The notes under the pieces were generated by a model. That model was not told the origin of the DNA and did not search any database. It was given only the letters and a program-made list of their open reading frames with translations. A stretch of DNA of 64,000 bases from Tannerellaceae bacterium (lineage in GTDB: Bacteria > Bacteroidota > Bacteroidia > Bacteroidales > Tannerellaceae): the NCBI GenBank assembly GCA_031288175.1, contig JAITRW010000029.1, positions 1-64,000 on the forward strand, given 5' to 3'. Every line of letters starts with the position of its first letter. Positions within the stretch are counted from its first letter, which is position 1. Below, piece after piece: positions 1-64,000 of the stretch. Both the position numbers and the translations under genes were made by a program.

Positions 1-3000
1 GCTGCCTTCGCCGAATGTACCGCCCTCGAAAAAATAAACCTCAACGAACTCCCCAACCTCGAAACAATTGGCTCCAGCGCCTTTTTTCGGACGAACTTGA
101 AACACATAAAGATTGACGCTCCCAATCTCAAATACATAGGTGATGGAGCTTTCGCGAAGTCGCAATTGACCTCCTTCTCCTTACGTGCCGCTCCCGATGC
201 AGTGATAGACCAAGGTGCCTTCAGCGAGGCAACCTCTCTCGACAGTATCTGCCTCAAATCCAAGTTCAAGATATCAGGTAAAGCCTTCGAGGGCTGTCCG
301 AATATCCAATCCCTCATCTTCCTCAAGACCCCCGAAATCTATAAGTACAATGTGGTGAATACAGAGGATCCCAAACTCAGTAACCTGTTTCCCTCCTTCC
401 CCCCCTCCGCCCTCCGTGTCTACCTCCCCCACAACGACCTCCACGGCCCTAACCGCCTCTCCAAACTCGACACTTGGGGGCACCCCCTCCTCTCCACCTG
501 GAAGATCCGCCGTACCTCCTCCTCCCAAGAAATCAACGTCGCTGCCGGTGAAGAAGTTCCCCTGGAGTACCAGCTCTACCGCTACGGCTGGCCTCTCACC
601 GCCGACGACCTCGCCAATGCCGACGACGAAGCCACCGCCGCCAACACCTTCGGCGCCCTCCGCTTCCACCACCTCCACACCAGCGCCAACCTTGAGCATG
701 CCCTCATCCTCTCCCAATCCATCGAACACCCCGACCTCGGTTTCGGCAAAGACGCCAAAGGCCTCCGTACCCTCGCCGCCCGTCACGACCGCCCCGACAC
801 CGACCGCGACACCTTCACCCTCACCCTTGACCCCCTCACCTCCCTTGGCGGCGACCAGGGCGTCTACCCCGACACCTTTATCTATACGGTCTCCTCCTCC
901 TCCACTCCCGCCGACGTCTTCGACGTCTTCGAAGACCGCACCCCCAACGCCCAAGGTACCCCCGGCATCCGCTTCGTCGTCATCTCCGACACCGAAGTCC
1001 ATCTCACCCGCCGTATGGTCACCGGCCTGCCCAATTCCGCCCTTGATTACCGTACTCTCACCGACATGGTCATTCCCGCCACCGTCCTATACCAAGACGG
1101 TGCTACCGCAAAGTCCTATACCGTCACCGGCATCGACGATTCCGACTTCGAAGACTGTACCGCCCTCACCCGCATCAAGCTCCTAAATAAAAACGGTATC
1201 ACCGGCGTCAATGAAACCACCTTCCCCGCCCCCGCCGATGACCGGCAAACCAAAACCGTCTTCGTCAACGCAGAACTCATAAACGGTGGCAAGACTGTCC
1301 CCTGGTCTACCGGCTGGGCCGTCAAGTCCGCCTACCAGGTCATCACCCCGGGAGCCAACCCCGACACCTCTTTCACCTTCCGCTACGTTATTGAGGAGAA
1401 GATAGAGATACCCTACCAACTCTGGGATAACTATAAGGATATCGAAATAGCTACCTCGGGACTACTCCCGACGGTCATCCACGAGCCCGCGTTGCTCAAC
1501 GCCTTCACCCCCATCCCCGGCAACCCCCTCACCCTGATGTCCTTGAATCCCCAAGAATTGCACACTACGCTCACCGTCAATCTCCAGCCTCCCGGTTCCG
1601 CCCTCACTCCGATCCCCCTCAGCTGCCGGATAAATGCCCTCGTACCCGTTACCGACACCGTCATCACGTCCCTCGCCGCCGACCGCGACCCACTGCTCAC
1701 CAAAGAATCCGTCATCGTGACGGCGACAGGTCACGAGGAAGTCGACGGAGTGCCCCTCACCCGCCTCTTTACCCCCGACAGCCTCTCCTGGGTCTACGAT
1801 GATGCCCATTTCATCGCCTCCATCGTCGTAGAAAACGGCGTGCGCCAGGGCCATAAGTTGCTCCTTACCCCAAAAAAATACACCCCCGACGACCGTCAAT
1901 TCCCCATCTCCATCGCATACACGGAAACTGTCACCTACTCCCTGACCCTCAAAGCCCCCGTCATTGACATGAAAATAGCCGTTATAGAGAACGAGGGATA
2001 CATCCCTAAAATGGAAGGTGTTCACTATAAACTGTCCGAAGTCCGCCCCGTAAAGCTGCAAGCCACCGTCTACTTCGACAACGATCTCCTCAGCCCTGCG
2101 CTCTACCCCAAAATAGAAGGCCTCACCCCCGACGACACTGACTGGCTCACCTGGCAATCCGCACAAGCCTCCTCCCCCGGTTCTTCCTCCTCGGCAATCA
2201 CCTTCCAGTCCTCGTCAGGTTTCGAAACCATTCTCCTTCCCCACCGTAAAGGTACTGCTCTGGTGAGCTATAGCTTGCCGACACAATGGTCGTCATCCCC
2301 CAGCCCCTCCCTTTCCTTCTCGGTTCCTTATAGTGTCTTCTTCCCCGGCGAGGCAGTCGAAGGTACCCTCCTCCTCTTCCGCGGCACCGACCAGGTAAAT
2401 GATGGAGCCAGCTTATCCCTCGCCTCCGGACAATCCCTTAACTTGCACGCGCAGTTGATGGTAGACAACAGTTACTCGCTGTTAGTGGAAGGCTTCCATT
2501 GGAACTCCACCGGGCCCCCTTATCCTGACAGAGGAAGCCAACGGTTCCATCACCGTGAGAGGTAATCACATACCCGATGAAACTCTTACCGGCCATATCG
2601 AAGTCTCTGCAAAAGGAATCACCACCATCCCACTGTCCACTGCCACCTTCTCCATCTTCCCTTCCTTCCCCGAACTTGAAGAAACCGAACCGGTTATCAC
2701 CGTGGAGGTAAGCGGCAGCGCTAAGTCAGTGCAGGTAGGAGACACCGTATATCTGAAAGTGGTCACGCTCTCCGATGCCTTCCCTGTGGAAGCTACCTAT
2801 ACGTGGATAAGCAGCCATCCTGATACGCTGAAGATAGTACCTTACCCTGGTCGTACAGACACGCTGTCCGTCATGGGTCTGTGCGGATTGTCCGATCTGC
2901 CCGATTCAGTATCTATCATAGCCATCTCATCCGCCGGGGGCCGTGACACCTTCCGCATCCACGTTATCCCTCCTACCTTGTCCATCACCCCCGCCTTAGC

Positions 3001-3772
3001 CGAGGGCCAAACGGAGACGGTGCTCCCAGCCGCCGGTCAGTCCACATTTTCCTTCACTGCCACCACTACGGAGAGCTCCCCGTCACTGGCCCGTCCCCTG
3101 AGCGCCACCCTGAGCGCCACGGCAAACTGGTCATCGGATAACCCCTCTGCCGTGTACATAAACCGTACGGGGAAGATCTTTTCCCGCGACACCGGCCGCG
3201 CCGTCATCACCCTCTTCCTCGTCGGCGCCACCGTCACACGCACCGTCACTGTGCCGTTGCCCACGTTAAGTCTCTCTCTGACAGCGGGTAAAGACACCCT
3301 CTCCATCGAAGCTCCCTTGCAACTCTCCACCCGTATCCTGCTGAACGGTAGCGAGCTGAACCCTGAGACCCATCCTGACGCCGTCCTGTCGGACACCTTT
3401 GCCATTGTCTGGCAATCCCTCGACACCGCGCAAGGATCCCCCGTCACCGTCACGGCCACCGGCCTGGTCAATGTCTTATCGGAGCGTCTGCGTGAAGTGG
3501 TAGATTCCGTACAGATAGCCGCACGCGTCCAAGCCTTCGGCCTCTCCGCCCCCGACACCCTGCGGCTCTATCTCCCCGCCTTACCTTATCCCCCTGCAAG
3601 CCCCATCCCTTTCCCTCCGGAAAAGGATCCCCACGAAACAGAAGTCTATGAAATCTACACCATAGACGGCCGCCGCATCCTCCGCAGTGCAATACCCCCT
3701 TCTCCCCTCCGGCTTTACATCCTCCGCACCTCCCACGGCACCTTCAAACTCCTCCTCCCCCAAAGAGAGTAA
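1..3772 (+). pseudogene. BspA-like leucine-rich-repeat surface protein, 5' truncated and frameshifted
   Basis: The reading frame is open from base 1, so the N-terminus lies outside the window. The first ~110 visible residues are BspA/LRR_5-type repeats (AF..CTALEKI, IGDGAFAKS), with one more LRR stub near bases 1120-1230. A long, poorly recognisable Ig-like region follows. Frame 1 stops at 2565, but frame 2 continues the same kind of sequence without a break from about 2515 to 3772. Removing one C from the C5 run at 2515-2519 joins the two frames into a sensible protein (..WNSTGPLILTEEANG..). The C-terminus (IYTIDGRRIL...TFKLLLPQ, bases ~3650-3765) resembles a T9SS type A sorting domain. The family are secreted cell-surface adhesins. 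The coding strand is very C-rich at third positions. Whether the frameshift is real, phase-variable or an assembly error cannot be decided here. Confidence 0.75.
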
Positions 3773-3829
3773 TCCCCTCTACTGTAACAATCCGCACAGC
3801 ACAGAAAGGTCGGAGGGGGAGGAGGGATT

Positions 3830-4588
3830 TTACAGTTCGAGGCCGAGACGAAGGGCTTGTTGGAGGGTATCCAATTCGCGATGGCGCATTTCCAGAGTAA
3901 CAAGGATGTCCTTTTCACGAGAGGAGGTATGTAGTATCTTCCGGATACTGCCGTTTCGTATAACCAGACGCTGGTCGGCCATGAGGGTCAGCATGGGGTC
4001 GTGAGTGGCGATGAGGACGATTTTTTCCTTGCTGATCAGGAGAGAAAGTGCGCTACGTCGATCAATCCCTGCGTTTTCTATCTCGTCAATAAGGACAATG
4101 GGAGATTCGCTCAGAAAAGCAACGTCGGCGATCATCAGAGAGCGGGACTGCCCTCCTGAAAGGGCAGTCAAGGGCATGTCTGCCGTCAAGGGTTCACCGG
4201 CAAGTTGATTGGCTTGCTGTATAACGGAGGCTACGAGCGTGCCTATTGAGCGGCTAAGGCGCTCTGCCGCCCGACTTTCTGCATGGAGGCGTAGAAAGTC
4301 TCCGACGGAGGCATCCATGACGAAGTTCATGTTTTGGGAAAGTTGTGCGACCAGCTTACCTGCGGTGAGGAAACGTTCTTCCGAAGCGGGTGTGAAGCCG
4401 TCTACCAAAACGTAGCGTCCGGTGGGAGTATCGCCTTGCGCGAGCCATTCGATGTCGGCCAAAAGGCGGCTTTTACCCGATCCGGTAGGCCCTACGAGGG
4501 CCGTCACTGTGCCGACAGCCAGGTCGAGGGAGATGTTTTCGGGCATGCCTTCCTTATCCTTGCCTCCGATGATCGTGATATATTTCAT
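3830..4588 (-). CDS. Solitary ABC-type ATPase, substrate unknown
   Basis: A 252-aa ATP-binding cassette protein. From the ATG at 4588 (MKYITIIGG) it has a Walker A GPTGSGKS (33-40), a Q-loop region around residue 83, an LSGGQ signature (143-147), a Walker B IVLIDE (164-169) and an H-loop His196. All ATPase motifs are intact. A longer in-frame start exists at 4714, but it lies deep inside the rarA coding region and its extra 42 residues do not look like ABC sequence. The chosen start overlaps the rarA 3' end by 35 bp, so the two are probably co-transcribed. No permease or binding protein is adjacent, so it could serve a remote transporter or have a non-transport role. The specific subfamily was not recognised. 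Confidence 0.8.
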   Translation of the reverse strand: MKYITIIGGKDKEGMPENISLDLAVGTVTALVGPTGSGKSRLLADIEWLAQGDTPTGRYVLVDGFTPASEERFLTAGKLVAQLSQNMNFVMDASVGDFLRLHAESRAAERLSRSIGTLVASVIQQANQLAGEPLTADMPLTALSGGQSRSLMIADVAFLSESPIVLIDEIENAGIDRRSALSLLISKEKIVLIATHDPMLTLMADQRLVIRNGSIRKILHTSSREKDILVTLEMRHRELDTLQQALRLGLEL

Positions 4589-5816
4589 AAAGTTTATGTT
4601 CGGCAGGGTTGTCTTGCGGCGTCCAGAGGCGGGTGTCTTTAAGTTGAGGAGGAAAATAGTCCTGGGAGACGTAGTTTCCTGCATAGTCATGTGCATACTT
4701 GTAACCATCTGCATAACCTAAGTCGGACATGAGTTTGGTAGGGGCATTACGGAGGTGCAGAGGTACGGGGAGATTACCCGTTTGATCCACGAGGTCAAGC
4801 CCGTTGCCAATAGCCAGGTAAGCGGAGTTACTTTTGGGGCTGAGTGCCAAATAAATGGTAGTCTCGGCAAGAATGATACGTCCCTCAGGCCATCCTATCT
4901 TGCGAAGCGCATCGAAACAGGCATTGGCAAGCAGAAGGGCGTTAGGGTTAGCGAGGCCAATGTCTTCGGCAGCCAGGATAAGAAGTCGCCGAGCGATGAA
5001 TTCGGGGTCTTCCCCACCGGCAACCATACGGGCTAACCAATAGATAGCGGCATCGGGATCACTACCCCTGACAGACTTGATGAAGGCGGAGATGATGTCG
5101 TAGTGGAGTTCACCGCCTTTGTCGTAAGCGGCGGGATTGGCCTGAAGGCGTTCAACGACTTTATCGTTCGTGATCTCTACTTCCATCGTGTCGCCTTCAG
5201 CATTGATCACCAATTCAAGAATGTTGAGGAGCTTACGTCCATCGCCACCGGAGAAACGCAAGAGGGCATCGGTTTGCGTCAAAGTCACGTTACGCTGGGA
5301 CAAAAAGACGTCTTTTTCCAAGGCTCGATGAAGTAAGGTAAGCAGTTCCTCCTTGCCGAGTGGTTTCAGGATATAGAGCTGGCAACGCGAAAGGAGAGGG
5401 GGGATGACTTCAAAAGAGGGATTTTCTGTGGTAGCACCGAAAAGGGTGACGGTACCTTTCTCTACGGCGCCGAGCAACGAATCTTGCTGGGATTTGCTGA
5501 AACGGTGTATCTCATCAATGAAAAGAATCGGAGTTCCTCCGAAGAAATGTCCGCCTTTAGCCCGCTCAATGACCTCACGCACGTCTTTGACACCGGAATT
5601 GACGGCACTTAAGGTATACAAGGGGACATCAAGACGCCGAGCGATAATCCCGGCGAGGGTGGTTTTTCCAACACCGGGCGGTCCCCAGAGAATGAAGGAG
5701 GGTGCTCGTCCACTATCCAAAATTTTACGCAACACACTACCTTCACCGACCAGATGCGCCTGGCCGACGTAATCGTCAAGAGAGACAGGCCTCATCCGTT
5801 CGGCTAAGGGTTCCAT
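4554..5816 (-). CDS. rarA: Replication-associated recombination protein A (RarA/MgsA AAA+ ATPase)
   Basis: A 420-aa clamp-loader-like AAA+ ATPase that acts at stalled replication forks. Visible motifs are Walker A GPPGVGKT (45-52), Walker B ILFIDEIHRF (97-106) and sensor 1 GATTENPSF (127-135), followed by the MgsA C-terminal domain with DPDAAIYWLARM and the conserved region around ANPNALLLA. Length and N-terminus (MEPLAERMRP) are normal for the family. It lies 6 bp downstream of the S37 peptidase stop and overlaps the following ABC ATPase, which suggests a minus-strand transcript 7115 to 3830. Confidence 0.95.
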   Translation of the reverse strand: MEPLAERMRPVSLDDYVGQAHLVGEGSVLRKILDSGRAPSFILWGPPGVGKTTLAGIIARRLDVPLYTLSAVNSGVKDVREVIERAKGGHFFGGTPILFIDEIHRFSKSQQDSLLGAVEKGTVTLFGATTENPSFEVIPPLLSRCQLYILKPLGKEELLTLLHRALEKDVFLSQRNVTLTQTDALLRFSGGDGRKLLNILELVINAEGDTMEVEITNDKVVERLQANPAAYDKGGELHYDIISAFIKSVRGSDPDAAIYWLARMVAGGEDPEFIARRLLILAAEDIGLANPNALLLANACFDALRKIGWPEGRIILAETTIYLALSPKSNSAYLAIGNGLDLVDQTGNLPVPLHLRNAPTKLMSDLGYADGYKYAHDYAGNYVSQDYFPPQLKDTRLWTPQDNPAEHKLYEIYHDHRRQG

Positions 5817-5822
5817 AGAATT

Positions 5823-7115
5823 CTATAGAGAGAGCCAAGTCTGAAAAGAGGCCAGGACTTTCTTTCTGTCTTTGGGGGGAAGCGTCCGGATACGTGTGGA
5901 GTGATCGCCGCGGGGGGCGATAAAGAGGAGACGGTTAGCTTTGGCAGGAAAATCGGGGATTCGGGAGGCGCTCCAAGGATCTACTTCGCCGTATATAAAC
6001 ATGATCTTGGGGTCATTGCATTCGAGGTAACGATAAACTGTATCGTACATGGCAGCCCGATCGAAAGAGAGTGTTTTCCCGATACTGTCAGGGAGCATGA
6101 CGTGTGTGAGATAGTTTTCACAATGGGGGAAAGAGAGACCGTGCAGTCCTTCGGTATCATAGCCGTAATAACCCATTTCGGTAGCGGCCTGGAAGAAAAA
6201 GGGTTCCATGCCTTGACCGGCGGCAAAATAGTCGGCATCGGCAACGTTCATCAAATGGTTGAAGAGTGTTTCGTCGTCCGCACTCTTTGCGGGAATAGAT
6301 TCGGCGTGTTTTCCCCATTGCCAAAAAGCAAAAGGATATTCGAGGACACAGAAGTCGAGTAGTCCGTCCCAAGTGATTCGGAAAACCAGTCCTTTTTGGG
6401 AGGCATAAGCTTTGAGGTGTTCTATCATTGCCGGACGGCGGGCAAGAATTTGGTTCCGAAACTTATGTATACGATTACGCTCCCAACGGGTACCTACTTT
6501 ACGGAGAAAGTCTTCGTGACGCCCGTCTTCCGGGGCACGATTGAGAGGAGCGACGTAGGAGACGGAAAAAACAACGTCTTCGGGGAACCATGTACGGTAG
6601 AGCAAGGCCGTCTGTCCTCCCTTGCTGATGCCTGTACTGATCCAGGAGGCGGGGTAAAGACCGGCAAGGAGAGTACGGACGTGGTGTAGGTCGTTGGCAG
6701 CGTTCTTGGTGGTGAGGTATGTCCAATTGAGGGTATCGGGGCAGGATTTTAGAAAGTAACGGTGTTCGACGACAATGGTATTCGCATCAAGAAGGGTACT
6801 TACTTCATCAGAGTAAGCTTCCTGCAGGGCATAGTTAGCGCCGTACCCTTCGGTGACAATCACCGTGGGACGTTCTGTCCCGACATGCCCTACGATGACT
6901 CGTTGCAGGAAAATACCGACTTGTCGGCCTTCCCAATCTACTTGCTGACGTACCCAAAGGAGATATTTTTCCTTAAAGGTTGTAGATTGAAGAGGCTCTA
7001 CCTTAACGACATCTCCCAAGGCGGCAAGCCGAGATAAAAGGGTCTCCTGTGCGTTGGCAACAAATCCTGTCCATAGAATAATAAGGACAGCCTGAAACAG
7101 TTGTCTTACTTTCAT
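5823..7115 (-). CDS. Secreted S37-family tripeptidyl aminopeptidase
   Basis: A serine peptidase of the S37 (PS-10) family, which includes the Porphyromonas surface tripeptidyl peptidase; these release tripeptides from the N-termini of peptides outside the cytoplasm. The start at 7115 (MKVRQLFQ) gives a clean signal peptide ending near VANA-QE. It is preferred over the upstream 7133 ATG because the -7 box at 7120-7127 lies between the two. The catalytic nucleophile is Ser164 in GISKGG, with likely Asp379 (GEVDPW) and His405 (GDHSTR). The protein is 430 aa and appears complete. It fits an amino-acid-fermenting lifestyle. The ATG follows the -7 box by 4 nt, so the message may be leaderless. Confidence 0.88.
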   Translation of the reverse strand: MKVRQLFQAVLIILWTGFVANAQETLLSRLAALGDVVKVEPLQSTTFKEKYLLWVRQQVDWEGRQVGIFLQRVIVGHVGTERPTVIVTEGYGANYALQEAYSDEVSTLLDANTIVVEHRYFLKSCPDTLNWTYLTTKNAANDLHHVRTLLAGLYPASWISTGISKGGQTALLYRTWFPEDVVFSVSYVAPLNRAPEDGRHEDFLRKVGTRWERNRIHKFRNQILARRPAMIEHLKAYASQKGLVFRITWDGLLDFCVLEYPFAFWQWGKHAESIPAKSADDETLFNHLMNVADADYFAAGQGMEPFFFQAATEMGYYGYDTEGLHGLSFPHCENYLTHVMLPDSIGKTLSFDRAAMYDTVYRYLECNDPKIMFIYGEVDPWSASRIPDFPAKANRLLFIAPRGDHSTRIRTLPPKDRKKVLASFQTWLSL

Positions 7116-7119
7116 GCTA

Positions 7120-7127
7120 CAAAGGTA
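7120..7127 (-). promoter_or_regulatory. -7 box TACCTTTG for the S37 peptidase
   Basis: Matches the Bacteroidota -7 consensus TAnnTTTG on the minus strand. Only 4 nt (TAGC) separate it from the ATG at 7115, so initiation would fall at or next to the start codon. It lies between the S37 gene and the stop of the upstream di-haem gene. Confidence 0.6.
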
Positions 7128-7145
7128 GCACAAAATGAGGTGAAA

Positions 7146-8672
7146 TCAGATGGCTTTGAGGAAGGCAACTATAGCATCGCGGTCGGCTTTAGGCAACTCG
7201 CGGAAAAATTCTTTACTTGTCATAGCTTCTCCTTCATGCCAGAGGATGGCTTCTTCGTAATTACGGGCACGCAGGTCATGCATCTTATCCTCGTGTCCAG
7301 AGATGACATACATCAGACCCCGACCCCAGAGGGGAGTGGTACGACAGATCTGCGCCCGTCCCGGATTTTTCATCCCCAAGTCGTGACGAAGAAGGTCGGT
7401 GTAGGGATAGATACGCTGTTTGGAGAGTTCGGGCATCGGGGTATAATTATCCCGCGTAGTCCATTCGGGACGATGACAGGCAGTACATCCGGCTTCCTTA
7501 CTGTAAAAAAGTTCTTTACCTCGCTGCACAACGGGATTGTCAAGATTCCTCGCCGCGGGAACGGCTAAGGCGCGATGCCATACCATAAAAGCTTTATAGT
7601 CATCCTCCGTAAATTCCACGGGAAGGTCTTTGGACATGAGGTGGGAATAGATCTCTTCCTGTGTCTGTCCCAAGGACTGCTGCACCTCGGGATCGGCGGC
7701 CATCAATTGGGCATATTTATCGGTGATGTAATGGTAGGTACGTTCGGGGCGGGTCACGTTGGTAATATTCCAGATGGCATTGGCGCCGGGGCCATTATCC
7801 AGTGTACCCCGTGTATGGAGGTAGGTGAAGCGGCCGGGGTGCTTGCCGGGGAAAGGATTGCTGGGGTCTTTCTCCTCAATATCAGCACCGATCAACCCTT
7901 GCGCATAGCCTCTGATCTGCTCTATCTCATATTGTTCCCGATAATCTTCATCCGAGATGGCGTCAATGAGGCCGATGCCGTAAATCCCGATGGTTGCTTC
8001 GAGGGCTACCGCATAGTCATCAATATCAAACTCCGATTCATCAAAGATAATGGACTCCTGGTCAATGGTAACTTTGGGATAAATAAGGGAATAGGAAGTA
8101 CCGTCGGCATACTTGTTTCCAAAGTCATCCACATGCTCTAACCATTGTATATGGATACCAGACTCGTTAATAGGAGGTTCATAAGGAGGAACGGCGCGTG
8201 TTTGAGGCATACCAGTGAAATGGGTAGCGAGAGGCATCCCCGGTTCATTGGGTTTGTAGATGACAAGGAGATAGCAGTTCTTACTGTCGCTCGCATCGTA
8301 TTTGTCAACCCGTTGTCCTCTACCGCCATAAGAGGGGTGACAGGCAATGCAGGAGGTACGGACATAGACAGGGCCTAATCCTGAATAACCCATTCCGGTG
8401 TTTTTCGGTACAAATTTTTTTTCAAAGATGCGTTCCCCACGCATGAACTGAGAGTAGTAAGAGGGATTCTCATCAATAAAGGGCATTGGTTGCCGATAAG
8501 CAAAACGGTTGGCCATAAAGACGGTGCCATTCTCTCCACCGGAGAACCATTCGGCATTTTCGGCATTATATTCTTTCCTGTTTACTTCCTTATTTACAGG
8601 GATATCATCGTCGTCACAAGCGATCAAAGCTATAGCCATAATTGCCAATAAGTAAATCTTTCCGTCTCTCAT
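7146..8672 (-). CDS. Di-haem c-type cytochrome lipoprotein (DUF1111, 'thiol oxidoreductase' family)
   Basis: A 508-aa lipoprotein. The signal peptide ends in the lipobox IALIAC, with Cys19 followed by DDDD, an acidic run of the kind that marks surface-exported lipoproteins in Bacteroidota. Two covalent haem sites are visible: CIACH (108-112) and CTACH (396-400). This domain plan is the DUF1111/DHOR family, often annotated as a thiol oxidoreductase and commonly found beside imelysin genes. The actual substrate is not known; a redox role in metal acquisition is an inference from context. The gene follows the imelysin gene but has its own -7 box (8712-8719) beyond a terminator, so it may be both read through and independently transcribed. 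Confidence 0.88.
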   Translation of the reverse strand: MRDGKIYLLAIMAIALIACDDDDIPVNKEVNRKEYNAENAEWFSGGENGTVFMANRFAYRQPMPFIDENPSYYSQFMRGERIFEKKFVPKNTGMGYSGLGPVYVRTSCIACHPSYGGRGQRVDKYDASDSKNCYLLVIYKPNEPGMPLATHFTGMPQTRAVPPYEPPINESGIHIQWLEHVDDFGNKYADGTSYSLIYPKVTIDQESIIFDESEFDIDDYAVALEATIGIYGIGLIDAISDEDYREQYEIEQIRGYAQGLIGADIEEKDPSNPFPGKHPGRFTYLHTRGTLDNGPGANAIWNITNVTRPERTYHYITDKYAQLMAADPEVQQSLGQTQEEIYSHLMSKDLPVEFTEDDYKAFMVWHRALAVPAARNLDNPVVQRGKELFYSKEAGCTACHRPEWTTRDNYTPMPELSKQRIYPYTDLLRHDLGMKNPGRAQICRTTPLWGRGLMYVISGHEDKMHDLRARNYEEAILWHEGEAMTSKEFFRELPKADRDAIVAFLKAI

Positions 8673-8711
8673 CTGCTTTATGTTGCTTTACGTACTTTAC
8701 AAGATAGGCGG

Positions 8712-8719
8712 CAAAGGTA
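8712..8719 (-). promoter_or_regulatory. -7 box TACCTTTG upstream of the di-haem gene
   Basis: Exact TAnnTTTG match on the minus strand, about 40 nt upstream of the ATG at 8672. It sits just past the terminator hairpin at 8731-8761, so the di-haem gene can be transcribed apart from the imelysin gene. Confidence 0.6.
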
Positions 8720-8730
8720 ATGTAAAATAG

Positions 8731-8761
8731 AAAAAGGGCGTTCCCTCGCGAGAACGCTCCC
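8731..8761 (-). terminator. Rho-independent terminator after the imelysin gene
   Basis: On the minus strand a GC-rich stem (GCGTTC pairing with GAACGC, extended by GGG/CCC with a bulge) is followed by TTTTT and then TCTATTTT. A second perfect 9-bp hairpin (GAGATCACG / CGTGATCTC, 8769-8790) lies just upstream of it, directly after the imelysin stop. The tandem hairpins could also stabilise the 3' end of the porin-imelysin transcript. Confidence 0.7.
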
Positions 8762-8795
8762 TGTCTGTGAGATCACGTAACCGTGATCTCTTTCC

Positions 8796-9959
8796 TTATT
8801 CACCAATCAACACTTCAATTTCGGCGAAGACGTTATCAATTTCGGCGCAGGCTTCTGCAGCGGCCTGCACTTCTTCTCCATTGATCCGATCCCTGACAAC
8901 TTCGTAGAAAGACTTCCCTCCCGTTCCGATAGCACGAATTTTGGCGATGCAATCTTCAATGGCTTGTTTCGCTTTTGCGTCTAATTCAGGATTTTTTGCA
9001 GCGACAAAGGAACTCAGAGAGACTTTCGTCCGTGTATCGTCATCCAATCCGCCAAGGTAAGCATTCTTGATACTCTGAATGTTGTTTTCGTAGTCATCCA
9101 GCGAATGCCAGCTATACCATGATTCCACTTCTTCTACTCTTTGGTTTTCGTAAGGAGAGAGGATTTTGGTCTCCCCTACTTCCCCTGCGATATCCCGAAT
9201 ACCGACAGGAATATCACTTAGAGCAACGGCAAAAGAAGGATACCCATCTGCCGTTTTCATTTTCGTTCCATAATTTGCAAATGCTTGGTGACCGGTCAAA
9301 GCTGCTACTACGGCAAGATTTTCATGGAAAACATCTTTGATGTCTTGGGCGACATGGTCTTCCCCTGCCCAAGCCACATAAGCGAGGACGCAGTCCCAGA
9401 CAAGGGCGTCAGTGACGGCGGTCAGGTATTTCAGTTCTGCTGTCGAAAGAGCACTCACGGGGCGCGCTTTCCCGTCACGGAAAAGGAGGTATTCCGTAGT
9501 ATGGAACCCAATTACTTCGGCATTTAATTCTTCCCAAGCCTGTACACCAGTGATATTTCCGTCCTTTTCTTCAATAGATTCCGTAATTTCTTCCAATATC
9601 AGCGGCCAAGAATCAATGTGCGCATCAATATCAAAGCCGTCTTCACTGACAGGGCCGAAAAGCCAGGCTTCACTCTTTTCCCACCAGATACGCGCTTCCA
9701 TCCAGGCGGTGGCAGCAGCTTGCATATTGGCATCAGAGGGGTCGGTCTTAAGTGCCTGGTTGGCAGTCCTCATTTTCAAAGCAGCTTCGGCCATTGCTTT
9801 GTAAGTAGGGATAACGGTCTTATCCACATAGTTAGCCAGCACTTCCTTTTGCGCTTTTTCATCCGAATCTATATCCGGCTCTTCATCATCGCAAGCCATG
9901 AAACTGCCCATCATGGCAACCAGAACAAGCGTTCCTCCTTTCATCCAAAACTTTTTCAT
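8796..9959 (-). CDS. Imelysin-family (M75) surface lipoprotein
   Basis: A 387-aa lipoprotein with lipobox SFMAC (Cys23) followed by DDEEPD, again the acidic surface-export pattern. The mature part is an imelysin/IrpA-type helical domain: HIDSWP at 114-119 and the family GxHxxE motif as G151-F-H153-T-T-E156 (GFHTTEYLLF). Family members are iron-regulated, metal-binding proteins of the bacterial surface; peptidase activity is doubtful for most. It lies 41 nt downstream of a porin-like gene and upstream of the di-haem lipoprotein, a combination that suggests metal (probably iron) capture at the outer membrane. No obvious promoter lies in the 41-nt gap, so it is likely co-transcribed with the porin. 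Confidence 0.9.
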   Translation of the reverse strand: MKKFWMKGGTLVLVAMMGSFMACDDEEPDIDSDEKAQKEVLANYVDKTVIPTYKAMAEAALKMRTANQALKTDPSDANMQAAATAWMEARIWWEKSEAWLFGPVSEDGFDIDAHIDSWPLILEEITESIEEKDGNITGVQAWEELNAEVIGFHTTEYLLFRDGKARPVSALSTAELKYLTAVTDALVWDCVLAYVAWAGEDHVAQDIKDVFHENLAVVAALTGHQAFANYGTKMKTADGYPSFAVALSDIPVGIRDIAGEVGETKILSPYENQRVEEVESWYSWHSLDDYENNIQSIKNAYLGGLDDDTRTKVSLSSFVAAKNPELDAKAKQAIEDCIAKIRAIGTGGKSFYEVVRDRINGEEVQAAAEACAEIDNVFAEIEVLIGE

Positions 9960-10000
9960 TTTCTTTTTTTTGTTATTGATTGTACGTATAAAAGTTTTCT

Positions 10001-11272
10001 TTACTTAATAAAAAGCCCCGAATAGGCCACACCGAACGAGAGAGTCGGCTCATTGTTGTAGTTATATTTTTCCTCGAATTGCCGGAAAGTATATTCTGCC
10101 TTGACGACTACTTGCGGCAAGGGATAGTAATTCAGCCCTCCGGCGTAGATATGCTTGCGGTACCATCCCTGTTTCTGTAACCTGCTATCATGACCATACA
10201 TGGAATCATAGAAACCATAATGTCCGTAGAGATAGAGTTTACCGCATTGATTGGCATTGAAGAGGTTTAGAACATCATAACCGGCTTCTATGTAATAGCT
10301 CAGTACCTCGGAAGCTACATTGGTGCGCGCACCTGGCCCTGCGGAGGGCAGTCCTTTATTGGTGAGGGAAAGAAGGTATGAATCGGAGAGATGCCCATAG
10401 AGGAGATTTCCCCTGGCGATAAGCTTCCCGTTATCAAAGACGGCATCCAAATCGCCGACAGCCACCATACCTTTGAGGTTTTTATTGTCGTAACGTTTCC
10501 ATTTCAGGCTATTGAGCGCACTCGCTCCCAAGTAACCGCTCAGTCCGATACGGAGGGGCAATTTGGGTATCGTGTAGTCCAGCCGTGCAGCACCGGCGTA
10601 GGCATTCCCAATCTCAAATTCATAAGGGGAGAGCGCGGCGCCGTGAATCCATTCCGAACTACTTATACGTTCGGCATCCAATCCGGAAGTAAAGAGCGCC
10701 TCATATCTCAGAGGGCCTGCCACACCCCAAAAACTGACGCCTGTCTGGTGCCATGTACAGGGTAAAAGGGCAGATTCTTCTTCAGGTCTTAATACGGAGA
10801 AAAATTCTGTAGGTAAGTGATGGGCATTGGTAAGTCCGATGGGGATGATGATGTGTCCCATGCGGAGATTGGCTTTCGAAGAAAAGGTTTTTTCAATCCA
10901 GAATTGCTCAAGGGCTACTTCGCCACCTTTTTCGGTTTCGTGTTCGTACTCCCCGGCTTCTTCATATTCCACTTCATAGGCGCTTCCCGAACCGCCATGC
11001 TCGAACTCTATTTCAGAAGAGAGACGCCATCCTTTACCAAACTCATATCCCATGTAAAGCACGACATGGGGTAAATCGAAGCGACCATGAGTATCTCCCT
11101 TATGCGTTTCAGGATAGGCATAGCGTGCGACATCATCGGTATACCACATCCTCTGCGCCACCGCTTCTCCATATCCGCCAAACACAAATTTTCCGGCCTC
11201 AGGAGTTTTCTGCGCCATGGTACCGACCGTTACCACCAATCCAAGAATTATTAAACAGATGTATTTGTACAT
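10001..11272 (-). CDS. Porin-like outer-membrane beta-barrel of the imelysin operon
   Basis: A 423-aa protein from the ATG at 11272 (MYKYICLIIL), with a signal peptide ending near GTMA-QK. The remainder alternates short beta-strands rich in aromatic residues (YGHYGFYDSMYGHD, KAEYTFRQFEEKYNY) and ends in an aromatic-rich strand (FGVAYSGLFIK), typical of a phosphate-selective-porin-like barrel. An acidic/His insert (EYEEAGEYEHETEKGGE) near residues 100-120 could bind metal. The upstream extension to 11329 contains no signal peptide and is rejected. It heads the porin-imelysin transcript. The inverted repeat ATACCT-N6-AGGTAT lies in its promoter. The solute is unknown; iron is inferred from the imelysin neighbour and the shared operator with feoAB. 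Confidence 0.8.
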   Translation of the reverse strand: MYKYICLIILGLVVTVGTMAQKTPEAGKFVFGGYGEAVAQRMWYTDDVARYAYPETHKGDTHGRFDLPHVVLYMGYEFGKGWRLSSEIEFEHGGSGSAYEVEYEEAGEYEHETEKGGEVALEQFWIEKTFSSKANLRMGHIIIPIGLTNAHHLPTEFFSVLRPEEESALLPCTWHQTGVSFWGVAGPLRYEALFTSGLDAERISSSEWIHGAALSPYEFEIGNAYAGAARLDYTIPKLPLRIGLSGYLGASALNSLKWKRYDNKNLKGMVAVGDLDAVFDNGKLIARGNLLYGHLSDSYLLSLTNKGLPSAGPGARTNVASEVLSYYIEAGYDVLNLFNANQCGKLYLYGHYGFYDSMYGHDSRLQKQGWYRKHIYAGGLNYYPLPQVVVKAEYTFRQFEEKYNYNNEPTLSFGVAYSGLFIK

Positions 11273-11371
11273 ATTCGCTTGATTTTTAAAATACACCACA
11301 AAAGTCTCTCCTTTCCGGCACTCTCGCAATACCGAAAAGCAAGTATATATACCCTATCCGAGAGGTTTTTT

Positions 11372-11379
11372 GAAATATA
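11372..11379 (-). promoter_or_regulatory. Candidate -7 box (TATATTTC) for the porin-imelysin operon
   Basis: One mismatch from TAnnTTTG on the minus strand, about 100 nt upstream of the porin ATG. The inverted repeat at 11381-11400 occupies the spacer where a repressor would block RNA polymerase. Confidence 0.45.
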
Positions 11380-11380
11380 G

Positions 11381-11400
11381 AATACCTACTTTCAGGTATT
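11381..11400. promoter_or_regulatory. Inverted-repeat operator candidate AATACCT-N6-AGGTATT
   Basis: Perfect 7-bp arms with a 6-nt spacer (ACTTTC), abutting the candidate -7 box of the porin-imelysin operon. The core ATACCT-N6-AGGTAT recurs exactly at 29703-29720 in the feoAB upstream region and nowhere else that I noticed. This is consistent with a shared metal-responsive repressor site (Fur- or DtxR/MntR-type; not assigned). Confidence 0.55.
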
Positions 11401-11437
11401 TTTCGAACTAAACTTTGTAGCAACAGTAATCACAACA

Positions 11438-12268
11438 TCACATTTGATAACACTCCACATGATGCTCCACGGGGCAATCAGAAAACTTTTCCCTGATATG
11501 AACAGGTTTCCTGGCGAAGATTCCAAAGAGGGTAGACCCTGAGCCCGATAAGGATGCATAGGCAGCTCCTTGCTCATAAAGGCGTTGCTTGAGGTCGGCA
11601 AGAAGGGGGTAGCGGGGAAAGACGACATCCTCAAAGTCATTTTTAAGGATACCTCTCCATCGTTCGGGTTTTTCATTAGAAAGAAGTTTACAGAGGTCAT
11701 AGACGGGTTGGCGAAGGCTACTCAGTTTGTAAGCTTCGGAAGTGGATATGGCAACGGACGGCATCACAAGGACGACGTAATATCCTTGCAATACAGGCAG
11801 TATTGGAGAAAAGATATTCCCCATGTCGGTAGCCAAAGTAGGTACATTCCGCAGGAAGAAAGGGCAATCCGCACCGAGCGTTTGTGCTAATTCTTCGAGT
11901 TGTTTAGCGTTAAGACGAGGCATAAACATGTCTCTAAGGGCTTTCAAAGTGAAAGCGGCATCCGACGAACCGCCTCCCAAACCTGCACCGACTGGTATCC
12001 TCTTTGTCAGGCGTACGGAAAGCGGGGGAATATCCTCTCTATAAAAACGACGGAAAGCGGAAATTGCCCGAAGAACGAGATTATGCTCCGGCGGACAGCG
12101 AACCGATATTCCTAACTCGTCAAACGAATCCTCCTCAGCAGATTCTACACTCAACTCGTCACAAAGGGGAACAGGAATAAATACCGTCTCAATGGAATGG
12201 TAACCATTGGGTAAAACGCCCATGATATGTAATCCCAGATTGATCTTGGCATTCGGAAAAAGCAGCAT
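11438..12268 (-). CDS. ispE: 4-diphosphocytidyl-2-C-methyl-D-erythritol kinase
   Basis: A 276-aa GHMP-family kinase that phosphorylates CDP-methylerythritol in the MEP isoprenoid pathway. It has the N-terminal substrate region (PNAKINLGLHIMG.RPDGYH-type, here PNAKINLGLHIMGVLPNGYH), the glycine-rich ATP motif PVGAGLGGGSSDAA (92-105), the LGADCPFF motif with the catalytic Asp, and a C-terminal SGSGSTLFG. It starts 13 nt after the pepD stop and is the last gene of a MoxR-pepD-ispE run. Confidence 0.97.
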   Translation of the reverse strand: MLLFPNAKINLGLHIMGVLPNGYHSIETVFIPVPLCDELSVESAEEDSFDELGISVRCPPEHNLVLRAISAFRRFYREDIPPLSVRLTKRIPVGAGLGGGSSDAAFTLKALRDMFMPRLNAKQLEELAQTLGADCPFFLRNVPTLATDMGNIFSPILPVLQGYYVVLVMPSVAISTSEAYKLSSLRQPVYDLCKLLSNEKPERWRGILKNDFEDVVFPRYPLLADLKQRLYEQGAAYASLSGSGSTLFGIFARKPVHIREKFSDCPVEHHVECYQM

Positions 12269-12281
12269 AACGCTCTGTCAA

Positions 12282-13745
12282 TCAGGCAGCGGGTGGAATA
12301 TGCCGGAGAAGATCGCAAAGGAAAAGCCACCAGCGTTCGACGGAAGGAATATGCAAACGTTCGTTGGGAGAATGGACATCGCGAAGGGTAGGTCCAAAAG
12401 AAACCATATCAAGATGCGGATATTTTTCAAGAAACAGACCACACTCCAAACCGGCGTGAATGGCACGTACACCTGGTTCCTTGCCAAAAAGTCGTCTGTA
12501 AGAATCTTTGGCGGCCTGAAGGATACGAGAATGCTCGTTGGCCGGCCAACCGGGATAGCCGTCACTTGTCGTTACCTTGAACCCGGCAAGGAGAAAGAGG
12601 GTAGCGATCTCCTCCGAGAGCGTGTTCTTCCGCACTTCAACAGAACTGCGCTGCGAAGTGACGATATTGATTTCGTAGTTACAAGTCCTTGTCTCTACCA
12701 CAGCGAGGTTCGTCGACGTTTCGACAAGTCCGGAAATAGTATTACTGACACCGAGTACACCATGCGGACAAGCGACAAGGGCACTGAGAAGTACATCCGT
12801 AGATTCGGGATCAATATAGTGTTGCGCACCTTCCGTTGTAGTACTCATCGTGAAAGAAAGATTCGGCTCGGTGTCTTTGAGTTCCTCTTTGAGTTTGGCG
12901 ACGGAAGCATTGAAATAGGCTACAATACTATGCAGATATTTGGAATTAACATGTAACCCAACGACGGCAACGGCTTGCCGCGGGATCGCGTTGTGTTTAT
13001 CCCCTCCTTTAATTTCAGCAAGGCGGAATTTCCATTTTTTACGGAGGGTATAAAGAAAATGGGCAAGTATCTTATTGGCGTTGGCTCGACCTTCGTGGAT
13101 ATCGCAACCGGAGTGCCCGCCACGAAGCCCGCTAACGGTAAACCGAATGAATATGTGTCTGTTCGATACGGGAACGGGTTTATAGGACAGTGTCGCAGTA
13201 GTTGTTTTTCCTCCTGCACAACTGATAAAGAGTTCTCCTTCATCTTCGCTGTCAAGATTGAGGAGGATATCTCCTGAAAGAAAACCCTCTTGCAGGGCAT
13301 TGGCTCCGGTAAGCCCCGTCTCCTCGTCCACAGTGAAAAGGCATTCAATTGATCCGTGCGGCAATTTTCCATCAAGGATAGCAAGCTGGGCGGCCACACC
13401 TATACCGTTATCCGCACCAAGCGTCGTGCCGTCAGCACGCACCCATTCACCGTCTATAACCGTCCTGATGGGATTATCGTCGAAATTGAACGGGGTGTCG
13501 CTCTCACATACCATATCAATATGTGATTGCAAGATAACCGTCGGAAGATGTTCAAAACCTTTAGTAGCAGGTTTATGGATAAGTACATTCCCCGCCTTGT
13601 CTTTTCTAACTTCCAATTTTCTTTCCCTGGCAAATCTTTCAAGGTAGGCGATCATCTTTCCTTCCCGCTTCGAAGGACGGGGTACTTGAGTTACCTCATA
13701 AAAGAAGTTCCAAAGGTCACGAGGCTCTAATTCGGTTATCTTCAT
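12282..13745 (-). CDS. pepD: Cytosolic aminoacyl-histidine dipeptidase (PepD, M20)
   Basis: A 487-aa M20-family dinuclear zinc dipeptidase (carnosinase-like) that hydrolyses Xaa-His and other dipeptides. Metal-ligand motifs are visible: SHIDMV (His75, Asp77), ADNGIGVA (Asp112), catalytic/ligand DEETGLTGA (Glu141-Glu142), LDSEDEGE, and the C-terminal AIHAGLECG and DMVSFGP. It lacks a signal peptide, so it is cytoplasmic. It begins 11 nt after the MoxR stop. Together with the secreted S37 peptidase and the trypsin-like protease it fits peptide catabolism. Confidence 0.95.
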   Translation of the reverse strand: MKITELEPRDLWNFFYEVTQVPRPSKREGKMIAYLERFARERKLEVRKDKAGNVLIHKPATKGFEHLPTVILQSHIDMVCESDTPFNFDDNPIRTVIDGEWVRADGTTLGADNGIGVAAQLAILDGKLPHGSIECLFTVDEETGLTGANALQEGFLSGDILLNLDSEDEGELFISCAGGKTTTATLSYKPVPVSNRHIFIRFTVSGLRGGHSGCDIHEGRANANKILAHFLYTLRKKWKFRLAEIKGGDKHNAIPRQAVAVVGLHVNSKYLHSIVAYFNASVAKLKEELKDTEPNLSFTMSTTTEGAQHYIDPESTDVLLSALVACPHGVLGVSNTISGLVETSTNLAVVETRTCNYEINIVTSQRSSVEVRKNTLSEEIATLFLLAGFKVTTSDGYPGWPANEHSRILQAAKDSYRRLFGKEPGVRAIHAGLECGLFLEKYPHLDMVSFGPTLRDVHSPNERLHIPSVERWWLFLCDLLRHIPPAA

Positions 13746-13756
13746 ACCAACGTTAG

Positions 13757-14740
13757 TTAGGGTACTTCTACCGCATTGAGAATTTCGCTGACAACTTCTT
13801 CTGTAGAGAGATTGTTAGCTTCAGCTTCATAGCTAAGCCCTATACGGTGGCGTAGGACATCGTGGCAAACAGCACGGACGTCTTCGGGAATCACATAACC
13901 CCGGCGTTTGATAAAAGCATACGTACGGGCGGCGAGGGCAAGGTTAATAGAGGCGCGCGGGGATGCTCCGAAAGAGATCATTCCACCCAGCGATGGTAAT
14001 CCGTAATCTTTCGGATAACGCGTAGCAAAAACAATGTCCACGATATAACGTTCTATCTTTTCATCCAGGTAAACCTCCCGCACTACTTCTCTGGCAGCAA
14101 GTATCTCTTCCTTCGTTAAAATGGGCTTAACTGGTTCCGCCTCCTGCCCGATGTTTTGCCGGATGATGGCCTTCTCTTCCTCTTTTTTTGGATAGTTAAT
14201 AACGACTTTCAGCATGAAACGGTCGACCTGCGCCTCAGGAAGCGGATAGGTACCTTCTTGTTCTATGGGATTCTGTGTCGCAAGGACAAGGAAGGGACGG
14301 GGAAGCGGATAAGTATGTTCGCTGATCGTCACTTGCCGCTCTTGCATAGCTTCGAGAAGGGCGCTCTGTACCTTGGCCGGGGCACGATTGATTTCATCAG
14401 CCAAAACAAAGTTTGCGAAAATCGGCCCCTGTTTTACTTGAAATTCTTCTTGCTTCTGACTGTAAATCATTGTACCGACAACGTCGGCGGGAAGCAGGTC
14501 GGGGGTAAACTGTATACGGCTATACCGCGCATCAATTAACGAAGCAAGAGTTTTAATAGCAAGCGTCTTCGCCAAACCCGGCACCCCCTCAAGGAGAATA
14601 TGTCCGTCGGCAAGCAATCCGATGAGTAAAGATTCGACAAGATGCTTTTGCCCGACGATGGTCCTATCCATCCCGACAGTGATGAGATTTACGAAAGCAC
14701 TTTTACTTTCAATACGCTCATTCAGCTCACGAATATCCAT
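13757..14740 (-). CDS. MoxR-type AAA+ ATPase
   Basis: A 327-aa AAA_3 ATPase: Walker A GVPGLAKT (52-59), Walker B FVLADEINRA (111-120), a sensor ATQNPIEQEGTYPLPEAQVDRF block and a C-terminal lid. MoxR proteins are chaperone-like ATPases usually paired with a von Willebrand (DUF58/BatA) partner. Here the neighbours are WbqC-like, pepD and ispE, with no DUF58 gene in the window. Possible weak -7 box CACCTTTG at 14779-14786. Confidence 0.93.
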   Translation of the reverse strand: MDIRELNERIESKSAFVNLITVGMDRTIVGQKHLVESLLIGLLADGHILLEGVPGLAKTLAIKTLASLIDARYSRIQFTPDLLPADVVGTMIYSQKQEEFQVKQGPIFANFVLADEINRAPAKVQSALLEAMQERQVTISEHTYPLPRPFLVLATQNPIEQEGTYPLPEAQVDRFMLKVVINYPKKEEEKAIIRQNIGQEAEPVKPILTKEEILAAREVVREVYLDEKIERYIVDIVFATRYPKDYGLPSLGGMISFGASPRASINLALAARTYAFIKRRGYVIPEDVRAVCHDVLRHRIGLSYEAEANNLSTEEVVSEILNAVEVP

Positions 14741-14793
14741 ATCTCGTTTTGTTTTATCGGTTATCTATTATTCGGTCGCAAAGGTGGGAAAAT

Positions 14794-15420
14794 TTACGAT
14801 AAACGGAAAGAATGTCGGAGAATAGAAAGAGCTTCGGGACCTTCGTTAAAAAGGAGGTCTGCAATACTTAAATTAGGTAAAAAACTGTGGCGGGCAGAGA
14901 AAACTTGGTAATAGGAGATAGGCAAAAAGAGTGGGTCGACAACCTTATGCTTGGGGTGAATAGCGTTACGATAGTCATTAGGCGGCGAAGGAAAATAAAT
15001 ATTTGTGGAACGAATTATCGGGGTAATACCGAGTAGATGGCAAACTGTTCGGCGAAGTTCTTCGTTAAAATCGAAAAGGAAATGTAAAGACGAACGATGG
15101 TAGAAAGGGGCGAAATCTTCTTCGTAGTAGTCGAAAAAAGGCGACTTCCGATAGGCGGAAACGAGTGCCTGCCAATGTTGATGCCGCCATCGTCCATGTT
15201 CGGAAATACGCACATCGCGGATAGGTATCTTCAAATTACTACGGGGTTTTTCCACCGGGATGGTGAGAGTAAGCAATCCGTTTGCCCCGCCGATGAGGCA
15301 ACGATTACGGAAACTCTGTTTAACAAAATGTTCACAAGTTTCCAAATACACTGTTCCGCTAAGTAACCGACAATAGTACTGTATCGGCGCCAGATAAGCC
15401 GTTGACAAATAAACCTCCAT
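14794..15420 (-). CDS. WbqC-like family protein
   Basis: A 208-aa protein matching the WbqC family: opening STAYLAPIQYYCRLL, then the conserved SFRNRCLIGGANG..LTIPV, RDVRIS...WRHQHWQALVSAYRKSPFFDYY and RSTNIYFP blocks. The family is linked to polysaccharide or lipoprotein-adjacent genes; its biochemical role is not established. It is transcribed towards the MoxR gene with a 53-nt gap and is divergent from efp. Confidence 0.85.
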   Translation of the reverse strand: MEVYLSTAYLAPIQYYCRLLSGTVYLETCEHFVKQSFRNRCLIGGANGLLTLTIPVEKPRSNLKIPIRDVRISEHGRWRHQHWQALVSAYRKSPFFDYYEEDFAPFYHRSSLHFLFDFNEELRRTVCHLLGITPIIRSTNIYFPSPPNDYRNAIHPKHKVVDPLFLPISYYQVFSARHSFLPNLSIADLLFNEGPEALSILRHSFRLS

Positions 15421-15498
15421 ACCTATCTACAAAAACGTTACAAAATAAATCCTTTTCCCTTACCGGTACTTGCTCGTTTTCGGTGGAAGCGATTGGCA

Positions 15499-15528
15499 TT
15501 GGCAGTTATGTGGAATGTGCTACCTTTG
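15499..15528 (+). promoter_or_regulatory. efp promoter (-33 TTGG, -7 TACCTTTG)
   Basis: TTGG at 15499-15502 and TACCTTTG at 15521-15528 with an 18-nt spacer, matching the Bacteroidota -33/-7 layout. The ATG at 15570 gives a ~40-nt leader. Confidence 0.7.
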
Positions 15529-15569
15529 CCGCATTCATATATTATACAAGCGACTAAGAAACCGATTAA

Positions 15570-16136
15570 ATGGCAACGACAGCAGATTTTAAAAATGGGA
15601 TGTGTCTTAATATTGACGGCACTTACTACTTCATTGTGGAGTTCTTACACGTCAAGCCAGGCAAAGGCCCCGCTTTTGTCCGTACGAAGTTGAAGAACGT
15701 CACCACAGGAAAGGTGATTGACAAGACATGGAATGCAGGCGTGAAAGTGGAGGAAGTACGTATTGAACGCCGCCCCTACCAATACCTCTACAAGGATGAA
15801 GTCGGTTATAACTTCATGCACCCCGAAACATTCGAACAGATATCTATCAACGGTAACCTCATTGACGGCGTACAATTCCTCAAAGACGGCGATATCGTAG
15901 AAGCCATGGTGCATGCCGAGAGTGAGACCGTGCTTACGTGTGAACTCCCCGCACATGTCACGCTGGAAGTGACTTACACCGAGCCGGGATTGAAAGGCGA
16001 TACGGCTACCAACACCTTGAAACCGGCGACATTGGAAACCGGTGCGGAGATACGTGTCCCTCTTTTCATTAACGTCGGCGAGAAAATAGAGCTTGATACT
16101 CGTACAGGGGCTTATATCGGCCGCGCCCACGATTGA
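15570..16136 (+). CDS. efp: Translation elongation factor P
   Basis: A 188-aa EF-P with its three OB-like domains, which relieves ribosome stalling at polyproline stretches. The tip loop of domain I reads KPGKGPAF, so the residue normally modified in EF-P is Lys32. The KOW-like N-terminus, central [11 protein letters not shown] and C-terminal [23 protein letters not shown] are all intact. No modification enzyme (EpmA/B, EarP) lies in the window. ftsH starts 22 nt after the stop, so the genes are probably co-transcribed from the promoter at 15499-15528. Confidence 0.97.
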
Positions 16137-16158
16137 TACTTGCTTTTTTAGGAAAAGA

Positions 16159-18165
16159 ATGAGTACGAAGAAGGAATCTACCCACCCGAAAAAAGGGGGA
16201 GGAAATAACGGAGGAAAACAGAAGCAGCGGATTGCTGTCTATTGGATGTATGGGATAATCTTCGCCATACTCGGCGCACTTTACATGACGACAGATTCCT
16301 CTACCACCAAGGAAGTTGGATGGACGGAGTTTGAAACGCTCGCTAAAGACAATGCCTTTGAAACGATTACGGCTTTCAACAAGAAGAATCTCATTGAGGC
16401 CGTACTAAAGCCGGAAAAGATTGCACAGGTGTTTGAGGGTGAAACAAAAGGCACGCCCAAGATCTTCGTCAAGATATCTTCGACAGAGCAGTTCGCAGAT
16501 TACTACGAACGTGCTTTTAAAGATACACCGATTGACGCTAAACTTCGCTATGAAGAAGGAGATGATGCGATATGGAATTACTTCATCTCGGCAGCACCTT
16601 TTCTCCTCTTTGTGCTCGTCCTTGTTTATCTGATGCGGAGAATGTCGGGCAGTGGATTGCCGGGCAGTACAGGAGGTTTATTCTCTGTCGGAAAATCAAA
16701 AGCACAGCTATTCGACAAAGATAATCATGCCAATATCACATTCAAGGATGTTGCCGGTCTTTCGGAAGCTAAGCAAGAAGTAGAAGAAATTGTCTCTTTC
16801 TTGCGTAACCCCGGAAAATACACGGAGCTTGGCGGAAAAATTCCGAAAGGCGCTCTCCTCGTCGGTCCTCCGGGAACAGGTAAGACCTTGCTCGCTAAAG
16901 CTGTGGCGGGAGAGGCCGATGTACCGTTTTTTTCCATGTCAGGGTCTGATTTCGTGGAGATGTTCGTCGGTGTAGGCGCCTCACGCGTACGAGACCTTTT
17001 TCGGCAAGCGAAAGAAAAAGCTCCTTGTATCGTTTTCATTGATGAGATTGATGCAGTCGGAAGAGCACGCGGTCGGAACAACAACATAAATACAAATGAC
17101 GAAAGAGAGAATACTCTCAATCAGCTGTTGACAGAGATGGATGGCTTTGGGTCGAACAGCGGCGTGATCATCTTGGCTGCAACAAACCGATCGGATGTAC
17201 TCGACAAGGCCCTATTACGTGCCGGACGTTTCGACAGGCAGATCAATGTGGAACTGCCTGACCTGAATGAGCGGAAAGAAATATTCGGTGTACACCTCCG
17301 GCCGCTAAAAATTGATGATTCGGTCGACGTTGATTTCCTCGCACGACAGACTCCCGGTTTCTCGGGCGCCGATATCGCCAATGTTTGTAATGAGGCTGCA
17401 TTGATTGCTGCACGAAGTGACAAGCAGTTTGTGCAGAAAGAGGATTTCATGAGCGCCGTAGACCGTATTGTTGGCGGACTGGAAAAGCGCTCTAAAATAA
17501 CCACACAACAGGAACGCCATAGTATCGCCGTCCATGAAGCCGGACACGCTACGATCAGTTGGTTGCTGGAACACGCCAATCCTTTGGTAAAAGTGACGAT
17601 CGTCCCTCGCGGAAAAGCTTTGGGCGCCGCTTGGTATCTCCCAGAAGAACGGCAGATCACGACGCGTGAACAGCTACTGGATGAGATGTGTGCTACTTTG
17701 GGTGGACGTGCTGCCGAAGAACTTGTACTCGAACGCATTTCTACCGGCGCCTCCAATGACCTGGAACGTGTCACGAAACAGGCCTATGCGATGGTTGCCT
17801 ATTTCGGGATGAGTGAAAAACTCCCTAACTTGAATTACTATGATTCTACGGGACAAGATTGGGGATTTACCAAACCGTACAGTGAACGTACAGCACAACT
17901 TATTGACGAGGAAGTACAAGCAATTGTTAACGAACAGTACGAACGCGCTAAGAAAATCCTTTCCGAAAAAGCGCAAGGACATAAAGAACTCGCCGATATT
18001 TTGCTCGAACGCGAAGTAATCTTTACCGAAGATGTTGAGCTGATATTCGGTAAACGCCCCTGGCTCTCCCGCTCTCAAGAATTGGAAGCTCTAAGGGAAA
18101 AAGAAAATACCCCATCTCCACAAGAGGAGGAAGTCCCGTCCGAGCCACAGGCAGAAAGCGTATGA
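16159..18165 (+). CDS. ftsH: ATP-dependent zinc metalloprotease FtsH
   Basis: A 668-aa inner-membrane AAA+ protease from the ATG at 16159, which has GGAAAAG just upstream; the longer ORF from 16093 only re-reads the efp end. Two membrane segments (about 26-45 and 142-160) flank the periplasmic domain. Walker A is GPPGTGKT (236-243), Walker [13 protein letters not shown], the SRH region [20 protein letters not shown], and the zinc site HEAGH (459-463). The C-terminus is a charged, Pro/Glu-rich tail. The stop overlaps the alpha-glucuronidase start (ATGA), implying translational coupling. Confidence 0.97.
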
Positions 18166-20219
18166 AAAGTAGCCGGATAAAGCTAACGCTTACGGTGATA
18201 TTTTTCGCTCTTTTTACCTCCTTCAAAATCTCCGCAGAAGACGGTAGTCGTCTTTGGTTACGTGCCGATACGGTGATTACTCCCTCTGAAGTCATTTACA
18301 GAGATACAGGAGACGAGACGTTGTTACTTGCCGTCGAAGAGTTACGCCGTTATTGGAAAGGCCATGCTGTCCGGTTGGTCATTTCCGATGCGCGCGATAT
18401 ACGTGCATTGACAAGTGAAGGTTTTCTGATAGAAGGTGATAGCCGAAGCGGCGTCACTATCACGTCCTCGACAGAAGCAGGGTTGCTCTATGGGACACAT
18501 CATTTGTTACGTTTGCAAGTAACAGGGGAAACCGGTGGATCAATTACAGTCAAAGAATCTCCGAAATATGCTTTACGCATACTAAATCACTGGGACAATC
18601 AGGATGATAGTGTTGAACGAGGATATGCCGGTTCTTCTATCTGGCAGTGGCAGAGCGAACAGGATTCTACCGTCATCGCGTTATACAGGAATTATGCACG
18701 AGCAAATGCTTCTATTGGACTGAATGGCACTGTCTTGAATAACGTCAATGCTTCTCCCCTTATCCTTTCTGCACCCATACTGAAGAAAGTTAAGACCATC
18801 GCTGATGTCCTCCGCCCTTATCATATCAAAGTGTACCTCTCCGTCAATTTCGATTCTCCAGCCGCCTTAGGTGGTTTACCTTCCTCCGACCCCTTATCGA
18901 AAGATGTCAGGCAGTGGTGGAAAGGGAAGGTAAAAGAGCTATACACTGTCATACCTGATTTTGGTGGCTTCCTCGTCAAAGCAAACTCCGAAGGGTTGCC
19001 GGGTCCGCAAGATTTCGGGCGCACGCACGCCGATGGCGCTAATATGCTGGCGGAGGCTTTGGCTCCTTTCGGAGGGATTGTGATGTGGAGAGCTTTTGTC
19101 TACAATCCATCGGACGAAGACCGAGCCAAGCAAGCTGTTTTGGAATTTCTCCCTTTAGACGGACAATTCTCACCCAATGTACTTATTCAGGTGAAGAACG
19201 GCCCCGTAGACTTCCAACCCCGCGAACCGTTCAGTCCTCTATTTGGTCTGATGAAAGAAACACCTCTCATGCCCGAACTACAGATCACACAGGAATATCT
19301 CGGACAATCCAATCACCTGGTCTACCTCGCCACAATGTGGAAAGAGTTCTTCGAAAGCGATACCTATGTTAAGGGAGAAGGTTCGTCCGTAGCAGAAATA
19401 ACGGATGGTTCTCTGGTTCCGCAGAAGCTAACAGGTATTGCAGGTGTTGCCAATACGGGAATGGATGTGAATTGGTGTGGTCATCATTTCGCACAGGCCA
19501 ATTGGTACGCCTTCGGACGTCTCGCATGGAATCATTCCCTGACGGCCGAAGAGGTTGCCGATGAATGGATAAAGCAAACTTTTTCCAACGAACCGGATTT
19601 CGTAGCACAAGTATCAACACTCATGCTCGAATCGCGTGAGACTGCAGTTCGTTACATGATGCCTCTCGGATTGCACCATATTTTTGCGTGGGAACATCAC
19701 TATGGGCCTGAACCCTGGACAGATATACCCGGAGCACGTACCGACTGGATGCCCTCTTACTATCACCGTGCCGATGCCGAAGGAATCGGTTTCGATCGTT
19801 CCATTTCGGGAGGTGCTGTCGAACAGTATGCAACTCCGCTTTGCGAAAAATGGAAAGACCTTGCAACCTGTCCGGAAAAATTCTTGCTTTGGTTTCATCA
19901 TGTTCCTTGGGATTACCGAACTAAGAGTGGAAAAATCTTGTGGGACGAATTATGTTATCACTATGATGAAGGTGTTCAGGAAGTCCGCGAGTATCAAAGG
20001 ACATGGGACAAAATGGAACCTTACGTAGACGCCGAACGTTTTCGTCACGTGCAAGCAAAGTTGAAAATACAATCGCACGATGCCGTTTGGTGGAAAGATG
20101 CGTGCCTACTTTATTTCCAGACTTTCTCACGCCGAATTATTCCTTACGAAATAGAACGCCCTATCTACGATTTGGACGAACTTATTGAAAATTCCCGTCC
20201 AAAGACTGTAAAACCCTGA
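18162..20219 (+). CDS. Secreted alpha-glucuronidase (GH67)
   Basis: A 685-aa glycoside hydrolase family 67 protein, which removes 4-O-methyl-glucuronic acid from xylo-oligosaccharide ends. A signal peptide (residues 1-25, ending KISA-ED) precedes the N-terminal domain and a barrel with family blocks NHWDNQDDSVERGYAG, the acidic region FGGFLVKANSEGLPGPQ, PNVLIQVKNGPVDFQPREPFSP and NWCGHHFAQANWYAFGRLAWN. It overlaps ftsH by 4 bp and converges on the methyltransferase gene with a 38-bp 3' overlap. No xylanase, SusC/D or xylosidase gene is nearby, so the position is unusual for a xylan-use gene. Confidence 0.93.
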   Translation: MKSSRIKLTLTVIFFALFTSFKISAEDGSRLWLRADTVITPSEVIYRDTGDETLLLAVEELRRYWKGHAVRLVISDARDIRALTSEGFLIEGDSRSGVTITSSTEAGLLYGTHHLLRLQVTGETGGSITVKESPKYALRILNHWDNQDDSVERGYAGSSIWQWQSEQDSTVIALYRNYARANASIGLNGTVLNNVNASPLILSAPILKKVKTIADVLRPYHIKVYLSVNFDSPAALGGLPSSDPLSKDVRQWWKGKVKELYTVIPDFGGFLVKANSEGLPGPQDFGRTHADGANMLAEALAPFGGIVMWRAFVYNPSDEDRAKQAVLEFLPLDGQFSPNVLIQVKNGPVDFQPREPFSPLFGLMKETPLMPELQITQEYLGQSNHLVYLATMWKEFFESDTYVKGEGSSVAEITDGSLVPQKLTGIAGVANTGMDVNWCGHHFAQANWYAFGRLAWNHSLTAEEVADEWIKQTFSNEPDFVAQVSTLMLESRETAVRYMMPLGLHHIFAWEHHYGPEPWTDIPGARTDWMPSYYHRADAEGIGFDRSISGGAVEQYATPLCEKWKDLATCPEKFLLWFHHVPWDYRTKSGKILWDELCYHYDEGVQEVREYQRTWDKMEPYVDAERFRHVQAKLKIQSHDAVWWKDACLLYFQTFSRRIIPYEIERPIYDLDELIENSRPKTVKP

Positions 20220-21648
20220 CAAACTTTCCTGATGCCACACGTATTCGCCAATTTGAAGGATAAAGATTATTCGTCCGAATTCCCAAATGCTTGACAAAGC
20301 CCAACGGTACTCCTTCAAAACGGAGTAAGACGTATCCCAGAGCCGTTCTTTCGGGTAACACGATATCTTCTTTCCTTAAGTAACGAATAGCCATCTCCCC
20401 CGTCAACTCAATTGTCGGAAATGCTGAAGGGTTAAGGATCGTACTCATAGCCAAAGAATGAGTCGGCACAAAGTTCCGCCCTTTCAGTTCTCCTAAACAT
20501 ATACCCATAGACCGTACGCGTAAACGTTTCAGCAATGTCCTGCTGTCTTCCGCTGATGCTCTCGGCAAGGCGTAAAGCATTTTTCTCCACTGTTCTACTA
20601 CAAAATCTTCCTTTTGTGATAATAGACGTTGCGCAATTTCCTGATCTTTGTGTGAACAGGAAGGGAAAAACATCCCCTTCCGCTTCCCGATTTTTGCATC
20701 TTTACTTCCTCCCACTTTGCGAAGCACAGCCAGCGAAAAGCCTTCACTTCGCGTTCGATGCGGAAAAAAACGATAAAGTGGATAGTTACCACTCAGTGCA
20801 GAACTGATTTTCCATTCTTCCTTGAGGGGGACAGGTAATGCTTCGGCACCTAAGTCTTCAACAATAAAACGGACAATATCTTCGTTCTCTTCTGTCGTAT
20901 ACGTACACGTGCTATAGACAAATAAACCTCCCTCCCGTAAAGCTTCCCAAACATCTTTTACAATCTTCCGTTGACGTGCCGCACAACCATCTACCGACAT
21001 TGCGTTCCACTCCGCCACACTCTCTCCCTTGTCTTTTCGAAACATTCCTTCTCCCGAACAGGGAACATCCGCTACAATCACATCGAATGCTTCCTCTCCA
21101 CACATACATTCGCCTATCTCCTCCGGCCGATTATGTGTCACAACAACCGATATTCCCCACTTAGTCAAGTTTTCTTCCAGCACGGCACACCTGCTACTTA
21201 TCACTTCGTTGGCAACCAGCAAACTTCCCTGCGGAAGAAGATTTAATAGATGCGTAGTTTTTCCACCCGGTGCCGCACACAAGTCAAGACATTTCACCGG
21301 TAGCTTTACATACTCTCGTATAATTTGTTCCAGAAACATTGAGCCTGCTTCCTGCACATAGTACAGCCCTGCATGAAAAAGCGGATCAAGTATAAACGAA
21401 AGTCTATCTTTCAAATAAAAACCATTTTCACACCACGGTACTCTTTCTACCAAGTTTTCCCGTATCCCTATTTCTTTTCTCTCCCTTTCCGCCAAAGCAA
21501 CTAACCAATTCTCTCCTTTTTGCGAATGCAGACGAATAGAGAGTGTTGGCGATTTGTACAGAGCATCCTCCAAGCCAATTAAAATCTTGTTTTTCTCTAC
21601 GGCCTTCCGGAGCCGTTCTACAAATGTTACCGGTAAAACATTCACCAT
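20182..21648 (-). CDS. RsmF/RsmB-type rRNA (cytosine-C5) methyltransferase
   Basis: A 488-aa NOL1/NOP2/sun-family m5C RNA methyltransferase. The SAM site is CLDLCAAPGGKT (120-131); the two catalytic cysteines are Cys197 in DVPCSGEGMFRK and Cys248 in YSTCTYTTEENE. The C-terminal extension (residues ~330-488) with a PUA-like RsmF end, e.g. AIRYLRKEDIV, supports RsmF (YebU) rather than RsmB, which would carry a NusB domain. Its 3' end overlaps the convergent alpha-glucuronidase by 38 bp. Confidence 0.9.
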   Translation of the reverse strand: MVNVLPVTFVERLRKAVEKNKILIGLEDALYKSPTLSIRLHSQKGENWLVALAERERKEIGIRENLVERVPWCENGFYLKDRLSFILDPLFHAGLYYVQEAGSMFLEQIIREYVKLPVKCLDLCAAPGGKTTHLLNLLPQGSLLVANEVISSRCAVLEENLTKWGISVVVTHNRPEEIGECMCGEEAFDVIVADVPCSGEGMFRKDKGESVAEWNAMSVDGCAARQRKIVKDVWEALREGGLFVYSTCTYTTEENEDIVRFIVEDLGAEALPVPLKEEWKISSALSGNYPLYRFFPHRTRSEGFSLAVLRKVGGSKDAKIGKRKGMFFPSCSHKDQEIAQRLLSQKEDFVVEQWRKMLYALPRASAEDSRTLLKRLRVRSMGICLGELKGRNFVPTHSLAMSTILNPSAFPTIELTGEMAIRYLRKEDIVLPERTALGYVLLRFEGVPLGFVKHLGIRTNNLYPSNWRIRVASGKFVRVLQSLDGNFQ

Positions 21649-21741
21649 CTTTCTACACTTCGTTCTACTGTCTCAGAATTGCGACTTTCTTTCATTACCG
21701 GTCACCAGTCAATAGAAAATCCGGTCAATGGGAGGAAAACG

Positions 21742-21776
21742 AAAAAAGGTTACCTCGGGTTTCGAGGCAACCTTTT
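21742..21776 (-). terminator. Terminator after the TPR lipoprotein gene
   Basis: Near-perfect 14-bp stem (AAAAGGTTGCCTCG / CGAGGTAACCTTTT on the minus strand, one mismatch) with a 5-nt loop and a T6 tail at 21747-21742. The A/T flanks could also make it work on the plus strand. Confidence 0.85.
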
Positions 21777-21818
21777 AAATTACGAATTACAAATGATTCC
21801 AATTAGCACATGTGATAA

Positions 21819-23552
21819 TCAGAACAAGGCTTTGAAATCATTGTTGGTAGAATATTTTGCAAATTCCAAATCTTTGGCGGCATCGGCTTTTAACGACCCT
21901 TTCTTACTGAAAGCGGCTTTGAGATTACTGAATACACCTGCAGAATTATTCGTACGGGCAGCTACGACAGCTTTAAGATAATCAGTAATAGCGGTAGGAT
22001 GCTCAACTGCATTAAGCGTTTGTTGCGCTTTACTGTAGTCTTTTGTCAGGATCTGCGCCAATGCAGCATTATCACTCTTTATGCTACCAAAAGAATTGAC
22101 AGCTTTTATATATTCACCCTGCTTGAGGTAAAGCAATCCAAGCGCTTCGGATAACTCGGGCACACCGGAAGCATTACCTAACAACTGCTGAGCCTTCACC
22201 TTGTCACCTTTGGAAAGAGCGATCAAAGCGAGGTTGAGATTGGCTTCAGGGCTAACCTTCACACTGTTCGCCTTAATGAAAAGTTGTTCGGCACCGATCA
22301 AATCACCTGAAAGGAAACGAGTGACACCAATGTTATTCCATGCACGATGGTCAGAAGGGAAAAACTCGGCAGTTTTCTTGTAGATGGCTTCCTTCTCAGA
22401 GGTAATGTTAGTCAGAGTAGCCGCATAGAGAATTTCTTCCAGACTCAACTCAGAGGGATTAGTTTTGAACTGTTCGCTGATCTCTTCGTCGGACTTACCG
22501 ATGATCTCAATGTTAGCCGTCAAGCGTGAACGACGTAACTGAGGGAGAATTTCTTCTGCCAATACCTTGAAGGTAACGGAAATATTTTTGATTTCCTGTT
22601 CACGCTTTTCAGGATCGCTGTACATAGAGAGGACACGAAGCACCAACTCTTTGTCTTGAATATCAGACTTGGAGACAAGTTCCTGAAAACCTTCCCAGTC
22701 TTGAGCTGTATAATGAGCGTCAATAGGTGCCTTTACCTTCTCTTTTTTAAACTCATTGGTGAGGAATTTCTCCGTGTTTGATTCACGTTTTTCGGCCAAA
22801 CCGGTATTCAACTCCACACCTCCATCAGGAGAAGCATAGGCTGAAATCTCAACAGCTACATTCTGATTGGGCGCATTGTGAGCACTCTTAACCAAAGCCT
22901 TCCAATCAGCCACTTCCTGCTTGGAGAGTTCTTTCGAACGAAGTTCAGCTTGCTGGATAAGGAAAAGAATATTGGCACTATGTGCTTCCTTAATGATACG
23001 TTGGAACTTGTCGGGAGCGATGGCCGGTTTTGTTGTGACAACACTTGCCCATTCGGAAGTAGCCAACACACCGTCCCCAATCTTGATCTCGGGCAATTGC
23101 ACAGATTTCCCTTTCAACTGAGCATCGAAAGAAAGGAAAAGTTCGGACTTTTTCAAGGCATCCTTGTAAGGAAAAGCTGATTTCAAAGTGACATTTGCAC
23201 CCGTTGCCTGCGGGATGACAAGGGCATTGCCGCTGATTTTTTCTCCCTGATAGGTGTAGGGAGTACCCCATACTTCACCGCCTTCGTAACGAAGTACAGG
23301 AGTCACCGTAACAATGGCTTTCTTGTTAAACCATTTAGCAGGAAAAGTCGCGTTAATAATAACAGGGACTTCGCCACCAATGGCTTCAAGCGGTTGAGGT
23401 TCGGCTTTGATGTAATCACCAGCCAACGGCTTCAACTTACCACACGACGTAAATACCAACGCCGTAGCCGCTACAAGGAACGGCAAAAAGAGTCTTTTTC
23501 TCATGATGCTTTTTAGTAAATCGGTAATAAAGATTATTCGTGTTACTTCCAT
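21819..23552 (-). CDS. OmpA-like/TPR outer-membrane lipoprotein
   Basis: A lipoprotein of 577 aa (561 aa if it starts at the second Met, base 23504, MRKRLFLPF, which gives the more usual signal peptide). The lipobox is LVFTSC. The N-terminal half is beta-rich with a block AVEISAYASPDGGVELN...AEKRESNTEKFL resembling an OmpA-type peptidoglycan-associated fold. The C-terminal part has TPR-like helices (DHRAWNNIGVTRFLSGDLIGAEQLFIKA, ANLNLALIALSKGDKVKAQQLL). This fits a periplasm-facing scaffold lipoprotein at the cell envelope, but the specific role was not recognised. The gene ends in a strong terminator. Confidence 0.7.
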   Translation of the reverse strand: MEVTRIIFITDLLKSIMRKRLFLPFLVAATALVFTSCGKLKPLAGDYIKAEPQPLEAIGGEVPVIINATFPAKWFNKKAIVTVTPVLRYEGGEVWGTPYTYQGEKISGNALVIPQATGANVTLKSAFPYKDALKKSELFLSFDAQLKGKSVQLPEIKIGDGVLATSEWASVVTTKPAIAPDKFQRIIKEAHSANILFLIQQAELRSKELSKQEVADWKALVKSAHNAPNQNVAVEISAYASPDGGVELNTGLAEKRESNTEKFLTNEFKKEKVKAPIDAHYTAQDWEGFQELVSKSDIQDKELVLRVLSMYSDPEKREQEIKNISVTFKVLAEEILPQLRRSRLTANIEIIGKSDEEISEQFKTNPSELSLEEILYAATLTNITSEKEAIYKKTAEFFPSDHRAWNNIGVTRFLSGDLIGAEQLFIKANSVKVSPEANLNLALIALSKGDKVKAQQLLGNASGVPELSEALGLLYLKQGEYIKAVNSFGSIKSDNAALAQILTKDYSKAQQTLNAVEHPTAITDYLKAVVAARTNNSAGVFSNLKAAFSKKGSLKADAAKDLEFAKYSTNNDFKALF

Positions 23553-23556
23553 GCGA

Positions 23557-23564
23557 CAAATATA
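23557..23564 (-). promoter_or_regulatory. -7 box TATATTTG of the TPR lipoprotein gene
   Basis: Exact TAnnTTTG match on the minus strand. The ATG at 23552 follows after 4 nt (TCGC); use of the second Met (23504) would give a ~50-nt leader without a clear Shine-Dalgarno. Confidence 0.6.
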
Positions 23565-23604
23565 GCGCTTTTCTTAATACCTGTGAGTGGGAGAAAACTT
23601 TTTT

Positions 23605-25812
23605 TCAGAGCGCAACTTTCCATGCGTAAAGGTCTTTGTTAAAACTCAACCGAAGAATATAAACGCCATGAGGAACACTAATAGGGAAGCTCATTTGGGA
23701 AAACGTAACATTATGTTCCGATAAAATGAAGCCAGTCGATGATATCACAGAAAGTCGAGCGGCAGTAATACCTTCCGGAAGGAGCACATGGATAGTTTGA
23801 CGTTTGTTCTCTACAAAAACATGAGGAAGGCTTTGATCAAAAGGCGATATATCGACAGAAGAAAGCGCGTATTGGACAACAGGATCTACATAAAGAGAGG
23901 TACAGCCGGGCTGGAAAGGGTACGAAGTGGCTTCCTGCCAAATCATGCCATCGAAAAACCATGCCGTATTGGCGGTAGTACGTCCGGAAGCAAGGTTACA
24001 AACGGAAAAATACGTTCCCTGAGGTGAAGAGTTAATACGGTAACCCACATAAAAATTACCCGCCGACACGTGAACGGGCATTTCAAAACGAATGAAACTT
24101 TCTTGACGGCGGCTAAGTAGTTTTGTGGGCCGGAAAGGCTCAACATGTAAAAGTTGTTCCGGAGCATTAACACCTGTGTAGAGACATACGTCGACATCAG
24201 GCAATTGTTCATCAGTGAAAATCGGCGGAGTTACAAGATAAGCCCCGAGAACCGCCAGAGGAAGTGAAGTATAGTAGGCTTCAGCAAATTGGGTAACGTT
24301 CCCGCTCTTATTACCGAACTCATAAGCAGGATCTATGTCCGTATCACCTACGGGAAACGGGACAATGTTCCGGACATTACTCATACGGAATGCACTTACT
24401 CCTTTATAGGGATCAAGGCCTTCACAAAAAGAAGTAAATGTATTCAACGGATCCAGCCAATAGGCAAGCCGTAATTCAGGCGCACCTTCCGCCTGCCATG
24501 CGGCAGCGAGTGCATAATAGTAGTCTCTCATCGGTGTAGAACACGTAGAGAAACCTCCTGTCAAGAGACCGATCACCTGTTCCTGTATGTTGAGTAATGG
24601 GGCGCCTGAAGAACCGGCATGCGTACTTCCCTGCCGCCATTGATCTATGAACCAATGACTATCTTCGAAGGAAATGGGCAGATCACCCCCTGTCGGAAAA
24701 GCATCAAGGACAATGGGACGATCCGTCCAATTGATCCGTTTTACCGAGCGGTTGGGATGGTGAATAGAGAAAAAGGGGGAAGAGGGCGAGCGGGAGACAT
24801 TCCAACCGGCGTAGTAAGGGCGATAGTGTACGGGAGGAATTTCAAGCAGTTCAAGCAATACCATGTCATAAGCGGGATTCAGAGCTACACAATGGGAAGA
24901 AGCCATTGACATTTCCTCCGTTCCCCTTTCGACGGGACTGCACAAGGGACTGTCGTAATTAAAATAGGTGACAATAGTACCTGCTATCGTATCAATTTTA
25001 CCGAAAGAAGTGATCCGAAAATTGTTATTGAGACAGTGAGAGGCGGTGAGGAGATATGGCCTACCGTCCGCTGCCGTATTATTTACCATTACCCCTGTAC
25101 AAGCTGTCGTCCCATTGATGATTAACAACACAACGCTCCGCCCCGTTTCTTCCGACATCAATCCCTGACGGTCACAGATGAAAGGCGGCATACAACCCAT
25201 AACTCCCGGAACATCACTTCCGGGCTCCATACGGAAATCACGATAACTATGGTTCACTTCCCCCACTGTCAGTTTACCAGAAAAGAGCACATCGGCAGAT
25301 TCCTGATATTCGATGACTAACTCCTCCCCCTCAACAAGAGAAACCGGCAGGATACCGAGATCCGAGTTATTCCGATGATCAAAAGCCCCCAGAATATGCG
25401 TCCTCGTTGTGTTATAAAGAAACAGTTGCGCTCCTTGAGGAAGCTCGTACTCTGTAAAAAGTATCCCCAAAGAGAAAGCTCCAGTTGAACGAATCCCTAA
25501 TCGCCAGACTTTTGTTCCGTTCGGCAAGACCGTCCATACACCGGAATTGTCCGGACGAAAGCCGGTCATAAATTTATAAGCAAAGCGGTATCCTCCCCGC
25601 AAGTTTCCTTTTTCCAAGGAATCAATACGCAACTCCTCCACCAAATCAAACGGAGGCATTTCTTCAAACGACAACGTCTTTACACTACTGCGTAAAAAAA
25701 TCTCAGGAAGAGGCTTACCTCCATAACTTATCTGCGCTCGTAAAGAAGGGGAAACAAGAAAAAGCCCCGTAAAGACGATCAGCACACGCTTCATGGTACA
25801 AATGCGCTTCAT
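23605..25812 (-). CDS. Secreted trypsin-like serine protease with candidate T9SS tail
   Basis: A 735-aa secreted protease from the ATG at 25812 (a second ATG at 25794 gives a tighter signal peptide, MKRVLIVFTGLF...LRA-QI). The protease domain resembles lysyl endopeptidase/trypsin-like enzymes: His259 in LTASHC, Asp316 in YDMVLLE and Ser402 in GSSGAP (numbering from 25812). A beta-rich pro-region precedes it. The last ~75 residues (..HVLLPEGITAARLSVIS..YILRLSFNKDLYAWKVAL) resemble a T9SS type A sorting domain, so the protein is probably secreted or surface-attached. The start region is duplicated (see the repeat at 25787-25822). Confidence 0.85.
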   Translation of the reverse strand: MKRICTMKRVLIVFTGLFLVSPSLRAQISYGGKPLPEIFLRSSVKTLSFEEMPPFDLVEELRIDSLEKGNLRGGYRFAYKFMTGFRPDNSGVWTVLPNGTKVWRLGIRSTGAFSLGILFTEYELPQGAQLFLYNTTRTHILGAFDHRNNSDLGILPVSLVEGEELVIEYQESADVLFSGKLTVGEVNHSYRDFRMEPGSDVPGVMGCMPPFICDRQGLMSEETGRSVVLLIINGTTACTGVMVNNTAADGRPYLLTASHCLNNNFRITSFGKIDTIAGTIVTYFNYDSPLCSPVERGTEEMSMASSHCVALNPAYDMVLLELLEIPPVHYRPYYAGWNVSRSPSSPFFSIHHPNRSVKRINWTDRPIVLDAFPTGGDLPISFEDSHWFIDQWRQGSTHAGSSGAPLLNIQEQVIGLLTGGFSTCSTPMRDYYYALAAAWQAEGAPELRLAYWLDPLNTFTSFCEGLDPYKGVSAFRMSNVRNIVPFPVGDTDIDPAYEFGNKSGNVTQFAEAYYTSLPLAVLGAYLVTPPIFTDEQLPDVDVCLYTGVNAPEQLLHVEPFRPTKLLSRRQESFIRFEMPVHVSAGNFYVGYRINSSPQGTYFSVCNLASGRTTANTAWFFDGMIWQEATSYPFQPGCTSLYVDPVVQYALSSVDISPFDQSLPHVFVENKRQTIHVLLPEGITAARLSVISSTGFILSEHNVTFSQMSFPISVPHGVYILRLSFNKDLYAWKVAL

Positions 25813-25822
25813 GGTACAAATG
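25787..25822. repeat. Perfect 18-bp tandem duplication across a start codon
   Basis: Two exact 18-bp copies, 25787-25804 and 25805-25822. Each contains the ATG AAG CG start context on the minus strand plus CATTTGTACC. The copy farther from the gene keeps the intact -7 box TACATTTG; the inner copy has lost its TA. The result is two in-frame ATGs 18 nt apart. Confidence 0.95.
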
Positions 25823-25824
25823 TA
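25817..25824 (-). promoter_or_regulatory. -7 box TACATTTG of the trypsin-like protease gene
   Basis: Exact TAnnTTTG on the minus strand, 4 nt (TACC) before the ATG at 25812, so the message would be leaderless or nearly so. Confidence 0.6.
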
Positions 25825-25902
25825 GGATAAATCCCAGACGGTCACCACTACCGCTCTTTCTTGTTTACCTTTACCTTCTCTTTCAGGTAAGGAGAGCAGA
25901 AT

Positions 25903-26505
25903 ATGGAGATAACACGTGCAGAGTTTGTGATGAGTAATACGGACGTGAAATGTTGTCCGTCCGACGGCTATCCGGAATATGCTTTTATTGGAAGAAGCAA
26001 TGTCGGTAAATCTTCGCTTATCAATATGCTAACCTGCCGCAAGAACCTTGCCCTTACCTCGCAAACTCCTGGAAAAACCCAACTTATCAATCACTTCCTT
26101 ATTAATAAAGAGTGGTATCTCGTAGACCTCCCCGGTTACGGCTACGCTCGCAGGGGGAAAGAAGGACGAGCAAGCATTGCCCGCATCATAGAGTCCTATA
26201 TTCTACAGCGCGAAGCTATGACGAACCTCTTCGTACTTCTTGACTGCCGCCATGATCCAAAAACAATTGATCTTGATTTCATTACGTGGTTAGGTGAGAA
26301 TACTGTTCCTTTCTCCCTCGTTTTTACCAAGGCAGATAAAATAAGCCGTCTTCGCATTGAAGACAACATTCGTATTTACCGCGAGAAATTATTGGAAACT
26401 TGGGAAGAACTACCTCCTCTTTTCGTCACCTCGTCAACTAAATGTAAAGGGCGGGAAGAACTATTAGCTTACATTGCCGAAACGAACCATCTATGTGGCA
26501 AATAA
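25903..26505 (+). CDS. engB: Ribosome-biogenesis GTPase EngB (YihA/YsxC)
   Basis: A 200-aa GTPase needed for late 50S subunit assembly. G1 is GRSNVGKSS, the conserved [13 protein letters not shown] stretch covers switch I/G2, G3 is DLPGYGYA, G4 is TKADK and G5 is around TSSTKCKG. A possible -7 box TACCTTTA lies at 25866-25873 and a purine-rich AAGGAGAG precedes the ATG. It overlaps the next small membrane-protein ORF by 13 bp. Confidence 0.96.
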
Positions 26506-26669
26506 TAGCTCTTATCCTAACAGCAGGAGGCTGCGTAATATACATAGCGTATAAACTCTACATCCTCCTGAAGAGACGACATAATCCTTCCGAAAAGAAT
26601 GATCCTTGTGCAGGATGCAAAGGCTGTTCTCTTACTGCGCGGCGAAGTATTCCTTCACAGCATCGCTAG
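26493..26669 (+). CDS. FeoB-associated Cys-rich membrane protein
   Basis: A 58-aa ORF: one transmembrane helix ([19 protein letters not shown]), a basic stretch KRRHNPS, then a Cys motif CAGCKGC (residues 39-45). This is the pattern of the small FeoB-associated Cys-rich proteins that accompany ferrous iron transporters. It overlaps engB by 13 bp, and its 3' end runs 38 bp into the convergent DUF4295 gene. It lies 3.2 kb upstream of feoAB instead of directly next to it. The last ~12 residues (after CSLTAR) are outside the usual motif. Confidence 0.7.
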
Positions 26670-26787
26670 GCACCATCTCTTCCTGAAAGACATAAGCACC
26701 CGTCTTAGGAGACTTTACCATTCTAATCACTTTCGAATAGGTGCGCCCTTCTCCCGTCTTAAACGAAGCAACTGCTTTTTTTGCCAT
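26632..26787 (-). CDS. DUF4295 small ribosome-linked protein
   Basis: A 51-aa basic protein starting MAKKAVASFKTGEGRTYSK and containing [18 protein letters not shown]. This matches the Bacteroidota-specific DUF4295 family, always encoded after rpmB and rpmG. It is the last gene of the tRNA-Leu/rpmB/rpmG/DUF4295 unit. Its function is unknown; association with the ribosome is inferred from position and charge. Confidence 0.88.
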   Translation of the reverse strand: MAKKAVASFKTGEGRTYSKVIRMVKSPKTGAYVFQEEMVPSDAVKEYFAAQ

Positions 26788-26807
26788 TGTAGCTTATCTT
26801 CTTGTCG

Positions 26808-26996
26808 TTACTTGATTTCCTTGTGTACTGTCATCCGTTTGAGGATGGGATTGTACTTTTTCAATTCCAAACGCTGGGTGGTATTTTTCCGGTTCTTCGT
26901 CGTGATATAACGCGAAGTTCCCGGCAAACCACTGTCCTTATGCTCCGTACACTCCAAAATGACTTGTACCCGATTTCCTTTAGCTTTTTTTCCCAT
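26808..26996 (-). CDS. rpmG: 50S ribosomal protein L33
   Basis: 62 aa, basic, with the L33 pattern [10 protein letters not shown]...[27 protein letters not shown]. Only one Cys of the zinc-type CxxC form is present at the first site, so it is the zinc-free (or degenerate) type. It sits 16 nt after rpmB and 20 nt before the DUF4295 gene. Confidence 0.95.
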
Positions 26997-27012
26997 AACG
27001 GTTTTTCAGAAT

Positions 27013-27246
27013 TTAAAGAAACCCTTTTTCGGCAGCTTTCCGGATGGCAATGTCCAACCCCAGCTTGTTAATAGTACGCACACCAGCGGCAGAGACGTTC
27101 AACATTATCCAGCAGTCCTGTTCTACCCAATAGAACTTCCGCTTCGAAAGGTTCACGTCAAAGCTCCGCTTCGTACGCTTTTTGGAGTGAGCGACGTTGT
27201 TTCCTACCATCGCCCGTTTTCCTGTAATTTGACAAATCTTAGACAT
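27013..27246 (-). CDS. rpmB: 50S ribosomal protein L28
   Basis: 77 aa from the ATG at 27246 ([17 protein letters not shown]), the canonical L28 N-terminus. The longer frame to 27315 reads back through the upstream tRNA and is rejected. The C-terminus [21 protein letters not shown] is typical. It lies 28 nt after tRNA-Leu(GAG) and is probably processed from the same transcript. Confidence 0.96.
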
Positions 27247-27274
27247 GACTCTATTCTTTATATAATGTCTACTG

Positions 27275-27358
27275 TGCGCAGGATGAGATTCGAACTCACA
27301 CACCGTTACCGGCACTACCCCCTCAAAGTAGCGTGTCTACCAATTTCACCACCTGCGC
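27275..27358 (-). tRNA. tRNA-Leu (anticodon GAG)
   Basis: 84 nt on the minus strand. Acceptor GCGCAGG pairs with CCTGCGC, discriminator A, CCA not encoded. The anticodon stem CTACT/GGTAG encloses loop TTGAGGG, giving GAG. A long variable arm (GTGCCGGTAACGGTGT region) and GTTCGAATC T-loop confirm a class II Leu tRNA. Confidence 0.95.
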
Positions 27359-27370
27359 ATTCTTTACGCG

Positions 27371-27452
27371 TGCCCGGGACAGGACTCGAACCTGCACGGC
27401 GCAAACCACTCGCACCTGAAACGAGCGCGTCTACCAATTCCGCCACCCGGGC
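27371..27452 (-). tRNA. tRNA-Leu (anticodon CAG)
   Basis: 82 nt on the minus strand. Acceptor GCCCGGG/CCCGGGC, discriminator A, no encoded CCA. The anticodon stem CTCGT/GCGAG encloses TTCAGGT, giving CAG. It has a class II variable arm and GGTTCGAGTCC T-arm, and lies 12 nt upstream of tRNA-Leu(GAG). Confidence 0.95.
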
Positions 27453-27509
27453 TTATTCCTACCCCAAAGAACACAAGAGGGGCGCGAGGACGTCCCTCTT
27501 TTTCGGGCA

Positions 27510-27540
27510 CAAAAGTACGTCTTATTTCCAACCGACCAAA
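27510..27540 (-). promoter_or_regulatory. Promoter of the tRNA-Leu/rpmB/rpmG/DUF4295 unit
   Basis: On the minus strand TTTG (27540-27537), a 19-nt spacer and TACTTTTG (27517-27510) match both Bacteroidota promoter elements. The ~55-nt leader before the first tRNA can form an AAGAGG...CCTCTT hairpin (about 27470-27500). Confidence 0.75.
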
Positions 27541-27576
27541 TCCGGAAAGGCTTTTTACGCAGAGGTCCGAAACTTT

Positions 27577-27584
27577 TACCTTTG
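27577..27584 (+). promoter_or_regulatory. -7 box TACCTTTG of ribF
   Basis: Exact TAnnTTTG, 4 nt (CAAC) before the ATG at 27589. This implies a leaderless or 1-nt-leader message. No Shine-Dalgarno can fit in between. Confidence 0.65.
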
Positions 27585-27588
27585 CAAC

Positions 27589-28545
27589 ATGGAAATTATT
27601 CGAAATGGCGCAGTACCTAAAGGAGTACAGTTAGTGGCCACTGTGGGATCGTTCGATGGCGTACACGCCGGACATCGTTTTCTTCTTCGTAATTTACGTG
27701 AGACAGGGCGAACACATTCCCTACCGACGGCAGTGATCACCTTTCCTCACCACCCCCGTGAAATAGTACAACGAAATAAATATCGTCCGGAACTACTTAA
27801 TTCCTTCGAGGAGAAATTAACTCTCCTTGCTCAAACGGGAATAGATTACTGCATCGTATTGGATTTTACAGCGGAGCTGTCCCAACTGTCAGCAGAAGCT
27901 TTTATCCGGGAAATACTCGCCGATAAGTTACATGTCCGCACTTTATTGACAGGTTATGACCATCATTTCGGATATAATCGCACTGATGGATCAGCACAAT
28001 ATGTAAAGTACGGGCGTCTCTGCGGTGTAGAGGTATTGAGCGTGGCGTACTACGGGATAGGAGAGACTGTCGTCTGTTCGTCGGGGATAAGGAAGCTGAT
28101 AGCCGAAGGTCAAGTAGATATCGCCGCCCACCTACTGACCTATACTTATCGCCTGCAAGGAACCGTAACGGAAGGTTTCCGTATAGGACGAACATTAGGA
28201 TTCCCGACAGCCAATTTAAAACTCAACGAACCTAACAAACTTTTACCGAAAAACGGCGTTTATGCGGTTTGGGCGGATACGGATGAACAACGTTACAAAG
28301 GAATGTTATACATCGGCAACCGTCCGACTTTCAATAGAGGAGCAACCGTTTCGATAGAGGTACATCTTCTGAATTTTACCGGTGACCTATACGGAAAGGT
28401 ATTAACTCTCTCTCTCGTTCGCTTCCTGCGTCCCGATACAAGATTTGCCAATACTTCTGCTCTCACCACTCAGCTTGCACGTGACCAAGAGACAACCGAT
28501 ACTTATTTGGCGAAAGTGCAGACGATAGAAGTTACCGCGTCGTAG
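27589..28545 (+). CDS. ribF: Bifunctional riboflavin kinase / FAD synthetase
   Basis: 318 aa. The N-terminal FMN adenylyltransferase domain has GSFDGVHAGHRFLL (HxGH), and LLTGYDHHFGYNRTDGS; the C-terminal flavokinase domain has RIGRTLGFPTANL and KNGVYAVWA...YIGNRPTFN. It makes FMN and FAD from riboflavin. The ATG at 27589 is chosen over the open upstream frame because the latter crosses both tRNA genes. The 3' end overlaps the convergent nitronate monooxygenase gene by 14 bp. Confidence 0.96.
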   Translation: MEIIRNGAVPKGVQLVATVGSFDGVHAGHRFLLRNLRETGRTHSLPTAVITFPHHPREIVQRNKYRPELLNSFEEKLTLLAQTGIDYCIVLDFTAELSQLSAEAFIREILADKLHVRTLLTGYDHHFGYNRTDGSAQYVKYGRLCGVEVLSVAYYGIGETVVCSSGIRKLIAEGQVDIAAHLLTYTYRLQGTVTEGFRIGRTLGFPTANLKLNEPNKLLPKNGVYAVWADTDEQRYKGMLYIGNRPTFNRGATVSIEVHLLNFTGDLYGKVLTLSLVRFLRPDTRFANTSALTTQLARDQETTDTYLAKVQTIEVTAS

Positions 28546-29596
28546 CCAAACGGAACTCATCCTTCAAACGAAGGATGACTTCATGTACACTGCTAATCCT
28601 TTCACTCAGGTAGGCGTTAGCTCCCACGAAAGCATAACCTTTTCGCATATTACCGCGAGCGGCGTTATAGAGTGCCTTGATGATACAGTAAGGACTGCGG
28701 ACGTAGTCACAAGTTTTAATGCAATGAAACGAACACTGCTTAGGACGTTCCTTTCCTTCTTTTACACTACGAATAAATTCTCCATCAAGGGCGCGTCCCG
28801 GCATTCCTACAGGACTTTCGATAATCCGGATATCTTCTTTGTGCGATTTGATGTATTCTTCCTTAAAAGTTATGGAAGCATCGCATTCCTCAGTGGGCAC
28901 GAAAATAGTACCCATCTGTACGGCAGAAGCTCCGAGCGCTAAAAAACGGGCAATGTCCTTTCCTGAACTAATTCCTCCTGCGGCAATGACGGGAATTTTT
29001 TTCGTATCGTGATAGGATTCGGCTACAGCCACTACTTCCGGCACGATGTTTTCTAATGCATATGCCGTATCGTCAATTTGCTCTTTCTTAAAACCCAGAT
29101 GCCCGCCTGCCTTCGGTCCCTCTACAACAAGTGCGTCAGGCAGATAATTATAATTATTTAACCATTTAGCGCAAATGATCTTGGCCGCACGAGCAGACGA
29201 AACAATAGGGACAAGTTTCGTCTTACTGCCTTCCGTCAGGTAGGACGGCATATCAAAAGGCAAACCGGCACCCGCGAAAATGACATCTACTTTCTCTTCA
29301 ATACTCGTTCGCACCATATCCGAGAAGTTAGATAGAGCCACCATGATATTGACTCCAATAACTCCCTGTGTCTTTTCTCTGGCCTTACGTATCTCTTCGC
29401 GGAGACCAATGACACAGTTTTTAAGGTAGTCCGGCGTCTTCTTGTAGAAAAGCCCAAGTCCAGCACAGGATATTACACCCACACCTCCTTCGTTAGCCAC
29501 CGCAGCAGCTAATCCCGATAACGAAATACCTACACCCATTCCGCCCTGAATGATAGGTAATGAGATCTCTCTATTCCCAATGAAAAAAGATTTCAT
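28532..29596 (-). CDS. Nitronate monooxygenase-like FMN enzyme
   Basis: A 354-aa TIM-barrel flavoprotein of the 2-nitropropane dioxygenase/NMO family: IQGGMGVGISLSGLAAAVANEGGVGVIS at the N-terminus, VVEGPKAGGHLGF, and the phosphate-binding AAGGISSGKDIARFLALGASAVQMGT. A C-terminal Cys cluster CSFHCIKTC is present. Members oxidise nitronates or act as enoyl-ACP-reductase-like enzymes; the substrate here is unknown. A good Shine-Dalgarno (AAAGGAGTG) and -7 box (29620-29627) precede it. It is divergent from feoAB across a 237-bp region holding the iron-type inverted repeat. Confidence 0.87.
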   Translation of the reverse strand: MKSFFIGNREISLPIIQGGMGVGISLSGLAAAVANEGGVGVISCAGLGLFYKKTPDYLKNCVIGLREEIRKAREKTQGVIGVNIMVALSNFSDMVRTSIEEKVDVIFAGAGLPFDMPSYLTEGSKTKLVPIVSSARAAKIICAKWLNNYNYLPDALVVEGPKAGGHLGFKKEQIDDTAYALENIVPEVVAVAESYHDTKKIPVIAAGGISSGKDIARFLALGASAVQMGTIFVPTEECDASITFKEEYIKSHKEDIRIIESPVGMPGRALDGEFIRSVKEGKERPKQCSFHCIKTCDYVRSPYCIIKALYNAARGNMRKGYAFVGANAYLSERISSVHEVILRLKDEFRLATTR

Positions 29597-29619
29597 ACAA
29601 CACTCCTTTTAGTAGGTTA

Positions 29620-29627
29620 CAAAGGTA
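29620..29627 (-). promoter_or_regulatory. -7 box TACCTTTG of the nitronate monooxygenase gene
   Basis: Exact TAnnTTTG on the minus strand, 23 nt before the ATG at 29596, with AAAGGAGTG in the leader. Confidence 0.65.
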
Positions 29628-29702
29628 ATAAAAAACTATCTCCAAAGATTTCTTCCCTCTTTTCTTCCTATTACCATCACCGGATAGGACAAAGAATGAT
29701 AG

Positions 29703-29720
29703 ATACCTATAAATAGGTAT
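29703..29720. promoter_or_regulatory. Inverted-repeat operator candidate ATACCT-N6-AGGTAT upstream of feoAB
   Basis: The arms extend to ATACCTA/TAGGTAT around TAAA. The core is identical to the one in the porin-imelysin promoter (11382-11399). A further single half-site AGGTATT lies at 29780-29786, just ahead of the feoAB -7 box. The site could act on feoAB, on the divergent flavoenzyme gene, or on both. Confidence 0.55.
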
Positions 29721-29800
29721 TTGTTTTTTCTTTTTCACCAAATCGGACGGTCTCGAAAGGTGATAAATATTTGAGAAATAGGTATTGAATAAAGGGAGAG

Positions 29801-29808
29801 TACTTTTG
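29801..29808 (+). promoter_or_regulatory. -7 box TACTTTTG of feoAB
   Basis: Exact TAnnTTTG, 25 nt before the ATG at 29834. The half-site AGGTATT (29780-29786) lies where a bound regulator would cover the -33 to -7 interval. Confidence 0.6.
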
Positions 29809-29833
29809 CAAGTAAATAGAAAGGAAGTCGCAC

Positions 29834-32299
29834 ATGAAGTTGTCGGGACTAAAAACAGGGGAACGCGGAGTAGTGGTGAAAGTGGCCGGTCGTGGGGCGT
29901 TCCGCAAGCGTATTGTGGAGATGGGTTTCGTACGGGGGAAAGAAGTAGAAGTGGTAGGAAACGCACCGTTGAATGATCCAATCCATTACCGAGTGATGGG
30001 ATATGATGTATCGTTACGCCGTAGCGAGGCTTCCCTTATTGAAATAGTGCGGATGCAAGAAGGTAACTACGCCAACATACCTCTACACGGAGAAGAAGCG
30101 AGAAAAACAACAGTGGTAGATGCAGAGGATTGGAAGTCAATCGTACAACGGGAGGGGCGTACAATCCATGTGGCATTAGTAGGGAATCCAAACTGTGGAA
30201 AAACGTCGCTATTCAATATGGCGTCAGGTTTACACGAGCATACGGGGAATTACAGCGGGGTAACGGTAGACGCAAAGATGGGACGGGTATACCGGGGAGG
30301 ATATACATTTGAAGTGGTAGATCTTCCGGGTACATATTCGTTGTCGACCTATACACCGGAAGAGGTATATGTACGAAATCACTTGCAGAAAGAATTGCCG
30401 GATGTAGTAATTAATGTGATTGATGCCTCAAATCTTGAACGAAATCTGTACCTGACTGCACAGCTGATAGATATGGATGCCCGAATGGTGATTGCGCTCA
30501 ACATGTATGATGAGTTGGAGAAACGGGGAGACCGGTTCGCCCACGAATCGTTAGGCAAGATGCTGGGGGTTCCTATTGTCCCGACGGTGGGAAAAACGGG
30601 TGCAGGGATAGCGACTCTTTTCGATCGTATCATACAGGTATATGAAGAAAAGGATCCGATGGTTCGCCACGTGCACATTTACTACGGCTCGGCATTGGAG
30701 GGCGCTATTGAGAAGGTAAGTCGAGAATTGGAAACAAATGTTGAGTTACCTCCCGAGCTCCCGAAACGTTACGTGGCGATGCGTCTGTTGGAAGGGGATA
30801 GCGAGGTGGAAAAGTCTATAAAAACGTTGGTAAGTCAAGAATGTCACCATCACCACCATCATCACCACGCAAAGGGACTGTCATGCTGGGAACGTATCCA
30901 CGCTACGCGGGATAAAGGGAGGGAAGATATACGGCGATTGCTCGGAGAAGATGCGGAGACAGGTTTCACGGATGCACGCTATGGGTTTATATCGGGGGCA
31001 TTACGGGAAACTTACAAGGCCGCACAACCTATACAAGGAAAAAAACGAACAGAACTGATTGATGAGGTGGTAACACATCGAGTATTGGGGTTTCCGATAT
31101 TCGTGTTCTTGATGTGGGTAATATTTGAAACGACATTCAGGTTAGGGGCATATCCAATAGAATGGATAGAGGTAGGTATCGGATGGTTGGGAAACTTATT
31201 GAAGATGAGAATGTCGGCAGGTCCATTCAAAGATTTATTGGTGGACGGAGTTATTGGCGGGGTGGGTGGGGTGATCGTATTTTTACCGAACATTGTGCTT
31301 CTCTATCTGTTCATCTCTCTAATGGAGGATTCAGGCTATATGGCACGAGCGGCATTCATTATGGACAGACTGATGCATAAGATGGGATTACATGGAAAAT
31401 CGTTTATCCCGCTGGTGATGGGTTTCGGATGTACCGTACCGGCAATCATGGCATCGCGGACGATAGAGAGCCGTAACAGCCGTTTGGTGACGATGCTGGT
31501 CAACCCATTGATGAGTTGCAGTGCGAGATTACCGGTGTATGTGTTATTGACATCTGCTTTCTTTCCTCGACACGGGAGTATAGTGATGTTGGGACTATAC
31601 GCCACGGGCATTGGTTTGGCAGTGGTATTGGCACGTCTCTTCAAGCGATGGCTATTTCGTGGAGAAGATATTCCGTTCGTAATGGAGTTACCACCCTACC
31701 GTATGCCAACGTGGCGGTCTATTGGCTTCCATGTCTGGGTAAAAGCAAAGCAATACCTTCATAAAATGGGAGGAATTATTCTGGTGGCTTCTATTTTGAT
31801 ATGGTTTCTAGGATATTTCCCGCGTCCGGCGGAGACGATTTTAACAACTTCAGTGATGGAAACAGAAATCTCAACATCGACAGCTACACAGGAAGAGTCT
31901 TATATCGGACGTATGGGCAAGGCTATAGAACCGATTATGTCGCCATTAGGTTTCGACTGGAAGATGAGTGTGGCCTTATTGACAGGCCTGGCGGCGAAAG
32001 AGGTGGTAGTGAGTACATTAGGCGTCCTCTACACGGGAACTACCGAAGAGACGGAATCCCTCCCTTCCCGGCTACGCGCTGATCGCGACAAGTCAGGTTC
32101 TCCGGTGTTCACACCGTTGATAGCGTTTTGCCTGATGCTTTTCGTACTGATATATTTTCCTTGTATCGCCACGCTGACAGCAATCAGCAGGGAATCAGGT
32201 TCATGGCATTGGGGAGCCTTTGTAGCTCTTTACTCTTGTATGCTGGCGTGGATAGCTGCCTTTACCGTAAAACAAGTCGGCACTTTGTTAGGGTGGTAG
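29834..32299 (+). CDS. feoB: Ferrous iron transporter, FeoA-FeoB fusion with His8 run
   Basis: An 821-aa inner-membrane Fe(II) importer. Residues 1-75 are a fused FeoA domain (LSGLKTGERGVVVKV...VMGYDVSLRRSEASLIEI). The G domain follows: G1 GNPNCGKTS (117-125), G3 DLPGTYSLS and G4 NMYD (FeoB-type). Transmembrane Gate/nucleoside-recognition segments occupy about 410-821 (MGFGCTVPAIMASR, NPLMSCSARLPVY, LTGLAAKEVVVSTLG). Between the G domain and membrane part lies Cys337 followed by eight His (338-345), which I infer to be a metal-binding sensor or buffer. FeoA-FeoB fusion is known in Bacteroidales. The stop codon lies in a 29-bp sequence repeated downstream. Confidence 0.96.
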   Translation: MKLSGLKTGERGVVVKVAGRGAFRKRIVEMGFVRGKEVEVVGNAPLNDPIHYRVMGYDVSLRRSEASLIEIVRMQEGNYANIPLHGEEARKTTVVDAEDWKSIVQREGRTIHVALVGNPNCGKTSLFNMASGLHEHTGNYSGVTVDAKMGRVYRGGYTFEVVDLPGTYSLSTYTPEEVYVRNHLQKELPDVVINVIDASNLERNLYLTAQLIDMDARMVIALNMYDELEKRGDRFAHESLGKMLGVPIVPTVGKTGAGIATLFDRIIQVYEEKDPMVRHVHIYYGSALEGAIEKVSRELETNVELPPELPKRYVAMRLLEGDSEVEKSIKTLVSQECHHHHHHHHAKGLSCWERIHATRDKGREDIRRLLGEDAETGFTDARYGFISGALRETYKAAQPIQGKKRTELIDEVVTHRVLGFPIFVFLMWVIFETTFRLGAYPIEWIEVGIGWLGNLLKMRMSAGPFKDLLVDGVIGGVGGVIVFLPNIVLLYLFISLMEDSGYMARAAFIMDRLMHKMGLHGKSFIPLVMGFGCTVPAIMASRTIESRNSRLVTMLVNPLMSCSARLPVYVLLTSAFFPRHGSIVMLGLYATGIGLAVVLARLFKRWLFRGEDIPFVMELPPYRMPTWRSIGFHVWVKAKQYLHKMGGIILVASILIWFLGYFPRPAETILTTSVMETEISTSTATQEESYIGRMGKAIEPIMSPLGFDWKMSVALLTGLAAKEVVVSTLGVLYTGTTEETESLPSRLRADRDKSGSPVFTPLIAFCLMLFVLIYFPCIATLTAISRESGSWHWGAFVALYSCMLAWIAAFTVKQVGTLLGW

Positions 32300-32386
32300 T
32301 TTTTCCTTATTCCTTTAAAACTTGGGCAGATGTTAAGAACAAGCCTTTTAATTCAATGTGGTAGTTTTTCCTTATTCCTTTAAAAC
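32293..32386. repeat. 29-bp direct repeat spanning the feoB stop codon
   Basis: Identical copies at 32293-32321 and 32358-32386, separated by 36 nt. The first starts inside the last feoB codons (TGG TAG) and both end TTCCTTTAAAAC. It looks like a partial tandem duplication of the feoB 3' end, or a duplicated 3'-UTR element. No stable hairpin was seen in the unit. The 153-nt gap to the convergent topoisomerase gene holds nothing else I can identify. Confidence 0.9.
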
Positions 32387-32452
32387 ACCCTATATAGTCC
32401 CCATGAGGCAGATTTTTACAGCCGTCGGCCAAGCTATTTCTACGACTACAGG

Positions 32453-35038
32453 TTAGAATAGCTTTATCTGTCCCGTCACACTATCGAAAGGAATATCGGA
32501 AGAAATGTCAGTACCAACCTCAGAATCGGAAGAATCGGCGGCATCGGAGAAAGGAAGTGATTCGGAACGAGGGACAAGCTCAAGTTCATTAATAGTAGAG
32601 ACTTCATAGTTGGAAAGCCTTTTGCCCTTGGCTTTGAAAGATTTGACGGCAATAAATTGATCGGCATCAATAACGAGAGGAGGACGGAGAGCATCTTTAC
32701 CACCGAAAACGAGTTCGAGACGAGGATAGGGTTCGTCTGTGAGGAGGTGTAAACGACTGTCAGGATGCTCCCCAAGGAAATTCTGATGCTTAGGTGTAGC
32801 ATCAAGACGAAACCGTTTGAGATAACGGAAACCCTGTTCACCGTCAAAGAGTGCAGCTGTCCAAACTTTGTCGGGGTCGTATTTTTCTATGAGAAATATA
32901 CTTTCCTCGTAGTGATTGGCAGGGTCGGGAGGAGTGAGGTAGAAATCGCCATTCCGGAGGATCACGAGGATACGATCTTCCGTATCGAATTCACCGAGAA
33001 ATTCGCCACGACCGTCAAAATTGAGGCGGAAGACATCTCGATCGAACCACACTTGCCGTCCACCAAGTGTAGAAACGCCCTTTTGACGAAGGGTAATTTT
33101 GTGGACTTCGAGGCGAGTAAGTAGGTTACCGCGTGAATTACGGCCTTTTATAGGAAGCTCTCCAAAATCTTTTTCAAAGAGAAGAACTTTTAATCGGGGC
33201 TTAGGCTTGAGAAAGACCTTTATGATCTCGGCTTCACCATTCGGATTAGTGCTGAAATAAAGGATACGGGAATCATGTGTACCGGCGGTGAGGTCATAGT
33301 CACGGTCACGAGTGATACCGTTGACAAAGAATCGTTTGTAGTAGACAGGTCCGTTTCGACCGTCACGGTAAACAACATTGTAGATGGTACGAGTATCGTT
33401 ACGTTTGAAGATGGCAAGATGAATGATGTCTTTACCGACGTACATTTTGTCCGTGATACGTACGATGCGATAAATACCTGATCGAAAAAAGAGTATCACA
33501 TCGTCCAGCGAAGAACAAGAACAGACATATTCGTCTTTTTTCAGGTTCATACCGATGAAACCTTCTTCCCGATTGATATAGAGTTTTTCAGTAGCCTCGG
33601 CAACGGTAGCGGCTTCAATAGTATCGAAGTTACGTATCTCTGTCCGGCGAGGGAATAAAGCGCCGTACTTTTTTTTAAGGGAACGGAACCAATCAATGGT
33701 GTAGTCAGTGAGGTTATTAAGATGACGGTTAATACGTTCAATATCGGCACGGATATTGGCTATCAACTCCTCATTTTTTTTAGCATTGAACCGCAGGATT
33801 CTCCCCATTTTGATTTCCATGAGGAAAAGGATGTCGTCTCGCGTAACAGTTCGGATAAGGTTAGGTTTGAAAGGTTCAAGGCGAGCATCAACGTGTGTGA
33901 CGGCGTCATCCATAGAGATAGCATTTTCGAAAGCGCTATCTTTATAGATACGTTCTTCAATGAAGATCTGTTCAAGAGAAGCGAAGAAGAGGGCTTCTTG
34001 CTGTTCGGCTTTTTCGATCTCAAGTTCAGTACGAAGGAGGTCACGGGTACGTTCGGCGGCGTGTCGAAGGAGGTAGGAGAGCGTGAGGAAGTGAGGTTTA
34101 TTGTCATTAATCACACAACAATTCGGAGAGATGCCGACTTCACAGTCGGTAAAAGCATAAAGGGCGTCAATCGTCTTATCGGGAGAGACTCCGGGTGTGA
34201 GGTGAACAAGGATTTCAACCTCTTGTGCAGTATTATCATCGACTTTACGAATCTTTATCTTGTTCCTTTCGTTGGCTTTGAGGATGGAATCAATCACAGA
34301 GACAGTAGTCCGACCGAAGGGGATCTCCGTAATGGCAAGGGTACGGCTGTCGACCTTGTTTATCTTCGCACGTATTTTGACGGAACCACCCCGTTCACCG
34401 TCATTGTATCGGGAGACATCCACGAAACCGCCTGTCTGGAAGTCGGGATAAAGAGTGAACGGTTCCTCACACAGGCAGGCAACGCAGGCATCCAGGAGTT
34501 CATTGAAGTTATGTGGAAGTATTTTAGAGGAGAGACCAACTGCGATACCTTCAACACCTTGTGCCAAGAGGAGAGGAAACTTGACGGGAAGAGTGACAGG
34601 TTCTTTATTCCGGCCATCATAGGAATTTTGCCAATGGGTGGTTTTGGGATTGAAAACTGTTTCGAGGGCGAACTTAGAAAGACGTGCCTCTATGTATCGC
34701 GGAGCAGCGGCACCGTCTCCGGTAAGAATATTCCCCCAATTACCTTGACAATCAATAAGGATATCTTTTTGTCCGAGTTGAACGAGGGCATCACCGATAG
34801 AAGCGTCGCCGTGAGGGTGAAACTGCATGGTATGCCCCACAATGTTAGCGACCTTATTATACCGTCCGTCGTCAAGGCGTTTCATGGCGTAAAGGATACG
34901 CCGCTGTACAGGTTTAAGTCCGTCGTTAATATGAGGGACGGCGCGTTCGAGGATAACGTAGGAAGCATAGTCGAGGAACCAGCCTCGATACATATCGGAG
35001 AGATGTGAAGGGACAGAATGTTCCTCGTTTTGCGTCAT
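32453..35038 (-). CDS. parC: DNA topoisomerase IV subunit A-like (GyrA/ParC family)
   Basis: An 861-aa type IIA topoisomerase cleavage subunit. The breakage-reunion domain carries the active-site Tyr115 in AAAPRYIEARLSKFA, with HPHGDASIGDALV (74-86) before it. A coiled-coil region (around 330-440) and a beta-pinwheel-like C-terminal domain follow. The pinwheel lacks a clear GyrA-box, and the acidic tail (SDAADSSDSEVGTDISS) favours the Bacteroidota ParC-type over GyrA. No parE partner lies in the window. It converges with feoB and is separated by 3 bp from the Ig-repeat gene upstream. Confidence 0.9.
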   Translation of the reverse strand: MTQNEEHSVPSHLSDMYRGWFLDYASYVILERAVPHINDGLKPVQRRILYAMKRLDDGRYNKVANIVGHTMQFHPHGDASIGDALVQLGQKDILIDCQGNWGNILTGDGAAAPRYIEARLSKFALETVFNPKTTHWQNSYDGRNKEPVTLPVKFPLLLAQGVEGIAVGLSSKILPHNFNELLDACVACLCEEPFTLYPDFQTGGFVDVSRYNDGERGGSVKIRAKINKVDSRTLAITEIPFGRTTVSVIDSILKANERNKIKIRKVDDNTAQEVEILVHLTPGVSPDKTIDALYAFTDCEVGISPNCCVINDNKPHFLTLSYLLRHAAERTRDLLRTELEIEKAEQQEALFFASLEQIFIEERIYKDSAFENAISMDDAVTHVDARLEPFKPNLIRTVTRDDILFLMEIKMGRILRFNAKKNEELIANIRADIERINRHLNNLTDYTIDWFRSLKKKYGALFPRRTEIRNFDTIEAATVAEATEKLYINREEGFIGMNLKKDEYVCSCSSLDDVILFFRSGIYRIVRITDKMYVGKDIIHLAIFKRNDTRTIYNVVYRDGRNGPVYYKRFFVNGITRDRDYDLTAGTHDSRILYFSTNPNGEAEIIKVFLKPKPRLKVLLFEKDFGELPIKGRNSRGNLLTRLEVHKITLRQKGVSTLGGRQVWFDRDVFRLNFDGRGEFLGEFDTEDRILVILRNGDFYLTPPDPANHYEESIFLIEKYDPDKVWTAALFDGEQGFRYLKRFRLDATPKHQNFLGEHPDSRLHLLTDEPYPRLELVFGGKDALRPPLVIDADQFIAVKSFKAKGKRLSNYEVSTINELELVPRSESLPFSDAADSSDSEVGTDISSDIPFDSVTGQIKLF

Positions 35039-35041
35039 GCA

Positions 35042-38000
35042 TCAATCAACGAGAAGTTTGAAGGTACGTTGAGTGACACCGTCGGTAGCGAAAAGTATAC
35101 GAACAGCGGGAGAAAGGAGAAGGGGATAACGATAATCATTGGTAGGGACAGTGAAAGCAACAACAGTCTGACCCGTAAGGGTGACAAGACGAACGATATA
35201 TCCTGCCAAGCATCGGAGGTGGAGAGTTGCATCTTTGTACGCAACAACAGGCTGTTCAGTGTCCTTGACAGTAGGGAAGAGGGAAGAGGGAGGATCATCC
35301 TTAGGGTCAACAGGAGTGGGATCATCAGAAGTAGGCTTCGGTACATGCACAATATAAGTAGCGCGACGGATAGGATCAGGCGTATCGTCCGGTTGGAGAA
35401 GGGAGACGGTGACATGGGCGGTGCCATACCCTATGACAAAAAGAGTACGGTCAAGCGCATGTGCATTTTCTTCATTTTCATCTTCCTCACCATCTACCGT
35501 AAAAGAGGCTACAAGAGGTTCCTCTAAAGGAATATCTTCAATCTGCCAAACAACTTTGGGAGCGATTTGGAGGCTGTTTTGAGCAACATTTGCAAAGACA
35601 GGCTTAGCACGAACGTCTATCTGTTCACCAGGTACGTGTGTGGAAGATGTACCATTCTCAGAATTGGTAAGGATAATGGAGACAGCTTCAGGGATGAGAA
35701 CATGAAGAAGGTAGGTGTCACGACGAATAAGATCAGCCTGGTTATCGCTAGACCGAATGGCAACGATAATTCGCACAGTATCAACAGGTTCTTTGATAAA
35801 TAAGGTACGGTCAAGGGCAGAGGAGCTATTGTCTACGAAAGAGACGGCGGAAGATTCCTGTCCTGAGGTCGATACAACCTCCCAAACGACCGGTGGAATG
35901 CTTGGAAGATCGTTTAAGGAGATATCTTTTCCGAAGACAGGTTTGGCTCGGAGTTGCAGGGAATTACCGACTACACATGTAGAATCAAGCTTACCGGAAA
36001 GATCTGTAAGCTTAATACCTGTAGGCTCAGGCTCGGAAACCCGTACTATGTACGTATCACGTAAAGAAGGGTGCGGGGCACCATCCGGTCGCACGACGGC
36101 AGCAATGACTCTGGCCGTACCATACCCCTCATCAACAGAAAGGGAACAAGAGGGTCCGGAGCTAGCTTTCACAAAAGAGACGACGGGAGGAGCCGTTGGC
36201 GGATCCATTTCAATCCACCATGCAAAATGAGGAATAGGGATGGCTATGTCTTCATTCACCTCTTTCAATTCATATGCAGCTTGAAAGTGCAACGTGTCAC
36301 CTTTTCCCCAAGTAGAAGGTACATCATCGAGAACGTCAAGCGTGACGGAGGTAACCGGTTCGAGAATGTGGAGGGTATACACAGCGCGACGTTTAGGATC
36401 GGCGGAACCATCAGGCAAAGCAACAGAGACAGTAATCTCAACAGTACCATCATCAGCGGGTGCGACAACCGGTGCGGCAATGGAAAGAGTACGAAGGAGA
36501 GCGGAGGAATCGTTGTCCGCAAAGGTAACAACCGTATAACCAACCGTAGGATTCGTTTTAATTGACCAAACGACCGGTGGGAAGATTTGCAGGTCTTCTT
36601 GTGCTTGATTAGCGAAACTAAGAGTAGCTTGGAGAACTAACTCCTCACCAACGACACGGGTAGAGGAAATATGACCTCCAGAATCTTTAAGGGAGTCAAT
36701 ATCCGTAGGTTCGGGTACGGGAATGTGGAGGGTATACACAGCGCGGCGGACGGGGTCAGCAGTACCATCGGAACGACGTACGGCGACAACGATTTGCACA
36801 GCGTTAACAGGGGCATGGATAGAAAGGGTACGATCAAGAACATTAGCATTACCGTCTAAAGAAAGGATGGGGGATTCTCCCTCGGGAAGACCGTCAATCA
36901 ACCAAACAAGTTGTGGAGGAATCTTACCCCCTTCAAAGAGACCTTGTTGAGTGCCATTGGCGAAGAAAGGTTTAACGTGGAGAGATAATTGAGTACCGAC
37001 AGCACATGTAGAATCCGCCTTACTCCTATCGTCGGTAATGGTCAGGGACACAGGCTCAGGCTTGGGGATGTAGAGGGTATAGACAGCGTGATAATCAGGG
37101 TCTACCGTACTATCCGGCCGGAGAACGGTGGCGGTGATCTTTACGGTACCGGGAGCGGTAACGAAGAGTGTTCGATCAAGACTACCGGAATTGTTGTCTT
37201 TAAAAGAGACTTTTTCTAAATCTTCAATTGACCAAGTGACTTGGGGAACGACATCAATATCCGCCCCATAACCAGCCATGGCATGGAGTTGCACCTCGCT
37301 ACCGACTACATACGTCGCACTGCTCTTGCCGTCATCGTCGGTAAGAGAGAAGGAGGTAGGTCTGGGTACGTATACCTTATATGTAGCAGAGAGGGAAGAA
37401 TCAAGAGTAGCGCCGTCGGGCTTGTAGACAGTAATAGTAATGTCAGCCGTATCATACCCCTTAATATTGAGCATACGGGTAAAGTCATCCTTTTCTTCTA
37501 ATTCTAAAGAAGCATTCTCAGGAACGACCTCCCATTTCAACTTTGGGGTAATTACGGAAGTGCCGACAAAGACAGGCTTAGCGTAAATTTTCCATTTGCC
37601 ATTAGGAACCACACAAGTAGAATCGGTCTTACCCTTATCATCAGTAAGGGTGATATTGGAGATGGGGTTAAAAACATGGACAGTATATGTAGCTTTGCGA
37701 ATAGGGTGAGGAGCTTCATGAAAAAAAGTTACAGTAATCTTAGCGGTGTCAACGGGATCGGAAAAATAAACAGTACGTACACAGCTGTCTCTACCGTCGT
37801 CAACGAAATAGACAGCATTATGTTTTGTGGGTACGGTTTCTATCTCCCACAACAACGTCGTCGACATCGGGGTACCATCACCTTCCGGAAAGACCAGTTC
37901 CGCGTAGAGTTTCAGGAAACTACCGATCATACAAGTAGAATCCGTCCTACCGGTGGAATCGGTAAGGGTAATGAAAGTAGGAGCGATATCACTGGGGATG

Positions 38001-38077
38001 GCGCACCACGCCCGCGTAGTCGCAAGGGTGTTAACCAAAGCGGCGAAAATAACGACAAGGAAAACGATACGTTTCAT
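35042..38077 (-). CDS. Giant Ig-like repeat surface protein with C-terminal sorting-like domain
   Basis: A 1011-aa protein from the ATG at 38077 (MKRIVFLVVIF...RAWCA), a good signal peptide; the longer frame to 38194 has none. Eight ~100-aa Ig-like (BIG2-type) modules follow. Each opens with a [T/S]D..GK.DST.VVG-type strand and closes with YT[L/V]H[I/V]..P (YTVHVFNP, YKVYVPRP, YTLYIPKP, YTLHIPVP, YTLHILEP, YIVRVSEP, YLLHVLIP, YIVHVPKP). A Pro/Asp linker and a ~60-aa C-terminal region (VRLVTLTGQTVVAF...TFKLLVD) resembling a T9SS type A sorting domain end it. It is probably a surface-anchored adhesin or stalk; its partner is unknown. It lies 3 bp upstream of the ParC-like gene. Confidence 0.8.
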   Translation of the reverse strand: MKRIVFLVVIFAALVNTLATTRAWCAIPSDIAPTFITLTDSTGRTDSTCMIGSFLKLYAELVFPEGDGTPMSTTLLWEIETVPTKHNAVYFVDDGRDSCVRTVYFSDPVDTAKITVTFFHEAPHPIRKATYTVHVFNPISNITLTDDKGKTDSTCVVPNGKWKIYAKPVFVGTSVITPKLKWEVVPENASLELEEKDDFTRMLNIKGYDTADITITVYKPDGATLDSSLSATYKVYVPRPTSFSLTDDDGKSSATYVVGSEVQLHAMAGYGADIDVVPQVTWSIEDLEKVSFKDNNSGSLDRTLFVTAPGTVKITATVLRPDSTVDPDYHAVYTLYIPKPEPVSLTITDDRSKADSTCAVGTQLSLHVKPFFANGTQQGLFEGGKIPPQLVWLIDGLPEGESPILSLDGNANVLDRTLSIHAPVNAVQIVVAVRRSDGTADPVRRAVYTLHIPVPEPTDIDSLKDSGGHISSTRVVGEELVLQATLSFANQAQEDLQIFPPVVWSIKTNPTVGYTVVTFADNDSSALLRTLSIAAPVVAPADDGTVEITVSVALPDGSADPKRRAVYTLHILEPVTSVTLDVLDDVPSTWGKGDTLHFQAAYELKEVNEDIAIPIPHFAWWIEMDPPTAPPVVSFVKASSGPSCSLSVDEGYGTARVIAAVVRPDGAPHPSLRDTYIVRVSEPEPTGIKLTDLSGKLDSTCVVGNSLQLRAKPVFGKDISLNDLPSIPPVVWEVVSTSGQESSAVSFVDNSSSALDRTLFIKEPVDTVRIIVAIRSSDNQADLIRRDTYLLHVLIPEAVSIILTNSENGTSSTHVPGEQIDVRAKPVFANVAQNSLQIAPKVVWQIEDIPLEEPLVASFTVDGEEDENEENAHALDRTLFVIGYGTAHVTVSLLQPDDTPDPIRRATYIVHVPKPTSDDPTPVDPKDDPPSSLFPTVKDTEQPVVAYKDATLHLRCLAGYIVRLVTLTGQTVVAFTVPTNDYRYPLLLSPAVRILFATDGVTQRTFKLLVD
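36364..36745. repeat. DNA-level repeats within the Ig-module gene
   Basis: A 25-nt sequence recurs exactly at 36364-36388 and 36721-36745. It encodes the YTLHIP-type module end in neighbouring modules, and the surrounding sequence is also similar (about 357-bp spacing). This points to recent module duplication or gene conversion inside the array. Confidence 0.8.
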
Positions 38078-38106
38078 GGCGGTGTCGGTATACGAACATT
38101 CGGTTA

Positions 38107-38114
38107 CAAAGGTA
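38107..38114 (-). promoter_or_regulatory. -7 box TACCTTTG of the Ig-repeat gene
   Basis: Exact TAnnTTTG on the minus strand, about 29 nt before the ATG at 38077. It supports the shorter start. Confidence 0.6.
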
Positions 38115-38178
38115 GGAGTTTTACGGAAAGAAAGGCATAGACCCATAGAAACAAGCGAACGAGTTATTTCAAAAAATG

Positions 38179-38186
38179 TACCTTCG
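38179..38186 (+). promoter_or_regulatory. -7 box TACCTTCG of the EEP-family gene
   Basis: One mismatch from TAnnTTTG, 44 nt before the ATG at 38231. It is divergent from the Ig-repeat promoter. Confidence 0.4.
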
Positions 38187-38230
38187 CGCCGCAAGAAAAA
38201 AGCGATAAAACGATTGTTTTAGGGAGTTTG

Positions 38231-39349
38231 ATGTTTCGGAAAGTCTTACATCTCTTGTTCTTACCTTTTAATTTGGTGGCCGTAGTACTAATGGTTGCCT
38301 CAGCTCATTCGGACTTGGTATCACCGGAAAGGTTTGTATCGGCGGCTTACATAGGCTTGCTCTTTCCTTGTTTCGTGACACTCAATGTGTTAATACTATT
38401 GTACCGCTTACTGACGTTCAAATGGATAACGGCGGCAATAAGCGCGGTAGTTTTTTCTTTATGTTGGATGCCTATACAACGTTACGTGCCTATCAACTCT
38501 CTTCCCGAAGAGACGGGAAATAAAACAGAGGAGAACATAAAAATTCTTACTTACAACGTGATGAGTTTCGCATGGAAGCCACACACAGAACGGTCGCCGA
38601 ACTTGATTCTGGATTATATCATCACGTCGGACGCTGACATCGTTTGTTTGCAAGAGTACGAAGTAGCAGTAAACGGAGGCGGTGATCAGTTGGCAGACGT
38701 AACGGTCAGGAGGGTATTGAAAAAATATCCCTACCGATCGGTAGTGGAGTTGAGAAAAATGAGGAAAAATGCCATTTCGGGATTGGCTGTCTATTCTAAA
38801 TACCCTATCATCCGTTCCCAACGGATTTCCTATCCCTCCGATTACAATGGTTCGTCTCTACATGAGATAGATATACACGGTAAGAAGCTCCTTTTGATAA
38901 ACAACCATCTTGAATCCTTCAAATTGACTACCACAGACCGCACCCAATATTCCGGCGTAGTTACTTCTTTTAATACCAAGTATCTGGAAGAAATCGGGAC
39001 AACTTTTCGGCATAAATTAGGGTCGGCTTTCCAGACACGTGCACGCCAAGGCGAAGCAGTAGCGTCTGCCATACGGGAAAATCCGGCAGACTACGTCCTC
39101 GTATGCGGTGACTTCAATGATACCCCCATCTCTTATACTTACCGTACCATTAGTAAAGGACTGACAGACGCCTTTGTGGCTTCCGGAAATGGAGTAGGTA
39201 TCACCTATCATGCCAATTTCTTCTGGTTTCGCATTGATTATATCTTACACTCTCCGAATATCCGTTCCTCCCATTGCACAGTAGACAAGGTTAATTACTC
39301 CGACCATTATCCTGTCTGGTGTTTTTTACAATTCGACAGCCGGAAATGA
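38231..39349 (+). CDS. Membrane-anchored endonuclease/exonuclease/phosphatase-family protein
   Basis: 372 aa from the ATG at 38231 (a TTG lies one codon upstream). Residues 1-80 hold about three hydrophobic segments, then an EEP (DNase I-like) domain: ILTYNVMSF, IVCLQEYE with the metal-binding Glu, and LVCGDFNDTPISYTYR, ending in a catalytic SDHYPVW. The plan (N-terminal membrane part plus EEP domain) is common in Bacteroidales proteins of unknown substrate, perhaps a phosphodiesterase or nuclease at the inner membrane. Confidence 0.85.
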   Translation: MFRKVLHLLFLPFNLVAVVLMVASAHSDLVSPERFVSAAYIGLLFPCFVTLNVLILLYRLLTFKWITAAISAVVFSLCWMPIQRYVPINSLPEETGNKTEENIKILTYNVMSFAWKPHTERSPNLILDYIITSDADIVCLQEYEVAVNGGGDQLADVTVRRVLKKYPYRSVVELRKMRKNAISGLAVYSKYPIIRSQRISYPSDYNGSSLHEIDIHGKKLLLINNHLESFKLTTTDRTQYSGVVTSFNTKYLEEIGTTFRHKLGSAFQTRARQGEAVASAIRENPADYVLVCGDFNDTPISYTYRTISKGLTDAFVASGNGVGITYHANFFWFRIDYILHSPNIRSSHCTVDKVNYSDHYPVWCFLQFDSRK

Positions 39350-39368
39350 AAAGATTACCTTTTTTATC

Positions 39369-39376
39369 TACTTTTG
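39369..39376 (+). promoter_or_regulatory. -7 box TACTTTTG of the CoA-transferase gene
   Basis: Exact TAnnTTTG, about 53 nt before the ATG at 39430. The leader contains a TGTAAGACA repeat (..TTGTAAGACATTCATTGTAAGACAATATG). Confidence 0.6.
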
Positions 39377-39429
39377 CGGCCGAATTATTGGAAAGTTGTT
39401 GGCTTGTAAGACATTCATTGTAAGACAAT

Positions 39430-40914
39430 ATGGGACTGAAAGTGATGACGGCAGAGGAAGCCGCTTTGTCAGTAAATCATGACGAACATGTAGGATTTGG
39501 CGGTTTCACACCGGCAGGTTGTCCTAAGGTTGTACCGAAAGCCATTGCGCGACGGGCGATGGAAGAACATGCAAAGGGGCACCCTTTCCGGATAGGGATG
39601 TTTACAGGCGCTTCGAGCGGCGATTCCCTGGACGGTGAATTAGCCAGGTCCAAGGCCGTCAAGTTTCGTACTCCATACCAATCAAGCAAAGACCTGCGTG
39701 CTTTACTAAATGCTCGGGAAACGGATTACTTCGATCTCCATCTTTCCGAATTAGCACAAAACTTGCGTTACGGTTTTCTGGGCAAGGTGGATGTAGCCAT
39801 CGTAGAAGCTTGTGAAGTAACCGAAAATGGGGAAATCGTATTGACTTGCGGTGTAGGTATAGCCCCTACGATATGCCGTCTGGCAGACAAGATTATCGTG
39901 GAACTGAACCACAGGCATCCGGCAGAGCTGCGCGGAATGCACGATATTTACGAGCCGACCGACCCTCCCTACCGCAGGGAAATACCTATTTATACTCCGT
40001 CCGATCGTATCGGGGAGGCTATTATTAAGGTGAATCCTTCGAAGATCGCCGCCGTAGTAGAGACCGACGTACCCAATGAAGGCAGTCCTTTCGCCCCGCT
40101 GGACGAAGTAACGATGGCTATCGGACGGAACGTAGCGGATTTCTTGGTGTACGAGATGAAGGCAGGACGGTTGCCGAAAGAATTTGTGCCCTTACAAAGC
40201 GGCGTAGGGAACGTAGCCAACGCCGTGCTGGGTTGTATGGGTGAAAACAAGGCCATACCGGTGTTCAACGTGTACACGGAGGTCATTCAAGACGCCGTCA
40301 TTAAATTAATGGAAGAAGGCCGTGTACGCTTTGCCAGCGGATGTTCGTTAACTGTGAGCAACGCAGTCATTGACAAGATATATGCCGACCTATCTTTTTT
40401 CAAAGACAAAGTGCTGTTGCGTCCACAAGAAATTTCCAATAATCCGGAAGTAGCCCGCCGTCTGGGACTGATAACCATTAATACCGCACTGGAGGCCGAC
40501 ATTTTCGGAAATATCAATTCCACCCACGTGTCAGGTACACGTATGATGAACGGTATAGGTGGTTCGGGAGATTTTACCCGCTCCGGGATGCTGTCCATCT
40601 TCACCACTCCTTCGACAGCAAAGGACGGCAAAATCAGTTCTATCGTACCCATGGTTTCCCATCTTGACCACAGTGAACACTCCGTCAAAATACTCATCAC
40701 TGAATACGGCGTAGCCGACTTGCGTGGAAAATCTCCCGTCCAACGCGCCCAAACCATTATAGACAATTGCGTTCATCCGGACTACAAACCTTTGCTGAAA
40801 GAATACCTCGCCTTAGGTGTCAAAGGGCATACTCCGCAAGATCTCAGACGCTGTTTCGCTTTCCACGAAGCACTCGCCACCGGCGGTGACATGCACAATG
40901 CCCGTTTCTCTTAA
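39430..40914 (+). CDS. Acetyl-CoA hydrolase/transferase family (succinate or acetate CoA-transferase)
   Basis: 494 aa, a full-length class I CoA-transferase of the Cat1/acetyl-CoA hydrolase family. The catalytic Glu284 sits in FNVYTEVIQD. Other blocks are GFGGFTPAGCPK at the N-terminus, GVGIAPT and the substrate region MMNGIGGSGDFTR near the end. It moves CoA between succinate/acetate/propionate or butyrate partners in fermentation; the exact pair cannot be read. The gene precedes topA by 20 nt, so the two may be co-transcribed, though functionally unlinked. Confidence 0.9.
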   Translation: MGLKVMTAEEAALSVNHDEHVGFGGFTPAGCPKVVPKAIARRAMEEHAKGHPFRIGMFTGASSGDSLDGELARSKAVKFRTPYQSSKDLRALLNARETDYFDLHLSELAQNLRYGFLGKVDVAIVEACEVTENGEIVLTCGVGIAPTICRLADKIIVELNHRHPAELRGMHDIYEPTDPPYRREIPIYTPSDRIGEAIIKVNPSKIAAVVETDVPNEGSPFAPLDEVTMAIGRNVADFLVYEMKAGRLPKEFVPLQSGVGNVANAVLGCMGENKAIPVFNVYTEVIQDAVIKLMEEGRVRFASGCSLTVSNAVIDKIYADLSFFKDKVLLRPQEISNNPEVARRLGLITINTALEADIFGNINSTHVSGTRMMNGIGGSGDFTRSGMLSIFTTPSTAKDGKISSIVPMVSHLDHSEHSVKILITEYGVADLRGKSPVQRAQTIIDNCVHPDYKPLLKEYLALGVKGHTPQDLRRCFAFHEALATGGDMHNARFS

Positions 40915-40934
40915 CCCAAATCCGGTACAATGTA

Positions 40935-43280
40935 ATGGCTACACAAAAAAATCTGGTCATCGTAGAATCTCCTGCGAAAGCCAAGACGATTGAAAAGTTC
41001 TTGGGACAGGATTACAAAGTATTGTCAAGTTATGGCCATATCCGGGATTTAAACCCGAAAAAGTTCAGTATAGATTTCGAACATAACTATGCCCCACAGT
41101 ATATTATACCGGCGGAGAAAGAAAAAGTAGTCTCCGATTTGAAAAAACAAGCGCGTACAGCCGAAACGGTCTGGTTGGCATCGGATGAGGATCGCGAAGG
41201 GGAAGCCATTTCGTGGCATTTGTTCGAGACTCTTGAATTGAAAGAGAAGACTACACGCCGTATTGTTTTCCACGAAATCACCAAAGATGCTATTCTACAC
41301 GCCATACAAAACCCACGAAATATCAACTACGATCTCGTAGACGCTCAACAAGCTCGACGCGTGCTTGATCGTATCGTAGGGTTCGAGCTTTCTCCTGTTC
41401 TTTGGAGGAAAGTAAAACCTTCTCTTTCGGCAGGGAGGGTACAATCCGTAGCCGTGCGTTTGATTGTGGAACGGGAACGCGAAATAAACGCCTTTGTCTC
41501 GGAAGCAGCTTTTCGCATAACGGCAAATTTTATCCTTCCCAACGGCGTTACCTTGCTGAAGGCTGAGTTAAATAAACGTTTTAAAAAACAAGAAGAAGCC
41601 TTCGCTTTCCTCGACACTTGCAAGGATGCCATTTTTACCATCAGTGACATCACCACGCGTCCCGTCAAAAAATCACCGGCAGCTCCTTTCACCACTTCTA
41701 CATTACAACAGGAAGCGGCGCGTAAACTCAGTTTCTCCGTGTCACAAACTATGTCTCTCGCACAACGCCTCTACGAAGCCGGACACATCACCTACATGCG
41801 TACCGATTCATTGAATCTAAGTGAGTTAGCCTTAACGACTGCTAAGGAGACAATTGTGAAGGAGTTTGGTGTAAAGTATCACAAACTCCGCCGTTATCAT
41901 ACCAAAAGCAAAGGAGCACAGGAAGCCCATGAAGCTATTCGCCCCACGTACATGGAACGTATCCAAGCCGGCGAAAGTGCTCAGGAGCAACGTCTCTACG
42001 ACCTTATTCGTAAACGTACATTGGCGGGGCAGATGGCTGACGCCGAATTGGAACGTACTACTATCTCCGTTGCCATAAACAGTAGTCCTGAAAAATTCAT
42101 TGCCACAGGAGAAATAATCGTCTTTGATGGTTTTTTGCAAGTCTATATGGAGGGTAACGACGACGAAGGAGAAAAAGAAGAAAACAGTCTGCTTCCTCCT
42201 GTGAACCTGAACGACGTCCTGTCCTTGAAAGAGATGGAAGCTGTCGAACGTTTTACACAACGCCCGCCCCGTTATACCGAAGCCAGCCTTGTCCGACGAC
42301 TGGAAGAGTTGGGTATCGGAAGACCATCCACCTATGCCCCTACCATTCAAACCATTCAAAACAGGACATACGTAATCAAGGGCGATAAAGAAGGTACTAA
42401 ACGTTCCTATTGTGTCATTACCCTCAAAGAAGGTAACATTAAGGAAAGTCGCAAGGAAGAAAAGACAGGCGCAGACCACAACAAGCTCATGCCCACCGAC
42501 ATCGGAATAGTAGTCAACGATTTCCTGCTGGAGAATTTTTCAAGTGTACTTGACTATAACTTCACTGCCGATATAGAGAAGGATTTCGATGCTATTGCGG
42601 CCGGTTCAATCAAATGGGTAGGAGTCATTGACAATTTCTATCGACAGTTTCACCCTCATGTGGAAACTGTTCTCTCCACTCGTGAAACCCATAAGGCCGG
42701 AGAACGTGAATTAGGAATTGATCCCAAAACGGGAAAACCTATCCTTGCCAAGATAGGTCGCTTTGGGCCGATAGTACAATTAGGCTTGGCACGAAATGGA
42801 GACAATATCAATGAGAAGCCGGTATTTGCCGCCATCCCACAAGGGCAATCCATTGAAACCATTTCGTTAGAGGTAGCTCTCCGTCTTTTTGAGTTACCTC
42901 GCACTATAGGACAGTTCAAAGACAAGGACATTGTCGCCGGACTTGGACGTTTTGGTCCTTTCTTGCGTCATGACAGCAAATATGTTTCCATTCCTAAACA
43001 CCTTGCACCCTCAACCATCACACTTGACGAAGCTATCGCTCTCATCGAAGAAAAAGAACAGAAAGAGCAGCAGAGTCTAATCCGACGGTTCGACGAAGAA
43101 GGGTTGGAAATACGTAATGGCCGATACGGACCCTACATTACTTGCAAAGGAAAGAATTACAAGATCCCTAAAACTGTTAGCGATCCTCTGACCCTCACCC
43201 TTGCCGATGCCTTGAAACTCGTCGCCGAGCAAGATACTGCACCCAAAAAAACAAGGAAACCTATCCGTAAGAAACATTGA
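40935..43280 (+). CDS. topA: DNA topoisomerase I
   Basis: A 781-aa type IA topoisomerase that relaxes negative supercoils. The Toprim domain carries ESPAKAKTIEKFLG (Glu11) and DEDREGE (84-90). The active-site Tyr287 is in ITYMRTDS. The end consists of several Bacteroidota-type C-terminal repeats (IGRFGPIVQLG, LGRFGPFLRHDSKY, NGRYGPYITCKGKNYK) in place of Cys4 zinc fingers. It has a Lys/Arg-rich tail. The gene is convergent with tadA across a 44-nt gap. Confidence 0.97.
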   Translation: MATQKNLVIVESPAKAKTIEKFLGQDYKVLSSYGHIRDLNPKKFSIDFEHNYAPQYIIPAEKEKVVSDLKKQARTAETVWLASDEDREGEAISWHLFETLELKEKTTRRIVFHEITKDAILHAIQNPRNINYDLVDAQQARRVLDRIVGFELSPVLWRKVKPSLSAGRVQSVAVRLIVEREREINAFVSEAAFRITANFILPNGVTLLKAELNKRFKKQEEAFAFLDTCKDAIFTISDITTRPVKKSPAAPFTTSTLQQEAARKLSFSVSQTMSLAQRLYEAGHITYMRTDSLNLSELALTTAKETIVKEFGVKYHKLRRYHTKSKGAQEAHEAIRPTYMERIQAGESAQEQRLYDLIRKRTLAGQMADAELERTTISVAINSSPEKFIATGEIIVFDGFLQVYMEGNDDEGEKEENSLLPPVNLNDVLSLKEMEAVERFTQRPPRYTEASLVRRLEELGIGRPSTYAPTIQTIQNRTYVIKGDKEGTKRSYCVITLKEGNIKESRKEEKTGADHNKLMPTDIGIVVNDFLLENFSSVLDYNFTADIEKDFDAIAAGSIKWVGVIDNFYRQFHPHVETVLSTRETHKAGERELGIDPKTGKPILAKIGRFGPIVQLGLARNGDNINEKPVFAAIPQGQSIETISLEVALRLFELPRTIGQFKDKDIVAGLGRFGPFLRHDSKYVSIPKHLAPSTITLDEAIALIEEKEQKEQQSLIRRFDEEGLEIRNGRYGPYITCKGKNYKIPKTVSDPLTLTLADALKLVAEQDTAPKKTRKPIRKKH

Positions 43281-43324
43281 TTCGCCAAAACGGCAGGATG
43301 CTTTCCGGATTATATCAAATAAAG

Positions 43325-43774
43325 CTATCTGCAAATACTACGAAAAAAGCGGCGTATTTCCTCTGCACATTCCTCTTCCAGTATCCCTGCCGTAACCTCA
43401 GTTTTGATATGAAGCGATTCGGGAGCATATTTACGGTAACCTCTCTTCTCATCCCCAGCCCCGTATACTAACCGGCCGAGTTGTGCCCAACCGATGGCTC
43501 CGGCGCACATCACGCAAGGCTCTATCGTCACGTAAAGCGTACAGTCCGTCAGATACTTTCCACCCAATGCATTCGTAGCCGCTGTAATAGCCAACATCTC
43601 GGCATGGGCAGTGACATCGTTCAAGCGTTCCGTCTGGTTATGAGAACGTGAAACAATTCTATTGCGACACACCAACACCGCACCGACAGGAATCTCTCTT
43701 TCAGAGGCGGCAAAACGTGCTTCTTCTAAAGCGAAGTACATAAAACGTTCGTCATCCGACCGTACAAGATTCAT
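43325..43774 (-). CDS. tadA: tRNA-specific adenosine deaminase
   Basis: A 149-aa zinc deaminase that makes inosine at tRNA position 34. The zinc site is HAE (57-59) and PCVMC (86-90); GAVLV and the C-terminal region match TadA. A role as a nucleobase deaminase is possible, but the EPCVMCAGAIGWAQ motif and length favour TadA. It stands alone between topA and the amidase gene. Confidence 0.92.
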   Translation of the reverse strand: MNLVRSDDERFMYFALEEARFAASEREIPVGAVLVCRNRIVSRSHNQTERLNDVTAHAEMLAITAATNALGGKYLTDCTLYVTIEPCVMCAGAIGWAQLGRLVYGAGDEKRGYRKYAPESLHIKTEVTAGILEEECAEEIRRFFRSICR

Positions 43775-43811
43775 CGGCGCATATCGTGTTTATGAAATTT
43801 GGATTGTTCTT

Positions 43812-44690
43812 TCATCCGTCCTTTAGATATCGTTGGGTAAGTTCGGAGTAAGCATCTGTTCGCCGGTCACGAAAAAAAGGCCACCAGCGGCGTATCTGTT
43901 CGGTTCGTGTAAGATCAATGTCGACTACGCAGGAATCTATTTCTTCACCCATGCGGAACAATATTTCTCCCTGTACTCCGGTCGCAAAACTATTTCCCCA
44001 AAAACGGATACCGCCGGTATGGGTAGAAAGATCCGGTTCATAACCGCAACGATTTACGGCAACAAGCGGCAATCCGTTGGCAATAGCATGAGCACGTTGA
44101 ATCGTAAGCCATGCGTCAAGCTGCCGGGCTTGTTCGTCCGTTCCATCGGATATCTCCCATCCGATAGCAGTAGGATAAACAAGCATCTCTGCACCCTTCA
44201 AAGCCATCAGGCGTGCCGCTTCAGGAAACCATTGGTCCCAACAAACAAGTATGCCGAGACGACCGACAGATGTTGCAATAGGTTCAAAACCACAATCGCC
44301 GGGCGTGAAATAAAACTTCTCGTAGTAACCCGGGTCATCGGGAATATGCATCTTGCGGTAATAGCCGACAATGGAACCGTCTGCCTCCAGCACCACTGCT
44401 GTGTTGTGATACAATCCGGCAGTACGTTTCTCGAAGAGGGAAAGGACGAGTATGACGCCAAGTTCTCGTGCCAACTTACCGAAAAGTTCTGTTGAAGGGC
44501 CGGGAATTGTCTCGGCGAAGTCAAAACAGGACACGTCCTCCCTCTGACAGAAGTACAACGTATTATGTAGTTCGGGCAAGACGACAAGGACTGCTCCCTC
44601 AGCGGCACAATTACGGATAGCCTCCACAAGCTGGGAAATGTTTTCCGCCTGTTTCCCCGAAAAAGCCTGTTGAACGATACCGACCTTCAT
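43812..44690 (-). CDS. aguB: Carbon-nitrogen hydrolase, N-carbamoylputrescine amidase-like
   Basis: A 292-aa nitrilase-superfamily amidase from the ATG at 44690 (MKVGIVQQAFS), where AGGG lies 6 nt upstream; an earlier ATG at 44714 is weaker. The catalytic triad is Glu in VLPELHNTLYF, Lys in GYYRKMHIPDD and Cys in LVCWDQWFPE, the last being characteristic of the AguB (N-carbamoylputrescine amidase) branch. It would make putrescine, CO2 and ammonia in the agmatine route. No agmatine deiminase gene is adjacent in this window. Confidence 0.88.
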   Translation of the reverse strand: MKVGIVQQAFSGKQAENISQLVEAIRNCAAEGAVLVVLPELHNTLYFCQREDVSCFDFAETIPGPSTELFGKLARELGVILVLSLFEKRTAGLYHNTAVVLEADGSIVGYYRKMHIPDDPGYYEKFYFTPGDCGFEPIATSVGRLGILVCWDQWFPEAARLMALKGAEMLVYPTAIGWEISDGTDEQARQLDAWLTIQRAHAIANGLPLVAVNRCGYEPDLSTHTGGIRFWGNSFATGVQGEILFRMGEEIDSCVVDIDLTRTEQIRRWWPFFRDRRTDAYSELTQRYLKDG

Positions 44691-44711
44691 ACGCATCCCT
44701 GTGAAGGATGG

Positions 44712-44719
44712 CAAAGATA
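44712..44719 (-). promoter_or_regulatory. -7 box TATCTTTG of aguB
   Basis: Exact TAnnTTTG on the minus strand, 21 nt before the ATG at 44690 and lying upstream of it; the 44714 start would fall inside the box. Confidence 0.6.
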
Positions 44720-44751
44720 GTAAATGCCGTTGGAGCGATGCCTTTGCGTTT

Positions 44752-46395
44752 TCAAGCGTTCGTTGAAAGCAGTTGGAGAGCGATATCTTTGAGCTTGAAC
44801 TTCTGGATCTTTCCGCTACCTGTCAAAGGGAAGGAGTCAACAAAGAAAACGTAGGAAGGTATTTTGTGACGGGCTATTTTACCACGACAAAAATCCTGCA
44901 CATCCTCAGGGGTAAGGTGAAGGCCCTCTTTAAGAATAATAAAAGCTCCGACCTCCTCTCCATATTTCTCGGAAGGGACAGCGGCCACTTGTACATCCTT
45001 GATAGCTTCCATATGATAGAGGAACTCTTCGATTTCACGAGGATAGATATTTTCACCGCCACGAATGATCATATCTTTAATACGTCCGGTAATACGATAG
45101 TTACCTTGTTCATCTTTCACACCGAGGTCTCCGCTGTGGAGCCAGCCGTTGACGTCAATGACTTCGGCAGTAGCTTCCGGATTCTTATAGTAACCCTTCA
45201 TGACAAGGTAACCGCGGCAACACATTTCCCCTTGTACGCCAACAGGACATTCTTTTCCTGTTTCAGGATCAAGGACTTTCACTTCTGTAAACGGATACTC
45301 TTTTCCTACTGTAGTACAACGTTCCTCAAAACTATCAGCCAATGTACTATGCGTCATACCCGGAGACGATTCAGTAAGACCATAGACACTCGTGATGTGA
45401 GTGATATGCATCTTTTCCGTCACGTTCCGCATGAGTTCTATCGGACAAAGAGAACCTGCCATGATACCTGTACGAAGGGAAGTGAGGTCGAAAAGGTCAA
45501 ACATCGGATGACTAAGTTCGGCAATGAACATCGTGGGAACACCATAAAGAGCTGTACAACGTTCTTTATGTACGGAAGCGAGGACGACAAGAGGATCGAA
45601 GCGTTCGACCATTACCTGCGTACATCCGTGAGTGAGAACGTTCATAGTGGCTAATACAACGCCAAAACAATGAAAAAGCGGTACACAGCAACAAAGTTTA
45701 TCATTGGCAGTAAATCCCATCCCTGCACCGGTGAAATAACCATTATTAGCAATATTATGGTGGGTAAGCATAACACCCTTAGGAAAACCGGTAGTACCGG
45801 AAGTATACTGCATATTAACCACATCATGGCAATTGATGAGACGGCCCTCTCGACGAAGAACTTCATCGTCCACATTTTTCCCCAGTAAGAGGACTTCCTG
45901 TGTATTATACATGCCACGTAACTTCTCTTGTCCGATGTAAACGACATTTTTGACCGTCGGGAAACGTTCGCTTTTGAGAAAACCTCGCTCCGAAGTACGT
46001 AATTCGGGAAGCATAGCGTAAGTCATATCTGCAAAATTACCGTCAAACACTCCCTCGGAGATACAAAGCGTGTGTAAGTCGGCATCTTTGACGAGATATT
46101 CAAGTTCGGTTTGTTTGTAATTAGTATTCACCGTGACAAGGACAGCGCCTATTTTAGCCGACGCAAAAAGAAAGGTAAGCCAGTCAGGTACATTAGTCGC
46201 CCAGATACCTACGTGCGTACCACGGTGTATACCGATGGCCATCATCCCTTTGGCCATATCGTTGACACGACTGTTGAACTCACTCCACGTGAAGCGCAGG
46301 TCGCGATCCGAGTAAACAAGATATTCCTTATCGGGAGTGACGGTAGCCCAATGTTCGAGCCATTGTCCGAGTGTTTTTTCCTGAAGTTCCATCAT
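44752..46395 (-). CDS. AMP-binding acyl-CoA synthetase
   Basis: A 547-aa ANL-family adenylating enzyme, likely a medium/long-chain fatty acyl-CoA ligase. The P-loop motif is [11 protein letters not shown] (197-207), with [10 protein letters not shown], the hinge region [20 protein letters not shown] and the catalytic Lys in SGKIQKFKL. No signal peptide, so cytoplasmic. It begins 3 bp after the XRE-cupin gene stop, clearly one operon, which suggests the regulator senses or controls this enzyme or its product. Confidence 0.92.
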
Positions 46396-46398
46396 ATA

Positions 46399-46977
46399 TT
46401 AAAAAGGAGTATAAATAACACCAAGTATACGTGCAATTCTGTCATCGGCAGCATGGACATGGTGGGTGACGATGGAATCATAATAGATACTGTCACCGGC
46501 TTTGAGGAGGTAGGTTGTCGTACCGTAATTAATTTCCACAGAACCTTCAATCACATAGATAAATTCTTCCCCTTCGTGAGAGGAGAGGCGGAACAAATCA
46601 TCCTCGGAAGAGGGTGATACTTCAATGAGAAAAGGCTCCATATGACGTCCCGACTTATCGTTTGCCAAGGAATGGTAGGTCATGTGGTGACGCCCTTGTA
46701 CCTCGTCATTAGAGAACTCAAAACCTGTGACGGCATCCGTACAACGGCGGACAATAGGTCCTATATTTTCCTGATCATCAAGAAAAGTACCAAGTCGAAC
46801 TCCGAGCGTACGTGCAATCTTGATTAACGGAGCCATGGAAGGAAACTCAATCCCTGTCTCAATACGTTCAATCTGCTCAACGCAAAGTCCCGTACGTTCG
46901 GACACATCACGGATACTCATCCGTTTCGTCTCGCGTATCGCTGTGATCTTTTTGCCGAGCTTTTTGTCGTTTTTCAT
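46399..46977 (-). CDS. XRE-family regulator with C-terminal cupin
   Basis: 192 aa. An HTH_3 domain (about 7-61; ITAIRETKRMSIRDVSERTGLCVEQIERIETG) and a cupin_2 domain (about 108-190; SSHEGEEFIYVIEGSVEINYG...GDSIYYDSIVTHHVHA with the His/Glu metal-type residues). This is the common one-component sensor plan for a small ligand. It is the first gene of a two-gene operon with the acyl-CoA synthetase and is divergent from nifB across 196 bp, so it may regulate either or both. Confidence 0.9.
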   Translation of the reverse strand: MKNDKKLGKKITAIRETKRMSIRDVSERTGLCVEQIERIETGIEFPSMAPLIKIARTLGVRLGTFLDDQENIGPIVRRCTDAVTGFEFSNDEVQGRHHMTYHSLANDKSGRHMEPFLIEVSPSSEDDLFRLSSHEGEEFIYVIEGSVEINYGTTTYLLKAGDSIYYDSIVTHHVHAADDRIARILGVIYTPF

Positions 46978-47108
46978 GATGATAATTTATTAAAATATCC
47001 GCCTACTAACTTATGAATTGAAAGAAACCGCCGTAAAAGTAATCTAATTTCTCAAATCTTTGCCGGTAATCTATTATTTCACACCCTCTATATCCTGTTC
47101 CCTTATTA

Positions 47109-47165
47109 TACCTTTGTTTTAATACGATACCGAATCACATGCTATTTTAAAAACGTTTACCTTCG
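47109..47165 (+). promoter_or_regulatory. Two -7 boxes upstream of nifB; intergenic 46978-47173
   Basis: TACCTTTG at 47109-47116 (exact) and TACCTTCG at 47158-47165 (one mismatch), the latter 8 nt before the ATG at 47174. The remaining A/T-rich stretch 46978-47108 shows no gene, hairpin or recognisable operator. Confidence 0.5.
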
Positions 47166-47173
47166 TACCCGTT

Positions 47174-48418
47174 ATGATAGCACTTGACAATCATCCCTGT
47201 TTCAATGTTTCCGCACGGCATGCCTCTGCACGTATCCACCTCGCTGTAGCTCCCCACTGTAACGTACAATGTAATTTCTGTGACCGGCAATTCGACTGTA
47301 CCAATGAAAGCCGTCCCGGCGTAACTACTTCTCTTCTCCGTCCTGAGGAAGCCTTACATCATCTTGAAGTAGCCGACAACCATATTCCTAACCTTTCCGT
47401 AGTCGGTATCGCAGGGCCTGGCGACCCTTTCGCTAATCCCAATGAAACGATGGAAACCCTTACCCTTGTCCGGAAACATTTCCCCGACAAACTGCTCTGC
47501 GTTTCCACCAACGGCCTGAATATACAAGATTACGTTCCTCAATTGGCCGAACTTAAAGTATCCCACGTGACAGTCACTGTCAATGCCGTGGATCCCTCTA
47601 TCGGCGCCAAGATCTATGAATGGGTACATTTCAACCACAAGACCTATTTCGGTGAAGACGGTGCACGATTGCTTTTTCAACGACAAACCGAAGCCTTACG
47701 TACACTTAAGCGACATGGTATTACGGTGAAAATAAACACCGTCGTCGTTCCCCGCGTCAATGAACATCACGTGGCTGACATCGCCCGCTATACTGCCGAA
47801 CTCGGCGCCGACCTGCAAAACTGTATTCCTCTCATCCCTGTCAACGGCACTCCCTTTGGGCTTCTCTATGAACCTTCTGCCGAAAACATGCGTTCCGTAA
47901 GGGCCAAGACCTCGCTTTTTCTCCCCCAGATGGCACATTGCGCACGTTGTCGTGCAGATGCCGCCGGTCTCCTCTCTGTTCCTGCCCACGATAAAGTGCC
48001 GACCAATACTACCACGCTCCTCCGTTCTGGTGAAACGGCCTATATTCCTGACGGAAAATACGTCGCCATAGCTACCCGTGACGGGAAATACGTGGATGTC
48101 CATCTCGGACAGGCACAATACCTTTGGATTTACAAACTTGAAGACGGGAAAGTTACTTTGGTAGAGCAACGTTCCGTCATCCATTGCCGTGAAAACGATG
48201 ATCGGTGGAATGCCCTTGCCGACACTCTTGCCGATTGTAGTGCGCTTCTCGTTGCAGCTCTCGGGCAAGCTCCCCATAAAGTACTTCATCGGCGAGGACT
48301 TTACATTGAAGCCGTTGAAGGTCCGGTCGATGAACTTGTCGCCTCTCTCTTTACACGCCGTTCTCTCCCTCCCGATTCACTTCGTTTTACCGGCTTTTGT
48401 GCCGACCGTTGTCCTTAA
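47174..48418 (+). CDS. nifB: NifB-like radical SAM protein with C-terminal NifX-like domain
   Basis: 414 aa. It opens HPCFNVSARHASARIHLAVAP and has the radical-SAM cysteines CNVQCNFC (Cys29, 33, 36) followed by the NifB signature CTNESRPGV. Further NifB blocks are VVGIAGPGDPFANP, CVSTNGL and VTVTVNAVDP. A NifX/NifB-CO-binding-like domain occupies the last ~110 residues (KYVAIATRDGKYVDVHLGQAQYLWIY). Authentic NifB makes NifB-co, the precursor of the nitrogenase cofactor. No nifH/D/K/E/N gene is in the window, so the partner is elsewhere or absent. Confidence 0.88.
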   Translation: MIALDNHPCFNVSARHASARIHLAVAPHCNVQCNFCDRQFDCTNESRPGVTTSLLRPEEALHHLEVADNHIPNLSVVGIAGPGDPFANPNETMETLTLVRKHFPDKLLCVSTNGLNIQDYVPQLAELKVSHVTVTVNAVDPSIGAKIYEWVHFNHKTYFGEDGARLLFQRQTEALRTLKRHGITVKINTVVVPRVNEHHVADIARYTAELGADLQNCIPLIPVNGTPFGLLYEPSAENMRSVRAKTSLFLPQMAHCARCRADAAGLLSVPAHDKVPTNTTTLLRSGETAYIPDGKYVAIATRDGKYVDVHLGQAQYLWIYKLEDGKVTLVEQRSVIHCRENDDRWNALADTLADCSALLVAALGQAPHKVLHRRGLYIEAVEGPVDELVASLFTRRSLPPDSLRFTGFCADRCP

Positions 48419-48454
48419 CCTTGCATCAAAGTAACATTCATAGTCAAAAGCCGT

Positions 48455-49193
48455 ATGGAAAAGAAAACCTATGCAGATTATCTAAAAACAACAGCAAACA
48501 CAACGAACTATGCGAAAATGACGTATAGTTCGGGTAATGTATTGAGACGTTTCTCTCATCATGTCAGGTTTCAGAAATCAATCAGTATGATATCCCTTGT
48601 AAAAGGCATTCGGTTATTAGACTTCGGATGTGGTGATGGAAGGTTTCTTAATATGTTAAATCTTATTAATCACGGGGGGGGGTATTTTAATTGGATTTGA
48701 GCCTTATATGGGTCCTATTCCCTGTAATCCTGCCGATATATTGAGAAATTGGGAAGAGATTGAATGTAGAGGGCCTTTTGATTACATTACTTGTTTTGAA
48801 GTATTAGAGCATCTTGGCGTTGCCAGCCTCTCCGAAGCGTTTCAACGCATGCGGAGTGTACTCACAGATGAAGGTTTAGTGATAGTTTCTGTTCCTATAG
48901 AGAAAGGGTTTCCGTCTGTGGTAAAAAATATCAGTCGTCGATTTAGCCGTAGGGGAAACAGGAAGATTTATAACATAAAGAATATTTTATCCTCTTTGTT
49001 CGGAAAGCCACTTCCTCTGTTCCGTCAAGGCGAGCATCTCGGCCATTTGGGTTTTTATTATACGGAGTTGGAATCTGTCCTTATAAAACACTTCGACATT
49101 GTAGAGAAAAGTTTTTCCCCGTTCTCGTACTTTGGTTCCAGCCTCAATTCCCAAGTCTTTTATAAGTTAAAAAAGAAGTCTATCCGAAAATAA
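48455..49193 (+). pseudogene. SAM-dependent methyltransferase split by a G9 tract
   Basis: Two adjacent ORFs (48455-48700 and 48708-49193) make one class I methyltransferase. The first half carries the SAM motif I LLDFGCGDGRFLNML; the second carries FDYITCFEVLEHLG (motif region II). At the nine-G run 48674-48682 the frame ends in NWI-stop; with eight Gs it would read through ..NHGGGILIGFEPYMGPIP, a natural motif. The whole would be about 245 aa, Methyltransf_23-like, substrate unknown. Loss by slippage in a homopolymer could be reversible. It follows nifB by 36 nt on the same strand. Confidence 0.8.
48674..48682 (+). repeat. G9 homopolymer inside the methyltransferase gene
   Basis: Nine consecutive G at the exact point where the reading frame shifts. 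It is the longest G run I noticed, in a region otherwise A/T-rich. Confidence 0.95.
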
Positions 49194-49332
49194 TTTCTTG
49201 GTGTGAAGAAAAAAGAGGATAAAAACAGCAGCAGTTCAAAAAAATGGCTTCCTTTGCAGTGCGGGCGGTCCCACATGACGTGGAGGTCTCCCGTAGAACT
49301 AACTTTTTCACTTCTTTAATTCCTATTTTTTT

Positions 49333-49578
49333 ATGAACATTTACGTTGGAAACCTGAACTACCGAGTTCGGGAGAGTGACTTGCAACAAGTCTTCGAAGA
49401 GTATGGTCGTGTTAACTCCGCGAAGGTCATTAAAGACCGCGATACGGGGCGCTCGAAAGGTTTCGGCTTCGTCGAAATGCCAAACAGCGAGGAGGCTCAG
49501 AAAGCAATCAGCGACCTGCATGACGCAGAGTTTGAAGGTCGTCAGATGGTCGTGAAAGAAGCTTTGCCTCGCCCTTGA
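49333..49578 (+). CDS. Small RRM-type RNA-binding protein
   Basis: 81 aa, a single RRM: RNP2 NIYVGNLNY (residues 2-10) and RNP1 KGFGFVEM, the common cold-shock-type RNA-binding protein of Bacteroidota and cyanobacteria. The ATG has no Shine-Dalgarno, only a T-rich stretch. The 139-nt upstream gap holds TTCCTTTG (49244-49251, one mismatch from the -7 box) and a leader that can fold (CGGG...CCCAC/GTGG...CCCG, about 49259-49295). A strong terminator follows. Confidence 0.92.
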   Translation: MNIYVGNLNYRVRESDLQQVFEEYGRVNSAKVIKDRDTGRSKGFGFVEMPNSEEAQKAISDLHDAEFEGRQMVVKEALPRP

Positions 49579-49611
49579 TAAGGGGCAGGCTGTCGCTTGA
49601 TACGAATGAGG

Positions 49612-49650
49612 ACTTCCGCCCCCTTTATTGTGGGGTGGAAGTTTTTTTTT
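49612..49650 (+). terminator. Rho-independent terminator of the RRM gene
   Basis: 11-bp stem ACTTCCGCCCC / GGGGTGGAAGT (one G-T pair) with a 9-nt loop, followed by nine T. It ends 9 nt before the next ATG at 49659. Confidence 0.95.
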
Positions 49651-49658
49651 GAACATAT

Positions 49659-50972
49659 ATGTGTGGAAAGGGTATCTGGTGTAACCGTTCGGTGGGATTT
49701 CAACTAACGGCATTATTGGTGTTTATCACTATAGGGTGCATAGCCGGGGGAATAGTTGGAGTAGGAGTAATGAAGGCGTTCGGTATAGATAGTGAAAGCT
49801 TGTTTTTGCATCCGGAAGCTATCCGGATAATACAAGGGACTTCTTCGGTAGTGATGTTCATGTTTCCTACCCTCATATGGTGTTGGCTCTGCGATGAAAA
49901 GGGTATTTGGACTTGTTTAGGGATGAGGAAATTGCCGACAATAAAGATGTGTGGACTGGCCTTAGGTGGGTGGATTCTACTCTCCCCTTTGGTACGCTTG
50001 TTGGAAGACGTGAACCGACGATTACATTTACCTGAATTTCTCAGCGAATGGGAGACATGGTTGCAACAACAGGAGGAAACGGCAGAGCAACTCGTCAGTG
50101 TTTTGATAACCGGAGGTGGCAGTTGGGAATTGATGGCTAACTTACTCGTGATTGCGGGTGTTGCGGCATTAACGGAAGAATTATTCTTTCGGGGAACCAT
50201 GCGGAAAATTATCGGACAATCGACAGAAAACGTCAATATCATTGCGTGGACAATGGGAATTATTTTCTGTACCGTACATTTACAATTCTACACCTTTTTA
50301 CCACGTCTCGTATTGGGTGTTTACTTAGGTTATTTGCTCTGTTATAGCGGTAACCTTTGGCTTCCAATAGCAGTTCATTTGGTGAACAATGCTGTAGCCG
50401 TAATTATACTCTCCAACGAGCGCTTACAAAAGTTTGTAGGGGGAGGCGAAGGGGAAACATTGTTAGGTACTAAGTTCTGGACATGCGTAGGAGCGGCTGT
50501 TGCCGGATACATGTTATTTCATCCATTGATGCGTAAGGTACGCAAATCGGCGACGGTGTGCAGGTCAACAGCCATTGCATTACTGTTTCTCCCATTGCTG
50601 ATGTCTTGCGGAGAACACTACCCGAAAGATGAATTATTTGGGAAGTGGCAGCTTGCAGAAGTGCAGAAAGGTGACGGCAATGTGCAGCAGGTGGATACAA
50701 TTTGGTACAATTTTCAATATGCATTGTTTATGTATCAGGTTTTTATTCCACAGACAAATAGTTATGTAGCCTGTTACGGTTTTCGGACAGAGGCAAAGGA
50801 CGGTTATTTCAGGCTGACACTTGGTACTAAACAGCCAGATGAGGCATTCCGTAATCGATACACTGACTGGGCATTAACAGAACAACTGTTCCGCATCGAA
50901 AAACATAGCAGGTCTGAGCTTATCTTGATAAACGAGAACGGCGTTGAATACCGTTTCCGCCGCTTCGGGTAA
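49659..50972 (+). CDS. CPBP-family membrane protease fused to a lipoprotein-like domain
   Basis: 437 aa. Residues 1-295 are a CPBP/Abi intramembrane protease with several membrane helices; motif 1 is EELFFRG (Glu173-Glu174, Arg178), motif 2 contains His207 (FCTVH) and motif 3 His240-xx-Asn243/244 (HLVNN). Residues 300-437 look like a separate lipoprotein: a signal-like segment with lipobox LPLLMSC (Cys317) followed by a ~120-aa lipocalin-like domain (FGKWQLAEVQ..). A GTG at 50556 could start this part, but has no clear Shine-Dalgarno. The fusion could be real, or two genes whose separating stop was lost. Confidence 0.75.
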   Translation: MCGKGIWCNRSVGFQLTALLVFITIGCIAGGIVGVGVMKAFGIDSESLFLHPEAIRIIQGTSSVVMFMFPTLIWCWLCDEKGIWTCLGMRKLPTIKMCGLALGGWILLSPLVRLLEDVNRRLHLPEFLSEWETWLQQQEETAEQLVSVLITGGGSWELMANLLVIAGVAALTEELFFRGTMRKIIGQSTENVNIIAWTMGIIFCTVHLQFYTFLPRLVLGVYLGYLLCYSGNLWLPIAVHLVNNAVAVIILSNERLQKFVGGGEGETLLGTKFWTCVGAAVAGYMLFHPLMRKVRKSATVCRSTAIALLFLPLLMSCGEHYPKDELFGKWQLAEVQKGDGNVQQVDTIWYNFQYALFMYQVFIPQTNSYVACYGFRTEAKDGYFRLTLGTKQPDEAFRNRYTDWALTEQLFRIEKHSRSELILINENGVEYRFRRFG

Positions 50973-51012
50973 AAAAGAGAGGGAACGAACTCTGCCATTC
51001 CGTTTCTTTCAC

Positions 51013-51020
51013 TAAGTTTG
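51013..51020 (+). promoter_or_regulatory. -7 box TAAGTTTG of the second BspA-like gene
   Basis: Exact TAnnTTTG, 38 nt before the ATG at 51059, with GAAGG just upstream of the ATG. Confidence 0.55.
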
Positions 51021-51058
51021 CAAGGAAATCTGGGGTTTAATCAGACAGATGTGAAGGT

Positions 51059-54000
51059 ATGGAGGTAGTAAGAAAAGTACGCATAGGTCTCTGGTATATC
51101 GCGTGTGCTTTGGTAGCGTGGACAGGACAAGCCGCTACATTCGACTTTGATGTGATGGTTGCCGGTTCATTAAGGAATATATTGCCGGAGAATACGTCGA
51201 ACCTCAACGAGGTAACATTGCGGGGATTCCTCAATGCTACAGATTTTGCTACATTGTCGGAACTAGCGAACTTGACAAGATTAGACATTTCTGGAGTATA
51301 TATTGAGGAAGGAGAAATCCCCGACAATACTTTTGCAGGTAAAACTCTACTGGTAGAGGTACTCTTTCCCGAAGAGGGATTGACCGTCATCGGCGCAGGT
51401 GCCTTTGCAGGAACAGGATTATCGGGAACATTGGTATTGCCCCAGTCTCTTACCACACTACGGGGTGTAGACAATAGTGCAACATCCGCCACGAAAGGAA
51501 TATTTGAAAATTGTTCACACCTGTCGGACATTAGTTTCGGTGCGAAGTTGGAAAATATCGGCTCACGTGCATTCAGTGGTTGTACGGGATTGACAGGTCC
51601 GCTGGTGTTGCCACCCGCTTTGAAAATCATTGAGGCAATGGCTTTCTATCATTGTACTGGGCTGACAGGCCCGTTGGTATTACCGGCTGGTGTACATACA
51701 TTAGGTTATCCGACCGAAAAGTCTGAAGGAGGGGTTTTCGAAGGATGTACCAACCTTAAAGGATTATTGTTAAGTGAACAATTACAAACATTAGGTAACG
51801 GAGCTTTCAAGGATTGCGGGAAGATAGAAGGAGAAATACTGCTAACGCCAAAAATCAGTAGCATCGGAGATGCAACGGCAACAAAAGGAGTATTTGAAAA
51901 CTGCCGGAGGGTGTCGCGGGTGATGTTCACAGACAATGTAAAAGAGATAGGACGATTTGCGTTCAGTGGGTGTGAAAGTCTTTCGGACGTAGGTGCATTT
52001 CAGCTGCCTGCTAATCTTGAGTATATCGGGGAAGGTGCATTTTTCCGTTGCCGGAACTTACAAGGCTTGTTGTCAATTCCTAATAAAGTATATGCCATTG
52101 GGACACAAGACTATGCAGAACGAGGGGCTTTCGAAGATTGTAGCTTTACAGGTATTGCGTTCGATAATAATAGTGAATTGCGGACAATAGGGGGACGAAC
52201 GTTCTCCAGTACAAACTTGGGGGGAACTTTAGGCTTACCGGACAAAGTAGAGTACATTGGTGAAATGGCCTTCTACAACTGTTCGCTGACAGGAACATTG
52301 GTTATCCCCGACAAAGTGACTCATATCGGTGATTTATCGGAAGCGCCGAACGGTGTTTTCGAAAACTGTGCATTTACAGGTTTGCAATTAGGTAAGCGTG
52401 TACAGGTGATTGGACGTAAGGCATTCGCCGGTACAAAGTTGGAGGGGACTTTGCAATTGCCGACGTCATTGCAAATCGTCGGAGGAGGAGCTTTCTATGG
52501 TTGTGCCGGATTAACAGGAAAGTTGACGATACCCAGCGGTGTCCACACCATAGAAGGGATTTCTAAACATGTGGAAGTCGGTGCATTTGAAGGGGCAAGT
52601 TTCGAGAAGCTGGAATTAAGAGATGGAAATCTGTCTTCCATCGGAGAACGGGCTTTTTTCGGAAACGAGAAGTTGGAAGGGAATTTAACGTTACCTTCTT
52701 CATTGATACGTATTGGAGATGGAGCATTCTTCGGTTGTTTGCACTTGAAAGGTCTGCTGGTCATCCCGAACAAAGTACGTGCAATAGGAAATATTGCTAA
52801 CTATACACAAGACGATAAGAAGGGGGTTTTTGAGGGATGTATTGGTTTCGTGGCGCTGAAAATGGGGACACGTGTCGACACAATAGGTGACAGGGCATTT
52901 TTCGGTTGTATTCGTCTCAGGGACAAGGTTTATATACCCCGTACAACAGAGATAGGTCGCGACTTAGGAATTACCATCATACGCACTGACTTCCATTCTT
53001 CCTATGTCAGCCCGGACGGTAATGATACTAACGATGGCTCTTCATGGGCAAAAGCTTTCAAGACCGTCGGGAAGGCATTGAGCGTTTCTCAAGAAGGAGA
53101 TGGTATCCTTTACCTGCGTGAGGGTGTATACGAAGAAGATATGTCGACACCCATTTATGACCATTATCTCGAAATTATCGGCGGGTTTACCGGTACTGAA
53201 TCGCTTGGTGACAACCCCAAAGGAGGAGTCTCTGTATTACAGAACAGTAACGGTGCGGCTCTGCGTTTCTCCGATGCGAACAAAGCCATTGTTTTCCTCC
53301 GCAAACTCTCTATCAAAGGTATTGACGCCCATTGTCCATTGGAAATATATACGGAGGATGTTGAGGTATTCGGAAGATTGATGTTACGACAAGAGACTTT
53401 TTTTACGGGAGATGTGACGGTGGGCGGAGAGATATACGCACAGCGACAGTTGAGTTTTCAAGGTATATTGACCTTGAATGAAGCAACTTTGAACCCGCAA
53501 GAAAGTCTCCCCTTCCGGACAGATTCATTGATATTAAAGGAACCAAGCCGGATCAATGTTTCCTCCGATCAGGAAACAGATCGTTTCTTCATAATGGAAG
53601 TAACTTCTGGCATTTCCAATCTTTCTAAGGGATTTCAAGTTTTCTTCGATGAACGACATGTAGACGAAGATTTAATAGTGTGGGAAAAAGATATAACGAA
53701 TTCGTACCACCTACAGATCTCTCCTGTCATGATCTCTTTCCTTCCTCCTTCCTCCTATTCCGGAATGGACTTTTTCCTGATAGGTGGACAATCATATCCT
53801 GACGGTAGGGATACATCTGTCCCTTGTTTTCAAACTGTTGAGTTTGCCGTGCAGATGGATAATATTTATCGTTCGGTGAAACCAATAGTAATGGTTGACA
53901 ACGAACAGGTGGAAACTTTTGATTGGGATGAATTGACAGGAGTTTATCATTACGAAATCGAAGCCATAAACAATTGTCAAGTTTCTGTTGAACTCAATGA

Positions 54001-54478
54001 CGAAAAGAATTTGGTTATGTCACTAGAGTATGGAGACGGTGTGATAGTAACAGGTTTTGACTTCAACCAGGCTTATGTCTCCCCACATAATAAGTTCTAT
54101 TTTACGGTTTCTCTCGACAATCCATCCAAGTATGCCCTCATCTACGTAGACGGAGCATTTTTGTCCATCCCCAAGGAGGCAAATGGGCTTTATAAGGTGG
54201 AATTACAGAACATTACTTCGAATAAAATTATTTCTGTGCAAGTCTCCAATACCCCTCCTTTAAGTATTACTTCATTATCACCTGCCTCTATACAAATTTC
54301 GGCCATCGAAGGGGGTATTCATATCCATGCTCCCTCTCCCCTACCCTTCTCTATTTATACCCTGACCGGTAAGGAAAAGATTCGCCAAACCATCTCCGGA
54401 TCACATTTGTTTCCTTTTCCGCAAGGTACATACATAGTCAAGGCCGGTTTCGATATTCAAAAAGTCTTCGTTCGGTAG
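51059..54478 (+). CDS. BspA-like LRR surface protein with beta-helix and candidate T9SS tail
   Basis: 1139 aa. The signal peptide ends near GQAA-TF. Residues ~80-640 are LRR_5/BspA repeats with the usual IG.GAF.GC.....L.LP pattern, alternating with inserts of the form VFE[N/G]C. At about residue 645 a DUF1565-like segment begins (YVSPDGNDTNDGSSWAKAFKTVGKAL...LYLREGVYEE), the start of a right-handed beta-helix reading. Beta-sandwich-like sequence and a C-terminal domain (FSIYTLTGKEKIRQTISG...GTYIVKAGFDIQKVFVR) resembling a T9SS type A sorting domain follow. It appears complete. Likely a surface adhesin; codon use is A/T/G-balanced, unlike the C-rich BspA gene at 1-3772. Confidence 0.88.
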   Translation: MEVVRKVRIGLWYIACALVAWTGQAATFDFDVMVAGSLRNILPENTSNLNEVTLRGFLNATDFATLSELANLTRLDISGVYIEEGEIPDNTFAGKTLLVEVLFPEEGLTVIGAGAFAGTGLSGTLVLPQSLTTLRGVDNSATSATKGIFENCSHLSDISFGAKLENIGSRAFSGCTGLTGPLVLPPALKIIEAMAFYHCTGLTGPLVLPAGVHTLGYPTEKSEGGVFEGCTNLKGLLLSEQLQTLGNGAFKDCGKIEGEILLTPKISSIGDATATKGVFENCRRVSRVMFTDNVKEIGRFAFSGCESLSDVGAFQLPANLEYIGEGAFFRCRNLQGLLSIPNKVYAIGTQDYAERGAFEDCSFTGIAFDNNSELRTIGGRTFSSTNLGGTLGLPDKVEYIGEMAFYNCSLTGTLVIPDKVTHIGDLSEAPNGVFENCAFTGLQLGKRVQVIGRKAFAGTKLEGTLQLPTSLQIVGGGAFYGCAGLTGKLTIPSGVHTIEGISKHVEVGAFEGASFEKLELRDGNLSSIGERAFFGNEKLEGNLTLPSSLIRIGDGAFFGCLHLKGLLVIPNKVRAIGNIANYTQDDKKGVFEGCIGFVALKMGTRVDTIGDRAFFGCIRLRDKVYIPRTTEIGRDLGITIIRTDFHSSYVSPDGNDTNDGSSWAKAFKTVGKALSVSQEGDGILYLREGVYEEDMSTPIYDHYLEIIGGFTGTESLGDNPKGGVSVLQNSNGAALRFSDANKAIVFLRKLSIKGIDAHCPLEIYTEDVEVFGRLMLRQETFFTGDVTVGGEIYAQRQLSFQGILTLNEATLNPQESLPFRTDSLILKEPSRINVSSDQETDRFFIMEVTSGISNLSKGFQVFFDERHVDEDLIVWEKDITNSYHLQISPVMISFLPPSSYSGMDFFLIGGQSYPDGRDTSVPCFQTVEFAVQMDNIYRSVKPIVMVDNEQVETFDWDELTGVYHYEIEAINNCQVSVELNDEKNLVMSLEYGDGVIVTGFDFNQAYVSPHNKFYFTVSLDNPSKYALIYVDGAFLSIPKEANGLYKVELQNITSNKIISVQVSNTPPLSITSLSPASIQISAIEGGIHIHAPSPLPFSIYTLTGKEKIRQTISGSHLFPFPQGTYIVKAGFDIQKVFVR

Positions 54479-54512
54479 CTCATCCACTATGTCTGTAAAG
54501 ATCAGATAGGTA

Positions 54513-55616
54513 TTATACCTTGGAGAGGGACATATGCAGACATTCTTCATAGAGGCGGATATATTGCCGTGTAGTCCGTCGCCATGAGTAACGTGTAGCG
54601 TATTGCTTTAATTTCTCAGGGAATAATGGATTTTTTTGATAAGTCTCCATACCTTTTTGAAACACCGACAACATATTTTCCGGAACAAAGTCTGTCCAAT
54701 AAAAAGCCATCTCTCCACATATTTCTGGAATACTTGTCAGGTCGGAAACGAATACCGGTTTTCCATAGGACATAGCTTCTATGGGAGGAACACCGAATCC
54801 TTCGGCAAAGGAGGGAAATACAAAGGCCATGCAATGAATGTACAAGTACTTCTTTTCTTCTTCCGTAACGTTTTCTAAGCAAACTACTCTACCTTCCAAT
54901 CCTAACTTCCGAACAGTAGCCATTGTTTCTTCAAAGTATTCCTTACGCGCTATCTTTCCGGCAAAAACTAATTGTATATCTGAAAGTTTCGCTAACAAAG
55001 GAAGCAATACATGCAAGTTCTTTTTCCTCATGAAGGTACCTACTGAAAGTAAGAATGGACCCGTAATAGCTTCCATACGAGCAGTTCGCAAGGGAACAAT
55101 ATGTTCCGTAGAAGCTATTCCGTTATACACAATTTCGATAGGATGAACGTAAGCCGACGTCCGCCTCACATCGTTCTCTACGTATTTAGATATACATACA
55201 AGTTCCGTGATACGTCCTAAATGCCGCTTGTATCGTTTCAAATATTTTCTTTGTTTAGTTCCTTGTTTCTCGTAAAGAAAATTTAAGTCTTGTATCGTAG
55301 CAAGCCATTTTCCTTTGAAAAACGACATGTAAGGTTGGAACCGCGAAGGATAGGCAATCGTATGAAGGAGGTCGTAATGGGACATCCATAGCCGCACGTA
55401 CCGAGTGAAGAAAGAGGACACTGTTTTATACTTCACAGGGGCATCCTTCGGAAAAGGATGGTCGGCGGAGACTAAGAATGTAACGTCCGCTTTAGAAAAA
55501 TCCAACTCTTCCAACAGATGAGTGCCCAATTGGGCGGAATATTCCCACAGCCCACAATATTTGTGGCGGAGGGGAGACAGGTCAATCAATATCTTGGGAA
55601 TATTTGTACATTCCAT
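54513..55616 (-). CDS. Glycosyltransferase family 1/4
   Basis: 367 aa from the ATG at 55616 (MECTNIPKILIDLS); the longer frame to 55661 would use a TTG inside the upstream gene. It is a GT-B fold enzyme: LLSVGTFMRKKNLHVLLPLL (donor domain start) and the FVFPSFAEGFGVPPIEAMSYGKPVFVSD motif with the EX7E acids. It belongs to the minus-strand glycan cluster and follows the next glycosyltransferase by 7 nt. Confidence 0.9.
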   Translation of the reverse strand: MECTNIPKILIDLSPLRHKYCGLWEYSAQLGTHLLEELDFSKADVTFLVSADHPFPKDAPVKYKTVSSFFTRYVRLWMSHYDLLHTIAYPSRFQPYMSFFKGKWLATIQDLNFLYEKQGTKQRKYLKRYKRHLGRITELVCISKYVENDVRRTSAYVHPIEIVYNGIASTEHIVPLRTARMEAITGPFLLSVGTFMRKKNLHVLLPLLAKLSDIQLVFAGKIARKEYFEETMATVRKLGLEGRVVCLENVTEEEKKYLYIHCMAFVFPSFAEGFGVPPIEAMSYGKPVFVSDLTSIPEICGEMAFYWTDFVPENMLSVFQKGMETYQKNPLFPEKLKQYATRYSWRRTTRQYIRLYEECLHMSLSKV

Positions 55617-55623
55617 CTTTGCA

Positions 55624-56751
55624 TCAAATGAGATGTTGATAAAGGGAAAAAAGTTTGCCAATAAGGCGTTGAGAGGAGAAACGAGTTACATGTGCCCTCC
55701 CCATCTCCCGCATAGTACGGGCAAGTGCCGGTTGTGTAAGGACAGCACGTATGAGGGAAGCCAATTCTTCCGGATTGGCAGGGTCAGTATAAAGACTACC
55801 TCCACCTCCGGCTTCTTCGAGACAAGATCCTGTAGCGGCGATAACGGGAGTATTGGAAGCAAGCGCTTCAAGAACAGGGATACCAAAACCTTCAAAAAAG
55901 GAAGGATAAAGGAACAATTCGGCGGATTGATAGAAAGCGGGAAGGTCTGTATTGGGAACATGATGCAGTAATCTGACACGAGAGGCCAGTTTACTCCGCG
56001 GGCGCAGGTAAGCTTGGATACGTTTTAGATATGAAGTCTGTCGTCCAATGGCAACCAATTGAATATCTTCACGTATATTTTCAAGGGCTTGGATAACAAG
56101 AAGGAGGTTTTTCCTTTCTTCGATGCTCCCTACAAACAGAATATAAGGAGCAGAGAGATTGTATTTATTACGCAGAGATTGCCGCTCTTCTTGAGTAACG
56201 GTACGAAAGAAAATAGAATCACAACCCTGATGGACAACTTCAATCTTATTCTCAGGAATACGAAACAATGTACATATATCTCGACGTGTCATTTCGGAGA
56301 CAGCAATAATACGGTCGGATTGCAGACAGGCTTGACGGAACTTGTATTCATACACTTTCCGATCTATAAAGGAATAAAACTGAGGATAGTGCAGAAATAT
56401 AAGATCGTGGATTGTAACTACCGCAGGAATATCAACCTCTCTTATATTCAAAGGCAACTCATTACTCAACCCATGAAACAACTCTATTTTTTCCCGCTGT
56501 AGCGAAAGAGGAATACCGTACGAACGCCAAAGAGACGGAACTGTATACCACGGAAAATTCTCAGGATAGCAAAAAGAGATTGCAGGAGAAGGAACAATAC
56601 GGAGCGACAATTCCCTTTTTTGTCGCGGAGTATAAAGAACATATTCGTTATCCGGATATACATCAACCAGGTTATTGATCACATATCGACTATAATTCCC
56701 CAACCCTGTTGTGTTGCACAAGGCGCGTTTGGCATCAAAAGCAACCTTCAT
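55624..56751 (-). CDS. Glycosyltransferase family 1/4
   Basis: 375 aa, GT-B fold. N-terminal acceptor domain (FDAKRALCNTTGLGNYSRYVI), then ILFVGSIEERKNLLLVIQAL and LFLYPSFFEGFGIPVLEALASNTPVIAATGSCLEEAGG with the EX7E motif. It overlaps the kinase gene start by 4 bp and precedes the next glycosyltransferase by 7 nt. The two GT4 enzymes of the cluster are only distantly alike. Confidence 0.92.
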   Translation of the reverse strand: MKVAFDAKRALCNTTGLGNYSRYVINNLVDVYPDNEYVLYTPRQKRELSLRIVPSPAISFCYPENFPWYTVPSLWRSYGIPLSLQREKIELFHGLSNELPLNIREVDIPAVVTIHDLIFLHYPQFYSFIDRKVYEYKFRQACLQSDRIIAVSEMTRRDICTLFRIPENKIEVVHQGCDSIFFRTVTQEERQSLRNKYNLSAPYILFVGSIEERKNLLLVIQALENIREDIQLVAIGRQTSYLKRIQAYLRPRSKLASRVRLLHHVPNTDLPAFYQSAELFLYPSFFEGFGIPVLEALASNTPVIAATGSCLEEAGGGGSLYTDPANPEELASLIRAVLTQPALARTMREMGRAHVTRFSSQRLIGKLFSLYQHLI

Positions 56752-57401
56752 ATTTCGTTTCGGTAACGGCAGTATTCGTCAAGGAGGACAAGGTGATGAG
56801 TCTTGTTGGGATCCATGTATTTTAGATCTTCACATCCCATTTTTACGCTCACATAACCGAAAGACATACGATTCAAGTCAACAAATTCGACAGGTATTTC
56901 TTCTGGGACGTCATCGAAAAGGATATTACGACCTGTATAGTCTCGGTGTCGAAAACCAGCCTTGTGCATAGCGGCAGTATTTCGGGCAACGGCACGGAGG
57001 ATATCCTCCAAACGGGAAAAGGCTCGTCTTTGCAAGTCATGAAAAGTATACGGAAGAAAGGATTTGAGACAAACAAAATAGCTGTCAGTAAGACAAAAAC
57101 AGCCTTGTGTGAGGAAAGCGATGGGCGTCGGGGTAGCTATACCTGACTGCTGAAAACGCATTGCATAGCGATAAGCCCGTTCAGCCTTCGAACGACGTAG
57201 ACGTCCGTAGACAAAACGGTTGAAGATATTTGGCCGTTGGTAAGACTTCACGACAAGATCATAACCTGCATATTGGAAAACTCGCAATTCATTGCGTCCT
57301 TTATGAATACATTTCCCTCCACGACTGAAACGATCCGGAAGTTCGGCTACAAACGAGTTCAATACCTTAAAATCGGGATGAATAAAAGAAATATTGATCA
57401 T
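56748..57401 (-). CDS. Lipopolysaccharide core kinase (WaaP/Kdo-kinase family)
   Basis: A 217-aa small protein-kinase-like enzyme. Lys52 (VVKSY) is a likely ATP lysine; the catalytic loop is HRDYTGRNILFDD (His152, Asp154, Asn159), matching the Kdo/WaaP family that phosphorylates the LPS inner core. Placement between glycosyltransferases, overlapping both neighbours by 4 bp, supports an LPS-core role. Confidence 0.87.
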   Translation of the reverse strand: MINISFIHPDFKVLNSFVAELPDRFSRGGKCIHKGRNELRVFQYAGYDLVVKSYQRPNIFNRFVYGRLRRSKAERAYRYAMRFQQSGIATPTPIAFLTQGCFCLTDSYFVCLKSFLPYTFHDLQRRAFSRLEDILRAVARNTAAMHKAGFRHRDYTGRNILFDDVPEEIPVEFVDLNRMSFGYVSVKMGCEDLKYMDPNKTHHLVLLDEYCRYRNEI

Positions 57402-58117
57402 TTATTTTTATCAAGTTTGCGAAAAATTTTATACCAATAATATTTAAAACGATTTGTTTCCTTTAGCAAACGCCAAGGACGGCTACCATGTGGGAAATGT
57501 AAGACCGGAGTATCAACACAAAGGTAATTGCTAAATCCAAGCTCCAAAGATCGGCGACAAATGACCGGATCATACCATGTTCTGGATGGATTCAATTGGG
57601 AGAAATTACAACCTCGCAACAGTTCGGGGGTCAAAAGAGCGCAACAGAAACTGACATTTTCCTTAGTAGAAAAAACCTGACCTTCATGCCCTGCAGCAAA
57701 AGCATGTGGATAATTGATACTACCTTTTGAATCCATCGTGACCGCAGAGACGAGACCTGCGTCGGGGTGCGTCAATAACACATTATGAAGCCGTTGAATA
57801 GTATCCGGACGAATAATGACGTCCGATTCAACAACACAGAGGGCGGCATCGGCTTCGAGAGCAACTTGCTGTTCCCGTTGCAGGACAAAAAGATAGTTCG
57901 GTGAGGGATGGATAGTAAAGTCTGCAAGGTTCACGAGGGTAAAATCAAAATGAGCGGCGGCGCTTTCCAGTTTGCGGGTATTTTCTGACGTACTGAAGTC
58001 GTTATATACGGTATAGGTATGTGGAAGGGAAAGTTCGGATCTACTGACAGCTTCAATAGACTTAATAGTCAATTCAATAGAGTTCTTGACTGGGGTAACG
58101 ATACGTATTTCTTTCAT
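57398..58117 (-). CDS. Glycosyltransferase family 2
   Basis: A 239-aa GT-A enzyme: IRIVTPVKNSIELTIKSIEAV at the N-terminus, TVYNDFSTSENT and a metal-binding CVVESDVIIRPD (ESD in place of the usual DxD). The cassette overlaps the kinase gene by 4 bp, and its ATG overlaps the GT9 stop (TAATG). Likely adds a sugar to the LPS core or O-antigen precursor. Confidence 0.88.
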   Translation of the reverse strand: MKEIRIVTPVKNSIELTIKSIEAVSRSELSLPHTYTVYNDFSTSENTRKLESAAAHFDFTLVNLADFTIHPSPNYLFVLQREQQVALEADAALCVVESDVIIRPDTIQRLHNVLLTHPDAGLVSAVTMDSKGSINYPHAFAAGHEGQVFSTKENVSFCCALLTPELLRGCNFSQLNPSRTWYDPVICRRSLELGFSNYLCVDTPVLHFPHGSRPWRLLKETNRFKYYWYKIFRKLDKNK

Positions 58118-59142
58118 TACGGGTATATCTGGGCAATACGGTTCAGTATCATTTCAGGGGTGATGTTAGTCATACAAGCCCAATCTTTACGATAACAGTT
58201 TCTTTTTCCGTATACCGAACAGGGACGGCAAGGCAGATCAATCTGGATGGCGTCCTCCACCCGCTGTCGAAAGCCATAAAATCCGGCCGCAGGGTGTGTC
58301 GCTCCCCAGATGGATAAAACCCTAACGCCAACCAGGGAAGCAAAATGCATATTGGCAGAATCCATACAGAGCATACAATCCATTCTGCTAATCCACATCA
58401 ACTCACGGTCTAACGGATAACGCCCCGCAAGATTTCGTACATGCGGATAACGACATGTCCATTCTTCAAAGAGATCGGCTTCTTGCCCTTGTCTGCCAAA
58501 AAGAAAGACCGTTGTGTCGGGACAATCAGCAAGACTTTTCACCACCTTTTCCATATTTTCCGGCGGATAAGTTTTCCCTCTATACCGTGCAAAAGGGGCG
58601 ACAGCTATCCATCGTCCCTGTTTCACACCGATAATATTATTGTCCTCCTGAACAGGAAGCGTATCAAAGAGGGACGTGAAAGAAAGAGGAAAGGACAATC
58701 CGGCTTTCCGAAAGACGTCTGTATACCTGTTCATCACAGGAACAAGGGGGGTAGTATCTTTTTTCCTGCGAGTCGTAAGGCGACGGCGATGATACCTGTC
58801 TTTATTGACTACAAAGACAGGTATAGCCCGCAGGCGAAAACAGGTACAGATAATACGACTGCGGATAACGGTATGCAAGTCCAATACTGCATCATAGTCT
58901 TCTCTACGTAAGACAGTGAACATGTAACGCAACAAGCCTCTGAATGTCTTTTCCGAAGAACGGGTATCCATACCCATCACACGGAGGTTGTGCGGCGAAT
59001 TGACAAACAAAGAGAGAAGTGTTGTTTGTGTCAACACCGTAAAGGTATGTGCGGGATAAGCTCTGGCCGCAGAATAAACCACGGGAATAACCATTGCTAC
59101 GTCACCGATGGCCGATAGCCGTATGAGTAACAGATTGGCCAT
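58117..59142 (-). CDS. Glycosyltransferase family 9 (heptosyltransferase-like)
   Basis: A 341-aa ADP-heptose:LPS heptosyltransferase-like protein (LLIRLSAIGDVAMVIPVVYS at the N-terminus, IAVAPFARYRGKTYP, FLFGRQGQEADL, LCMDSANMHFASLVGVRVLSIWGATHPAAGFYGF). Its first 41 bp overlap the end of the DUF4254 gene. A final Cys cluster (PCRPCSVYGKRNCYRKDWACM) is common in Bacteroidota GT9 proteins. Confidence 0.92.
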   Translation of the reverse strand: MANLLLIRLSAIGDVAMVIPVVYSAARAYPAHTFTVLTQTTLLSLFVNSPHNLRVMGMDTRSSEKTFRGLLRYMFTVLRREDYDAVLDLHTVIRSRIICTCFRLRAIPVFVVNKDRYHRRRLTTRRKKDTTPLVPVMNRYTDVFRKAGLSFPLSFTSLFDTLPVQEDNNIIGVKQGRWIAVAPFARYRGKTYPPENMEKVVKSLADCPDTTVFLFGRQGQEADLFEEWTCRYPHVRNLAGRYPLDRELMWISRMDCMLCMDSANMHFASLVGVRVLSIWGATHPAAGFYGFRQRVEDAIQIDLPCRPCSVYGKRNCYRKDWACMTNITPEMILNRIAQIYP

Positions 59143-59749
59143 AACAATAGAGAACGGGGTTTAGTGATGGATCGTTGTACATCTTCATCTGCTTGTACAC
59201 CTTCATACGGCAATGTCCAGTAGTGATATCGGTAAACAGTTGGTTGATCGCCTCACACAAATCTGCTTTCTGTTCTAACAGAACCTCTAACTTGGCGGCA
59301 CAACGTTCGCGATGTTCAACTGGTACATCCGAACGATTTACTTCCTGCCGCATGTGATAAACTTTCAAAATAAGGATAGAAAGACGGTCCATTGCCCAGG
59401 CAGGACTTTCAGTATTAAGGGTTGCTTCTGGCAACACTTTGACATCTTTGTACAAATCCCTCAGATAGTCATCAATTTGTTCAACAATATCTGTCCGTTC
59501 TTGATTGGAACGGTCAATCCGTCGTTTGATAATCAAAGCTTCTTCAGGAATTATTCGCGGGTTACGGATAATATCTTCCAGATGCCACTGCACAGCGTCA
59601 ATGTAATTTTTTCGGAAAAGCATCAACTCTAGGCTTCCTTTCCCATAAGGATTTTTTACCTCCACATCCACACTATTCATCCGATGGTATTCTTCTGTCG
59701 CTTCCTCAAATATGCGTACCCACTTTTCGATTCTATTGTCGTTTATCAT
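59102..59749 (-). CDS. DUF4254 protein of the LPS cluster
   Basis: A 215-aa, mostly helical, cytoplasmic protein. It has the DUF4254 features (IDAVQWHLEDIIRNP, IIKRRIDRSNQERTDIVEQID, SPAWAMDRLSILILKVYHMR, HCRMKVYKQMKMYNDP). The family is regularly coupled to a GT9 gene in Bacteroidota; its function is unknown. It heads the six-gene glycan operon (59749 to 54513), all genes overlapping or within 7 nt. Confidence 0.88.
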   Translation of the reverse strand: MINDNRIEKWVRIFEEATEEYHRMNSVDVEVKNPYGKGSLELMLFRKNYIDAVQWHLEDIIRNPRIIPEEALIIKRRIDRSNQERTDIVEQIDDYLRDLYKDVKVLPEATLNTESPAWAMDRLSILILKVYHMRQEVNRSDVPVEHRERCAAKLEVLLEQKADLCEAINQLFTDITTGHCRMKVYKQMKMYNDPSLNPVLYCYGQSVTHTAIGHR

Positions 59750-59801
59750 GCATTTTTGTTCTACTCATCCCTGCTCCACCCGTAACCTCGCCCGTAAACC
59801 G

Positions 59802-59830
59802 CAAAGGTAATAGCTTTCTTCTTACCTTTA
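59802..59830. promoter_or_regulatory. Divergent -7 boxes for the LPS cluster and dnaE
   Basis: Minus strand TACCTTTG at 59802-59809 (exact) drives the DUF4254-led operon with a ~50-nt leader. Plus strand TACCTTTA at 59823-59830 (one mismatch) lies 30 nt before the dnaE ATG. The boxes are 13 nt apart, so the two -33 regions overlap and the promoters probably compete. Confidence 0.55.
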
Positions 59831-59860
59831 CAATCCCACAACAATCACAACAAAACGATT

Positions 59861-62800
59861 ATGGAACCTTTCGTGCACCTACATGTACATACACAATACT
59901 CTTTACTCGATGGACAAGCTTCTATTGATGCTCTTGTTGATAAAGCTATTCGAGAAGGGATGAAAGCCCTTGCCGTGACAGACCACGGCAACATGTTTGG
60001 CATAAAGGAGTTTGTCAATAAAGTACATAAAAGGAACACCAAACTCGCCGAAGGAAAAGAGCCATTCAAGGCCATTATCGGTTGCGAATGTTATTGTGCC
60101 CGTAACGGTCGTCTCAAGCGGGACGGTAAGGAAGACCTGAGTGGTTGGCACTTGATCGTACTGGCCAAGAACCTGCAAGGATACCGAAACCTCATCAAGA
60201 TGGTCTCACTCTCGTGGACGGAAGGTTTCTATGGACGGCCGCGCATTGATAAAGAACTGTTGGAGAAACACCACGAAGGACTTATCATTTGCTCGGCTTG
60301 CCTCGGCGGAGAGCTTCCCCGTCTCATCGCCAACGGGCGGATAGACAAGGCGGAAGAATCGCTCCTTTGGTTCAAAAACATCTTTGGCGAAGATTATTAC
60401 CTGGAGATACAACGCCATCCAACTTCCGATCCAACCGCAGATATAACAGTCTACCCCAAGGAAATGGAAGTCGGTAAAGTACTGGTATCATTATCCGCCA
60501 AACATGGTGTCAAGTTGATTGCCTCCAACGATGTCCACTTCGTAGACGAAGATGACGCCGAAGCCCATGACCGTCTCATCTGTCTTAGCACCGGAAAAGA
60601 CCTTGACGACACTAATCGTATGCGTTATACCAAACAGGAGTGGCTGAAGACGGCTACCGAAATGAATGACTTGTTCGCCGATCTCCCTGAAGCCTTGCGT
60701 AATACCATAGAAATAGCTGATAAGGTGGAAAATTACTCCATTGATAATGCTCCTCTCATGCCTGACTTTCCTATTCCCATAGAGTTCAAAGATGCCGACG
60801 ATTATCTCCGCGCCCTCGCTTATACCGGTGCTGAAAAACGTTACGCCGATCTGAACGAAGAATTACGTCAACGTATTGATTACGAACTTAATGTGATTCA
60901 AGGAATGGGTTTTCCCGGTTATTTCCTCATCGTACAAGATTTCATCAACGCTGCCAGAAAAATGGGCGTATCCGTAGGGCCGGGACGAGGTTCGGTAGCC
61001 GGTTCGGTGGTTTCCTATTGCTTGGGAATCACCAATATTGATCCACTCAAATACGATCTCCTTTTTGAACGGTTCCTCAATCCAGACCGTATTTCCATGC
61101 CCGATATTGACGTAGATTTCGATGACGATGGGCGTGGCAAAGTCCTTAGTTGGGTCACCGAAAAATATGGCAAAGAAAAAGTCGCTCACATCATCACCTA
61201 TGGTACCATGGCCGCCAAGTCAGCGATCAAAGATGTGGCTCGTGTTCAGCGGCTTCCCCTCCCTGAATCCAATCGTCTCGCCAAACTTATCCCTGACAAG
61301 ATTCCCGACAAGGAAGTCAACCTCCGTAACGCCATTGAGTATGTCCCCGAACTCCGTGAAGCAGCCAACTCGTCCAACGAACTTGTCCGCAGTACACTAA
61401 AATACGCCCTCAAACTCGAAGGCAATGTTCGTAACACGGGTGTCCATGCCTGTGGTGTGATCATCGGAAAGACTGATATTTCCGACATTGTCCCCGTCAG
61501 CACTGCCGACGACAAAGAAACAGGACAACGTATCCTTGTCACTCAATACGAAGGCTCCATCATCGAAGACACCGGACTCATCAAAATGGACTTCCTTGGG
61601 CTTAAAACCCTCTCAATCATCCATGAGGCTATCGAAAATATTCGACAAATACACGGTAAAGACATACATATTGATTCCATTCCTATTGACGATCCTAAAA
61701 CTTATGCCTTGTTCTGTTCCGGCAAGACCACCGGTACGTTCCAATTTGAATCTTCCGGAATGCAGAAATATCTCCGCGAACTTCAACCCAACAAGTTCGA
61801 AGACCTAATCGCCATGAATGCGCTCTATCGTCCCGGTCCTATGGAATATATTCCTCAATTCATCGCCCGTAAACAAGGGCGTGAACCCATTACCTACGAT
61901 ATCCCCATCATGGAGCGTTACCTGAAAGACACTTACGGTATCACCGTCTATCAGGAGCAAGTCATGCTTCTTGCCCGTCTCCTTGCCGGATTCACTGGCG
62001 GACAGTCCGACGAACTTCGCAAGGCCATCGGAAAAAAACTTCATGACAAGATGGTCGCCATGAAAAGTAAATTTCTCGAAGGAGGTAAACATAACGGACA
62101 CGACGAGAACACCCTCAACAAAATCTGGAACGACTGGGAAAAGTTTGCCTCCTACGCGTTCAACAAGAGCCACGCCACATGTTACTCGTGGATCGCCTAC
62201 CAGACGGCATGGCTCAAAGCGAACTATCCCTCCGAATACATGGCCGCCCTTCTTTCTCGAAATATCTCCAACATCACCGAAATCACAAAATTCATGGATG
62301 AATGTCGTGCCATGAATATCCAAGTACTTGGTCCTGACGTCAATGAATCTCAACATAAGTTCTCCGTCAACCCCAAGGGAGATATTCGCTTCGGGCTTGG
62401 TGCTATCAAAAGCGTTGGCGAAAGTGCTGTCATCCACCTCATAGAGGAACGGAAAAAAGGTCCTTTTACCGATATATTCGACCTTGTCGAACGCGTCAAC
62501 TTTGCTGCCTGTAATCGCAAAGCAATTGAATCTCTTGCACTCGCCGGAGCACTTGACACTCTTGGCCTCCAACGCGAACAGTACTTCGCACCCGGCAATA
62601 AAGAAGGTGAAAATTACCTTGACATTCTCGTCCGATATGGCAATAAATACCAGGCCGACAAAGTTTCTACCGCCAATTCCCTCTTCGGCGCCGACAGTAC
62701 TATAGCTATCATTCGACCTCCCATCTCCAAAGCTACTCCGTGGAGTGATCTCGAACGGTTGAACAAGGAAAAAGAGTATGTCGGCATCTATCTCTCCGCC

Positions 62801-63394
62801 CATCCTCTGGACGAGTATTACATTATCCTCAATCACGTCTGTAATACTAATGTAGCCGCTCTAAACGACAAGGATACACTTCAAGGTAGAGACCTTCTTC
62901 TCGGCGGTATCGTCATTGCCTACCGCGAAGGAACCACCAAGATAGGAAAACCTTTCGGTGTCCTTAAACTCGAAGACTTCACAGGAAACGCCGAAATAAG
63001 TCTCTTCGGACAAGATTATTACGATTACAGCAAGTACGGTAAGCCCGGCACTTATCTTCTTTTGCGGGGACGTGTCGAATCCCGCCAATGGCGCGAGAAT
63101 GAATTTGATTTCCGTATCCGCCAGGCCACCCTCCTTCAAGACGAAAAAGATCGGCTTATCGAACATATCCTCATCACTCTCCCTATACAAGCCCTTGATA
63201 AACCTACCCTTGACGACCTCACCAATTACATTAAAGCTCACCCCGGCCCCATCCGCCTCACCGTTCAACTCACCGATGCCGAAAATACCTCTCTTCGTCT
63301 CACTTCCGGAATCAATATCCTTCTTACTCGCCCCTTTGTCGACTATCTCGAAAACCACCCATCTCTCTCCTTCCGTTTACAAACCCGTTCCTAA
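59861..63394 (+). CDS. dnaE: DNA polymerase III alpha subunit
   Basis: A 1177-aa replicative polymerase. The PHP domain is at the N-terminus ([14 protein letters not shown], 7-19), the palm with catalytic acids includes [10 protein letters not shown] and [12 protein letters not shown], and the fingers carry YQEQVM and [26 protein letters not shown]. A DNA-binding/OB region ([23 protein letters not shown]) follows. Length is normal for a DnaE1. The second half of the gene has increasing C-ending codons. queA follows after 13 nt. Confidence 0.97.
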   Translation: [1177 protein letters not shown]

Positions 63395-63407
63395 AAAGAA
63401 CTGTATC

Positions 63408-64000
63408 ATGACACTGCGGAGAGAAGATATTTCTATGTCCGACTATGATTACTCTCTACCCGATAAATGCATTGCCAAACATCCTCTACCTAAACGCGAC
63501 GCATCACGGCTTCTCATCGAACGCAACGGTGAGATCGCTGATGCCCGCTTTCGAGATATTGCCTGCTTCTTGCCCAAAGATACCCTTCTTGTCTTCAATA
63601 ATAGTCGCGTCCTGCCTGCACGCATCCATTTCTCACGAGAAACCGGATCAATCATTGAGATCTTCTGCCTATCCCCTGTCGGAGGAAATTACGAGGTTGC
63701 TCTTAATAATCGTGACCGTTCCGCCTGGTATTGTCTTGTAGGCAACGGAAAACGATGGAAAAACAGTCCTCTTGAACGACGTTTCCACATTGGACGGAAA
63801 GAAGTTCTCCTCTCCGCTTTTCGGGAGGATGCTGATAACGGATCATCATGCATCATTTTTTCGTGGGATAACCCTACCCTGACTTTCGGTGAAGTCCTTG
63901 ACGCCATCGGTCAACTACCTCTTCCCCCTTACCTGAACCGTAATGCTGTACCCCAAGATAACCGTACTTACCAGACCATATATTCTCGCATCAAAGGATC
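63408..64000 (+). CDS. queA: S-adenosylmethionine:tRNA ribosyltransferase-isomerase, 3' truncated
   Basis: The frame is open to the window end (197 complete codons seen). It reads MSDYDYSLPDKCIAKHPLPKRDASRLL, the QueA N-terminus, then VFNNSRVLPARI and QLPLPPYLNRNAVPQDNRTYQTIYS, the substrate-site motif. QueA adds the epoxycyclopentane ring for queuosine in tRNA. Two starts are possible: 63408, or 63435 with GGAGAGAAGA about 8 nt upstream, which gives the usual N-terminal length. Confidence 0.93.
   Translation, partial: MTLRREDISMSDYDYSLPDKCIAKHPLPKRDASRLLIERNGEIADARFRDIACFLPKDTLLVFNNSRVLPARIHFSRETGSIIEIFCLSPVGGNYEVALNNRDRSAWYCLVGNGKRWKNSPLERRFHIGRKEVLLSAFREDADNGSSCIIFSWDNPTLTFGEVLDAIGQLPLPPYLNRNAVPQDNRTYQTIYSRIKG

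Follow-up and report, generated by a model that had tools for sequence, protein, structure and literature searches.

A mar-linked NifB is the sole radical SAM NifB detected in a Tannerellaceae draft genome that encodes both a nitrogenase and a Mar-like enzyme

NifB is understood to join two [Fe4S4] clusters and a carbide derived from SAM into the [Fe8S9C] cluster termed NifB-co. Eight Bacteroidales genomes with nifHDKENB have been described, seven of them with the genes in that order; in all eight, a ferredoxin gene follows nifB (PMC4356463). Methylthio-alkane reductases (Mar) are defined by the reductive cleavage of C-S bonds in methylthio-alkanes. In the marBHDK system of Rhodospirillum rubrum, MarB is a NifB-like radical SAM protein and the assumed maker of the [Fe8S9C] cluster of the reductase (PMC12552129); its product is called unclear in another account, and its resemblance to NifB lies solely around the radical SAM motif (PMC11423573). 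Several NifB copies, nifB1-nifB4, are known from Paenibacillus, together with NifX-like proteins that are closer to the NifB tail than to NifX, and there is precedent for separate NifB copies serving different types of nitrogenase (PMC8287671). In Klebsiella, FeMo-co can be made with no more of NifB than its radical SAM domain (PMC5715403).

Here, we analyzed a window of 64,000 nucleotides (contig JAITRW010000029.1, hereafter C11) from a draft genome of 1.6 Mb in 45 contigs that is 77% complete; relatives of its genes place the organism in Bacteroidales. The gene at 47174-48418 is open throughout from an ATG start and encodes a protein of 414 aa. This protein scores 382 bits against the curated nifB equivalog profile TIGR01290 of NCBIfam (cut-off 343.65), contains the Pfam radical SAM domain PF04055 at residues 26-206, and has NifB chains (6y1x, 7bi7, 7jma and 7jmb; 226-247 bits) as its closest solved structures. 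All six fingerprint motifs used to tell true NifB from look-alikes (PMC5715403) are present, and in order (6/6). The features of the gene are as follows.

47174..48418, + strand: NifB of the mar-linked lineage, 414 aa, the sole radical SAM NifB detected in the genome
47186..47977, + strand: radical SAM (NifB catalytic) domain, residues 5-268, the best stretch against TIGR01290
47192..47200, + strand: HPC motif, residues 7-9, by motif match; Cys9 is the likely counterpart of a K1-cluster ligand
47258..47281, + strand: Cx3Cx2C motif (CNVQCNFC), residues 29-36, predicted to bind the SAM cluster, by motif match and alignment
47306..47317, + strand: ExRP motif (ESRP), residues 45-48, by motif match
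47411..47422, + strand: AGPG motif, residues 80-83, by motif match
47570..47584, + strand: TxTxN motif (TVTVN), residues 133-137, by motif match
47939..47968, + strand: Cx2CRxDAxG motif (CARCRADAAG), residues 256-265, putative K2-cluster ligands, by motif match; both Cys are invariant in the alignment
48080..48349, + strand: C-terminal NifX-like domain, residues 303-392, Pfam PF02579 (NifX/NafY-type)

Ligand residues were mapped by motif onto MaNifB, in which the residues that bind the SAM and K1 clusters have been described along with the CxxC of K2 (PMC7145814). Cys9, His22, Cys29/33/36, Cys42, Cys109, Cys256 and Cys259 are invariant across the compared mar-linked and nif-linked Bacteroidales NifB, and the same ligands except Cys42, where the alignment has another residue, are invariant in a more distant NifB set as well; Cys9 is conserved in all compared NifB having that position (77/77). 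In place of the third K2 cysteine of MaNifB (Cys264), the window protein has a Thr 10 residues before the CxxC, and the 6y1x and 7bi7 chains are also without a Cys at that spacing. His310 of the NifX-like domain is shared by all compared mar-linked (9/9) and nif-linked (34/34) NifB and is probably equivalent to His35, the cluster-binding residue of NifX (PMC13128457).

Synonymous sites were saturated, so that divergence was assessed by codon position and not by dN/dS. Within the radical SAM domain, 22%, 13% and 66% of codons differ from those of the closest relative at positions 1, 2 and 3, respectively, and divergence biased in this way to third positions indicates that the gene is under purifying selection. 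This contradicts the suggestion, made from the sequence alone, that the gene is a relic. We give almost no credence to a non-functional gene: its solitary position, the adjacent split methyltransferase and its longer end branch in the NifB tree (0.50 vs 0.29 in the sister) would fit decay, but the full-length open frame, the complete set of motifs and the third-position bias speak against it. As judged by the agreement of profile, motifs, structural relatives and tree, the gene is a genuine, intact NifB that adds a new member to a known family; the sequence-only reading had rightly preferred this to a generic radical SAM enzyme.

The phylogeny, one of the checks proposed at the outset, places the window protein within the branch of Bacteroidales NifB; its clade there has 100/100 support and comprises ten proteins, none of which is nif-linked. 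Inspection of gene neighbors in related genomes, likewise proposed, revealed that the majority of its clade mates adjoin marH/marD. Among mar loci gathered from several phyla by a MarD scan, the order marH-NifB-marD-marK occurs in Bacteroidales such as L061, L064 and L066, often with an additional NifX-like gene and an O-acetylhomoserine sulfhydrylase gene. In a tree with more family members, the mar-linked NifB form a 99/97 clade, some members of which lie beside a second marDK pair nearer to R. rubrum Mar. The window NifB is 52-62% identical to mar-locus NifB and about 44-45% identical to nif-linked NifB; with the NifB of Bacteroidales nifHDKENB clusters it shares the two-domain architecture, motifs and cluster ligands, but it falls in another clade and its gene is unlinked, whereas theirs usually follows nifN (or nifK). 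From tree position and identity, the window NifB belongs to the mar-linked and not to the nif-linked lineage. R. rubrum MarB is comparable to mar-linked NifB as a NifB-like protein encoded with the methylthio-alkane reductase, a likeness by description for which orthology is not claimed. In contrast to the arrangement in marBHDK, the window gene is not beside its mar partners, with NifB on C11, marDK on C19 and marH on C42. An unlinked mar-type NifB is also present in G013 (Bacteroidales bacterium Barb4), which in addition has a full nif-linked NifB. In G433, a NifB ORF of 631 aa (L170:859-2754) has a longer N-terminus than the others and may reflect a start-codon artefact or a fusion.

The D and K subunits encoded on C19 have R. 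rubrum MarD (297 bits) and MarK (368 bits) as their best solved matches (9fmg/9d9u), and an O-acetylhomoserine sulfhydrylase gene lies alongside marDK. The NifH-like protein of C42 scores 500 bits against MarH, compared to 270 for the top nitrogenase NifH. These C19 and C42 proteins resemble MarHDK (9fmg, 9d9u) in the [Fe8S9C] ligands, the Arg-His hallmark and the P-cluster cysteines; specifically, the MarD of this genome keeps the ligands Cys270 and His429, the hallmark Arg428 and three P-cluster Cys (residue roles from PMC12552129). Unlike R. rubrum MarD, to which it is placed in a sister clade of the D-subunit tree, it has Gly and Ile in place of the active-site residues Cys73 and His194. 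The genome thus encodes an enzyme that should need [Fe8S9C], with a substrate made uncertain by these two replacements near the active site. The early proposal that the window NifB makes a cluster for another protein is probably right, in line with its place in the mar-linked clade.

Near marH on C42 lie rnfB-, rnfC- and rnfD-like genes (L005:9082-14910), which could supply low-potential electrons. Small proteins at L226:11562-11969 (C42) and at L042:10937-11407, the latter within the anf-type cluster of G002, look alike by eye and are possibly HEPN-type. Clostridia mar loci, including L075, L076, L092 and L114, encode a second D subunit that is without Arg428-His429 and has the P-cluster Cys and Cys270; these second subunits form a separate nitrogenase-like clade.

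No nif or mar genes were found near NifB in the window, and the observation of the sequence-only reading that the gene lacks nif neighbors holds locally on the contig, but not genome-wide. The search for nifHDKEN that it had recommended located all five genes on contig C35, which carries nifH, two nifI (glnB-like; I1, I2), nifD, nifK, nifE, nifN, a short NifX-like gene and a ferredoxin-like gene. NifH, NifD and NifE exceed their NCBIfam cut-offs; NifK and NifN fall under theirs, yet have the NifK/NifN families as their best matches, and NifD scores 628 bits against Clostridium pasteurianum NifD. A linked full-length nifB is absent from this cluster, which has the NifX-like tail only. A complete nif cluster elsewhere had been named as the finding that would make the window gene ordinary; the cluster is there, but without a NifB radical SAM domain. 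Own-genome gene content was taken from searches of the contigs, for NifB with the window protein and with TIGR01290, and neither search revealed a second NifB with a radical SAM domain in the 77%-complete assembly. Tetranucleotide composition is alike in the four contigs (C11, C35, C19 and C42; r 0.84-0.88), which argues against mis-binning; the possibility that C35, C19 or C42 had been mis-binned was considered and dropped, as the composition check gave no sign of it.

The short NifX-like gene on C35 encodes a 136-aa PF02579 protein and occupies the nifN-ferredoxin slot that is filled by nifB in other Bacteroidales. It begins with an ATG 4 nt past the nifN stop and its frame is open to its own stop. 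The protein aligns to the NifB tail region only, with 51% identity to the tail of the nif-linked NifB of G013 and 31% to the tail of the window NifB, and gave no match to solved structures. It retains the His aligned with His310 of the window NifB, which by homology may be the counterpart of the NifB-co ligand His35 of NifX (PMC13128457). In a tree of NifX-type domains, it lies within the nif-type NifB tails (99/91), separate from stand-alone NifX-like proteins. The simplest reading of these data is that the protein is a remnant of a nif-type NifB after loss of the radical SAM domain in place, a loss read from one assembly, the single genome of its genus in the set compared. At the nifN junction, only short, chance-like repeats were found.

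Its NifX-type domain and its place after nifEN, as for nifX in Azotobacter (PMC13128457), would likewise suit an ordinary NifX in a lineage whose nif cluster never had a linked nifB. The position of the protein among NifB tails, apart from all stand-alone NifX-like proteins compared, makes this highly improbable. We also consider it very unlikely that the organism has an intact nif-type nifB and that the apparent deletion after nifN arose through faulty assembly or binning, as might be suspected for a single fragmented draft. The junction is clean, the tail protein is strongly diverged from the tails of relatives (~50% identity), and no nif-type radical SAM piece was found elsewhere in the draft. 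In an order-level sample, 24 of 25 other genomes with a strong nifE encode a NifB that includes the radical SAM domain. The exception, G362, was rejected as a second nif genome without NifB, given that its nif contig stops within ~200 bases past nifN and another short contig bears a NifB-tail piece.

All seven relatives examined that have both nif and mar (G013, G425, G426, G430, G432, G433 and G499) possess both NifB types, and the mar-only relatives G427, G428 and G429 have one NifB each, which is mar-linked. In this genome, both enzyme systems are encoded, yet only the mar-linked NifB was seen; a sole mar-linked NifB combined with a nif-linked NifB reduced to its tail was seen in none of the other genomes surveyed. 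The data show directly which genes are present, that the radical SAM domain of the nif-linked copy is missing from this assembly, to which clade the window NifB belongs and that the cluster ligands are conserved; from this we infer service of the window NifB to both enzymes and a carrier role for the tail protein. In the proposed scheme, the window NifB is a functional member of a Bacteroidales lineage that normally shares an operon with a nitrogenase-like enzyme, one of the methylthio-alkane reductase (Mar) family. The mar operon is here scattered over three contigs, and the nif cluster's own NifB has lost its radical SAM domain. The window NifB would then most likely supply the Mar-like enzyme and, via NifEN, the Mo-nitrogenase, and the NifX-like protein left beside nifEN may ferry clusters to NifEN.

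We consider it probable that the Mar-like enzyme and the nitrogenase both receive NifB-co made by the mar-linked NifB, because NifB copies serve different nitrogenases and the radical SAM domain alone suffices in Klebsiella; the initial proposal that the gene serves remote nif genes is likewise probably right, with nifHDKEN present in the genome without a full nifB. Our confidence in sharing is not higher chiefly due to the incompleteness of the draft, from which a nif-type NifB could be missing as unassembled sequence. On that account, the window NifB would serve the Mar-like enzyme only, and a relocated nif-type NifB would reside in the unassembled part of the genome. The retention of two types in the other nif and mar genomes agrees with such an arrangement, as does the variable position of nifB in relatives, which is beside nifK, not nifN, in G489 and G499 and away from nifEN in G508 and G514. 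Nevertheless, the slot next to nifN holds a derivative of the nif-type NifB tail, pointing to loss in place and not relocation, and we regard a relocated copy as unlikely. The more elaborate version of the sharing proposal, in which the mar-linked NifB displaced that of the nitrogenase and makes [Fe8S9C] for both enzymes while the nif-type NifB was cut to a free NifX-like carrier delivering the foreign-made cluster to NifEN, is put forward tentatively, with slightly less than even confidence.

Paenibacillus offers a parallel in its multiple NifB copies, some scattered on the genome, and in its NifB-tail-like NifX proteins. There, however, a full nif-linked nifB1 is retained and the scattered nifB3/nifB4 fail to complement, whereas here the nif-linked copy is reduced. 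A mar-linked NifB that is apparently the sole server of an intact nitrogenase cluster would, if true, amount to a natural complementation experiment and would predict that the NifB-co made by mar-linked NifB is the same and interchangeable. It would also show the cluster factory and the NifX-like tail, the two parts that make up NifB, separating in evolution. For screens based on the presence or absence of nifHDKENB, there is a risk that a mar-linked NifB is counted as belonging to nitrogenase, or vice versa.

Within the window, the locus was further compared to that of the solitary NifB of G013. Synteny is loose, with an acyl-CoA synthetase nearby in a differing relative orientation, and was given no weight as evidence. 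An Rfam scan of the window returned two tRNAs and nothing more. The methyltransferase neighbor described earlier as one gene is present at 48455-49193 (+), but is broken into two frames, one at 48455-48700 and the other at 48708-49193, and may be either a frameshift pseudogene or a sequencing error. Positions 1-8000 of the window have a G+C content of 0.547, compared to ~0.46 in the remainder, and contain a large surface-protein-like ORF.
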